A stretch of DNA of 64,000 bases from Maylandia zebra (taxonomy: Eukaryota; Chordata; Actinopteri; Cichliformes; Cichlidae), in contig NC_135184.1 in NCBI RefSeq assembly GCF_041146795.1, positions 9,352,967-9,416,966 of the forward strand. Reading direction: 5' to 3'. A model generated the notes under the pieces. That model saw only the letters and a list, made by a program, of their open reading frames with translations. It ran no database searches and was not told the DNA's origin. The position numbers and the translations under genes are program-made. Shown here in pieces: positions 1 through 64,000 of the stretch. Positions within the stretch are counted from its first letter, which is position 1. Each line of letters opens with the position of its first letter.

Positions 1-2715
1 ACATGACCCCTCCTCAAACACCCAAAGCAGAGACGATTTTCTTGAATGAAAACTTTCTTGTCATCACTAGTTTTCGCTGCAAAAGCAGGACACTTAGCTA
101 TGCCGTGCGATTCTTCTTTGCAAAACAAACATGTGGGTTTAGGTCTAGAAGTAGATACTGGGATTGGTGGAGACTTTGGTTGGATGGTAGTACTGAGTGC
201 CTTCGCTCTTTTAACATGCTGCTCTTCTGATGCCCTTTCGTTTATTAGGAATGGTGAGGCAACAGGATTGCAAACTACTTTAGCTTCATTTTGTATGAAC
301 TTTGTAAAGCGAGCGAAGTTGGGGTAGTCTTGGCTTTTGTCTAGCTCCTCCACCACAATGCGGCTCCATCTCTGCACTATCCACTCAGGCAGTTTTCTTA
401 GAAGCTTGTGATTTTCCTCACAATCATTAAGGATCTCTAGGCCTTTGACTTGAGGGATAGCCTCTGCACAGCTTTGGAGAAAATCTGCCAACTCCCTCAG
501 TGCTTTAGGATCATTGGCAGCTATTTTAGGCCATTTTGTGAGTTTAGCCCTAAAGGCTCTTTGGATAACAAATGGGCTGCCATACCTTTCCTCTAAAACG
601 CTCCAAATGCCTGCGTATGCCTGCTCACTGTTGCGGAAGAAATATCCCTCTACTGCCTTTCGTGCTTCACCTGCAAGATAGCTCTTTAGATACAACATTT
701 TCTCACACACAGGTAAAGGTTTGTCACCAATTAGTGCCATAAAGGATACCTTCCAATCCATAAACTTTAGGGGGTCGCCACTAAAGATGGTGGGCTCAGG
801 TACAGGAAGCCTGTTTAGGGTAAGAGAGCTGGCGAGGGCTTGAACTAAGCTAAGTTCTTCACGTTCTGGAGTAGTATTGTGAGGTCTAAATGTTGGTGCT
901 TGTGGATTTAAAGAGAGCCGTGGTGCACTGTTGGGGAGATTTGCGGAATTTTCTAAGTTGTAGCAGGACACTTGATCATGGCTTTCAATGTCATTTTGAG
1001 CGCTAAGGGCTCTTACTCGTGCAGCTGCTACTTTCACTTCGCTGTCTGCCTTTAACTGTTGAAGTTTAGTCTTTTCCTCCTCCAACTTTGCCTTTGTTTC
1101 CACTTCCTTTATTTTCCACTCATTTTCCATTTGGCTGATCTTGGTTTCCTGTGCCAATATTTCTTGTGTGGCCTTTGCTTGTTCCACTTTGGCTGCAAGT
1201 TCAGCTTCTGCTTCCACCTCACGACTGCCAGTAGAATCTGCCTTTGAGCGTGCAACTGAACCCTCTGGGAACGACGTTTCAGTTTTTGTATCACCAAACA
1301 CAGAACTATAGTCCCTTTTGTTTAACATCACTCGTACTCTTTCCTTTTCAAGGCGATCGTTAAAGAGCTGATCGATATTTTCCTGTCGTTTAGCAACAAC
1401 TTCACAAATGTCAGTTGTAAGCACTGCACAAACATCCATTCACTTAACAATGTCGGGCGTCATGGATTGGCTGCGGCGAATGGGTTCATAATGCTGTTGT
1501 ACTACAGCGTGCTTGTCTCTTATGTCATGACTGGCATTGTTTAGCTCTTCAGGTGAGCAGAAAGTTTTCAGCTTTGTTCTGATTTCTTTAGCTGCCTTCT
1601 TCCAAGTGTCATAAGCTTTGTTAAATGCCTTCTCATTTTTCTTTGCCTCATATTCCTGCATTTCTTTACCCTTTTCAGTTAAATGCCTTTCACGATTGCT
1701 GGATCTTACTCCTTGTTGCTCTGAGTCGTCGGCTTCTTCAGCAGCGTTCAACATTTTGTTACTGTAATGTGTATGTTGCTCTATGCGATAACGTCTGGAC
1801 TTAAACTTACGTGAGTGTTACTTTTGGAAACAATGCTCACATCAGACGTTTACATCACATAAATAAACAGATTAGCACCCACATATTAGACAAAATGTAA
1901 CTGTAAATACCGCTGATATACGTTACTTTCAAGAAGAATAAACCCATACAATTTAAAGATTGTAATTACTCAGTGCAATGCAGTATACCTTTAAGGCTGT
2001 AACCACAAAAATATTTAAGGCAAGTAATTCTGAATTAGAGTGCAGAGTCCTGTTATCAGCAAAGTCCTTAATGGGCATAATACCTGCACCTTTGTAAAGT
2101 GACCATCAGAGTTCAAAGGGGAGGTAGGCAACGAAGCAAAGATGATCTTGACTGGTGTAGAAATATCTCACAGCTGACACACGGACCCAGCTCGTGGCAC
2201 GGGCTGCACTCATCTGGCATGGGAGCTAGCAAGTAGCCTTCACTCAGCGATCGAGTTTTCACTGTAACAGTCCCCCGGACCAAGGAAGAAATAGAGAGAG
2301 CCTCGACGGGTGCAGTAATTTTTACTTTGAGATTCATTCAGAATCTAACAGTGCGCCAGGTGCGCCAATGCACCGTGAAAACTAAACAGAAACACAAAAT
2401 ACATTTTCTTAGACGCTTATTACAAATATGAACTCAAATAAAGCAGAAAATACAACAAAATATCAATTAAGCAAAGAAATACAACTTAAAACATGTACCT
2501 CGCTCCGCATTCCAAGGGCTGCAAATTGTTCGTTTCGCTAGAGTCCGGTATCACGCTGCTTCACGCTTCATTGAGAGCTGCCTACTGGGAAATGTGCGCC
2601 ACAAAACCGGTCTGAGCTGGAAGTGCGGCTTGCCGCTAACTAAACAACAGAGCCCTCTACTGGACACTACGCGTAGCTGTTCAGGCTTAGATCAATAAAC
2701 AAAACTGGACCTTTA
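1..2715 (-). mobile_element. BEL/Pao LTR retrotransposon, 5' part, cut by the window edge
   Basis: Read on the minus strand, 1-1754 encodes gag-like protein. It has a charged coiled-coil N-terminal part rich in Glu, Lys and Gln, then a region resembling the DUF1759 gag domain of BEL/Pao elements, then the start of a Cys-rich stretch near the left edge. The roughly 950 bases to its right have no coding potential and should hold the leader and the 5' LTR. The outer boundary near 2715 is estimated, not seen as a clear terminal repeat. The element is a fossil with at least one break in the visible part. The rest, including any pol gene, lies outside the window. Confidence 0.65.
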
Positions 2716-2867
2716 CACTGATTTTAATCGGAAATTCAATTATCGAAACCCACCCCTAGTTGAGACTCCTCCTCTGGACATGTGCAGAGGAGGAGTAGTA
2801 GGTAAACTGGATTACAGATATGCAATAAGGAGCTGCCAGGAAGGAGAAAAAGACCGCAGAGAAAATT

Positions 2868-2905
2868 CAGAATGAGAATACTTTAATTATCCCTGGGGAT
2901 TATGC
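2868..2905. repeat. Short fish repeat end with the motif actttaattatccc
   Basis: A stretch reading agaatactttaattatccc followed by ggggatta resembles the ends of a common dispersed fish repeat. Related copies are at 13396, 29863 and 31296. Only the terminal segment is recognisable here. Confidence 0.4.
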
Positions 2906-3091
2906 GGTTGCAGAACCCTGAAGGGAGAAGCCAAAAGAATAATAATAAAAAGACTCAGAAAGCATCTTTTTATGGAAGGTCTCCATATGTCTTGATACTG
3001 CAGGTGATGATTAAGGGGTCCTTGAGTCACTCTGTACAAAAACAATCACCATCAATGTGGAAAAATCCAACTTTAACTTTCTTCCCTGCAG

Positions 3092-3356
3092 ATTGCAGGA
3101 TTTTGCCGACTTAACCCGAGCGGTGACCTCAGCTTTGTCCTTCATCAGCAGCTGTGCTAACCCGGTCCTCTACACCTTTGCCGGTAAATCCTATATCAAG
3201 AATAATGGCTTTGCCTTTATGGCTAAGCTGTTTGAGGGAACATCATCGGAAACAGGACCCAAAACCACCCGGTTCACAGCAACAGACGATCTGGGAAAGA
3301 ATAACGTTGATTCTGAAAATCATACACTGGCTTCTCCTCTACAAAATCGATGTTGA
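3092..3356 (+). pseudogene. Orphan terminal exon of a leukotriene B4 receptor-like gene
   Basis: A splice acceptor (ttccctgcag, ending 3091) precedes an open terminal exon. It encodes TM7 with the NPVLY form of NPxxY, the FMAKLFEGTSSE cytoplasmic helix and tail, and a stop codon ending at 3356. It is nearly identical to the last exon of the complete gene ending at 9674, and the similarity continues into the 3' flank to about 3600 and upstream to about 2960. None of the three earlier coding exons is present between this exon and the left edge, where a BEL/Pao element sits. It is either a fragment of a tandem duplication or the last exon of a third gene whose front lies left of the window. The reading frame itself is undamaged. 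Confidence 0.75.
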
Positions 3357-3890
3357 ATGAACTTAATGCACTTAACAGACTGTATATAAATGAGAACATT
3401 TAAAATTGTGTAAATCTTTAAACGGAATATGTAGCTTGAGCATTTGAGGCTACAGACGATAAGCACCAGCACAGTATATTTAGAATCTGATAACAGAGTT
3501 TAAGTGAAAGTCAGAGGCACAGGCACAGCTGGGCTACTTTTGCCTGCATGCACCTGAATATCTGTAAAGTGTATAGGACTGTACATACTTTTTTTTGTGT
3601 GTCACATTATGTGTATGTGAGAATGCTACCTAACATAGAAAGCAGACTCAGCTGAGTGTTTTCATGCTTAGTGTGTTCATTTATAGTCAGGTGAATGAAT
3701 GAAGATGGGACGGTTGGGGAAGTTTGCGAAGTTTGGCCTTACACAGAGACACAGATTGAATGGTTTATATGACACTGTGTGGGATGTGTTCATGTGATGT
3801 GTGTGTGTGTGTTTTAAATGCAACGGTTAAGAATTGTAAATGGCTGTACCCAAAAGGCAGACTCACAAAATAAAGCTCAGTAGGTTGATT
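3357..3890 (+). other. 3' flank shared with the receptor genes
   Basis: The bases after the orphan exon match the 3' region of the complete gene (9675-9960) closely until about 3625, and again from about 3712. A possible poly(A) signal (aataaa) lies near 3868. A (tg) run lies near 3800. Confidence 0.6.
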
Positions 3891-3899
3891 TATAATGAT

Positions 3900-5700
3900 A
3901 TAACTATATAAAATGAGCTGACAAAGAGTGATGTAGCCTAGGTGGGCCTAGGACGTAGTCTAAGAGGGTCATGAGAGAGAAAACAAGTGTAAGTGATGAC
4001 TTGCAGGGAGGAGAAAAAAGTTCAGCTCAGAGGAGACATTGTGAAGTATTCCTCAAGGCAGGCCTAATCAAAATTAGGTTTTTGGGGCCTTCTATTACTG
4101 TCAGTAATACTGCTTAGTGATCATTCACACACCTACTATTATCCTATTTCATTTTCTAATGTTCCATTATAAATATGCTTGTGAAACTAGATGTGAGAAC
4201 TTTTTGTTGTTGTTAGATTGAGCTTTAGCACTGTAGATTACAAAAAATCAAAAAAACAATTTGCACACTTGCAGAAACATAATTCAAATAATATTTAGCA
4301 AAGTCAGCATCTCCCCCTAATGGCCACACAGAGAAGCAATATACAAAACCTCAAAGAGCTGCACAGTTGCAGCAGTGTTGTTTGCATCATCTTATTGCCA
4401 GCCTGGAAAGTTTAACCCATCTATGACTTTAATCTGAATTGGTAGTAAGTTCAGCTGCAAGTGTGCCTGGGATTGATTTACACTTGATATTCAGTGTGAT
4501 ATAATATTGTAATGATTGTTAAAGGCTATTCTACTGTGACAGGTTGACTACCTGTGTGCACTGTTGTTGTTTCTTTAAGAGACATGTTTGGTTGCGCAGC
4601 AGGAAATGTCAGTGAGTGTGTGCAGGAAGAGAAAGGGAGTTCTTGTTGTTCGGAGCTGGAGAGGAGTTATACCGGAGGTCTGTCTTAGGGGTTAACAGCC
4701 CGTGTTTCTCTACCTACACAATAAACCGTGGTGAGATCAAAACGTCTGGTTCTTGAGAGCATGTGTGAACATTATAATATTAACTAGGATACTGAATGTC
4801 ATAGGCCAACTAAAATTAACAAAATAGAACAACAAAATTGTATTTACTATAAATACATCAGCTGCCTTATTATTTTTGGTTTAAAAAAAACTGTAACAGC
4901 TTTCTGCAACAATTTGAAGTGCAACAACACAGCACTACAAAAATTAGACTAATGATTAAAAGCAATTCAATGAACCTATGTACTTAAAACATGGAGCTTG
5001 CCTGCTCAAGCACTTGCCTTGCTTGTCCAGAGGGAAATGCCTCTGTGGGATCCACAGGCTGACTTTGGGCTTTTGCTAAATGTTGCGTACTAGACTTACT
5101 CACCACTCAATGCATTTTACACGTTTAAATAGACAATTCGCTGAAAAATTTGAATCATATGTATTTCTGTTATTTCATTTTATTCTTATTTTAAAATATC
5201 TGTGATTTATGCCATCTGTTAATATAATGATGTTTGCCTGATGGTGCTCAATGTGCAAATTTTACATTGATTTGTTTATTAAATGGGGGAGGAGGGAGGG
5301 AGGGTAAGGCAGAGGACAGGGGAGATGCTGACAATAAACGCACACCAGGTGCTTAGGGGGAAAGGTATATTGCAGTGGAATCAAAGTTATTGATTACTCT
5401 TTCATATGGTTGTTTGTTTGTTTGTTTTTTTGTAATTCATCTAATTCATCAGATTAAAGATAAATCCCAGCCAAAAGTGAAAAAGAGAACACTTCCAGCA
5501 GGCTCCTGGTACATATTTTCGAGATTGAAGAAAAAAAGTCTTTAAAAATTCACAAGATTTTATGTAAATGTAAAGTGACATTCCTTTAAGTTTTGATTTA
5601 CTGTAATGTAAAAGTACAGAAAGTTTCTGTGTTTTAATTATTTAAAAAATCGATATTTTTATACGGCTGTTGGAATATTATTAAATTTGTTTTAACACAT
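3900..5700. other. Intergenic, AT-rich, no gene seen
   Basis: There is no open frame with family resemblance and no splice-consistent exon. A possible solo LTR is listed separately within it. From about 5720 the sequence becomes recognisably similar to the region upstream of the second complete receptor gene (18780 onward). Confidence 0.5.
4540..4772 (+). repeat. Possible solo LTR
   Basis: The segment begins tgtgacaggt, is more GC-rich than its surroundings, carries an aataaa signal near 4721 followed by a GT-rich stretch, and ends near tgtgaaca. That layout resembles the LTR of an old retroelement. No matching second LTR and no convincing target duplication were found, so the call is tentative. 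Confidence 0.3.
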
Positions 5701-6099
5701 TTCTTTGTTTTTTTTGTCTTGTTTCATTTTGTTTTATATTGTGAAGAGTAGCATCTTCGTCAGTGACAGAGCCTTGTATGAACAAGTAGGTTTTGCTGTT
5801 GTGTGTGTGATCTCTAAATGCGTGTTTGCGCTTGTGTGCTCAGCATACATGACACAGGAAAGTCTTTTGAATCATCTAACCCCCCGGGTGCTTTTCATTG
5901 CACAACACTTAGCTTAGAGTTAAAAGTGCCTACGGACACAGAAAAATGCATTCTGGTACATCACATTGGGACATCCGTTTTTAAAGAATGGATATAAAAA
6001 TAACAGTTCATATTCTGTTTTAGCACATATACACAGATACAGAAAAATTCTATACGACACTCATACATGGTCATGAATACAAAGCTTTAGAAAGAAAAC

Positions 6100-6273
6100 G
6101 GAAAAGCGGGACTTTTAAGGAAGAGCATGCCTCTCGGCATCCCTCCCCTCACTGACAGCATGTTATAGCCTGCGAGGCAGGAAAGGGTTCAGTTTGGTTT
6201 TTATGGTCTGAGCTCACAAGAACACCTTCAGACTTCGGGAACACATCACAGAGAGATAACAAACCATAAAAAG
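6100..6273 (+). other. Upstream region and non-coding first exon of receptor gene A
   Basis: The sequence ending in aaaaag at 6273 is followed by a good donor (gtgagta). The same sequence, with the same donor, occurs before receptor gene B (ending 19105). The matching acceptors lie at 7159 and 20479, each about 20 bases before the start codon. I infer a 5'-UTR exon spliced to the first coding exon. Similarity upstream as far as about 5720 suggests the promoter was duplicated together with the gene. The transcription start is not defined. Confidence 0.55.
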
Positions 6274-7178
6274 GTGAGTAATATCATGAATGAACATTTA
6301 GCATATTTTCTTTTGGACCTCCTTTTGATATTTTTGATACTTTCTAAGTTTAAATTAATGCATACCAAATGGTTTACAAACCTGCATGTTATGGAGCCCT
6401 TCCATATAAAGTTATTGGCATTCTTTGCAGTTCTTTTATGATTCCCAGTTTTTAACCAACATTTTTGAGAGGTTTTCTACCCAAAGAAATGCTTGAAATT
6501 GAATGAGATAAAGACAATCACACCACTTATTTTTTCTTTGCGATCAGTGTACAGACGCTTTTTACTACAGTGTCCAAAAGTGACTCAGACAATGTCTGTG
6601 ACTTCTGCACTTCAGTTTTCTATGTGAAAAAATGAGGTGAGAAAAAGAAAAAAAATCAAGTTGAATCAAAGACTATGTTGAAACACTGTTCTTTGACGCA
6701 GTGCTGCCAATGTGCAACGTGTTTTAGCACGCTGCCTCTGAGGGCTGAATCGTTGGCTAGATACTTGGATACAAATATTTTAGAGGCTGTGTCAGGGTAG
6801 CACACGTCCCTCTTTAAAAAAGTATTAGTCATTTTTTTAAATCTTCCGTATCTGGTTATTATGGGGGTTTTTATTGAATGAACCAAATTGTCAAAGAACT
6901 CTGTGTTCAGTAATTTCTGTCACTTTTTGCCTCTTACATACCTTTCTATCTTTTCAGGTAATTCCTTTTTTTAATGCAGAGGGTTGATTCAATGGAAATA
7001 CCACTTTTAATTATAACTTATGTGTCAGTGTGGAGCTCTCGATCATATACCCATTCAAACCACTTGTGCTACTTTAGTGTTTTGGACGTCATTAGTTTTG
7101 TTTACTAAACTGTTGACTGAGTTTGTGTTTGAGGTTCTAATGTTTTTTCCCACCTTCAGGGTCAAAAATTCTTCTACA

Positions 7179-9674
7179 ATGAGTAACACGAGTCTCCCAC
7201 CTCTGACAAATCCAATTCCCACTGAACCAGCAGAAGAGAGCGCTGTGAGCAATAACTATTTTACAGCCATTGGTGCCCTCATCCTCAGCTTGGTCTTCCT
7301 CCTGGGTGTCCCTGGAAATCTCTTCATTGTCTGGAGCATCCTGGCCCGCTGCCGACAACGCTCAGTCACCACCCTCCTCATCCTCAACTTGGCATGTGCT
7401 GATGGGTTCCTCATGGCTCTCACCATCTTTTTCATCATCTACCTGGTCATGCAGTCGTGGGTCTTTGGTAACACCATGTGCAAAATTGTGTTCTACCTGT
7501 GCAACTCCAACATGTATGCGTCAATCTTTCTGATAACCCTGATGAGCGTGCACAGGCTGTTGGCCGTGGTCTTTCCACACACACTGTATCGCCTGATCAC
7601 CAGGAAGGTTGTGAGGAGGGTGATCCTAGGCACCTGGATGTTCGTGATGGTCATTTCCATTCCCTCGTTGGTGTTTCGAGCTGCTACTGCTCAAAACAAA
7701 ACGAAAGTTGTGTGTGCACCCAATCACACACTGTCTGAACATGTAAGTACACTTGTGTTGGCTATTTTTCTGCCACTGATCTGATTAGTTTGATTACTAT
7801 ATTTATTGTCATGCATAAAATGCCTTCAAAAATCATCTGTACATTTGAGAGCGCGAGAAATAGTGGGTAAGCAACTGAAAATGACATATATTGAGTAAAA
7901 GGTCCATAACAACTAACTGAAATTGAGGCTTTTTTGGTTTGTTTTGAAATAAAGATGCATTAATAGCTTAAACATCTGCACAAGCTGATATCAGCTTTCT
8001 TAATTCATATCAGTTTATTTCATGATAGAGTGCTGAATCGGTGAAGAAAGAAAGAGAGAGAGAGAGAAAAGCTTTGTTACTGTGTTTAAGGCCTTGGAAG
8101 CTGCAGCTTAACTAGTGTTCAAAATGTAGTTAAAATAACTAAGATTACACCAGACTGCATGTTTTTTAAGCTCTTCAGCCCACACCGTAAATACTGATGC
8201 ATGAGCAGTGGCACTGCACAAAAGTCTGAAAATCATTTTGCATTGATCCTTCATAAATGTAGTAATGCTCTTCTGTAAAACATTCCTTCTTTACAAGTAA
8301 AAGTCCTCCAAAGACCACATTGACATGACTTAGGTATTTAATCTCTAAGGAAATGGCTTTATATCCTCTCATGCAGGTGAGGCTTCAGTACACCACTGAG
8401 ACAGTGGCAGGATTCATTATTCCTTATGCAATCATCATAACCAGCTACGTTCTCATCCTGAAACGCCTGAGGGAGACCAGGTTTCAACGAAATGTCCGCA
8501 GCGAGAAACTTATCCTGGCTATCGTCATAATGTTTGGCCTGTTCTGGTTGCCGTACCACGTCATCAACATGATACAGGTGTGCAAGGGCATCTTCTCTAC
8601 CAATAACCCAATAACCACATCAAATCTGTTTGTAAATCGATTATCTGAGGATTCGATTGAATACTGAGTGGGTTTTTATTTTTCACCCAAGGTGGCAGCT
8701 GCGTGGTACCCAAAAGACTCAGCAACAAGAAAACGGTGAGTAACTGAAGATTTTCATAAACATGGTGCTAAAGTTAGTGAAGTACTATATTGTCATTTTA
8801 TGCATTATGTCCAGTAATAACAATACTCTGTAATTCAAAGCTGATATATGTAGTCTGTCTCTGTGCATGCAGTGACACACACCTAGATTTAATTTTTACC
8901 ATCCAGTAAACTGAATATACTATAATTGTAAAGAGTTTGAATGTGCCACCATCTTCAGTATATAATATTATCAAAATATTCCAAAATCCGGAGAAATCTC
9001 AATATTCGGGCTTCATGTGACACTGCACTAACAGCAGTCAGGATTCTGTTGTGGAAAATCACTGCAGGGGTTTAGGACCACTTACAGAAATCTCTCTGTG
9101 AATACCATGTTCACCTTACCATCCAAAATTGCAGGTTTAAGGTCTGACAAATGAGAAGTCATATGTGACTAGGATGTACAAAATTAGAAATGAATACATC
9201 AAAGAGTCAGCTCAGGTTAAGCCGGCAGAGGTAATATTAGAGAGGCAATGTTGAGATGGCATGCAGAGGAGGAAAGCATCTTTTCAGAGAAAGTCTTAAT
9301 AGGTGATAATTAAGGGGTACTGAGTCAGTCTGACAAGGCTATAATGGCACTCTGTATAAAAACAATCACCATCAATGTGAAATATCCAACTTTAACTTTC
9401 CTGCAGATTGTATGGTATGGCTGAGTCAACCCGAGCGGTGACCTCAACTTTGGCCTTCATCAGCAGCTGTGCTAACCCGGTCCTCTACACCTTTGCTGGG
9501 AAATCCTATATCAAGAATAATGGCTTTGCCTTTATGGCTAAGCTGTTTGAGGGAACATCATCGGAGCAAACAGGAACCAAAAGCACCCAGTTCACAGCAA
9601 AAGACGATCTGGGAAAGAATAACGTTGATTCTGAAAATCATACACTGGCTTCTCCTCTACAAAATCGATGTTGA
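7179..9674 (+). CDS. ltb4r: Leukotriene B4 receptor-like GPCR, gene A (4 coding exons)
   Basis: The model has coding exons 7179-7742, 8377-8577, 8692-8735 and 9407-9674, which join in frame to a 358-residue seven-transmembrane receptor. BLT1-type marks are GNLFIVW in TM1, LACAD in TM2, the FWLPYH form of CWxP in TM6, NPVLY in TM7 and the tail motif FMAKLFEGTSSE. This family binds leukotriene B4 or related lipids at the leukocyte surface and signals through Gi. Sequons are NTS near the N-terminus and NKT and NHT in the second extracellular loop. A Cys pair (TM3 start and loop 2) could form the usual disulfide. The DRY position reads SVHR, with His125 in place of Asp. The start was chosen at 7179 because an acceptor lies just upstream; a longer open frame from 7020 would begin in the intron. 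Ligand choice between BLT1 and BLT2 type cannot be settled from sequence alone. Confidence 0.88.
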
Positions 9675-9965
9675 ATGAACTTAATGCACTTAACAGACTG
9701 TATCTAAATGAGAACACTTAAAATTGTGTAAATCTTTGAACGGAACATGTAGACATGTAGCTTGAGCATTTGAGGCTACAGACGATAAGCACCAGCACAG
9801 TATATTTAGAATCTGATAACAGAGTTTAAGTGGAAGTAAGAGGCACAGGCACAGCCGGGCTACTTTTGCTTGCATGCACCTGAATATCTGTAAAGTGTAT
9901 AGGACTGTACATATTTTTTTGGAATAATCAAATAAAATTGTGATAATATTATGTGTATGTGAGAA

Positions 9966-10527
9966 GCCTCGTAGCCTCAGTCTCTGACTGGAAGCGCTAA
10001 TTCGTCATTCGGCTTTTGTCAGACTAAAGTAACTGTTAAAACTGTTTGAAAAGCTCAGCTATACAACAAGGAGAGATTGAGAATTTCCTTTTAGTTCTCA
10101 GTTTATTTGATATTGACAAAAGTTAGTCAGTTTTGTCTGTTCTTCTGTAAAACAAACTAAGATTTATTTTTAGAATTAATATTTTGTTTCTAAGTGGAAT
10201 TGACAATTTAATCTGTTTCGTTTGTTCTATTTTGAAACTTAAACGCTTTAGCGGCTGCCTTTTGTGTAGTTTGCAATATTTGCCTTTATTTATCTGAAAA
10301 AGTCTCATGTTCCTTAAGTACATCTACCCTGTTGAACTTATTATGGGAAATAAATATTTAAATAAAAACAAGCTGCTGATTATTTCACATTTTACTTGTG
10401 AGCAACGGCACATTTAAATCTTACAAATATAGTTATTTGGCTTATATCATGATAGATATCGTTATCGCCTGAAATGAAAAAAACATATCGTGATATGAAA
10501 AAATCTCATATCGCCCAGCTCTACTTG
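9966..10527. mobile_element. Mobile-element insert in the 3' flank of receptor gene A
   Basis: Aligned by eye with the orphan copy, the shared 3' flank breaks near 9965 and resumes near 10528 (ggaagtttgc). The intervening 560 bases are absent from the orphan copy. The right end carries the AT-rich gatatcg-type stretch ending gcccagctctac that is common at one end of a fish DNA transposon. No left terminal repeat could be matched, so the superfamily is unassigned. Confidence 0.5.
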
Positions 10528-10529
10528 GA

Positions 10530-11469
10530 AGTTTGCAAAGTTTGACCTGGTAGAGACTGGCTTTAAACAGGGCCATCAATTTCCCTCCAATTAGCCCAGC
10601 CAGTACCACTCACTCAAACTGAGGGATCTAAAACGCTACACAGATGATTAAAAAGACACAAAACATCTTCACACTTCTAATATGCACATTTACACAACTA
10701 AATGGCAGTATTAACAAAAGGAAAAAAATTCAACAAATCCCTTTAAACCTTAACACAAACAAAAGGAAGCATCTCTATGGAAAAAGAAACCCCTCCACTT
10801 GGTTTGACCTGCTGATGTCATGTGTGACATCATGTGTGACTTTAAAATGAGAAAATGCTAGGCAGGCGTTTCCCCACACCTGACCCTCATGAAGACTGAA
10901 AAGACAGAACAAAGTATGAACAAATGACTTAATCTGTAACATAATAAAATATAAAGAAACATGTAACTGAGTATTTGCCTTAATTTGCAGAATGTTTGAT
11001 TTGCCGGCAACAGAACGCTTACACAAACAAAACCTGGGATAGTGAGTGCAACAATGTTACTTAACAAATAGCAAATAAATAGAAACAGAATAATGTGTAT
11101 AATGTGCAAAAAAAGGTCAACACATATGGGACAATAGGAGAGCATTGCAACTGCTCATCCACTTTGTCACAGACCTTCACAATTTGGGTTGGATTTCTAC
11201 AAATTCTCTTCACTTTTCATACAAAGTTTAATATATTTCTAAATGTATGAAATTCTAACAAAATCACAAAAAGTCATTTAAAAACTAAACATGATTATAA
11301 AAGATTATAGTCAAAACTTCATAAATTGAGTGGAAATGATAAAAAAAACAAGTAGTTTCTGTTATTTTTACATGGATTTGTTAATAACTGATATGTTGTG
11401 CAATTAAGGAACTTTTCACAAAAAATCTGGTGAAAGAAATTAGATCTTTCTTTTTCTTGTGCATGACAT
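10530..11469. other. Intergenic, no gene seen
   Basis: After the resumed receptor 3' flank the sequence is AT-rich with no recognisable coding segment. The short open frames here have no family resemblance. Confidence 0.5.
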
Positions 11470-11477
11470 CTAATTAT

Positions 11478-12492
11478 TAGGGGTGCAACGATACACAAAA
11501 TTCACGGTTCGGTTCGATCCTTTGGTGTCACGGTTCGATATTTTTTCGATACAAAAAAATGTTCATGCTTTTTTAATTTGTCATTTATTAAAATTATAAA
11601 TATATATTTTAACTCAAAAGTACAGTTTTTAAATTTAATATTGCTGAAACAACAAAGTAATAAAAAAATAAATCTATCTGATCGAGAAATCACTCATCTT
11701 TGGAAAAGAGTTTATTACAGAGAAATGGCTCTTTCCAAAATAAAAGCTATACTATACACTTCTTCTGGGGTATACTCTCAGCAGCATATTAAACATATCA
11801 GGTCCCCATAAGGAGAATCATGAGCTAACGGCTGTCTAAATGACTCGGGTAAAGTTTGTAGCATGCGTGCTTGTTGTTTTTGTCTGCTTCCACTTGTCTT
11901 TGCACTAGGATGATGTCGGCGTAAATGCACAGTCATATTTGTTGTGTTCCCACTAGTGCTGTCAGCATTAATCTGAAATGACGTTAACGCCACAACACGG
12001 CAAATCTCCGTTAACAAGCTACCGCAGATTGCCCCGTGCGTGGGGCTGGACGGTGTCAACACGTTAACGAGCAAACTGCGCTAACGCAGTAGTTCCCACC
12101 CATGTAATTGAGCATTGCGTGGCACATCCAACATACTGTTTTACTTTTGTCCATGACGTGCTTACCTTCAGGGTCATACTTCACATGAAGACCAAAATGG
12201 TTCCAAAGGCCAGATCTGAATGAGGGTGGGGGAGGTTCAATTTGCTATGTTGCAACGAGCTTAACTTCTGTCTTGCTAGCTTGCCCTGCGCTCAGTGAAT
12301 CTGCGCTCGACAGTGCAGCCTAGGCGGAGTAGTCGAACGCAGATCCACTGAGCTCTCAACACAGACAGCACCGTCAGAAGAAAAGTTGATCAAATAAATT
12401 AAAAATTTTGTATTGTTCGATACATATGGGTACCGAACCGAAAGCACTGTATCAAACGGTTCAATATCGATACGAGTATCGTTGCACCCCTA
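11478..12492 (-). mobile_element. hAT DNA transposon remnant with BED-finger coding sequence
   Basis: The terminal inverted repeats are taggggtgcaacgatac at the left and its complement at the right. They are flanked by a perfect 8-bp target duplication, ctaattat (11470-11477 and 12493-12500), which is diagnostic of hAT. On the minus strand, about 12210-11860 reads as a BED zinc finger: LWNHFG, then CWMCH, then GGNTTNMTVHLRRHHP. The two parts are separated by a nested 138-bp element. The rest of the transposase is missing, so the 1015-bp copy cannot be autonomous. Confidence 0.85.
11954..12091. mobile_element. Small MITE nested in the hAT remnant
   Basis: This 138-bp insert begins tagtgctgtcagc and ends acgcagta. 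It is flanked by a perfect 8-bp duplication, gttcccac (11946-11953 and 12092-12099). Removing it restores continuity across the BED-finger codons. The 8-bp duplication points to a hAT-mobilised MITE. Confidence 0.8.
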
Positions 12493-12884
12493 CTAATTAT
12501 AAGTATTAGTCAATTATGAAAAGGTATAAGGTAATTTCACAGATTTCACAGTTATATTAGTTGTATATCTTTTAAGATTATTCACTGAAATTGGTAAAAC
12601 TGTAGAAAATTAATAGATAGTGATTTAATGATTTTGAACAATAAATGTTAAATGCATGTAGAAATAAAAGGTATGATATAAAAATATAACAAAATCTAAA
12701 AATATCATTGTACATATAATGCATTTTCACACTGAAAAAATGCAACAACAACAAAAAATGAACAACTAATTACATTAGTTTGACAAAAACACTTAATGCT
12801 AATAGAAAGCATATGGAAATCCTTTCCATTATATAAGTTGATTTATAGAGGTAGTTTTTGGAATGATAAACAAAGTCTAGAGTC

Positions 12885-14779
12885 CAGGCACGTGCAGAGG
12901 GGGGGGGCTAGAGGGGCTTGAGCACCCGCCCCTTTCCTGATGGATGCCCAAAGTGCGCTTTTGATAAGGCAACTTTTTAAAAAAAATTATTATTATTTTT
13001 TATGTGTGTGTGGGTGCGGAGTCCTGTCTGTGCCCCTCAACAATAATATTTAACTATTAATCACAGTTTTGCTAAATAAAAGGATCTCGCTTGCACCAGT
13101 CACATGATCACATTTAACCAATGATCGCCCTTGACGGCAGAACGCGCTGGTTACGAGCCGGGAACGAGCTCACAAAGAGCACGCGCATTTTTAGCGGTCC
13201 GGAGCTGTAGGAGAAACACAAGTTAACTCAGAGACACAGACTGATGCGACACAACCAGTAAGTAGGTGTACAGCGTACACTGTAGTGTGTAGCACACAGG
13301 AGTATTAGCTTATTACGTACACGTTGGTAAGTTGTCTTGTTGCAACTGACGAACTGAAACAAACGAGCGTGCTGTGCGTGCAACAGCGCGACAAACATTA
13401 GAATCAGAATCAGAAAGGGTTTTATTGCCAAATGTTGAGCGGGTTTACAACATTAGGAAATTGCTGCGGTGCTTCAGTGCAAACATACTGTTATAAATAC
13501 TGTTATAAATTAAGCTTAAATAGACATGAAAATAAAAATGAGAATAAGAACTAAACGTGCTAAGTAGATAGATAGATATATACATGAGTGCAGGTGGTGA
13601 TCAGTGCCAAACATGGAATACCTGTCCTTTTATTAACTGCACATATAGTGCTGGTCACAGCTGCTGGCTACCTGTGTAAGGCTGTCATGGGTCTGTAGCT
13701 CTGTCACCCTTTTAGGGAACATATTTAGTTTTAAAGTATTTAGAACATATTTAGTTTTAAAGTAAGTTTCCGGGCTTTTCCTGCCTCTCTGGAGGGATTA
13801 TATTTCACTAAAAACGATCTAATATGCATGTCCACATAATTATGCATTATTATAATATTTAAAAAAACACACGCTGTATTTTAAAGAACATACATTAAGA
13901 AGCAGATTATATTAGATTTATATTTTAAATAAGACAAAAGTTGGATTTTACAGCAGTAAAATGATTGTATCTCTACAGTTTTAAAATGTAATAAGCTTTG
14001 CCCCTGCACAGAGTGGATAGTGAAAAAAATGGAATCATCATAATGACATTATTTCATATTTATTACTTCCCCCTCCTCTTTGCTTTATTATTGTAGCTCT
14101 AGTAATAAATAATAATGTAAGGATTCTGGATCAGCACCATGATGCCCATAGTATATACAGTATTCTGAAGAAGGTCTAAAATGTCACTGTGTGTGCGTGC
14201 ATGTGTGTGTTTTATTTAGATGGATTTTAAAAAAAATATTACTCATGATATAACATTGTGCAGACATGCCTGGTAAGGACATGAGGAGGAAACAGCAGGA
14301 GCTGTGTGAGGCTACTAAAGGCAGTGCTGTAACATTTTTCTGTCATCATTTTATTATAGATTAAGTGCAAGAGTTGTTAGGTGTGGATAATTAGATTATA
14401 GTTTATTGCAATAACAAGTTGTGCCTTGTTCTCAGATAGACAGCAAGTGGAGAGAGATATATGAAATGATGGGATGGAAGGAAGAAGAGAAGCAAAGAGT
14501 GATTCACAGGCAGAGCCTAAATTATTTCTCACAGTTTTTGTTGCCTTATGGTTCCAAGCGCTGTCACCAATCTTTGCATTTTGTTATTATCTCATGACAC
14601 TTTAATCAGCTACCATCTCTCCTGTGGACTTTTTAATGTCTACAGTCTCAGATCAACACAACCCTGCCCTTCCCATATTAGATTCTTGATGAATGTGTGT
14701 TGTTGTTATTCAACCTGGTTCAATGTGCCCCTTTTAAACTTTGAGCACCCGCCCCTTTAAACCTCTCTGCACAGCCCTG
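12885..14779. mobile_element. hAT-type DNA transposon, non-autonomous, about 1.9 kb
   Basis: The ends read caggcacgtgcagag at the left and ctctgcacagccctg at the right, forming an imperfect inverted repeat. They are flanked by a perfect 8-bp duplication, ctagagtc (12877-12884 and 14780-14787). The sequence gagcacccgcccctt occurs near both ends in the same orientation. Inside is a CpG-rich promoter-like stretch near 13140-13210 and another dispersed repeat from 13396. I see no complete transposase frame. Confidence 0.75.
13396..13770. repeat. Dispersed fish repeat nested in the hAT element
   Basis: It starts with a gaatcagaatcag run followed by gttttattgcc, as in a common fish repeat family. 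It contains a gata run near 13568. Near its end is a direct tandem copy of a 26-base unit beginning gaacatatttag (13717 and 13743). The right boundary is approximate. Confidence 0.5.
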
Positions 14780-14968
14780 CTAGAGTCTGATTAACATAAA
14801 ATTTTAATGGGCTTCCACTCCAGGGAGGAGAGGGCGGGGCAGCGGGGATTCTCTGGCTGGCTGGAGCAGCACCTAATAACCAGCTCGCAAAATAAAAACA
14901 AACCATCAAACTATAGCTGTCAACGTTGGTGCTGTCATCACAATTAACGCGATTTAAAATTTTAATGC

Positions 14969-16972
14969 TGTGGTGGACCACTAGAGGGCTCCACTCACAC
15001 CCAGTGTTGAGGAAATGTGTTGCTGAGTTTTGTGGCGATGTATTCAGTTGATGTGAAGAGAGGAATAAAGCTGGAGTGAGAACTAAGAGCTCCCGTGTTG
15101 TCTGTGCTTACCTCCACATTGGTGACCCCAGACTCAAACATGTTACAGGTTGAGGATGACGCCGGCTCTGGTCTGGATACATCAACGACTGCAGGTCCTC
15201 CGCCTCCTGCTGCAGCTAAGTTTGCTGTGGCGCTGAAGCTGCAGGACTTTTGGCTCCATGATCCCGCATTGTGGTTCGTGCACGTGGAGGCTCAGTTCAC
15301 CCTTCGTGTCATCTCGACTGACAACACGAAGTATCACCATGTGGTGGCCTCGCTCAACCCGCTAGCCACCTGTCGTGCAATTACCCTCCTCCGGGATCCA
15401 CCCGCCCAAGGGAAATATGCCGCCCTTAAGGAACTACTTCTTCAGCGCTATGCCCTCTCCGATGCGGAGCGAGCCGAAAAGCTTCTCTCCCTCTCAGACC
15501 TGGGTGTTGGCAGACGGTCGGCGGCGGCCATGCAGAGATTTTCACCGTTTAAATAATGCCACGGAGAACGATCGTTACCCCACCTCCACATTCAGGATTT
15601 TTCCGCCCATCTCACTGGGACCTCGAATTTTTTCTGACATTGACGTGGTGCCGCGGTATCACCAGGTTCCTGTGCACGCCGAAGACGTTTCTAAAACCGC
15701 TGTCATTACCCTCTTTGGCTTATTAGAGTCTTTGTGCATGCTGTTTGGCCTGAAAGGCTGATGGACTCTGTCTTGCGGGGGCTGCCTTTTGTTTTCGTGT
15801 ACCTGGACGATATATTGGTGGCCAGCTGCTCGGTGAGCGAGCACGAGTCCCATCTGCACCATGTTTTACTCTGCTTCCAACCCTTCCAAGTGCCAGTTTG
15901 GGTTGCATGTCCTGGATTTCCTGGAGCACCGCATTTCTGCTGATAGTGTGGTCCCGTTGCCAGATGGGGTCCAGGCCGTTTCGGCTTTTCTGCATCCCAC
16001 GTCGGTTAAAGTGTTGCAGGAGTTCTTGGGGATGATCAATTTTTACAACCACTTTCTCCCCAGAGCTTCCCACCTGCTACAGCCGCTCTACGCTGCCTTG
16101 AAAGGTAAAACAGCCAAAGATCTTGTTGACTGGCTCCCAGAATGCATCCAGGAATAATCCACGGCCAAGTCTGCGCTAGCTAATGCCACCCTGCTGGCCC
16201 ACCCGTTTCCTTCAGCAGAGATCGCATTAACCACTGACGCATTGGAAGTAGCAGAGGGTGCCATGTTGGAACAGCGGGTTTCCGGTGTCTGGCAGCCACT
16301 CGCCTTTTTCAGTCATACACTGGATGCCGAACGTGTTGTTTTCGTCAGGGAGTAGCTGGCCCTGCACCTCATGACACGAAATGCATGCATTTTGCTCGAG
16401 GGTTGCAACTTTACCACATATGTTGATCCCTTGCAATATCCAAGGTCTCTGACCCATGGAGCGCATGCCAGCAGCGCCAGTTGGCGTCCATTTCGGAGTT
16501 TACGATAGACATTCAGCATGTGGCTGGTAAAAGTCCAATCACATCCCTGACTGTCTCTCCTACGTGTTGGTTTCTCCCGTGTATATTGGCGTAGACTACA
16601 CTGCCATGGCCACTCAGCAATGATCAGAACCCGGACGTCCTTGCCCTTCAGTCAATGAAAACAGGCCTTGTGCTGTGTGGGACGGTTGTCCGCGCCTGCT
16701 TCGTAATGTTGTCACTGGCCGCCCAGGCCCGGTAGTTCCCCTTTCATGGCATCATCGTGTTTTTGACCCGGTACATGTTTGTTCCAAGGACACTGGACAT
16801 TTTGTTTGTTGCCCATAGGCACCCATTGCATCCACTGTATGACAGGCTGTACAGGGTTATTAAACCGGGCCAAAAACATTTCCTTTTGGATTTTGGAGGT
16901 CAGCAGGAGATCTACTCTGATGATAGACTTAATCCTGCACATGTTCTGCAAGACAAGAAACACAAAAGCTGA
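14969..16972 (+). mobile_element. Ty3/gypsy LTR retrotransposon, broken
   Basis: A short LTR-like segment (14969-15118, tg..ca ends) is followed by a ttggtgacccc primer-binding type sequence. A gag-like open stretch follows (15140 onward), then reverse transcriptase and RNase H-like segments (15540-16500), and near 16750-16970 the GPY/F-type C-terminal end of integrase. The order of parts is that of Ty3/gypsy. It is a fossil with many breaks, well over five, and is shorter than a whole element. No second LTR was recognised. It looks old. Confidence 0.75.
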
Positions 16973-17099
16973 AGACATTATTATATAGACTTATAATTTT
17001 CACCGATGTGTTTTCTAAATTCTATCATACACATGAGTGAGCGAAAAGTGTGCGCCAGGGCCCTCGGTGCGCCTGCTTGCTGCTGCTGCTGTGCTGAAG

Positions 17100-17544
17100 T
17101 CTCACACACAACCTGTTGAAAGGGGAGGGGGCGGGCTGCTTCCAAATAGTGCACATTTCTTTCATAATATTGTCAGTTCAAGCCCATTATGTAGTAATTA
17201 TTTCTCCTGGGTTGTGTGAAATCACAACAAGGTGTAGATCTAGTAGTCTGTTAGTTTATGTTGTTGGGTTGGGTGTTGATACTGGAGAGCAAAATTACTG
17301 ATGGAAGATGGACAAAAAAAGGTCAAAGCCACCAGGCTTAAAAAAAAAAAAAAGAGAGAAAACGATAACAAGCAAAAGATACAGGAAAGCAGATGTGACT
17401 TTGGATAATGGCAGGTATTATGTATCTTGAAACAAGATAACATTCATTAGTAGGAATTGGGAAAACTTCTGTTTACCTTTGTTAGCCACTTGGCTATGAT
17501 AGTAAACAGTAGACTGCTGATGATATGACAAAGACAGCAAATAT
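17100..17544. other. Intergenic, no gene seen
   Basis: The stretch contains a run of A near 17340-17353 and no recognisable coding sequence. Confidence 0.45.
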
Positions 17545-17705
17545 TAAAAATGACATCTCGCAGGCGCCCAAGAGAAATCCTAGTAAGATGCTCAAACCAA
17601 CTGGCTCCTTTTGATGTGGCAGCAGATGCCAGTCTTTGGAGGAAGCTTATTTCCACTTATTTCTTTTGGTCATTACCCATAGCTCGTAACTGTAGGTGAA
17701 GGTAG
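17545..17705 (-). mobile_element. LINE fragment (Rex/RTE-like), decayed
   Basis: On the minus strand the text reads gagctatgggtaatgacc, then further on gagccagttgg and gggcgcctgcgaga. This is the order found in the 3' coding part of a very common fish LINE, where the protein reads ELWVMT. Only a scrap remains, with stops in the frame. A second copy of the same family is at 37215-37650. Confidence 0.55.
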
Positions 17706-17909
17706 GGACATAGACCAAATGGTAAATTGAGAGCTTTGCTTTTATACTCAGCTCTATCGTCACCACGACGAACCAGTACAGTACATCGCTGCAGACACGG
17801 CACCAATCCGTCTGTCGATCTCGCACCAAAACCTCGATGCAATTCCAGCACAAATGCTTCAAATGTTTCACTGTCTCACATAGCCTCATTTTGGCCCTCA
17901 CAACCTTCA

Positions 17910-18770
17910 GGGAACTTAGAAAGAATGTTCCTTCATGGTTCCCTGAAGGTCACTGATTGCTGGGTTATGTAATTAAAACAGAGAACTTGGATGTATTAGG
18001 AGCAGCTGTTTTTCAGGGATCTCTGCTAATGTTAGGTAGACAGAGTGCTGAAGTGTTGCTGCCCTCTGCTGGACTGTGTATTGTATTCAACAGTCTAAAA
18101 ATAAGATACCCATGTAATCCCTGCATGCTATTAAATGGTGTGAAGATTGAAAACTGCTTCTACTGATTCTGAAAACTTTCCATCGGGATCTTTATTAATC
18201 AGTCACCTCAATCATTAACTCACAACCACAAAGTTTCAACCTGGTTACAATAAAATATCTTTTAATTGTGGAGGGAAAGTGTATTTGTCATGGCTTTCAT
18301 GAATGAAAGATTTTCTGTTTTCCTTGTTTTCACACATTTCCTCAATGGTTATGACATATGTACATTCGGTTCTTTCCTCAAGAGTGACTCTTTTTGCGAA
18401 CTGATCTTCATCCGCACTGCCCTGGACACCCACATGCAGTGCATGGCAGCCAAACAATAACATAAACCTGACATCTCTGCCTTAAACACTGATATATTGT
18501 CAGGAATTCTGCATGCCTTTTTAATTCATGAATTCATCTATCAGTACTTCTCTTTCTGAATCTTTTTTCTTCCTGATTTCCATTGGTAAAAATAATTCAA
18601 AATGTGTTTAGCTACTGGCTTCTGGATCTGACAGACAGGAAGAGATTACAGTGAATAACAGATCTGACTTCATTTCGCTCCCAGTTTAGAATTGGTTGTT
18701 GTTCTCAATTGTTCTGTATTTTTAAGGCTGTTTAAATATTTTTTTTCTTTTTGTTCTGTTTGGGTTTTTT
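17910..18770. other. Intergenic, no gene seen
   Basis: Short open frames on both strands show no family resemblance. Similarity to the upstream region of receptor gene A begins near 18780. Confidence 0.45.
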
Positions 18771-18899
18771 GTTTGGTTTTGTTTTATATTTTGAAAATTA
18801 GCATTTCTGTCAGTGACAGAGGCTTATGTGAACAATTACATTTTGCTGATGTGTGTGTGTGTAATCTCTAAATACATGTTTGTGCCTGTGTGCCCAGCA

Positions 18900-19105
18900 A
18901 ACATGACATAGGAAAGTTGTGCAAGACAGAAAAAGAAATAGCATGACTTTTAAGGAAGGACATCCCCTCACCGACAGCATGTTACAGCCTGCGAGGCAGG
19001 AAAGGATTCAGTTTTTATTCAGCTCACAGGAACACCATCAAATTTTGGGAACAGCGGACATCCTAAGCTCATACACATCACGGAGAAATAACAAACCGTC
19101 AAAAG
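18900..19105 (+). other. Upstream region and non-coding first exon of receptor gene B
   Basis: This is the counterpart of the gene A leader. The shared sequence ends in aaaag at 19105 before a gtgagc donor. The acceptor at 20479 lies 19 bases before the start codon at 20499. It is inferred from conservation between the two tandem copies. Confidence 0.55.
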
Positions 19106-20498
19106 GTGAGCAATATAATATATACTAAATAGCCATTTTAGCATATTTTCTTTTGGACCTCTTTTTGATAACAAACAGCATCTTATTTTTGTTGCAATAC
19201 TTACTGGTGATGTAAGCCTGGCAGTAATTAATTTTTTTAATTACTTGCAAAACTCCAACAGGGGAAAATAAACAGTGTGTTTTAGTGGTACCAGAGAAAA
19301 GAAATTAAGACTTGATGTCTTGTTCTCATCATATCATCGTATGTTGACCAGTTTGTGAACCTTTAGACTTCTGTCACTATCACTTATATTTATTTTGTCT
19401 TTGCGATCAGTGCACAGATGCGTCATACTTTTTACCACAAGGTGCAAAACTGACGCAGAGGATGACTGTCTGTGACTTCGGCATATCAGTTTTCGACATG
19501 AGACAAAGGAGAAAAAAAATCAACTTGAAACAAAGACTGTATACTTTTCTTTGACGCAGTGCAGCTAATGTTCGACAAGTTTGGGCTGAATCGTTGGCTT
19601 GGTTGCAAATATTTAAACGCTGTGTCAGGGTAGCACATGTCCTCAGTTATTGTGTATGACTGTCTTCTTAATATTATGGTTTGTTTGAATGTTGTTTGTT
19701 GAAAGAATCAAATCGTCCAAAAACTCTGTGTTCAGTAATTTCTGTCTCTTTTAAAAAAAAATAAACTAGTAAAAAACTATATCTAATTTGCTTAACACAG
19801 AGAAAAAATAGGTTGTGGTTTTAGGAAGTGTCTAAAATCTATCTGTACAGAGCTGATGGTTAAATGTCGAAAAATAAACACTACCAAAGTCAAACATTTT
19901 GGTTTTCATATTTGTAGAAGTTTTTTAGATCTATTAAGTAAAATAGGATTTAGGCTTTGGCAGTGCAGGTTAAACGTGTTTTGGGTGGTCTCCCATGATT
20001 TCTGGATTAAGGTATTGAAGCTCTTTCTTGATAAGAAACATCTGTTCAACGTGGAGAGTCCGAAAATGCAGTTCAAAGGTGCTTATCTTAAAAAGATAAA
20101 TGAATGAATGAATGATAATAAATAATACTGAAGGGGCAATCTGCTAACCTGACAGTCATGCTGAATTATAACCACTGTAAACAGTTTCCATGAAGTTAGC
20201 ATTTATCAAGGGCTACTCTAGTATTTTGGACCTCATTAGTTTTGTTTATTTATTGATTTATAGAGTTAAATGTCAATCTCATTTATTTCACCTCTGTAAT
20301 ATTCTTGATATTTAAATTGATCTATAGTTATATATATTTTAGAGCTATTGCTGATGTTTTGTAGACTTTTTAATACATTGTCATATTAAATTAGTTTAGT
20401 CTGTTACTGTCATTGTCTTGGAGCAGCTGTAAGCTACATAATTTCCTTTTGGTGTTCTAATGTTTTTTCCCATCTAAAGGATCAAAAATTCTTCTGCC

Positions 20499-23400
20499 AT
20501 GAGCTACTCAAGTCTCTCACCTCTGACTGGACCAAACCCCACCCCTGACCCTGATGATGAAAATGTTGTGAAAAATGACTATTCCGCAGCCATTGGTGCC
20601 CTCATCCTCAGCTTGGTCTTCCTCCTGGGCGTCCCTGGAAATCTCTTCATTGTCTGGAGCATCCTGGCCCGCTGCCAACAACGCTCAGTCACCACTCTCC
20701 TCATCCTTAACTTGGCATGTGCTGATGGGTTCCTCATGGCTCTCACCATCTTTTTCATCATCTACCTGGTCATGCAGACGTGGGTCTTTGGAAACGCCAT
20801 GTGCAAAATCCTGTTCTACCTGTGCAACTCCAACATGTATGCGTCAATCTTTCTGATAACCCTGATGAGCGTGCACAGGCTGTTGGCCATAGTCTTTCCA
20901 CACACACTGTATCGCCTGATCACCAGGAAGGTTGTGAGGAGGGTGATCCTAGGCACATGGGTGCTAGTGATGGTCATGTCTATCCCCTCATTGGTGTTTC
21001 GAGATGTGAAAAAAGAAACTGATGATATGAATCAAACAACATATGTGTGTGCATCCAATCACACACTGCGTAGACATGTAAGTACACTTGTGTTGGTTAT
21101 TTGTCTGCCACTGATCTGATTAGTTTCATAATCATATTTCCATCCATAAAATGCCTTCAAAAAACCTTCTGCATGTGAGAGCCCGTAAAATAGTGAGTGA
21201 GGTATTGAACATGATCACGCTTTGAGCAAAAGGTCCAGCACACCTATCTGAAATTAGGTTTGTTTTGTTTTTTGTTTTTTAATAAAGATGCATCAACAAC
21301 TTGAAAATCTTCATTGGATGATATCAGCCTTCTTAATTCACATCAGTTTATAATAGGGTGCTGAAGAGAAAAAAAAACTGAGAACAGTCTTTTCTTTAAA
21401 AATGAATTCTGTTTCAATGTCACAAACCACTGACTTAAAAAATAATAATAAAAGAAATAATGGTAATACTTACATAAAAATAAATTTTATTAGATACAAC
21501 TTCATGAACAAGTAGACAGTCTATTTTAGCAGGAGGTTGCAGATGTGTTTTTTTTACTGTGTTTAAGGCCTTTTATAGCTGCAGCTTAACTAGTATCCAT
21601 AGTGCTTTGAGCAGATTACTTTTACTAAAAGATTCTTTATACACTAGACTCCATGTGTTTCAAGCTTTTGTGTTGATCCTTCATAAAGGATCAATGCAAA
21701 ACATTGTTTTTACAGGTAAAAGTCCTCTTTTTAAAATACTAGTTTTGTTGGCATTTTTCCCTTTATTGGATAGCAAAGCAGTTAAGATAATACTTGAAGA
21801 GGAGGAGAGAGGGAAGACATGCAGCAAAGTGCTGTAGGTCAGATTCAAACCTAGGTCATAGCTCTCCAGCCATGTGGCAGGTGCTCGCTTGTTCACCCAC
21901 TAAGCTAAAGTGGCAACAATAAAAGTTGTTGTTAATTAAGGCTTCAAAACTAGTAGCATCCAAATTCCCTTCAGAATGTATATAGTAAAAATACTTATTA
22001 TGCAGAAGGTGCTTTTTCACACAAAAGACATCATGACGTGGCTTAAAGTCATCAGATGTTTGATTTTGTCCTCTAATTTGACAAAAACAAAGCAAATAAG
22101 TTAATTCAACTTAAACAGTTTTACAATTTTAGCTTTTACTTCTTTATTTGTTTTCCATATTTGGAGAAATCAGTTCATGTCTGAAGAAAAGTGCCTTTCT
22201 TTATATGCTCTTGTTTTCAGGTGAGGTTTCAGTACGCATTTGAGACAGTGGCAGGATTCATTATTCCTTATGCAATCATTATAACCTGCTATGTTGTCAT
22301 CCTGAAACGCTTGAGGGAGACCAAGTTCCAACGAAATGCCCGCAGCGAGAAACTCATCCTGGCTATTGTCATCACATTTGGTCTGTTCTGGCTGCCGTAC
22401 CACGTCATCAACATGGTACAGGTGTGCGAGGGCGTGTTCTTGACAAATATTCGCATCAAATCTGCTCAAAATTTCTGTTAAGAGAGTTGTGCTTTTGAGT
22501 GAATACTGAGTGTGTTTTGTTTTCTACCAAAGGTGGCAGCTGCTTGGTACCCAAAGAACTCACCCATAAGAGAAAGGTGAGTAACTTAAGTTTTCTGTAG
22601 AGGCTCTTTCTCCACTCTGTTACATATTCTTTACTTGGTTGTACATGTGTGTGCTTTTGTGTGGCATCAATATATGGTTAGTGTGTGGTGACAGTGTGTG
22701 TCCGTTTACCTTTATGGTGGGAAGCCTGTCTTGGTAGCTTCCCAGGATTCTGTTGCCCGGATCCCCACAACAAAGTTGTAGCTGCTGTGTCTCTAGCGGC
22801 TAGCTGTGGCTAATGTGTTAGCCAGTGAGTGAGACCCTCGGGTCACATCCCTAGCTCAGGACTGATGAGGAAAGTGGACATCTCACAGGCAATGGCAGAG
22901 TGTCCAGGCCCTTGGGCGGGATCCACTCCCTCATCAGCTTTGGGATCAGACTACAGCGGGCTAGGCCACCACCCCCTCCCCTGCCTGAGAATAACTTGGG
23001 GCACCTACAGCTCTGTGGATCCTTGGGTCACGTCCCCAGCTCGGCCCCCGACTTCCCACCACACCTGAGCAGGCGAGGAAGGTGGAAGTGTCTGGGCCCT
23101 CGGGCGGGATCCACTCTGCTGAAACCAAAAAAAAAAAAAAAGCTTTTTTGGGTGTGGGTGTGGGTGTGTGTGTGTGTGTGTGGGGGGGGGGGGGGGCATT
23201 CTTACAAGAGCAAGTACAAACTTTGAATGTTTAAATGCAAAAAGTGCAGTGGAAGTGCTAGAGGAACAGGTCAGTAAGAGCATCTTAGAGAGGTATAGTT
23301 TTTCACAAGTAAAGATGGGTAAAGGGTCACCAATCTGCAAAAACTACATCTAAAATATGTGCAGCAATTTCAGAGTAATGTTCCTCAATGTGAAGTTGTT

Positions 23401-23813
23401 AAGACATTGACCATCCTACCATCTCAAGTACATAATATTATGAAATTATTCAGAATGTGGAGAAATCTATGTGCAATGAACACAGCTGGAAAAAAAAAAA
23501 AATATATATATATATATGACTTTTCAAACTTTTCCCCTGCAGATTAGATACCATCTCTCAGTCCAGCCGTGCAGTGACCTCAGCTTTGGCCTTCATCAGC
23601 AGTTGTGCTAACCCAGTCCTCTACACCTTTGCAGGGAAATCCTACATCAAGAAAAATGGTTTTGCCTTCATGGCTAAGCTATTTGAGGGAACATTATCAG
23701 ATCAAACAGGAACCAAAAGCACCCGACTCACAACTGACAATGTCGGAGAGAGTAATGTTGATTGTCAAAATCGTACAGTGGCTTCTACTCCAGAGAACAG
23801 GAATGTTGAATGA
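20499..23813 (+). CDS. ltb4r: Leukotriene B4 receptor-like GPCR, gene B (4 coding exons)
   Basis: The model has coding exons 20499-21077, 22221-22421, 22533-22576 and 23543-23813, giving 364 residues with the same exon phases as gene A. Shared motifs are GNLFIVW, LACAD, FWLPYH, NPVLY and FMAKLFEGT. The N-terminal 30 residues and the second extracellular loop differ most from gene A, as expected for paralogs that may differ in ligand handling. The DRY site is again SVHR (His126). Sequons in loop 2 are NQT and NHT. Introns 1 and 3 have grown with repeats: a SINE in intron 1, and a GC-rich duplication and simple repeats in intron 3. A poly(A) signal lies near 24106. It is a membrane receptor for a leukotriene-type lipid by family, with no direct evidence on ligand. 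Confidence 0.88.
21748..21914 (-). mobile_element. tRNA-derived SINE
   Basis: On the minus strand it starts gccactttagcttagtggg with an A-box-like segment, then has ggtttgaatc as a B box, then the typical ctttgctgcatg stretch, and ends with ccaataaaggg. This matches a widespread teleost tRNA-derived SINE. It sits in intron 1 of receptor gene B and has no counterpart in gene A. Confidence 0.75.
22740..23130. repeat. GC-rich diverged tandem duplication in intron 3 of receptor gene B
   Basis: Two roughly 200-base blocks (about 22835-22935 and 23020-23115 at their best-matching parts) share gggtcac-tccc-agctc near the start and ccc-tcgggcgggatccactc near the end. The region is far more GC-rich than its surroundings and resembles no gene I know. 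Its origin is unclear. Confidence 0.55.
23150..23196. repeat. Simple repeat (tg)n followed by poly-G
   Basis: A ggtgtgggtgtg and tg run passes into an uninterrupted G run ending near 23196. A further (at) run is near 23502-23517. Confidence 0.9.
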
Positions 23814-24033
23814 ACTTCATACACTAACAGACTGTATATATAAATGAAAGCACTTAAAATTGTGTAAAGCTTTATGTGGACTTATAGATTTTAGGCTACA
23901 CACAACAAGCATTAGCACAGCATTTTTTTTTTATTTAAAATGTGATAACACAATTAAAGTGGAAGTCAGGAGTGTAAGCACAAGCAGTTTACCTTCGTCT
24001 ACGTGCATCTGAATATCTGTAAAGTCTCAGGTC

Positions 24034-24071
24034 TGTAAATACGTTAAAACTACAGTTTTAACGTATTTACA
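24034..24071. other. Perfect 18-bp inverted repeat in the 3' region of gene B
   Basis: The arm tgtaaatacgttaaaact is followed by two bases and then its exact complement. In RNA this would fold into an 18-bp hairpin about 220 bases after the stop codon and just before the probable poly(A) signal. The gene A and orphan copies do not show it. Confidence 0.85.
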
Positions 24072-24504
24072 GTTTTTATTCCTTAATGTAAAGACTGATT
24101 TTGTAAAATAAAAATGGTGTGAATGAAAACTGATGCTTGCTACTAAAGTACACTTTAAGAAAACTGCATATTCAATATCAAGAAATTTTTAATGCAGTTT
24201 ACTTTCAATGAAAAAAAACAAAAAAACATTTAAAATCTTCTGCAATTGACAGTGTCATGAGCTTCTGTCAGATTTGTTACATAGAAGCTCAAGTCAAAGG
24301 ACTCGTGTTTAACCTGCTCTTTGTCCAACATTTCTACATAATCTGTTTTTATTTTGTCATCGTTAAAGTCAGAATGACTTTGAGCCAAGAAAAGGCACCA
24401 CCAACTTAAACTAATTGTTACAAATGTAGAAGAGCATCTCTAAATTAAAGAAAATTGGCTACAGCTGCAGAAAATGTGCCATTCCCAATGCTACAATTTC
24501 CTCA

Positions 24505-24835
24505 CCAAAAATGGTCAAAGTCAGAGTTTTGTGCAACAGTGGATTCTCCAGGCTTGTATCGATGCTGGTGATCAATGTTTGAGCGTTGTTAAACACAAGT
24601 ACACTTGCATACCATTGTTGCTGCCAAGGCACAAGGCTCAGGTCATCTCAAACTGGTTTCCTCAACTTGAAAACGAGCTCACTGCTCAAATAGCCTCCAG
24701 TCAAATACAGCACCTTTGGTTTGTGGAATGAAGGTTGTATCAGATGCCAAACCCAAAGCAACTGATTCCATCACATCCAAATAGACCAAAATCTGAGTAG
24801 TCTTTTCAGCATCTTGTCAAATATCTGCTATAGTA
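24505..24835 (+). mobile_element. Tc1-type transposase fragment
   Basis: The open frame from 24474 contains HKAQVISNWF and later IQHLWFVE, matching the Tc1 transposase segment HKAQxISDWF ... IEHLWDVVE around the third catalytic residue. Downstream the nucleotide text gaccaaaatctgag follows the same family. Several catalytic-region residues are lost and no terminal repeats were found, so it is a decayed internal piece. A deletion derivative of the same family is at 40450. Confidence 0.7.
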
Positions 24836-25189
24836 GCAGGCTGTAGCCAATGACAGAGCCCAGTGAGTGTATACTGAGGTCAAGACCTCAGTTTTACTGA
24901 TGCTTTTCATACCTTTCAGTAACGCCTTTTCGCAGATTAGGCAACAGGAATTTTAATTTAGTCATTTTGAGTCATTTTCCCCACTACACTTTAAACATGT
25001 TTTGACTGGTCCATTTAGACATGCTCCTAGTCTAATTTTAATATTCATTTACCCATTTTGCCCCAACTTCAAATGTACAGCACATTAACCATAATTAAAA
25101 AGAAGTCCTTTGCACAGTCCAAGCCCAACACATCCTGCAAAAACAATTCAAATTACACATTTGAAATAAAAACCTGCAAAAGTTTGATT

Positions 25190-27393
25190 TACAAAAAAGA
25201 TGCTTTATTGAACACACAAATGTACCTACCGGTACTACAAATTGTTATCACTGAAATATAGATCGAGTTGTATTTGTCAGTAAACAAAGATTTAATTAAA
25301 ATAAATTACATTTAATACTTTAAAATCACAACATTTCCACCTGAGGAAACCCAGCAGCCAGAGCTCATGAAGGATCCATCACCTGTCAAACAAAGAAAAT
25401 ATTAATAGAGCCTCAAAGGCATTAATTCAGCATTACAATCACTTTAGAGTTTAAAATAAATTTTAAAAAAAAAGCAGGGGTGCTGTTGAACTATGTTGTA
25501 CTAAACTCTGGTTACACATTTTTAGTACACCACAATATAAAAACATACTGCACAGACTAAGTAACACTTTAATGTTAACCTAAGTTAATTTAAAGTCATC
25601 AACTTAATGGCTTTGCTGACTTCATGCATCACTGACTAGCCAATCAGTGACCACATCTACCGACACATTTTCATATTTCTGCCTCGATTGCTTGGTACCC
25701 CGGTTGAGTTGGTACTAAAAAGTACCAGGTACTATCACCTAATGGAAAACCCTAAAAAGTGTCCTGACCCGAATAGGGACTAATGAAAACGGGCTATTAG
25801 ATAATACAGTTCCTTTGTGATGCAAGCTTATTGGCCATTCAATATCAGATTATGGGCTGGATTTTGATATCCAGAGTGGATTGCATTAACCATTTAATTT
25901 CAAAAAGTCAAAAAAGAAATTACCTAGCAGAATTTGACCCTAGTTAAATTTTGACTATAGACCACCTGACTTCAGCATCTTAAATTTCTTAATTTTATCT
26001 CCTTTTCTGTCTTCATTTATTTATTTGTACCATTTGTATTTTATCTGCTCTATTTCTATTGTATATCTTAACCAGCATCTGAGGGTGGACAGCAAAGAAA
26101 CAATTTCATTTGCACAGAGAAATGCCTTTCTTTGGACACATGACATTAAACACCTTGAATCTAAAGCTTGGAATTTCCACACTTTTAAACCAACAGATAT
26201 TGTGATGCAATTTCAGCGAACAAAACTGAAGAAACCTTACCTTGGACACACCCAGGTTCTGAAATCCTGAAAGAAAAGGAACATAAGATTAGCTTAACTG
26301 TGCACTTACACACCAGAGTGCCTGACCTGCGCCCTTACTGTCAAACCCATCAGTGCAGTGAAAGATAATCATGAGGTTTCAGGTGAAACACGGACTCACA
26401 TGCAACTCATCATCAAGGTTTGACTAAAAGCTGGCAAGTCTGCATCTGCAGCAGGTATAGGATGAGAACTGAAATGGCACAACTCAATTAATGGGCCTAG
26501 TGTGATAAAGCTAAGAGTAAAGAAATAATTTCTTATTTTTTATATAATGCACAGTTTAGTTGATGCATTTTAAAATGTGTGAACTGAACATTCAGCTTGT
26601 GATTTTGGTAAATATTACAGCAATGTTTAGAACTTACAGAACCTATTTAGCTCATTTAGGAATTTACACTCTCAGATAGGACAAGACAGGAAACCCTTTG
26701 TTTTACAAGCATAAACAAAGGGAACACGCTGACTCCTCAAGTTCTTAATAAAACGGATTATACCCTTTGTAAACAAGGCCTTAGTGCTTGACCTTTATAT
26801 TAGTTTTAACTTTGTTACTTATGAAGTTCATAGTGGACGTTAGTTGACCCAACATAGTAGCACGGAGGTCTTATGCACGGGTATTGTGTCGTTTGACGCA
26901 ACTAAAATTAACTTCCAATTTTAATCAGTTTCGTTCAGTTCTCGGTGAAGCAAGCCAGCTTCATTTAGATCGTTTTGTATGTGATGTTTGAAGTACACAC
27001 CAACCCTGACCCACAGGTCTTCCTCCTATGGGAGTCATTAACCTCAAACACATCAACCTAAACTGTTATAACATTACAGAACACAGCCCCAGCACCTTAA
27101 AGTTCACTGAGCTCCCAATCAAAGCCTAAATTGCATCAGTCCCTCGTACGCATCGTTTAATATTCAGCTGCATTTTCCTCATCAGCGGAAACCACGAGGT
27201 GCATTTGGCGCTACTGAAGCTGCGAGCTAACAATGTGCGGAAATAACGTCAAGAAACGCGCAAACGCATAAATATAAACACGACACCTGCGACAATAACG
27301 AAGAGAATCATCACTAAAGGTGAACATTTAGAGTAAAACAAGGTGTCACCTCGTCAGTTCTCGTCTCTCCAGCACCTCATGTCCGACCTGCAT
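25190..27393 (-). CDS. Unrecognised small three-exon gene, 46-codon frame
   Basis: On the minus strand, exon pieces 27393-27350, 26266-26241 and 25382-25312 join in frame, from an ATG (context gcggtgatg) with an in-frame stop nine codons upstream, to a 46-residue peptide beginning MQVGHEVLERRELTR and ending VVILKY. Splice signals are clear: tttctttcag before exon 2, gtaagg after it, and gtttgacag before exon 3. A cttcct/cttccgg-rich CpG stretch near 27400-27500 looks like a promoter, and an aataaa on the minus strand near 25207 could end the transcript. I do not recognise the peptide. It has no clear signal or membrane segment. It may be a microprotein gene, a long non-coding RNA, or the visible part of a gene with more exons. 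CDS coordinates are 25312-27393; the outer start includes the 3' UTR. Confidence 0.45.
25690..25795. repeat. Dispersed ggtacc-type repeat fragment
   Basis: Text such as cttggtacccc, gttggtactaaaaagtacc and aggtactatcacc, with gaaaacgggct at the end, resembles one end of a common fish non-autonomous DNA element. It lies in the last intron of the small minus-strand gene. Confidence 0.35.
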
Positions 27394-27684
27394 CACCGCA
27401 ACAAGGAAGAGAGGTCGTTAATGAGCCCGAGCCGCAATTTATCTCTTTATCAAACCACGTGTCTCCTGCTCTCTGCCGTCAAGCAAGCAGCTTCCGGGTT
27501 TGCCTGTGCCGCATAAAAATAAAAACATCGTTTAACAGTATACTTTCAAGACATCTTCTCTTTAATACGCATCCTGCATTTTATTACTGAAACACATTAC
27601 TACCGAAATGTAAACATAATGACATAAAGTAGCAGCATAGAGGCACAGCCTGAATAAACAAGTAAGGAAAATACATACAGTGGC

Positions 27685-28160
27685 ATACAGTACATTTTCC
27701 ACATGGCTTTATCAATCTCTAACGTCATTTTGGAGGAATTTAGGCCCACACGTCCTTACGGTGTTGCTTCAGCTAATTGACGTTAGCAGGCAAACTTTTA
27801 TGCACAGCTCTCTGAAGGTCCTGCTACAATATTTTAATAAGGTTGCAGCCTGGACTTTGACTGAGCCAATGCAACATCTTTTTTTAGCCATTCTGTTGCA
27901 GATTTGCTGCCAAGCTGTAGCTATGGGACCGATTACTTCTTATTTGACCCTAAAATACTTTTGATTAGCACAGTGAATGCAAGGTGCACAGGTCCTGTGG
28001 CCGCAAAACAGTCCTCAAATTGTTACCCTCTACCACCAACAGCTGGTATGAGATGTTTGTGTTGATATGCTGTGTTTGGTTTTTTGGCAAACATGGCGGT
28101 GTGCATTATGACCAACCATCTCAACTTTGGTTTCATCTTTCCAAAGCAGCACATTGTTAC
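27685..28160 (-). mobile_element. Second Tc1-like transposon relic
   Basis: On the minus strand the peptide WKDETKVEMVGHNAHRHV corresponds to the WSDETKIE...GHNAHRHVWRK region of Tc1 transposases that carries the second catalytic Asp. Further downstream fragments read DLQRAVHKSLPANVN, as in the C-terminal part. The copy has several stops and no recognisable terminal repeats. It belongs to a different Tc1 family from the pieces at 24505 and 40450. Confidence 0.7.
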
Positions 28161-28165
28161 ACACA

Positions 28166-28166
28166 C

Positions 28167-28237
<71 letters not shown>
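28166..28237. repeat. (TG)n microsatellite
   Basis: About 35 uninterrupted tg units adjoin the Tc1 relic, preceded by a short acacacatatat palindromic lead-in. Confidence 0.97.
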
Positions 28238-28238
<1 letters not shown>

Positions 28239-28844
28239 CTAACATAAATAACAACATTAAATTATTATTGTTGTTACTGTTGTTAAGATTTTTGTTTAGC
28301 TTTTGTTGATGTTGGACTGTGGCCCATGGCGCTATTGCGCTATTGTAATATTTACGTTTTGTATTACCCTTTAATTAGCAGAAAATGATACCATAAATGG
28401 CATTTTTATTTCACTCGTATTCCTGTGCATCTGTGCTAATCCTGCAATGATAAATGTCTGTTACAAGATATTCGCTTTAAACTTAAAAAAAACAAACAAC
28501 TTTTGTTTGTTTTAACTATGATCTTCTACATTAATAATTTATTGCCTAATATTACCTAATTTCTTACCTAATCAAGGGTAAACATTTCTCATTCGGATGC
28601 TGTAGTTACGTCAGAGGCGGTGTGAGTTAAACTTTTAGTACTTAAAGCTAAAAAAGTTTGGGGTTATATCTCATATTATTCCTTTAAATTTGAAAAGGAA
28701 CGACATCACATCACTAAAACCAGCAGGTGTCAGCTGTTACTAAAGAATTCCGACTTCGGTCAAGCCAACTGTGAACTACAAAATGACGTGTTTGCGTGGC
28801 TAAAGTACGGAACGCCGATTGGACCAAACTCGCTGAAATTACAG

Positions 28845-30125
28845 TTTGATAACAGAGCAGCTGGAGAAGGAGAGGAGGGAGGTGGAGATGGGGGAGATGC
28901 CTCTAGGACTGAGAAGAACACAACTTGTACTTAATTATTGGGCAAATCTTCAAGGCCATGGACAGGATCACCCACCACAAGCAGTTCTTAACCCTTGCTG
29001 GGAGAAAGGAAGGTGGAAATCAAAGAGCTTTGGGTGGATTGTGGGTGGAAGAGCAAGTGAATTTAAACTGGATCAGTTGGACGAGTTTCGTTACCAGCAA
29101 TATCTCCCTGGATACTTCCTGAAGCCATAGTTGATTTCACTCTACTGGATAAGAAGACTAAGGATGGGGCATTTATTTTAAACTCCTATACTGTGCAGGC
29201 TTACATTGACCAGTTTTATGGTTGTGTTCAATTATATACGGATGCATCTAAGGATTCAGCCAGTCAAATTGGTGTAGCAGTTGTGGTCCCAGAGTTCATG
29301 GTTAAAATAGAAAAAAGGATCACTGATAGACTGTCAGTATTCACTGGAGAACTGCTTGCAATTCTGTTGGCGGTTCAGTGGGTGGAAGATATGAGGCCAT
29401 TAAAAGCTATTGTTTGTTCAGAATCAAGAGCATCATTGCTTAGTTTACAAGGTAGTCACTCAGATGTGAGAGCAGATATTCTAGCAGAAATTCAGCAAAC
29501 ACTGTTCAGGATAAACATGATGGGTCTTACAGTTGTATTTCTTTGGATTCCAGCCCATTATGGAATAATGGGGAATGAAATGGCAGACAGAGCGGCGAAG
29601 CAAGCCACAAAACATGGGACAGTTGACCTGGCTGTTAGTTTTGGTCAAGCTGAAGTGAAGAGTATCATACGGCAAGAAATGAGGGGTAGATGGCAAAAGC
29701 AGTGGGAGGAGGAAAGGAGAGGATGGTGGTTGTGTACAATACAAAGGGGGGTAGGAGAAATGAGGACCACTGGAAGGAGCAGGAGAGAGGAGATGGTCAT
29801 ATCGAGATTGAGATTTGGACATACTGGGTTAAATGCTACATTATTCTTGATTGGGAAACATAATCAGAATCAGAATCAGAATACTTTATTAATCCCGAAG
29901 GAAATTAGGGAAATGTGCCTTCTGTGGAGACACAGAAACTATAGAGTTTGTGATATTGCACTGTCCGAAATATCAGGTGGAGAGGAGACAATTATCCCAA
30001 AACCTTATTAATATGAAAATGAAATTGGATCTGGTTGACCTATTGCAAAAGGATTCTGGAAGTAAGAGTTACCAGGCTTTATTTCAGTTTTTTAAAGCGG
30101 GAAGAGTGTTTGAAAGGCTTTGAGG
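28845..30125 (+). mobile_element. I-type LINE, 3' half with RNase H domain and Cys-rich tail
   Basis: A 272-codon open frame from 29193 encodes an RNase H domain: YTDASKD, TGELLAI, then CSESRASL where the usual Asp is Glu, and the last motif GNEMADRAAK. Upstream (28845-29190) lie connecting pieces of the same polyprotein in other frames. Downstream, after a small insert at 29863-29908, a CxxC...HC finger-like stretch (CAFCGDTE...LHC) is encoded up to about 30110. RNase H in ORF2 with a terminal Cys-His motif is typical of I-clade elements (Nimb and relatives). Reverse transcriptase and the 5' end are missing. Confidence 0.75.
29863..29908. repeat. Short fish-repeat insert inside the LINE
   Basis: A run of aatcag units followed by actttattaatccc and gaaggaaatta interrupts the LINE frame between GKH and GKC codons, each within gggaaa. 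It matches the ends of the repeat seen at 2868 and 31296. Confidence 0.55.
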
Positions 30126-30138
30126 TGTTTTTTTCTTT

Positions 30139-30160
30139 GGGGGGGGGGGGGGGGGGGGGG
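30139..30160. repeat. Poly-G tract
   Basis: Twenty-two consecutive G bases lie directly after the LINE end. Length is likely unstable and may be imprecise in the assembly. Confidence 0.9.
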
Positions 30161-30322
30161 TCATTCCAGTTCACACTCCATACTAGTGGTGGCGGTAATG
30201 CACCAATCAGTTGTTTGCCAACCGCCAATAACATTTAAGAAGAGGAAGAAGAAGGAGAGGCGGGACTCGTGTACGGTGGCGTTTTGAGATTTAACTCAAG
30301 GTTAAAGGGCAAGCTTCTGGCC

Positions 30323-33300
30323 ATGAGAATTTTAATAGGTATGTACAATTTTTAAAAAGTTACACGTTTTTTAAAGTTGCTCGGAAAGGTCAGAGTGACA
30401 TTACGCTTTCAGATAGCTTACAGCTAATGTTTACGTTGCGGCCAATAATGAAGTGCCTTATATCCATTAGTGAGTTTGTACTTGTGCATTATGTTGGGCT
30501 GTAGCACTATTGTGAACAGAGCCTGGGAGCTTTGAGAACGCGTGCTAAAATTGTGTGCTTATGGTGTGTTTCATAGTTGAGTTTGCTCAGGTAATGCACA
30601 AAGCAATGTTTTGTAAGCATGTACAATACGCATGCGCACCACGCATGCCTGACTCACCTAATTTTGAGGGGGGTTTTTTTTTAATAATTTTGAAGCGTTT
30701 CTATGTATTTATTTAGTTGTTTGGTTAAATAATAGAAATATTTCTCTTCAAGTTAAACTGCAAAAACGAGAATAAAGTTGACCCAAAGCCACCTTAACAT
30801 CATGAGCAAAAAGGGGTTTTTGAAAGTTGCGACTTTCCTTTGTTACAGCAGTTAAAACTGAGTGTAATTTTAAATTTAACGTAAAACGTTAAAAAAAAAT
30901 TAAAGCACGATATGATAAAATACATCCGATTTTAAATCTTTATACAGTACTTTCTTTACACACTTGTACGAATCACAGTTTCTAAGTTGAAGGAAGTGTG
31001 CGGCTTTTGTTTTTCAGTTTGTTCCTTTTGATGATTTCTCTGTCTGTTGTGTTTCTTGTAGGAGGGGGATCTGGCTTCGTTGGCCGTGAGCTTACCCGCC
31101 TACTTAGGGACAAAGGTCATGAGGTGACACTGATATCCCGCCAGCCTGGTCCAGGGAAGATAACATGGGTATGACCTAAAGTTAATACAAAGTAAAAGGG
31201 CAAACCTAAAGCTCATTTTAGGACCTGTTGATTCATCACTGTTAACGAAACATCATACTGGAGCTGATGCCTGATGGTTTGAAGGACTGAAATTAGAGAG
31301 GGAGAAGAAATTTATTAATCCCTTGTGTTGGTTCCTCCGGGAAATTCAGTATGTACAAACTGTACAGACAGAGACGTACAAACTGATAAATGTGGAAGGG
31401 GGATAGTTTACAGATCCAGTGACATTTCTAAACATCTTTATGTTTCTTCCTCTCTGCTCCTGCAGGGTGAGTTGGAGTCTCAGGGTCTCCCACCGTGTGA
31501 GGGTGCCGTCAACTTGGCTGGAGAGAATCTCATAAACCCACTGCGATGGTGAGAAATAAATAATCAAAGAGTCCATCCTAATATCTGCAGCATTTTAATG
31601 CATTTACAGGGATTGTCACTGTTTCTTCCCTTGGGTTCTGTTTTGAAGGTGGAATGAAAGCTACAAAAAAGACTTGTTCTCCAGTCGCGTTGACACAACT
31701 AAAGCTCTTTCTCAAGCCATTGCTGCTTCCTCCAGTCCTCCTCACTCTTGGGTGCTGGTGTCAGGTGTAGGTAAGCATTTAATAAGTGAGATTCTACTCA
31801 GCACAGCAGATCAGATGAACTCATTGATAATATAGATAGTAATTCTATTATTGCTTTTCCATTGTTTGTTTTCATGACACAGCTTGCTATAAACCCAGTC
31901 TAACAGCTCAATACACAGAAGACAGTGAATGGACTCCGTTTGACCTTCTCTCAAGACTTGTCAAAGAGTGGGAAGCAGCAGCACTACTTCCTGAAAATGT
32001 GGCAAAAACCACCAAACAAGTCATCATCCGGCCTGGTTTGTATACGGCACATGCTTATGTTTATTGTCCATTCTGAATCTGTCTAAATCAGGGGTGGGCA
32101 ACTCCAGGCCTCGAGGGCCGGTGTCCCTGCAGGTTTTAGATGTGTCCTGGAACCAACACAGCTGATTTAAATGGCTAAATTAGCTCCTCAACATGTCCTG
32201 AAGTTCTCCAGAGGCCTGGTAACAAACTAATCATGTGATTCAGGTGTGTTGTGTTACCCAAGGTAAGATCTAAAACCTGGCCTGGAATTGCCTACCCGTG
32301 GTCTAAATGGATCAGATGAAGGGCCACATGCATCTTTCTGGTCCTATGTAAGGTCTTTGCTGGATTTTTTTCCTATTTCTTAAGAACATGGCTTTCAGAT
32401 CCTGTTCGTCTGCTGTAGATGGTTTCTTTAGGCCTGCCACTTCTTTTGTCCTCACGTCTAGTTTCTTCATAATTTGTAAGTGTAACCTGTAGTTCACACT
32501 GCAGGTGTTAATGCTCAATTGCAATTTTTTGATCAAATCCGATTTTTTTTTTTTTCCTTTTCTGGTTGTTCACACTACAAATAAAATGTGACAGCAAATG
32601 CGCTCTAGTGTGAACGGTTCATGGCCCTCAAAGTGGTCCACATGCACAAAAGAAGATGTCACACACAACGCGCTCTGTTTGCGGAAGTAAAAATGGCGGC
32701 TACAGAGCTAGTAGGTGTTGTTGCAGCAGTCTATCAATTTCTGCACAGTCGTAACCGACAGAATTTTGACAAATTAAATAGAGAAAGAAGGAAACAGAGA
32801 AAAAAGAGAGCCCGTGCTTTAACAACGGCCGCCATGCTTTCTCGTTTGTCTTCTCTAGCGCTGATAATTGGCGTCCGTCTTGTGTCAGTGATGTAAAAGA
32901 CAGATTAAATGCAAAATGACCATTCAAACAGCAGTCGCTTTCTAAAACATCAGATACGTAATGGATTCAGTACCACATACGAAAGTGACCTAGGTCGGAT
33001 TTGAAAATATTGGGTTTGTGCCGTTCAAGCTGTCATACCATGATCGGATATGAGTCGGATAGGATCAAAAAAAGTCGGATTTGATGCGCGTTCGCCTGCA
33101 GTGTGAACATAGCCTAAGTGTTCTGCTCATAGTTATTTTGGAATCACCAAAAATATAATTTTTATGCCTGTCAAAATATGTTATCCTTGGCATTTTTCAG
33201 AGATTGACTAAATCGACTTAAAGAAATGTGGAAAAAAAATTTGTTTTTATGACTGGCTTCTAATAACAAAGTGCCTAAGGATACATTTTTAAAAACAGTG

Positions 33301-34210
33301 GTTCATTTCTTGAATTGGGTGCCTTTTTCATGCTTGAATGATTCACAGGTCAGTGTTAACTGGTTTAACAAACTAAAGAAAGTAATTGGGGCAAAAACCT
33401 TTCCTGAAGGTTTGAAGACGATCGGGTACAAGAACTAGAATAAAAAGAATGAAAAGGCTACCACCATCCAAAGAAAAACTTTAAAAGACCATCAGTCTGT
33501 TAAACTTTTGCATTTTGTACATGCATACACAACATGTGAAGATTTAAAGTATCTTATCTCTGTATTACTTTTTATCTTTTTCAGTTTTTATAGCATGAAT
33601 TAAAATTTTATCTCGTGGGCCATTTCACGGCAGATAATCTGACTAGATTGACTGAATGGACAGCATAAGCTTGAACTAATGGTTTTTCAGTTATAAAGAG
33701 TGTCCCAGTAAATCATCATTAAACAAGTTAAAATGGCTGCAGTGAAAAACATGTGCTTTCTTATTTTCCATGCATTCCCCAGGGGCAGTGCTGGGTCGTG
33801 ATGGTGGGGCCATGAAGCAGATGCTGCTGCCGTTCTGGCTCGGCCTCGGGGGTACCCTGGGATCTGGAAGACAACCATTTCCCTGGATCCACGTTTCAGA
33901 CCTGGCAGGAATCATTGTCCGCGCACTGGAGCCCCCTGCTGACACTCCACCCTCCTCATCACCACAAGTGTTCAACGGAGTCGCGCCGGCTCTCAACACA
34001 AACTATGAATTCACTAAAGAACTGGGTCGGGTCTTGAGGCGGCCCACCATCCTTCCTGTACCTGGCTTTGTCATGAACGCCCTGCTGGGTTCGGAGAGGG
34101 CCGTGATCCTTACTCAAGGCCAGAAAGTCATACCTAAGAGGACTTTGGAGTCTGGATTTCAGTACAACTACCCTGACTTGACCTCCGCTTTGAAGGAGAT
34201 TGTTAATTAA
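30323..34210 (+). CDS. sdr39u1: Short-chain dehydrogenase/reductase family 39U member 1
   Basis: Six exons join in frame to 302 residues: 30323-30338, 31062-31168, 31466-31548, 31649-31770, 31883-32035 and 33783-34210. The N-terminus MRILIGGGSGFVG is a Rossmann dinucleotide-binding GxxGxxG motif. AVNLAGENL, SRVDTTKAL, WVLVSG and PWIHVSDLAG are typical of this atypical SDR, which is related to bacterial epimerase YfcH and thought to use NADP(H). Its substrate is not established. Length fits the human protein (about 300 residues). The first exon carries only five codons plus one base. Intron 5 is enlarged by a hAT MITE and another DNA element. The gene converges on mettl17, with about 1 kb between the stop codons. 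Poly(A) signals are near 34250 and 34420. Confidence 0.93.
31296..31350. repeat. Short fish-repeat end in sdr39u1 intron 2
   Basis: aatttattaatccc followed by cgggaaattcag matches the repeat end described at 2868 and 29863. Confidence 0.45.
32089..32300. mobile_element. hAT MITE, copy 1
   Basis: This 212-bp element has ends caggggtgggcaactccagg and the near-complement ending gcctacccgtg. It is flanked by a perfect 8-bp duplication, gtctaaat (32081-32088 and 32301-32308). It lies in sdr39u1 intron 5. The same element is at 36286. Confidence 0.88.
32487..33113. mobile_element. Non-autonomous DNA transposon in sdr39u1 intron 5
   Basis: Both ends carry gttcacactgcagg in inverted orientation, followed inward by atcaaatccga and an A/T run. 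Flanks share taagtgt. A short frame beginning MAATELVGVVAAVYQ (32693 onward) lies inside and could be the truncated start of a transposon-encoded protein. The end sequence recalls PIF/Harbinger-type fish elements, but the flank duplication length does not settle the superfamily. Confidence 0.55.
33120..33780. other. Rest of sdr39u1 intron 5
   Basis: AT-rich intron with no recognisable element. Confidence 0.5.
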
Positions 34211-34259
34211 CAAGAGAGTACGGCGGTTCATTTTTACTGTAATACAAGAATAAACAAAT

Positions 34260-35190
34260 ATGAGCCTAAACGAGTCATTGAAAATGAATCCCAGGATCAT
34301 GACTCAGTAAAAGACTGTTGTAAATTACTTATTCATCAGATCTGTGTACTGATGAACTGTTGTTTCTCATATTGCTAAAGAGCAGTTATGGGATCATGTT
34401 TGAAAAACTGTTTTAAATAAAATGTCATGCTTTGCTTTAAAGTGTTTCTCCGCATTCGGGACAATAACAAGCGGCTTTAAGCCTTTGCTTACATTTAGAA
34501 AGCACTGGGACATGATTGTTGATACTGAAGTGTTTCTGTAAAATAAATCTGACAGAGTTGAGTCTTGATAACAGATGTGTCTAAACTTTCTCCTTTAGCA
34601 GCTTTTGCTCCTTTCGTTCAAACTCATGAACAGAGCTACAGAAGATAATCTTGGATGGTTGTACATCTAGCCATTAATGCTGCAACTAGTGACCGTGTTT
34701 ATTGTTATTAACTCCTAATTAATGCAAAAAAAAAAATTGTCAGTGACACAGTGGTTAGTAATATAAATAACCACATTACAGATGGTGAAGCACCGAAACA
34801 ATTATTGGAGCTACAGGTCATAGCCTGGAGTCTTTTTTGTTTGTTTGTTTGTTTTTTTAAATAGTCGTTTACATAAGTCTAGGTTAATCAAGTTTACTGG
34901 ATCTTTTTTGTGGCCTGCAGTAAATTAAAAATGTTGCTGAAATCTCACTTTGAGTCTCACAGTGTCACTGAATTAACCTGCAACACGGAAACGTGCAAAA
35001 AGAAATTTTACCCTTTTTATTTTAAGGCTGTGAAATGTTATGTTACCAAAAAAAAATACATAAAGCTCATGTTATGTATTGTTCTGCTGAATAAACAACT
35101 TTAAGGTTTGTTTGGACTGCATTGAAAATGAAATGCTTCAAGGTAAATTCAATTTCAAAATACTTTTTAAAAGACATTTCAGTCCAAAGA
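34260..35190. other. Intergenic between convergent sdr39u1 and mettl17
   Basis: It holds probable 3' UTR ends of both genes: aataaa signals near 34250 and 34420 on the plus strand, and a minus-strand signal near 35216. There are short A and (gttt) runs. No other gene is seen. Confidence 0.5.
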
Positions 35191-35356
35191 GCATCACACT
35201 TAAAAATATAATGGTTTATTGGAGGTGGTACACAATAAAGAAAACTGCAGAGAGGAAATGTATATGTAATTTGCAGCTCCTTTGTCTATAAATCAAAGTA
35301 TTATCAGTTTCACGATGTATCGTATGTTTCCACAGTCTGTCTTTACGGCTGAATCG

Positions 35357-38300
35357 TCACTCTGAATCACTGTTGACGTCTTCCTCTACACCCCGAATGA
35401 TCGGCATTTGATCTCCCCAGTCACTGCTCCGAGCGCAGCGGTACATATCTCTGATTAAAATGACATTGAAATAGAACAATTAAACAGAAAAAATCCAATA
35501 CAAAACAAAACAGTCAAATAAGTCCATCAGTGACAATAAAACAAACAACAAAAAGCAATAAGAATATCCAGCAACCAAAGGCTGCCTGTAGCACAGAGTA
35601 TCGATTATTATGACATACAGAAGGTTTACAATGAATTTCTGCTCCATTTGGTCTAGTTCTGACACATTTTCGGATCACATAATTCAAAATTATAGCCAAA
35701 TTTGATCAGCAATTCCCCAGTTTGAAGTCCAGGCAAGCCAGATCTTTTGCTGCATTTCCTTCCCTCATTCTCTCTTTCTGTATTTCCCGCATCTTTCCTG
35801 CGTGCCTACCTGTGTCTAGGAAATCTTTAAACACCCGAGGAGTTTTGTTAATTTTAGAAAACGTTGTTGATGAACTGCGTGGCCCCACACTGAATCAAAT
35901 TCAAACAGTACGCAGCCCTAATAAGCATTTTAATGACATATTTCTTCTTAGTTTATTTTAATGCACCTGGTCCCTAACATCATATCCTAAAAACCCTATG
36001 GTATCCGATCTGACCTAGAGTCTTAATATCTCTGGATTCAGGACTGATATCCTCTCGATTATAAAATTAGACTTCAAACGTTTCTTTTTGATGAAACCTG
36101 AGCAGAATTTGATGACCCTGAAGAATCCTTTGGTCAGACTGCTGGGGGACTTCCCATGATGCACTGAGCAGTTCTTCTTCACTCTCTTCTTTTCCCTCCC
36201 AATGCACTCACCTGTCACTACTGAATGTCAGTACCTTTTGTCTTCTCTCTCCCACAGAGTGCATTTTGTCTTCATCTCTCTATGCCAGAGATGGGCAACT
36301 CCAGGCCTCAAGGGCCAATGTGCTGCAGGTTTTAGATGTATCCTTGAGCCCACACAGCTGATTTAAATGGCTAAATGGGTCAACATGTCTTGAAGTTCTC
36401 CAGAGGGCTGGTAATGAACTAATCATTTGGTTCAGGTGTGTTGACCCAGGGTGATATCTAAAAACTGCAGGACACCAGCCCTTGAGGCCTGGAGTTGCCC
36501 ACCCCTGCTCTATGCTAGCATTTAAGGAAAAGGACTAAACCTATTCTGCAGCTGATGAATTTGTGTGACACTGATTTTTCTTTTTACCTGCTGTGTTTAC
36601 GGGCTGTCACCACCATGTGCTGTAGCTGTCCGTCCGGGCAACACATGCGACAGTGGACATGCCTCGTTCTGCGCAGCACTGGTGCAATCAGCCTGGCCCA
36701 CTCCACACCCTTTGTGCCTTCCTCCACTGCTTCTGTCCGCCTCAAAATTAGGTAGCTGAACTTCTCGATCTGACGGTCATTGTGCTGGAAAAGAAAAAAA
36801 AAGGGTTGATATGGAATTCATTCAGCATTTATCTGAAAAAACACAAAACAAAACATGTTTGCATATATAGCACCTTCTGTCAGCAACAAATATAAGACAA
36901 GTGTAAATTAATAATACTTAAAAGGCAACAAGAATAAAAAGTTATGAAGTTAAAAATAACGAATTCAATCCAAGATAAAATCTTGGCGCAAGACTTTGTG
37001 TCTTTTATGTTTTACATGCTATTAAATAAATATGAGTTTCCTGATAATATACAATAATACGAAACTTCAGCTGCGTTCACAGAAGGGAATGAAGTGCAGC
37101 TGATTTTAATAGCAGAGCCTGGTACAGAAGACTATATGTTGTTTTTGCAGATTACACTAAAATGTTTTAGTCTTATTTGGTCTGTTGCTTGGTTTGCAGG
37201 ACCAGCATTCTAAGAAGAAAAGCCTCAGAACTTCCTCTCCTCCCGTCACCCTTCCAGCTCATCCGAGGTGTTCCCAAAGCAGCTGAGGCATAATCTCGTG
37301 GGTCTGTCCCAGAGATTCTCTAAGTAGAATATGCTCAAAATGCCTCACCAAGGAGATGTCCAGGTCATATCCTAGTCAGATCCTCAAAAACCCTCAGCTG
37401 GCTCCTTTCGAGTTGCGGATGTACTCTGAAGCCCTCAGAAAGGACCCCCAAATGACAACAGTGAGCCACCCTGCGGAGGTAGTTGATTTCTACTGCTTCT
37501 ATCTGTGATCTTTTTGTCACTACTTAGAGCTTGTGACCATAACTGTATACCCACCACTGCTTGCCATCTTTCTCTGAGGGCAACTCTAGACTGAGAGTCC
37601 AGCCCCTCTCCAGGAGACCTGTTGCAGAGCACCAGCTGTGCGTTGAGGTGAGCCTGACTATATTAGCTGGTACTACTCAAGCACTAATTCACCAGTGTTG
37701 TCTTAGGACAATAAGGATAATTTAAAATTCATGCAATGCTGCTCCGGTGGAGTCCAAGAATAAAAAGAAAGAGACCTGGTAATTAACAGATTAGATCCCA
37801 TTTAAAGTGAAAAGCTGTAAACAGACATAGACAGTTGAGTCTTACCCTGGGTAGAGACAGAGGTTGGTAATGCTGCTGGAAGTTGCAGGGTGTGACGGGC
37901 TCATGGGCCAGTTTGGGACACACCAGTTCATGTGAACACTAAAATAAATAAATAAATGAATGAATAGACGCGCAATAAGACTGAGACACTAATGGCTCTA
38001 AGTATGACTTTAATTAAATCTACTGGGTGTTAAACTTACTGGAGCAAACACTGATGCTGGCCTGGAGTCATAAACGGTCTTCTCTTGTTTCTGGAGTCAG
38101 AAAACCAACAATTTAGTTTGATCAATAACAACTATTGTGAACTGCTGTCTTATCCAGTGTGTTTAAATACCTTCAATAAAGTATCTCTGGCTTCCATGAG
38201 TATCTGATGGCCCTCTTTGGTCCCATTTTCCACCAGCACCTAGAACATAAAATGCAACGATTAATAGTTTTTTTTTCTGTTTCCTTTTAAACACCAGAGG

Positions 38301-41232
38301 CTCACCAATCATTTTCTTAAGTTGTATCTTTCTTTGATCTCACCAGATATGAGCTTGTCTTTCTCCAAAGAGTGAATGCTGCCTCCTCTCGGTCTTTCAC
38401 ATTTGGCAGCTCTGAGAGGGTAAAAGCTGCAGTGACTAAATCAAACTGCACCTGAAAGGAGAAAAAGGATGGTCAGGATTTCCAGTTGTTGAGATTATCT
38501 GGAACATTAATGACAGCAAATCAAAAATATTGGGATTTTCTTTATTTTTTGATTTTGTCTGTTTGTGTTCTTTTCTAGAACAACAACTAAAAATATTTTA
38601 AAAATCCATGTATAACCCAGAATTGAAGTCTAGAATATTGCATATACATTTTTAATAACACACTGATTTTTTAAAATTCTTGACAGTGAACACATTGTGA
38701 CTTAAATAAAAGCTGAGGGAGTTTTACCTTAGGGGAGACAGGGAGAAACTGCCTGAAATACACTTGTTTGATGCAGGGTTCAGCTCTTTCGTCATCACCT
38801 GCTCAATTAAAAAAAAAAAAAAATAATAATAATAATAATAATAATACAATCCAGTCAGTTCTTATTAACATCTGTATTTCACATAAAGAAACAAAAATAA
38901 ATTGTCTACATGTGTGTCTACCTTTCAGAAGTTGTTCTGCCAAAATGTTCATTGGCCCTGAGCTGTCCACACACACCATCTCCTTCAAAGAGTCACCCCA
39001 GCATGCGTGAGATGCCCTGAGGAAACGGCCAGATTATAAACTTAGTTTAGCTATTCAGACTAAAGCATTTACATGTTTTACTAGTGTTACACACTAACCA
39101 GACAACGGTTCCTAACCCAGAACCAAAATCCAGGAGAGTGTGAGGAGCAAAGGAGGGATCCCTCTTCTTTATCTAAATGATGAGGGGAAAAAACTGCAGG
39201 TATAACTGAGTTTAACCACAAAAAACAACTTGTGCTTGGATTCAAGCGATTCTTAAAAAGGAAGCTCCCTGTATCACCACGTAAGCCGATTGCCTCCACA
39301 GCACTTTGCTACCTCATTCAGAGCTCTCCTCACTGCAGCGTAACCGCCAGCAAGTCGAGCTGCCATGTAGACCACGCCGAGCTCTTCATCGTACCTGAAA
39401 CACAGTGAGATGCTTGTAAATCTACTGCACGGCAAATTTAAGGACCAAAACTACAACTTCAGGATGGATCATGGTGGAGCGCAACCATTCGCTGGGTTTA
39501 TCTAAAGAAAGCATCTTAAGTCTGTTAAAGGTATAAAATGTTCAGCATTTGTCATAAATCGCAGTTTTAGCTTCTCCTATTATGGGTAAAAGAGGCTTTT
39601 TCTCCTTTAGGAATCAGTAAATATAACAAAGAGGCATTCAGAACAGACTGAAACGTGAAAAACTGATAATGAATAACACTGTAGTTAAATGACATGTTAC
39701 TTCGTGGGTGCCCAGTGATATGTCGTTCTTCGGAGCTCTGAGAGAACTTTCCTCCTAATGCGGTCTTCCATTGCTTGCTCGTCTATATCTGCAGAATGAA
39801 TGTATATTTATTTTTTCTAGCTGCTGCATGATATGATCTTGTTGCATGTGTATTATTACTTTTAAAAAAATTATACATATGTCACCCACCTCCTCCCTTT
39901 TGCATGGCTTTCTCCCACAATTCTTTCTCCAGGCTCACAGCTTTCTGCCTCAGAGTTAAATCCTCGACCGCTCGTTTCCTGCTCCACAGGAAGTTCGTGA
40001 GCTTGTGAATGCGCTCAGGAAGCTGATTCACCTGAGCTCCTACAGATGCAGAGATGGATGAGAGGCAAAGGGTTTCAACCAATGAAGCTGGTCAGAAAGA
40101 TCTGTTATATTAACTGATTTACCAACACTAAGCTTACTGTGAATAATCGACTGTGCAGCCACGTGGAGTTCCTCAGGTAGCCGTAGAGTTTTCAAGTTGG
40201 TCACACCTGGGTGTTTTCTGTGTGGTTCACCCTTTAGGAAATCTACCTGTGGCTGTGGGTGTGTAGCTGCACTTATTGCCTGAAATAACAGGTTTAAATG
40301 ATGCTGTTTTACTGACCTTTGAATTAAACTAAAATATGATTATATGAGGAAAATAAAAAACAGGAAATCCAATTACAGCCAGATTTTAGAAAAAAACAAA
40401 CAAACAAAGAAACCAAACAAAATCTGTGTTTCATTTTTTTCAAAAGATCCAGTGGCCACTACATTAGGCACATGTACTGTTTGAGTGCTTGTTAACGTAG
40501 GTATTTCATCAGCTAATCACATAGCAGCGACTTAACGCATTTAGGCATGCAAACATGGACAAGAAGACCTATGGAAATTCAAACCAAGCATCAAAATTTG
40601 GATGAAAAGTAATTTATGTTACGTGACGTGGTTGTTTGTGTAACAATATACTCGAGTATTGTTGCTGACCATGTCCACCTACTTATGATCACAGTATTCT
40701 GAAGGCAAAAGGAGGGCCTATCCAGTGCTAGCAAGGTGTAAATAATGAAGTGGCCAGTAAGTGCAGTTTTAGTTTATTTAATGAAATGTTTGAGTCCAAG
40801 GTAACTGGGAACCAGACAGCAGCCTTACTGGCTCCAGTTATAATGTCAGAAAGACATAGCCAAGAGATTTTTTATGCTGAGCTGATAATAACCCCAGAAA
40901 ATCCCCTCAGTGTAGTATTCAGAGATGTGTTTGGGCAGTGTTTGAATGAACGTAGAAATCATGTTTTACACCAGTGAGAGTTGGCAGCCCTGACATCTGG
41001 GGGACAGGTAGAGTAGATTCACGACTAAATGGTGTATATTATGCCAAAAATAAAAAATAAAATGTAAATGTACAGACTGAAACTATTTTGTTCTCTATAG
41101 CTTATGTGTCTGACCTCTGCGATTAAAAAGCTGCATTCAGTGGTAATATCAATCCGTACTCACCCGGCACACCAGCATCGCCAAAGGTTTTCTCTGACAG
41201 AGAACACAGGCGCTAAATCTACGCGGTACCAT
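35357..41232 (-). CDS. mettl17: Mitochondrial methyltransferase-like protein 17
   Basis: Fourteen exons on the minus strand (first 41232-41164, last 35450-35357) join in frame to 460 residues, close to the human 456. The N-terminus [15 protein letters not shown] is basic and suits a mitochondrial presequence. The SAM-binding loop reads [11 protein letters not shown] (exon 6), followed by [21 protein letters not shown] (exon 10) is another family signature. METTL17 is known to assist assembly of the mitochondrial small ribosomal subunit and to hold a 4Fe-4S cluster. The matching cysteines are visible at about 334, 340 and 351 and in HCRMCCPDG near 409-413. Other exons: 40279-40138, 40039-39890, 39788-39701, 39394-39313, 39172-39099, 39016-38922, 38798-38728, 38451-38344, 38239-38171, 38090-38040, 37938-37846, 36784-36588. 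Introns 12 and 13 carry a LINE relic and a hAT MITE. The gene is divergent from parp2. Confidence 0.95.
36286..36507. mobile_element. hAT MITE, copy 2
   Basis: This 222-bp element has cagagatgggcaactccagg at the left and gttgcccacccctg at the right. It has a perfect 8-bp target duplication, ctctatgc (36278-36285 and 36508-36515). It belongs to the same family as the copy at 32089 and lies in the last mettl17 intron. Confidence 0.9.
37215..37660 (-). mobile_element. LINE relic (Rex/RTE-like) in mettl17 intron 12
   Basis: Minus-strand text follows the common fish LINE order: gcaacaggtctcctggaga, ggtcacaagctctaagtagtgac, and further on gggacagacccacgagatt with cagctgctttgggaacacctc. It has many stops and frame changes. 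It is the same family as the scrap at 17545. Confidence 0.6.
38807..38847. repeat. Poly-A plus (AAT)n simple repeat
   Basis: A run of A passes into about eight aat units in mettl17 intron 7. Confidence 0.9.
40450..40763. mobile_element. Tc1-family internal deletion derivative (MITE-like)
   Basis: The left end reads cagtggccact followed by attaggcacatgtactg, and aatcacatagcagc. The right part reads gttgctgaccatgtcc, then ttctgaaggcaaaagg, then gctagcaaggtgta and the end aagtggcca. These are the two ends of a known vertebrate Tc1-type family with most of the transposase missing between them. It lies in mettl17 intron 1. The transposase fragment at 24505 belongs to the same family. Confidence 0.7.
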
Positions 41233-41754
41233 AACATCTGCTTCTAACCGTTACGTTTAAATGGCTTAAAATTCAACTTTCATCCAGCCTTCCTAAAGTG
41301 TCACGTTAGAATCCCACTAATCCTTCAACAAAATAATTCCGACCACTACCTAAGGCGGAACACTTTCGCCCCTAATCTCTGTTCCCACCTCAGGAGAACA
41401 ACGAAGAGTGCTACTCCGCCTACTGTCCAGCATCTGCGACATCAAGTTTACCTCTCGGCCACGGAATAGACAAAGTTGGGACTAAATGAAAACAAATATA
41501 AACCTAAATGTATTTTAAACTTTGAACTGCGTTTAATATAAATCGCTGGCATATTAACCGTCTTCGCACCGGAAACAACAATGGCTTCACTTTTCGCGGC
41601 GGAGTGATTCATCTTCACATGAAACAATCGTTTGTAGTGCGGCTGCCGGTCAGGAAACAGTAGTACGGTGGGGAAAAGTTTCCCGCCGTGTTTTAGTGTT
41701 ATCGCTGAGGTTCCCCTTTAACAGCAGCCAGATAATTATTTTTAATAACTCACC
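41233..41754. promoter_or_regulatory. Shared divergent promoter region of mettl17 and parp2
   Basis: Only 522 bases separate the two start codons. The stretch is richer in CpG than nearby introns and has ttccg-type ETS-like sites and no obvious TATA box at the expected places. A bidirectional promoter is inferred from the layout. Transcription starts are not marked by anything I can see. Confidence 0.6.
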
Positions 41755-44700
41755 ATGAGGCGAGCGAGAAGTTCCAGAAATAAATGTGAGAGTGCACCAG
41801 AAAATGGAGAAGCCCAGTCAAAAACAGGTCTGTGTGTCGTATTAGCATAATATTGTAGCTGCTGCAGGGTAACTACGCCATTGAACTGTGGACATGTTCG
41901 GACAGGAGACAGCATGAAGATCAATATTATGAAGCTTCACTCATAATTCAGACACCGGTACTGTCTGTGTGAAATAATAATAAAAAATTGTCAGCTTAAA
42001 AAACAAACGAAACAATTTTTGTAGCTCGGTTTGCTGATAAATCCGGTTGCGTTTCTAAAATTTCAAATAAAATAAGTTCCTAAGTGAGCAGTTAAAACGA
42101 CCAATAAAAAAGTATTTATTTGTTGTGAGCTACATTTATTGCATACCAAAAGCGAAGGGGCCTTTTCTAATGTGACCTGCTTACTGTCTAACATATACTG
42201 CTAACATTCTGGAATGTTTATGTTAAATATGACCACTTTAATTGTAAAATAATGATGCCAATGTGTGTAGAAATGATTATGCTTTAAATTACTGTAAACA
42301 TTTAATTTTTGACATTTTCCCTCAAATTTTTGTTCCAGATGATGTCAGTGAGAGGGTTAACTCAAACATGATCATGCTACTTTTTAAACTTGTTTGTCCA
42401 GAGCAGCCAATCAGAACAAACTTGGAATAAAGGAAGTTTGCACTGAAATGAAGGCGAGAAAAAACAGTTTGTTCTGATGCATTTGTTGAACTAAGGGGAG
42501 AATTCGAGTGTAATGAGCTCCCTTTAAAAGTAAGGCTGATTTTCTTTGCAGCCACTCTTTGCTTTGCTTCTGTTAAAATTAAAATGTTTCACAGCTATTT
42601 GCACCTTCCAGGAAAAAAAGAAGAAGCATGTATTGGTTTTATTTTTCTTTTTACTATTTTGCAGTTTATCCAGACGTTTTTTCATTTTTTTTAAACAACA
42701 GCAGCATTAATACTTTTTTTATTTTAATATAATTGGTATTTGTCAGGGGACAAAAATTAAGGAAGAGGTATTACAGACACAGAGTTTTAATAACTTAAAG
42801 ACTTGTTTCTGATCTCTAAAAGGCCACTGTGTAAGAGTTAGATTTTCTTCTGTGTGTATTTCTAATCAGTGTGGCAGTGGATGGGGGATAAAAGACAGTG
42901 GGAATCATACTCTCCATCAGCCTGTGCCGTCTTGGACTCGGCCGTCTCTTCTGGGAAAACATCTGTCACTCTCTCTCTGGGCTCGGGGACAGCCTACGAA
43001 GTTGATCTGAAGAAGATGGTTCAGATCAATCCTGTCACAAAGTACAAACGGAAAGTTCGCTGTCAGAATGTAAAAGCAGGTGTGTTTTTCGCTGTGAATT
43101 TTCTGTCATCCTCCCTGCTCCCTGTATTCTGTTTTCATAAATCCTCATTTTTAAATTGTGTTGCTTGATATTTTCTTAACTGCAGTTTAGTTCATTTTTA
43201 AATAAATGTCTTTTGTAGAAATGGTATCTAAAACATAATTTCATGAAATTTATATAGTTTATTTCAGTTTAAATTTAATTGAAAAATCTGAATTCTTGGA
43301 GGTACTCACAGTCTTTCCTCTTTTCTCCTGTTTTATTAAGAAAGTCAGAATGAAGCTGGTGACGTTGCTACTCATAATGAGAAACCAGCTCAAGTTAAAG
43401 AGGAAGAGGAGGACACAGAAGAGCAGCCTGCAGCTAAGAAGAGAAGAGGACAAAGCAAGAGCCAGACAAAAACTGAAGAAATGCCCAAAAAAGCCAAAGA
43501 AGAAGTAAAAAGTGAAGGTAACATGGATCTAATTTCTTTATATACTTACAAAATTTTACAGCCATGACAACATTAGTCATTATCAAAGCACAGTAACTTT
43601 TAAAGCTTTTAAGGATCAGGTGAGCATGGAATTGCATCTGAACTGTAGATGTTTCTTCACCTCACTACTCTTTTGTGTTTGATCTGTTCTGAACAGAAGT
43701 TGTGAAGACAGTGGTCATGAAGGGAAAAGCACCAGTAGACTCTGAATGTAAAGCCAAACTGGGAAAGGTACAGTGTTGGCATCCACACGATATATAAATC
43801 TCACGATTCATGTCAGTCATGCTTGTGGTTTGACACCTGGCTGCTATAAGGCAAAGCTTTCCCCCAGTTACAGTTCCTCTTGTGACAAACTATTCTGATC
43901 AGTGTCTGCTTAAACACAAATAAATCTTTCAGTGAAGCTTAAATTTTCTAAATGGTTGTTTTCAACTGAATACCATATATATGATTGTGTTTTTCCACAC
44001 ACTAAACAGATAAGCAATAAATCTGAGAAGTATTGTTACAATTAGAAGATAATTGAATTCATCTTACCTAATTGTCAGTAGATTTACATATGACTGTTAC
44101 ATGAAAATATAAGACGTGGTAATTGGTTCTGTTTAAATTATTTTTTAACATAATTGCAAATCTGTTCTTTTTAAACACAAAAAAGTAAATATTTTATATA
44201 CAAATATTTATATTTCCTGAATGCAGACATGGTGGGATTCTTTTGATTTGTATAACTCATTTTTATATTTCTATTTCAGGCTCATGTTTACAATGAAGGA
44301 AATGATGTTTACGATGTGATGCTCAATCAGGTAACACAATTAAAAGGAAATAAATTATGCTCAGTTCCATCTTTATAGTTTTTTTTAGGGCTGTGTGACT
44401 TAGATCAGCCGTCCCCAACCCCCGGGCCTCGGACCGGTACCGGTCCGTGAGTTGTTTGGTACTGGGCCGCGAGAGTTGAGGCTCAGGTGTGAAATGTATG
44501 GTTTTCAGGGTTTTTATCGGTTTTCAGCGTTATTTTGTTATCGTCAACTCTGTTTTCCTGGGTCTTTTCACGTGTGTTATGAATAAATCTTCTTTTTTTC
44601 GGTACCGGTACTAGTTTTATTTTGTTGTATTTTTCCGCGACACCTTAAAGGCCGGTCTGTGAAAATATTGTCAGGCATAAACCGGTCCGTGGCGCAAAAA

Positions 44701-47700
44701 AGGTTGGGGACCGCTGCCTTAGATGGTCATACTAGGACTATCCCTGTCTACAACATCATCTAAAGTCAAAAGCTGAAAAACCTGCCAGAAACTGACTGTT
44801 TGGAGCAGACCAGAGGTTTTGGCTCACAGGGATTATTTGTGCACACGCTGACCTCATTGTTCAGTAAATATGCGATAGCATGATAGATCCATTTTAATAA
44901 CATTTATTATTATTTCATCCTGGAGCAGTATAGGTAGTACTTTATAGGTAATAATGAAAAAGTGAAAACTTTAAATCTCACAAATTCAGTTTTTTAGCTT
45001 CAGTTTCCAATTTGTAGCCTGCAGTAAACATCATTTGTTTCAATTTGCAGACAAATCTTCAGTTTAACAACAACAAATATTACCTGATCCAGCTGCTGGA
45101 GGACGACAGCTCCAAGGTTTACAGTGTGTGGATGAGATGGGGCAGGGGTATGTTCAATGTCAACTGACAGTTTTTGTTTGAAAATATTTGTCATTTTGCA
45201 GAAATTGCACCACCTTTGTGCATTTTGTTGATTTTTATCATTTGTTTCTGCAGTGGGTAAAGTAGGTCAAAACAGCCTTACAGTCTGTGGTGGAGACCTG
45301 CTGAAGGCCAAAGATGTCTTCAAGAAAAAGTGAGTTTTTCTGACCTTTTTAATTTGGTTCTGCCTGCTTCTAATGATGTTGATTTATTAACAAATCGTTT
45401 TAATAATTACTGTCTTTCTATTATCGATAATATTTGCCCTATTAAAACTAGACTAGCCCCTGTTACAAAACCCTCGCCCTGGATAAACGACAGCATTCGC
45501 TGTTTAAAGCGTGTCTGTCGTAAAGCTGAGCGTTTGTGGAGAAAGACTCATTTACAGGTTCATCTCTTTCATTTAAAAGACCTTTTAGTTTCCTTTAACG
45601 CTTCAATTCGTGATGCAAGGGCTGCTTATTTTTCAAACCTAGTCTCTAGGAGCAGAGGTAACCCTAAGGTTTTATTTGACACTATTAGGGATATAGTTGC
45701 TCCGGCTTCTGCTGCTGTCCCAATTTCTTCGAACGAAGACTGGGAAAATTTTCTTTCCTTCTTTGTTGAAAAGGTTAGCAATGTAAGGAGCAACATCTCT
45801 CCCTCCATGTACCATTTGCCTGTTCCGATTTTACTTAAGCCTGTCATATTTGAAAGATTTTCACCAGTGTCTTTACCTGAGTTGTTGACGCTGGTTACTT
45901 CAATTAGATCATCCTCTTGCCCCCTTGATATTTTATCTGGGTCTTTGTTTAAAAATGTTTTTGAGTCTATTGGTCCTAGTGTTCTTAAAATTATTAATGC
46001 ATCTCTACTCTCTGGTCAGGTCCCTGGTTACTGTAAAAGTGCTGTCATTCACCCACTTTTAAAAAAGCCTAAACTTGATCCTTCTTTGCTTTCCAGTTAC
46101 AGACCTATCTAAAAATTGCCTTTTATTGCCAAGATTTTAGAAAAGGTTGTGGCCAAGCAACTCACAGTTGTTCTAGATGAACATAAAATTCTCGATAAAT
46201 TTCAATCTGGCTTTTGTAAGGCTCACTCTACCGAAACTGCACTTCTTAGAGTGTCTAATGATATTTTGATGAATTATGATGCTGGAGAGTGCACTGTTTT
46301 GATGTTGCTGGATCTGACCTCTGCTTTTGACACTGTTGATCATCTTATTTTGTTAGATAGATTAAACCACTGGGTGGGTGTATCGGGTACCGCATTGGAA
46401 TGGTTTAAATCCTATTTGTCAAATCGATCTTTCTCTGTGGCTGCCTCTAAGTTCAGATCCTCCGTCAGCTCTCTTGCCTGTGGGGTGCCTCAGGGCTCTG
46501 TCTTGGGATCGTTATTGTTTTTGTTGTATTTACTCCCTCTTCTGCAACTTCTTAGCTCTTTCTCTGATATTTCATATCATTGTTATGCAGATGATATTCA
46601 GCTATATATCTCTTTTAGGCCACCTGATGTTTCTAAACTCCAAATCTTGCAGTCCTGCTTAGATTCCGTTAGAGATCGGCTGGCTGGTAATTACCTTCAA
46701 CTAAATGCTGATAAAACGGAAGTCATTGTCTTTGCTCCTGAGAAATTTGTTCCCCTCGTGGTTAAAAATCTAGGCCCTCTTGCTTCTTATATTAAATCCT
46801 CCATTAGGAACCTTGGTGTTACACTTGATCCAGCTCTGACGCTGGACACACACGTTAAATCTTTGGTTCGCTCTTGTTTTTTCCATTTAACAAATATTGC
46901 TAAGCTGAGTCCCATTGTGTCACGTTCCGAATTGGAAATGATTATTCATGTTTTTGTTTAATTGCGCTTAGACTATTGTAATTCCTTGTTTACTTGCTTA
47001 AGTAATGCCTCCCTGGAACGACTGCAGGGTGTTCAAAATGCTGCTGCTAAGCTTCTGATAAAGCATCACAAATACTCAGATGCCACTCCCCTGCTGATTC
47101 AACTGCATTGGCTCCCTGTCAAGTTCAGGGTCCATTTTAAGATCATAATCATGACTTATAGGGACCTGCACGGTGTAGCTCCAACTTACAGACTCCCAGA
47201 CTCTGGAACTCGCTCCCTTTGAGTTTGAGATCTGTGGACTCAGTCATGTCTTTTAAAAAGCAGTTAAAAACGCATCTGTTTAAACTTGCTTTTGGTTGAT
47301 TTTGTTTTGTTTGAGATTTTAATGTCTGTTTTCTGCCTCTGTAAAGCACTTTGTGATTTTATCTTGAAAGGTGCTATATAAATAAAATTTTACTTTACTT
47401 TACATTTTGTGACTGACAGTGGAAAAAGAAAGGTTTTCCAGGTGCCTTCATGGATGTGTGTTTGGTGAAATTCCAACTTGTTTGTTTTGCTGCAGGTTCT
47501 TTGAAAAGACCAAGAACGAATGGGAGCATCGAGATAGTTTTGAGAAAGTAGCTGGAAAATATGACATGGTGTTTATGGACTACAGCACGAATGAAAAGGT
47601 ACGTTTAGGAAAAGTCTTACTAAAAGTCATTCTTGGCATTTAGCAGCCATGTTAGCAAAGCCTCTGGGCGTTCTTACTTTGAAATTCCTATATAAGTGAA

Positions 47701-50700
47701 TAGAAAAAAGCCATACTACTAGCGGCAAAATTACTGCTTCATAAACACCTCAGTCCAGAGGCCTGAGCTGATTAGCATCTCTGGGTCCTAATTAGCTCTT
47801 TGGGGGTTGGATAACTGTCATCTCTGTTGTTTAAGAATTGTACCATAGATTTCTATTAAGGAGTCTTTGAGTGTTATAATGCCGAAACTTCTGTCAGCAG
47901 AAGTTGCACTGGAGAAATATGTTCAGAAATATGTTACATTCAATAAAAGATCACAGTAGATAGCCGCCCCTCCCCGAGCCTTGTTAAAAGGGATTTTTTT
48001 CTTCCCACTGTCACCAATTGTTTCCTTATATGGGGGCTGTCTGATTGTTTGGATTTTTTTCTGTATCTTTTTAGGGTTTCACCTTATAATATAAAGCACC
48101 TTGAGCTGACTGTTCTTGTCATTTGGCACTATATAAATAAAACTGAACTGAATTAAAAGGTTGGATGTGTCAGATTGTATTCTTGGATGTTTTTCACCAT
48201 TCCAGGAGGAGAATCAGACCACAGTGGATACTGTACCAAAAAAGAAAACCTCCGAGCTGGATTCAAGGATTCAGTCTCTCCTAGAGCTCATCTGTGATCT
48301 GAAAGCCATGGAGGAGTGTGTGCTGGAGATGAAGTTTGACACCAAGAAAGCTCCTCTTGGTCAGTCTGACTCAAATTCATTATTACAGGTTGATTTGACT
48401 AAATGAGAAGATGAAGTTGGTGACAGAGTGACCAGTATTTCCATGCACGGTGTCAGACTTGACATTTTTCTTCCTTTCTACCTTTAGGCAAGCTGACCCC
48501 AGAGCAGATCCGAGCAGGTTACTCAGCACTGAAGAAGATCGAGGATTGCTTGAAGAAGAAGAAAGGGAGCAGTCGTGACCTTTTAGAAGCATGCAATCAA
48601 TTTTACACCCGCATCCCACATGACTTTGGGTAAAAGGATGAAACTTTAGACAAAACCAGAGTGTAGATAGTTACCACCGATTCCTGTCTTGCTGTAACTA
48701 AAAGGTGTAACCCTTATAGGTTGAAAACTCCCCCACTTATCCAAACAGAAGAAGAGCTGAAAGCCAAAATTGCCCTTTTGGAGGTAAAATGTTTTGATTT
48801 TATTCGGTTTGCTTAAAAAACCTTTCTTAACTGAACAATGTCTCCCATCCCTGTTTTAAAGGCACTGAGTGACATCCAGATAGCAGTAAAAATGGTCAAG
48901 TCCAGTGAAGACAGCGATGAACATCCTCTGGACAGACAGTATCACTCCCTCCGGTGCAAACTGCAGCCTCTGGACTCCAGCAACAATGAGTACAAGGTCA
49001 GTGTGATTTAAATAATTAACTAACCAGTTTTACCAAACCGTGTCACATTATTGATGTTACTTGTTCTTAGCCTCAAAACAATTTGATAGGCTGATGTAGT
49101 TGCGTAAGACTTTTCTGCATCTAAATCATTATGCACAGAGAATAATTTATTCATTTGTAGTCATTTCACTTGAAGTGCTGCAACCTCAGCGTTGACTAGT
49201 TGATAGTTTGTGGTGCATCTTCTCATCTGATCATATTCTCCTTGGTAGGGCAATTGCTGGTGTTACTTTATTAATGCCAAACCTGTCAGGGCTCATATAT
49301 TATTTTTGACAGCAGGATGAACAGACTACTTGTGACCTTCTGACTGCTAGTTAATTTATGTTTACACTAACTAAACTAACTAACACTATGTCAGGAACAT
49401 AGTGTTCCAAAGGTCTGTCTGCAAACACAGATAGTTAGTCTGTCAGCAGAAGCTGCTGTTGAGTTTGTGAAACCTCCTATCATGTCCAAATGTGAAAACA
49501 GCACAGGCTCTGTTGTTCAGCTGAAATAAAAAAATATTTGATATGCTGGAAATACTAGCTTTTTAATGTGTGGTTTTTAAAATCATTATTATTATTATTA
49601 TTTTTATTTAGACTAAAATATCTGGTGGGGCACTGCTCTGTAAACAGTGTCAAATCTTGTTTAATTTAATCCAGAGATAACGTGCATATATCTCACAGTG
49701 AACTGACTGATACTGAGTAGGTACCATGGAGATTTCCTTTGGCTGACTACATTTCCATTCACACTAAAACTTGTGTAGTTGTTAGTCTTCAGTATTATCT
49801 TGGATTCCTTTCAGCATTTTGCATTGAGCTAACTTTCCTCCTCTTTGTGTGAAGGTGATAGAGCAGTATCTGCACACCACTCACGCCCCCACCCACTGTG
49901 ACTACACCATGACCGTGCTTGACATTTTCTCAGTGGACAGAGACGGGGAGAGCAAAAACTTCCTGTCACAGTTAAGTAACAGGTAGGAAGAAATACTGTT
50001 ACTGCTTTATGACTTCAAGCTGACTTCAAAATCAGATTTATTATGCTGCATGTTTGCATTGATAAAAATCCAACATTGATGTCAATGAAAATTATGGGGT
50101 TTTTTTTCACAATGAGCCAAGCTAACCATCTACCTGTCTGCCAGGACTCTGCTGTGGCACGGTTCACGTCTGTCTAACTGGGTCGGCATCCTCAGTCAGG
50201 GACTTCGAGTGGCCCCCCCTGAAGCTCCTGTTACTGGTTACATGGTAGGATGGAATATCAAAATTCAAAAAGACCAGTCCTTAAGACCAGTCTTAGGTCC
50301 AACACGGGTTGCAGTACACTAGCGGAAAGCCTGGATATTAAATATTCAATATTTATTGAATATTGAATATTTACAGTACTTATTGTTGTCATCATTGTTC
50401 TTCATTGGTATCTTAAAATGTCTTGATCTTAATTTTTTAAAACCGTGTAGGAACCTCGGTGAGAGAATGAAAGACAAATAAAATATGCAGTTTGACTTTG
50501 TCTCAGCTTGTATGTAACAGAAGTTAAACACATTTTTAAGAAAAAATCAATAAAATTGATCTAAATAATTACATTTTAAGGAGTCTCTAAAATGTGATCA
50601 ATTTTCAACATGAAATTATCTCAGGCATTGAAATTGAACTCACATCGGTATATTACATTTTCTCATTTCTCTTTCACTCAGTTTGGTAAAGGTATCTACT

Positions 50701-53700
50701 TTGCTGACATGTCATCAAAAAGTGCCAACTACTGTTTTTCCAACCAGAACAACAACGTTGGACTGCTGCTACTGTGTGAAGTAAGGGTGGTTTTTTGTTT
50801 GTTTGTTTGTTTGCCATTAATAATTTTCATTATTGAAGTTTTGTTGCAGCTGCTCTGGCCTGCAAATGTCTTAAATTTGCTGCCAAGGAAATGTCTTGTC
50901 TGTAATCTGCAATGAAGTTTTGTTTTTGCAGGTTGAACAGTTATATTTATAATTTGTATCCAGATACTTTTTTGATCCTGCAATGAGGATGTTTACTGCT
51001 GAGGTCTCAGGTAGAGACCCGTAGGAAGCCAAAAAAGCTGAATTTGATACCCAGAAAAATTCCTCTGCAAAGTGTAGTGGCCTAAATATAATGCAGCACT
51101 GGTAAATATTCATATATTCATGCCCACAGGTCGCTCTGGGAGAATCTAATGAGCTGCTGGATGCAGACTATGAAGCAAACAATCTGCCTGCTGGAAAACA
51201 CAGCACCAAGGGTCTGGGACAGACTGGACCTGACCACAAAAACGCTGTCACACTGTAAGTCTCTCTAATTATAATGATATATTTAACACAGGCCAGTTAC
51301 TGCTCAGGTATTTGGTCCATTGCTTTAAAACGAGGCCTTCATAAGTTTTAGCTCACTCAAAACACAGCTGCCTATCTTGTTTAGCACTGCTCATTCAAGG
51401 ACAGTATAGACGGGATGCATGCAACCTCTAAGTTCAGTGAAGCAGTTCTCCACCTGCTGCTTACAGCAGGTTTCCAGAGTCGTCTAAGAACTGTCATTAC
51501 CAGCTGCTGTTGTAGTCTGTACGACTCCAGGATAACAGACTCTCTGGAGAGCAGCTGAATGACACCAAAGAGCACAACAATACCCCACTGGTGGGAAAAC
51601 ACCATGGGAAGGTCCAGGAATAGTTGTGTAGAGATCACTTATCATTTAAAACAAAAGGAAGGGAATATTGTAAATAGATGGGCAAAATAAATAAAAGAAA
51701 TGCTAAAAAGCAACACAGAATACACTTAGGCAGCTTTAATGTCCCGTTCAAGCCCACTGAAGTAAAGTCTAGAGCTCAATTTGTGTGGGAAGCACTGATT
51801 TAAAGTGATAAATTTAGTTCAGAGACCCTTGTAACCCATAGTGCTTGTATAGATTACCTAAACTGTTTATCTAATCTACTTAGACCTCTCTACTGAGGGC
51901 TATGTTCAAGCACTTCATATAAATGTCAGATGTTTATGTTACAGAAAAAGGCAATTTGGAGTGAGACCACTTAAATGAAAGTCAAAATGCTGAATGCTGA
52001 ACTCTGCTGGCTACATGATGACTCATTCGTTAATGCACTGGCCTTGCTTTCCCCTTGTTTATTCTGCTGTTTTTCCTGCTGTGCCGCTTCTCCTCCATAG
52101 CTTCCACCAAATTCTGTTTTTCACTGCAGACCAGTCAGCTGACCATGAAACACAGCAGTGAATGTGTTTAGCTCCATTTGTGAAAATGAAGTCTGACCTG
52201 CCATGATAGAAAATGCAGTTTGTTTGTGGTTTGCTATGACCTTATTAGATGGTTGAAACTGCTGCAGTCTGTGGGGTTATACACTCATAGCTTCTCTAGT
52301 CTGCTTGTCACAGTTTCGTAAATCCCTTCGGTGTGTAAGGAGCCTGTAAGGCTGCAATAAAACCGTAGCATATATGAATGTGGTGGGTGACGGTGTTTGT
52401 TGTGGTCGTGGTGTGTGTAGGCGTGAAAATAGGTGCACAAAGTTTTCTCAAATAATTTATTAAATAATACGAATAGTTTCTAAATGTAATTGGTAACCTG
52501 TCCAGGGTGCATCTTGCTCTATGACAGCTGGGATAGGCTCCTGCCTTCGTCTGATAAGTGGGAGAAAATGAATGCATGCATCAATAGATTGACCCACTTT
52601 GTGAAGAATAAGCAGTATAAATGTCTAACTGTGATCCCATGGTTGGATTTCAAACTCACTGGAGATGTAGCTGGATGAGAAACAGACCAGCAGGAAAGGG
52701 CCAGGGGTAGGTGGTTAGCAACATCCGAATTGTTTCAGATGGATTAAAAAACCAAGTTTGGATAAATTACCAAAGATTGAAGAGGTGTTCACATAACTGT
52801 GCCCCATATAAAATCGATGTGTTTGAAACACTGGGTTGAAGTCACTGTGAGTAGTCAGTGAGACTAGAACGATGCTCCCTAAATGCACTCCATTTACCAG
52901 TGAACAAATTCATAGTCACAATCTACAAAAACGATAGAGAAGATTCAACAGTGTGAACATTTTAGAGCCATATTTATTTGTTGTTGTTGAGTTGTCTAAA
53001 AACAAGAATGCTACAGAAAGTAATTTCAAGATATTAACGCACGGTTTACAGTCCTACATTAAGGCCTGTTAATTACTGAATCCTGTTTCCACTATAACGA
53101 CTCTGTCATTATATATAGTGACAAGTCTCACCTTAGGCCTATATTTAACCTACATGCCATGAGCAGTAATTACATTCTTTTAGACTGGTATTAACAAACT
53201 GCACCTGTCCTGTTAGTAAGTTACCTGAAGCTGAAGAAATTAGTTTACGACTTTTCACTGCAGTTTTTTTAATGCCTTAAAATACTCTTTAATCTTCACA
53301 TGGTGTACCTAATTCTGTTAAAATTAGCAGGAGGTTTGGAATATATCTTTATCACTTGCATAACAACAGCAGCCCTGCATTTGTCCAATACAAGCCCAAG
53401 GTTTGATAACGGAGCGTATTCTATTTGTAAATTAATTGTAGTATACTGCTGCACACTGTTTCACTACAGTTTAAGTGATTTGCAAAACATCCCCAGAGAT
53501 GGATGGCATAGTGGTGCAGTGGTTAGCACTGTTGTCTCACAGCGAGAAGGTCCTGGGTGTGAATCTCCTGGCCAGCTGGAGTCTGCATGCTCTCCCTATG
53601 TGTGCTTCCTCGGCTTGTTAGGTTAATTGGTAATTCTAAATTAACGATAAATAAGAATGTGAGTGGTTGTCTGTCTTGTGTTGGCCTTTTAATAGATTGG

Positions 53701-54122
53701 AAGTGCCCTGCCTCTCGCTCCAAGATATCTGGGATGCGATTGAGCTTTCCCATGATTCTGAACTGGAGAAGGAGTTAAGAGGATGGATCAAAGATCCTAA
53801 AAAATAGCCGAAGAAAAAAAAAAGAAATTGAAGCCAAAGAGTGCAGAATATTTTCCTTTTTTGGGAAAAAAATTGTTACAATCACCTAAAAGAAATTTTA
53901 AACAAAGGTAATTTGTGTTAATCCCACGGATTTATTTTATTGTTTCTCGATTTCTTTCTCAGGGACGGTATGACGGTGCCGATGGGGCCTGGCGTGAAAA
54001 CGGGAGTGGGTAAATCTAACGCTTACTCCCTCCTCTACAACGAGTTCATTGTTTACAATCCTGCACAGACTCGCATGAGGTACCTGCTGCGTGTAAAGTT
54101 TAACTACTCATCACTGTGGTGA
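41755..54122 (+). CDS. parp2: Poly(ADP-ribose) polymerase 2 with an N-terminal WWE domain
   Basis: Seventeen exons join in frame to 654 residues. Order: basic N-terminus [13 protein letters not shown] domain (about 25-94, exon 42870-43079); acidic/basic linker; WGR domain (about 178-285, with VWMRWGRVGK); helical regulatory domain (about 325-460); ADP-ribosyl transferase domain. The catalytic triad is His499 (LWHGSR), Tyr533 (GKGIYFADM) and Glu629 (YNEFIVYN). PARP2 detects DNA breaks in the nucleus and builds ADP-ribose chains. Human PARP2 has about 583 residues and no WWE; the extra length here is that domain. Exons: 41755-41827, 42870-43079, 43341-43517, 43697-43767, 44280-44330, 45051-45147, 45254-45329, 47496-47598, 48206-48359, 48488-48629, 48720-48783, 48862-48996, 49855-49982, 50145-50244, 50682-50780, 51130-51254, 53963-54122. 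Introns hold a hAT MITE, an L2 LINE and SINEs. Confidence 0.95.
44406..44716. mobile_element. hAT MITE in parp2 intron 5
   Basis: This 311-bp element starts cagccgtccccaacc and ends ggttggggaccgctg. Flanks acttagat (44398-44405) and ccttagat (44717-44724) match at 7 of 8 bases. The body is rich in ccggtaccggtcc. Family: the common cagnggtccccaacc type of vertebrate hAT MITE. Confidence 0.85.
45332..47405 (+). mobile_element. L2/Maui-type LINE in parp2 intron 7
   Basis: The ORF2 remainder includes the end of a linker region ([13 protein letters not shown]), reverse transcriptase ([28 protein letters not shown], and YADDIQLY with the catalytic AspAsp) and a C-terminal part ([14 protein letters not shown]). 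Two in-frame TAA codons break it (46111-46113 in the PISKLPFIAK context, and 46959-46961 before RLDYCNSL). A deletion follows after HGVAPTY near 47185. The 3' end has aaggtgctatataaataaa and then actttactttac, typical of fish L2. The endonuclease part is missing, so the copy is 5' truncated. Its 5' junction lies within a few bases of the exon 7 donor. Confidence 0.88.
47950..48158 (+). mobile_element. 5'-truncated LINE-type 3' end in parp2 intron 8
   Basis: The text runs ttgttaaaagggattttt, cttcccactgtcaccaa, ataaagcaccttgagctgactg and ggcactatataaataaaactg, then gaactgaatt. This is the widespread fish repeat that ends like an L2-related LINE. Only the 3' segment is present. Confidence 0.6.
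51260..52490. other. First part of parp2 intron 16, nothing recognised
   Basis: No exon-like or element-like segment was identified between the exon 16 donor and the first SINE piece. Confidence 0.45.
52497..52580 (+). mobile_element. SINE-like repeat fragment, 3' portion
   Basis: acctgtccagggtgcatc, then tatgacagctgggatagg and ctcctgcc match the 3' part of the fish tRNA-like repeat seen in fuller form at 53503. Confidence 0.6.
53503..53800 (+). mobile_element. tRNA-like SINE-type repeat in parp2 intron 16
   Basis: The front reads ggcatagtggtgcagtgg, then ttagcactgttgtctcaca and gggtgtgaatc (A- and B-box-like), then gtctgcatgctctcc and gttaattggtaattctaaatt. This is the standard order of a very common teleost repeat. 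The last 100 bases have diverged, and a run of A closes it at about 53822. Confidence 0.65.
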
Positions 54123-54124
54123 AG

Positions 54125-55150
54125 CCTTGGGAACTGTGTGCCTTTGTGAAATATGGATGAATGTTTAGGCGTTTTTAGTCATTCTTCATGTAGCGTTAAC
54201 TTCTATGTTTCGGGGCATGGGTGGGGGTTGGATGTTACACCTGAAAACACTCGTTCATATAAGGCTGCAGCAATTGCTCAACTGAGAAAAATCATTTACA
54301 GCTGTTTTGATAATATAATGAATTGTTTTAGGGTTTTTTCCAAGACAAAAACTGTAGATGCGTCATCAAAGGCATGACTAGTGGATGTTTCATTATACAA
54401 TAAATTATATTAAAAAGGAAAATCTTGCATATGAATTGATTTTTTTCCCCCATCTTGGGATTAGTGCCAGCATTTTCACTTCTTTGACATCTTATATCGA
54501 ATTGACTGCTGGGTTGAAATAACTCAAAATAATCACTGATGCTGGCAGCAGGATTTGCTGAAGGTTCTGCATCACCATATATAAATGAGTGTCTGAGGAA
54601 ACCATGAGGGACCAACTGAGGGAAAACATCAACTTTGAGTTCAACTTTTTCTTGGATTTTCTACAGTTTCTCTTATATCCTGGTATCATGTATGAGAAAA
54701 AGCTGTTGTTCGACAGAGGTTTGTTATACTAGATACTAGATACTTTAACATGGAGAGGATACACAAAACCTTTTGCACTACTTTTTGTCCCTGTATATGT
54801 ATATTACTAAACGTCCTTGGATCAGTAGAAGGTCTCATTATCATTATTAAGGGTAGAATGGTTTTAGTGTAGGTGTTTGTTGTAACACAAATATTCTTCT
54901 GGATCTGTTATGAGGATGAAGGTTTTTAAATTTTGAAGAGTGGGAATAAAAATAAATGACTCAACATAAAGTGTGGTGGGTTTTTTTGTTTGATTTTTAA
55001 TGGATTTAAATCTGAGACAAAGACAAGATTCTATGCAAACAGATTTTTTTTTTTTTTTGTGTGTGACATGATGCGAGGAGATTATATACAGCACATAATG
55101 ATAGAGGACATTTTAATCCACAGTCTGAAGTGTCCGTTTGTTTTGTATAT
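54125..55150. other. Intergenic between parp2 and the TMBIM gene (tail to tail)
   Basis: It should contain the 3' UTRs of both genes. A plus-strand aataaa lies near 54401. A T run at 55044-55059 precedes the TMBIM 3' end. No further gene is seen. Confidence 0.5.
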
Positions 55151-55156
55151 GCAGTT

Positions 55157-58100
55157 TCACCTCCTCCCCAGGATGTAGAGGAAAATTAGGACTACATCTA
55201 GGTAGATTCTGAGAGCAGCGTTGATGTAATCTTCTGGATCTGCACTGTAGGCCATCCTCCCCATCACCAGCTGACAGTCGATCACCAGGTACTAAGAGAG
55301 GCAGAGGAGGAGGAGATTTAGACCATAGTGAGAAAAATGCGACCAAATTATATTAAAATACACTGTATTTTAAATTAAACAAAATACAGCTAATGCAGAT
55401 TTATTTAAACTCCTTGAATTAAAGCTGAAACTCTTTGTTGTTGTATTTTAAAAGTGTCCTCGTTCGAAAACCTGTGGACCTTACTGGATCTTGTTCCTTC
55501 TCTTACCAATGAAAACAACAGAGCTCCCAGACATCCATAGATAACTTCAGCAATGTAGCTGTAGTAGAATGTGCAAAATATCCCAAACATGGCGACGTCC
55601 ACGACCAGAATCAACAAAGCACTGTTGCAATAAGTAAAATCATAGCGAGTCTGCAAATAACAGAAAGACATAAAGACATGAATGTCATTATTAAATAATC
55701 TATCAGTGTCTAATCTTATTTAGATTTTTTTTCTGTAGTGCACAGTAACCATGTGACATATGAAATGAACATGTGAAATATTAATCTTTTGAAACTTGAA
55801 GCATATGAGTCTCATAAAATAAGGCATTTCAGATCTTTCAAATGCAAGGAAAAAGTGTTTGCATACTCTCCAAGGGACTATGTTGATGTATTTAAATTTC
55901 TTGAATGAGAAATAATCTACAATATGAGCAATATTAAATTTACTGTGATATAAAAAAAACCCTGCAAAATTAGCAAATGTTTGCACTGAAGGAGCCGGGA
56001 CCAGTGATTTATAATTTTCTTTAAAATGAAAGATTGCTTAATCATTAAAAAAAATAGAGGGGAGATTAAAAAAAACTATTGGTTGGGCTGATCAGTATCA
56101 GTATTTATAAATGAATATTAAAAAAAATATATAATAATGGAATCCTTCAACCATGGTATGAGTGGTGAAGTTGCATAGTTTGTCCACCAGAGGGCAACCT
56201 GCAACTTCCCTGCTGGCAACACATGTTGGAAACGCCACAAACAAAACAACCCTCTGATCCAAGCAGAGTCGGGCAGAACATAAAGCGGTGAATAAATAAA
56301 TACAGATAATGAATGTTAGGGGAATCTATTTATGTTTCATGTGTCTGAAAGAAAAAAAAATCAAATATCAGAGTATTCGATTTTTGAATAACCAAATATT
56401 GATATCAGTCTTACAAATATCAGTCTATTAAAATCATCTATGACCAAATAGTTAATCAGCTTCCCTTTCACGTTACATTTTTCACTGCATGCATTTTGTG
56501 TTATTCTGATGTGCTGTGGATTTTCTTTATAGAAACCTTTCAGAGTTTTGACTTCAAAGTCAGCTGAGAAATCTGCACTCTGCTTTGGTGAAGAAGAAGA
56601 AGAAAGCTTTTCAAATGTAGCGCTTCTGCACAGCCTGACGGTCTCACCTGCGCTGAAAAAGCGATGATTGAGATAGAAATGGCCAGCGTTACTCCCATAG
56701 CCAGGATCACAGCAGTGGTGTTGTGAAAGGAGGCGATGGTCCCCGTCATGTATGCCATGCTCACAGTGACAACAAACTGGAGGTAGAAAATTAAGTGCAT
56801 TAAACATCTCCAGAACACGTGAAACACATTTTCCACTTATTTTCACTCAAAACAAAAAATAAGAACATATCAAATAATGAAAACAGAACAGAACATGTAC
56901 AAGAAGCAAGGCCAGAAAGAAATTGTGTGAATGTGGTCTTCAGGTATGGATGCTTGTTTCCGACACTGAAAAAACAAACTTTTATATTCGGGCAATGTGG
57001 CCTTTTGGCCTCTGCTTTTCTAGTTTGTTGTGTTTGCCAGTCTCTTCCAGGAATTGCCGGGTTGAGGTGACCTAGATAAGAAAGCAGAACACATGAGCAG
57101 GTTTCGTTTAAGGCTTTTTCTTTTTCTCTTATACACACACTCATTCATACACTTGCCATGCATTCAGACATGAATGCACTTAATGAGTGCTTTTAAAAGA
57201 AAAGGTGCAGCAGTGAGCTTCTGCTTGCGTTTTGCTCTGCTGTACGTGCAGTATTTAACAACAACAGGAACAGGAAGAGCCTGTCCTAAATTAACATGCC
57301 AACCAAACCTGAAATCACTCAGTGAATCTGCTGCCCTTTAGAGAAAACTTTAGAGGTTTTGTTTTGGAAAATGTAAAAAGCAAACTTTTCACAAGTCATT
57401 TAGAGCTTTGAGTTCTCAGTTAGAATAGAAAAGTGCTACATAAGTGCCAGAACATTTACTATGTGTTTGTGGAAGTCTAAATCTTTGACAAAAGTCATCA
57501 GTGGGTTTTTTTGTTGCTGTTGTTCTTATTCTGACCTTTATTTCCTTTTTTTTAACAAAGTTATTGCTGAGCACTTAGCACTTATACTTTAACTTTTAGT
57601 TTTTAGTTAAGTGGTTCACAAGCTGAGGTGCCATCCTGACTGCATGACCAAAGTATTTCACTTCTCTTTCCAAAAATGTGACTGTGCCGTGTTTCATATC
57701 CATTTGATACATGGTTTTGTTATTTGTGACCCACCAGTGCCACAATGTTCCACGGGTGATGCTGGCTGAAGGACTTGCAGCAACTGAGGGCGATGGCGAC
57801 CACAACGAAGACGATGAAGGAACTGAGATATACCCAAATGTTTGATTGCACTGCCTCTTTGACCACGCTGGAGAAGGTGAACACGCACACTACAGTGAAG
57901 GTGAACAGCAGCTGGAGCGTCACGATGCTAAAAACCTGTCCCGGAAAAGATAAAAGGCTGAGTTTTGTTTTTTAAATTACCGGTACAACTTTATTACTAA
58001 GTAACTACACTGTAAAAGAAAACTGCAAATGTTTTTCCTTAAATTTAACTCACATTAACAAAGAAGAACTAGTCCAACAATGTCAACTGTTTCCTTAGTC

Positions 58101-59818
58101 AGAGGCTGCTTTGAAATATTATAAACGTGGTGTCAAACATGCAGTTCTGGAGCCAGAGTTGGCTCACCAAAGACCCCAGACCAGCCCCCAGGATGGCCCA
58201 AAGAAATCTTTGATTTTTCAGTAAAATGCATACAGTACCTGGTGAGGTAACACCAACTTCATCACACTGGAGTCAAAGAATATTAAAAGTTGAGTATTTT
58301 TTAGATCTTGAGACATTATTTCAATCACAGAGTAAAATACTATCAATGTTTAGTGCGTGAAACCTGTAAATGTGAAGAGTTTGTGCTTTTCAACAGTCGC
58401 TGTGAATTATAATAGCAATAAACTTAAGCAATACACTTTTTTAAGGTGTATCATCTGCAGAAGCAGGGTTCATTAAGTGTTATTGTTTTTAAAACATACT
58501 TTTAGTTCTCTATATTAAAATAAAGATGGGTTGTTATACAATGTCTTTACTGGCTAGTCCCACTCAAATTGGGTTGTATGTAGATCATCTATTCATTTTC
58601 CTCAATTTATCCAGTTCAGGGTCACTTAGCAGCTGGAGCCTATCCCAGCTGTCATAGGGTGAGAGGCAGGATACAACCTGGAGAGGTTGTTAATCTGTGG
58701 CCATCCTAACAGAGTGGCAGCCGATCACATTTGGCCTGTTCAATATCAACAGTTAACCAAAGTGTGGGTCTCTGGACTGTGGAGAAAGCTGGAGTACCCG
58801 TTAAGGACCCTTGCAGGCACAGGGAGGGCGTGGAAATTCAAGGATGCTTGTGTGGTCCTTGAAAATAAGTTTGACTTCTCTCTTTTCTCAAATCTACTTA
58901 TTTGTGCTCAGGAAGAAAGTGAGAGAAACAGCCTCCTTAATCTTCCGCATACAGGCACAAAATAGTTCCTGATTTTGCCAACTGTAACATGTGATTACCA
59001 CGTGCTGCAATTACCAGTTCATAAAATAAACAGCTCCCTAAAAGTAAACAGGATTTGAAACACCCAACTTCTCCCACTCCAAGTGGCTGTTGTGTGAAAG
59101 TAGACCCGACCAAAACATCTGGCTGCTATGTTGACGTGCCATTACGGCTTCCTGTAACTGGCTGTGAAATTCAGGGTTACTTAAGTTTTGTATGTTTTAA
59201 TTCCTTTTTGATTCTTTTCCTCTTTTATTGTTTCAGTCTAGTTTTTAGTTTTAAAAATTGCTTTATTTTTATGAGCGTTTGTGTTATTTTCAGTTTCAGA
59301 ATATAGAATAATATGTCATTTTTCAGGGGCAAGAAAGTTGACTTACTCATTTAATTTAGTCTGATTTTTTTAAGGTGCATAATATTACTTATTTTATAGC
59401 TAAATGGAGTTAAAATTACTGATCATAACAACAACAAAAGAAAACAGTTTTGTGTTGTTGTGTTGCAGCAAATACAAAGAGTACTTGGCGCACATGTCTC
59501 AGAAAGATTTTCAATATTTATGGTGGATTCTTAGAGTTATCGTCCAAAACGTAGCGTACAAACCTTTCTAATAAACCCTTTCCTCACTATCTCGTCATCA
59601 AAGGAAGATGAGGACACCAGCGGAGTCGTTTCTGATGATATCTGTGGGTTTATGTCATGGAAAGACTCATAACGAGAGATTTGAGGTGGTTTGTACACTG
59701 GTGGGGCTTCAGAGTAGGCTGGAGGCTGCTCTTCTTGGTAGGAATGCATCGATGCTGAGGGGACATCAGAGCCGGGATCGTGCTGTGTCTCCTTGGAAGT
59801 GATGGAGTCTGCTGACAT
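55157..59818 (-). CDS. TMBIM/lifeguard family membrane protein
   Basis: Five coding exons on the minus strand: 59818-59564, 57935-57735, 56776-56648, 55650-55507 and 55292-55157. The N-terminal 85 residues are hydrophilic with two PPxY motifs (PPAY 32-35, PPVY 39-42). Then come FIRKVFSIVTLQLL and six or seven hydrophobic segments with family marks HHPWNIVAL, MAYMTGTI, TRYDFTYCN and, in the last exon, DCQLVMG. Members (GRINA, FAIM2, TMBIM1) sit in Golgi, ER or endosomal membranes and modulate calcium release and apoptosis. I cannot fix the subtype. The last exon has five G in a row (minus strand; 55259-55263) where the family frame needs four. As written, the frame shifts and runs on past 55157; with four the protein would be 287 residues ending YILGRR. 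This is either a base-calling error or a real lesion. Confidence 0.85.
58585..58690 (-). mobile_element. SINE-like repeat fragment, inverted
   Basis: The text cagctggagcctatcccagc and tgtcatagggtgagaggcag is the reverse complement of the 3' part of the repeat at 52497 and 53503. It lies in TMBIM intron 1. Confidence 0.6.
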
Positions 59819-59849
59819 TCTGGTAAAAACTGAAAGTCAGTGACAAAAG

Positions 59850-61190
59850 AGGAACCAAATGTAAAAGTTAAATTCAAGTAAACATCAGCTGTGGCATGTA
59901 TATCAGCACAAGTGGAAAGTGCAAGGTTTAAAAAAATACAATAAAACACGAGGACGTCATTAAAATCAGTAACCGAGCTACTAAAATAATATTTCTACTC
60001 ATATATTTGGTTTCAAATAGCTGCAATAATTCTGAATGTGGACAGAAGGGCATTGCAAGTCAGATGCAGATTGTTTTTTTAAAAAATCCAGGCTTGCTGC
60101 TGACTTGTTACACAAGAATGATGTGGGCACTGAGAAGTAAAATGTTTGATTTCAGCATTTACCGTGGGAAAGTTGGTGTTGTGTCAGCTGATGTTGGCTA
60201 AAAGATTTATGATACCCAATTAAACTGAACTTATTTTGCAAACTATATTGCAGTTTTCACACTAAAATTAGACATGCTGTCTTTACTTAAAAATTAAACA
60301 CTTGAACACAAATGACCTTACTTTACTTCATTTAAGTTTAATGCACATTACACAATATTATTTTAGCTCATTTTGTTACAAATGAACTGTTGCTGGGAAT
60401 ATCCTTGATCTTTTTTAAGTTAAGACTACTTGTAGACAATGAAGTGTTTAATGGACAGAGCTCAGTTTTTGCTGCATCTTACATGAAATCTGTTTTTATG
60501 GACACTTGAATTAGAAGTCTATAAAGGGAACTGACCCAGAGTCATGGTGGCCTTTTAAACCTTTCAGGTTTTTGGCCACACTACAAGTGGAAATCATATC
60601 AGACATCCACAAGAATCTGAACGTCTAAACACAGCAAAACTTAAATAATGATCACAACATCAGTAAAGTAAGAGTCTGAAATTAGACATGATCAGATCCA
60701 TGAATGAAATAATGCTGCCTTATTTAGAAAAAGCAGTCCAGATAATTAAATGAAACAAGAACAGTGCAAATTAAGTAAACTATAAAACTTGCAAACAGTT
60801 GTTTTTACCAGTAGGAGAAGCACTGGTGTCAGGTACACAGGACGTTACCTTTTACATACTGTAGTATAGGTCTATAATAGAGAGTAAATTATTGTTCTTC
60901 CTACCTCTGTTGCTTGATAATCCCACAGTACTTAATGTGATGAAGGCTACACGTTAAACCTGGACAGGCTGACGATGGCAGCTGTATATTTTACTTACGT
61001 GATATTGAGTTTCACTTCCTTCCACTTTAAAGTGGCGAAACCTTCTGATGACTGACAGGGTTTAAAAACTCCTTTGTTTCTTAACAGATCGTTGGCCATT
61101 AAAGTGTCCAAGGACTTCCCAGGGTCCTCCTCAGTCTGAACTTCCAGAATTGAGTGCTGTAAAAATGTAAAAATGATTGATTTTTACATA
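59850..61190. other. Upstream of the TMBIM start codon
   Basis: This region may hold the promoter and a 5'-UTR exon of the TMBIM gene, but none can be fixed. No coding segment was recognised. Confidence 0.4.
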
Positions 61191-61196
61191 TTCCCC

Positions 61197-61498
61197 TGTG
61201 TCATTGTCCTGATTGTCTGTACCTGTGTATCATTCCTCCAGCTGTTCCTGCTTCCCTGATTACCTTATATGTATAAATAGTCCTCTCCTTTCCCTTAGAT
61301 TTTGACATAGTGGCTGCATCATTCATTAGTTGCTCAGTTGTGTGCCTTCTCTCTGCATTGATTTGGCTTCTGTTTGCCCCTATTTTTGGACTTGTTTCCT
61401 GGACTGCTTGCAACCTGAATAAAGGTTTGCCATTTGTTGCCGTCATCCTGCCGTATCCTTTTTCTCACAGTCTACCTAAACTGCAGTTTGTGACAATA
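61197..61498 (+). repeat. Possible solo LTR
   Basis: The segment runs from tgtgtcattg to tttgtgaca. It has a tataaatag box near 61271 and an aataaagg signal near 61418, the layout of an LTR. No target duplication was found and no internal retroelement sequence lies nearby. Confidence 0.4.
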
Positions 61499-61624
61499 TG
61501 GCCAGGCTTCTCCTTCTGCAGCAAATTTGCTGAGTCCTTACTCCAGCAGTCAGCCTCTCGAATCATGTGATCAGAAGCTACTGACTGTTCTGCTTTCATT
61601 TTGAATCTGTTAAACTTTCATTCA

Positions 61625-61745
61625 CTTTAACCTCCTAAGACCCGAACTCTTTCATGGCATGCATTTTTAATTTCTCTTTGCTATTTGGGCTAATTGGGAC
61701 CTGATGAATGTAAAAACAAAGAATTACGTGATTTTTTTTTTTTAC
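61625..61745. repeat. Unclassified dispersed repeat
   Basis: aacctcctaagacccgaact, then catggcatgcatttttaat and gggctaattgggacctgatg recall a fish dispersed repeat. The family is not identified and the right end is not found. Confidence 0.35.
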
Positions 61746-61749
61746 CTGT

Positions 61750-64000
61750 CTGTCTGTGGTTCAAAGTATTGCTTATGTGTGCAAATGTAGAAACAGGTGC
61801 TTGAACATGAGTACATTCATAATTGTCTGGTTTTATTCAAATTATGAGGAAGTACTTAAAGTATAACACAAATAGTTCTTTTTTAAAATAGTATTTATAA
61901 ATGCTAACTAAATACAATATTCATAGAAATCTGGGGTAATATTTTGTCTTTGGAAAGCTGTCCTGAAAATATTCACATATTCAGTTTGTCTGCTGCTGTC
62001 AGGCATAGACTGTAATTGCAATAATAAGTGTGCAACCTATTTCCAGACAGCTCATTCAGTGCTCACATTTCCCTCAAGAAAATAAAAGTACTAGGATAAA
62101 TATTCATCTTTTGGGACAACACAAAATATTTTGTGTTTACTTCAGTTATTTTTAATGTCTGCTGTCCTTAATTAAAAACAGTATATATACACACACAACC
62201 ATAATGAACAAACAGACACTAAGAGGAGTTGTTATTTAAGTGATAGCTTTTATTTCACAGGTTTATTATTTTTAAATTATGACATAGCTTATAGTTTTGA
62301 AGACGGTTGTGGTATATTTTCAGGTCTGTTTACATCACTGCCTCTTTTCAGTTTCATTTTCATTGTGTTTATACAAAACAACTATAGTGTGTGTTGATAT
62401 TTAGGAAAATCCATTCTTTCCCCGACAAATGCTGTGATTCTTGTAACACTGGCTGCCGGACACTTCCTAAAAATTTAAAGTTACTTTACTTTCTTCAGGT
62501 CAATTTCTGGAGCAGTTCAAGCTTAGAGTTCAATGGTGACGTCGAGTGCAGAAGAGGAAATAGCTGAGGGGCATCATGTGGTAGAGCTGGGAGCTTCAGT
62601 TCACAGATACTGAGGGGATGTTGTGGTTTCAACTGTAAAAAGAACTAAGGCACAAAACATGCTTTTAAATGCAACAGTAACATGTTGTGCCCTCCCTGAT
62701 TTTTAGATTTAATGCAGAATAAAGTCAGAAATTCGGAACTTGGAAATAACCACATCACAAACTTAAAGCTCAGATTTCATAAATGGGAACTGTGTGATGT
62801 TTGTCTTCATTGCACAATGACCCATACCATTGCATAATGGTTGGGCTGTGCTGGGACTTGCAGGTACCAGCTGCAGGAGCTACAGTAGAGCTAGTTTAGA
62901 TACTTGGACATTTATTTTAAAGCATTATTTCAATTAACTGTAATGTTGGTGGTCACAGGACACAAAAATTGCATGTATGGAATCTCCAGGCAAATCTGAT
63001 CAAAACTGCTTAAAACGTTTGGTGACTTTCATCTGAAATAAGGATTGGAAGGATTTGATTTTTATTACTGCTGCTGAATTACTCATGCATTTAAATTCAG
63101 GATTGTTTGAGTGCCACGTCTCGCTCTTATGTCTCTGACCTGAACACAGTGTACTGTGCTTTATAAAAGCTCCTCATTGTGCTGTCTGGTTCTCACAAAC
63201 CTCTTCTATGCTCAGCAGTGTGCACTTTGCTGTCTGCCACATATGCATATAAGCCTGAAATAACTGATATGCTGGCTTGTTACTGATGATTTTTGTAAAA
63301 TAAGTGCATTACTTAGTGGCAGTCTTTAAGTCAGCCTACGACAGTAATACAAATCCAATTATTGTTTCTTTTAGGACTTTAAATATAAATGTGATAAAGC
63401 CATACAGCTGAGTAGACACTCTGGTTCATAGGTTGCCTTAAATTGCCTTAAATTTCATTTAACTTATTATAGTTTTGTATTTTCTAATTGGTTTTTAATT
63501 TTATTTTCACTTTGTTTTTAATTCAGTTTAAGTTCCAGCGTAGTTTTCCTGTTTCAAATTAGTTTTTATTGTCACAAAATGTTTAGTTTTATTCGTGTAA
63601 GTTTTTCTTTTTAATTATATTACGGAGGGTAAATGTCAGAAGTAAGATTTCGGAGCATCAGTACAAGTATTAAAGTAAGAACACAGAACCTTTTGAAAGC
63701 TGATGACTCACAGTCTTGGAGACATCTAGAAACTCAATAAACGCGTGCCTCAGCAGGCTTGTTGTAATACAGTTTTTGCCAAAGTAACAGATCCTAAAAC
63801 TACAGATGTGTCCTATAAAATGTTTTTTCACATCTAATTATTTTTAGTTAACTACATTAACCTTGCTCTGGGGAACCCTTCCAAACAAGAACCACACTTG
63901 TTCAGCTTTTTCTGATCGGACCATAATGATCTGTAACATTTAACATGCTAACTGAGGCCTCTGGTCTCTTAGATTTCAAGTTTCTCAGAGCATTGCAGAG
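61750..64000. other. Right end of the window, no gene seen
   Basis: AT-rich sequence without recognisable exons, RNA genes or element ends. Runs of short T-rich tracts occur near 63440-63620. Confidence 0.5.

Follow-up and report, generated by a model that had tools for sequence, protein, structure and literature searches.

The window analysed here, the whole 64,000-nucleotide stretch of the Maylandia zebra genome, encodes a fish PARP2 in which a WWE domain and a charged linker precede the WGR, PARP regulatory and PARP catalytic domains. Judging from the residues and splice signals of exon 2, which carries the WWE domain, and by analogy with the human protein, we consider it probable (roughly 0.72) that this exon is spliced in and that the domain would act as a folded PAR reader, placing or activating PARP2 on existing chains, a job reported for the N-terminus of human PARP2. 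The architecture is genuine, though it had been described before: Perina et al. 2014 (PMC4245714) reported a WWE domain at the N-terminus of PARP2 homologues in non-mammalian metazoans, fish included, which answers the initial annotation's question of whether a WWE-bearing fish PARP2 was on record and leaves no novelty in the architecture, already known from that report. What is added here is small, namely the exon structure and a residue-level reading of how the PARP2 WWE domain might hold its ligand.

Joined at splice junctions derived from the sequence, the 17 exons of parp2 (Table 1) give an open frame of 654 aa with GT-AG borders in 16 of 16 introns, exon 17 lying 2.7 kb past exon 16. Along the joined protein, Pfam domains follow in the order WWE (residues 25–88), WGR (188–267), PARP_reg (302–433) and PARP (448–648). 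By Pfam, with domains assigned to exons by residue count, exons 8–12 span the end of WGR, a linker and the PARP regulatory domain, and run just into the start of the catalytic region. Motifs with H, Y and E, including YNEFIVY, are present and matched in an alignment with PARP2; the residues concerned we take to be the H-Y-E catalytic triad. Compared with the PDB, the joined protein best matches a 590-residue PARP2 chain (E 1.1e-231), in which fish residues 120–654 align from chain residue 51. Bit scores of 774 (PARP2), 440 (PARP1) and 200 (PARP3, whose chain comprises the catalytic part only) place the fish protein nearest to PARP2 of the three, and the earlier description of the rest of the gene as a normal PARP2 stands, with all 17 exons intact, WGR, PARP_reg and PARP in place and PARP2 as the best structural match. 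Within intron 7, at ~45400–47390, lies a LINE-like retrotransposon remnant in the sense direction of the gene, named from its translation, with reverse transcriptase-like frames of 283 and 282 aa separated by a stop.

Table 1. Exons of parp2 in the window, with positions counted from its first base.
Feature	Position	Strand	Description
Coding exon 1	41755..41827	+	73 bases; ATG start codon to phase-1 GT donor
Exon 2, WWE domain	42870..43079	+	210 bases, phase 1-1; AG before, GT after; PF02825 62.6 bits
Exon 3, charged Lys/Glu-rich linker	43341..43517	+	177 bases, also phase 1-1
Exon 4	43697..43767	+	Gene model
Exons 5-7, most of WGR	44280-44330, 45051-45147, 45254-45329	+	Gene model and Pfam
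Exons 8-12	47496-47598, 48206-48359, 48488-48629, 48720-48783, 48862-48996	+	Gene model and Pfam
Exons 13-17	49855-49982, 50145-50244, 50682-50780, 51130-51254, 53963-54122	+	Catalytic domain, stop codon

Exon 2 had been described from the sequence as a single WWE domain of 210 bases in phase 1-1, and a profile search bears this out. Its reading frame, from 42872, runs for 69 residues without a stop and ends in CQNVKA, with two stops in each of the other two forward frames. Residues 1–63 of the exon align with positions 3–66 of the 67 in Pfam WWE (PF02825) at 62.6 bits (E 4.7e-17; cut-off 21.1 bits), a match far beyond chance. The closest PDB structures are the WWE domains of DTX1 (E 1.6e-7), HUWE1 (4.2e-7) and TRIP12 (5.1e-5), with RNF146 far weaker (0.089). 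When the domain alone was folded from its single sequence with AlphaFold, the mean pLDDT was 56.9, a low-confidence value that speaks neither for nor against the WWE fold.

The claim that mammalian PARP2 has no WWE domain agrees with the structural comparison: the best PDB PARP2 chain shares the WGR, regulatory and catalytic domains with the fish protein, but aligns only from fish residue 120 and holds no WWE counterpart, because the 50 residues before its alignment are fewer than the ~64 of a WWE domain. Compared on the placement of the domain, the homologues of Perina et al. 2014 resemble fish PARP2 in having WWE at the N-terminus, and no difference was found. From its published distribution the domain looks old and is absent in mammals; a loss in the mammalian line would account for the contrast no less well than an acquisition in fish. 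PARP10 offers a parallel case, with a WWE domain in zebrafish and chicken and none in mammals and frog (PMC4245714). According to a 2010 survey, WWE occurs in clades 2 and 3, and the passages on WWE there name the domain for no clade 1 protein (PMC2964712); in the accessible text of a 2005 survey (PMC1266365), WWE in PARP2 was not found. A literature search, with most subscription journals outside its reach, returned no title on the function of the PARP2 WWE domain.

The splice signals of exon 2 are ordinary and not weak. Its donor agrees with the consensus at eight of nine positions, the highest count in the gene and one equalled by three other exons, and its acceptor has pyrimidines at 10 of 15 positions, where the gene as a whole ranges from 6 to 14. 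We infer that exon 2 is normally spliced in. As the initial annotation had foreseen, a transcript that skipped it would stay in frame, giving an open frame of 584 aa; this, together with the 1-1 phase common to exons 2 and 3, would suit a regulated cassette from which both a WWE-containing protein of 654 aa and a WWE-free, mammal-like protein of 584 aa were made. We regard such a cassette as unlikely, the splice signals of exon 2 matching those of other exons in quality.

What the domain might bind can be read from its alignment with WWE domains of known ligand contacts. HUWE1 stacks Trp1619 on the adenine, bonds Gln1667 to it and holds the phosphates through Tyr1658, Asn1669, Thr1672, Asn1674 and Arg1676 (PMC11269756). 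Fish PARP2 is identical to HUWE1 at six of these seven contacts (W1619, Y1658, Q1667, N1669, T1672 and R1676), and carries Tyr at the seventh, N1674; in HUWE1, the change N1674T left PAR binding unaltered (PMC11269756). The preference of RNF146 for iso-ADPr has been attributed to Tyr107 and a basic loop, whereas in HUWE1 and TRIP12, which favour ADPr, the Tyr107 position is Trp and the loop contains two Asp (PMC11269756). Fish PARP2 also has Trp at this position, with G-D where HUWE1 and TRIP12 carry the two Asp, and K-R directly after. Since six of the seven HUWE1 contacts are kept and Trp occupies the Tyr107 position, PAR binding by the fish domain is likely and a preference for iso-ADPr is not indicated, while a lean towards chain ends is plausible. 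The published affinities of HUWE1 are 0.15 uM for 11-mer PAR, 31 uM for ADPr and 132 uM for iso-ADPr (PMC11269756). TRIP12 binds ADPr at 118 uM and iso-ADPr at >500 uM, and its weak binding of 11-mer PAR (only 13.3 uM) with nearly the same contacts runs counter to reading the fish domain as a PAR reader (PMC11269756). DTX1 has Trp at the Tyr107 position yet favours iso-ADPr (190 uM) over ADPr (709 uM) (PMC11269756), so that Trp alone does not settle the ligand preference of the fish domain. The initial annotation's choice of iso-ADPr as the ligand is thereby weakened, by the Trp shared with the ADPr-favouring HUWE1 and TRIP12, although DTX1 still speaks on its side.

HUWE1, TRIP12 and DTX1, the best PDB WWE matches, have the Trp, Tyr, Gln, Asn and Arg contacts in common with fish PARP2, and differ in that their WWE domains are carried by ubiquitin E3 ligases; over 61–62 aligned residues, identity to the fish domain is 40% for HUWE1, 31% for TRIP12 and 27% for the second WWE of DTX1. 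The WWE domain of RNF146, an iso-ADP-ribose reader, belongs to the same family and retains the Gln, Tyr and Arg contacts, but differs from fish PARP2 in having Tyr for Trp and another loop, and in this genome two RNF146-like domains show 27–29% identity to the fish PARP2 WWE. Alternatively, the domain could be made and yet have lost PAR binding, serving as a structural or protein-binding module. The WWE domain of PARP14 has been described as diverged and without PAR binding (PMC10450202), and the branch of PARP2 in a tree of the domain is very long, at 3.53 changes per column; with six of the seven contact residues retained, we nonetheless hold this loss of binding to be improbable.

The WWE domain of fish PARP2 occupies the stretch of the protein where human PARP2 has its N-terminal region, a disordered region that has been reported to bind PAR (constructs 1–100) and without which PAR-dependent PARylation and branched chains were abolished (PMC6089979). 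After human residues 1–70 or 1–87 were deleted, however, damage foci persisted for the most part (PMC9023293); recruitment may therefore not require PAR reading by the N-terminus, and the importance of the disordered PAR-binding part is disputed between these two reports. Most simply, the fish WWE domain would be a folded reader of PAR that serves the step attributed to the human N-terminus. In the mechanism we propose, the folded WWE domain would bind PAR through the adenine and proximal phosphate of ADP-ribose, with a possible HUWE1-like preference for chain ends, and would place or activate PARP2 on pre-existing chains, mainly those made by PARP1; PARP2 so placed could then extend or branch the chains, while WGR would read the DNA break. 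A wider proposal, which we put forward tentatively and regard as somewhat doubtful, is that vertebrate PARP2 ancestrally sensed PAR through its WWE domain, of HUWE1 type and directed to chain ends, that PARP2 is a PAR-primed secondary polymerase extending or branching PARP1 chains, and that mammals lost the symmetric exon with the frame intact, keeping a disordered PAR-binding N-terminus. If this were true, the DNA-reading (WGR) and PAR-reading (WWE) inputs of PARP2 could be separated in fish. A folded PAR-reading part with known contact residues, removable as a single in-frame exon, would make it testable whether chains, and not breaks alone, recruit and activate PARP2. PARP2 as studied in fish models has a domain missing from the mammalian protein.

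A six-frame search of the 962 Mb genome (63 contigs) found at least 17 WWE matches, one of them parp2 exon 2. A WGR search gave four matches at three places among nine scored candidates, one of them exon 6 of parp2; we infer that parp2 is single-copy. When the protein of exon 2 was searched against the genome, it matched itself alone (one match, 10 candidates scored), with no close second copy found. The 1-1 phase had been put forward as the classic mark of exon shuffling; the phase itself is confirmed, and the argument from it to shuffling loses force, exon 3 being 1-1 as well and no second copy having been found. Recent shuffling of the WWE domain into fish parp2 from another WWE gene, for which a single symmetric 1-1 exon with borders near the domain edges might speak, is thus very unlikely, as the domain occurs in PARP2 of many non-mammalian metazoans and is therefore old (PMC4245714), the exon's protein found only itself in the genome, its identity to the 14 other aligned WWE places is 23–37%, and the TRIP12-like WWE domain of this genome, a possible donor type, is split across two exons. 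In a tree of the domain (14 of 18 aligned rows), PARP2 grouped with HUWE1 and TRIP12 (support 80/90) at an open fork; the very long PARP2 branch and a long-branch warning led us to leave the tree aside as proof of where the WWE domain came from. Of 539 pattern matches in prokaryote contigs and 36 in viral ones, tblastn confirmed none as a relative, which is unsurprising for a vertebrate gene.

Mammalian PARP2 shares its promoter with the gene for RNase P RNA. An Rfam scan of the window (1–64000) found no family at gathering score, RNase P RNA included. Elsewhere in the window, two very similar open frames resembling seven-transmembrane receptors (7017–7784 and 20478–21119) were recognised by eye in the same direction, and are likely to reflect a local duplication. 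Also by eye, a 314-aa open frame at 29067–30011 looks like the RNase H portion of a retroelement, and one at 33746–34210 resembles the C-terminal portion of an SDR39U1-like epimerase.
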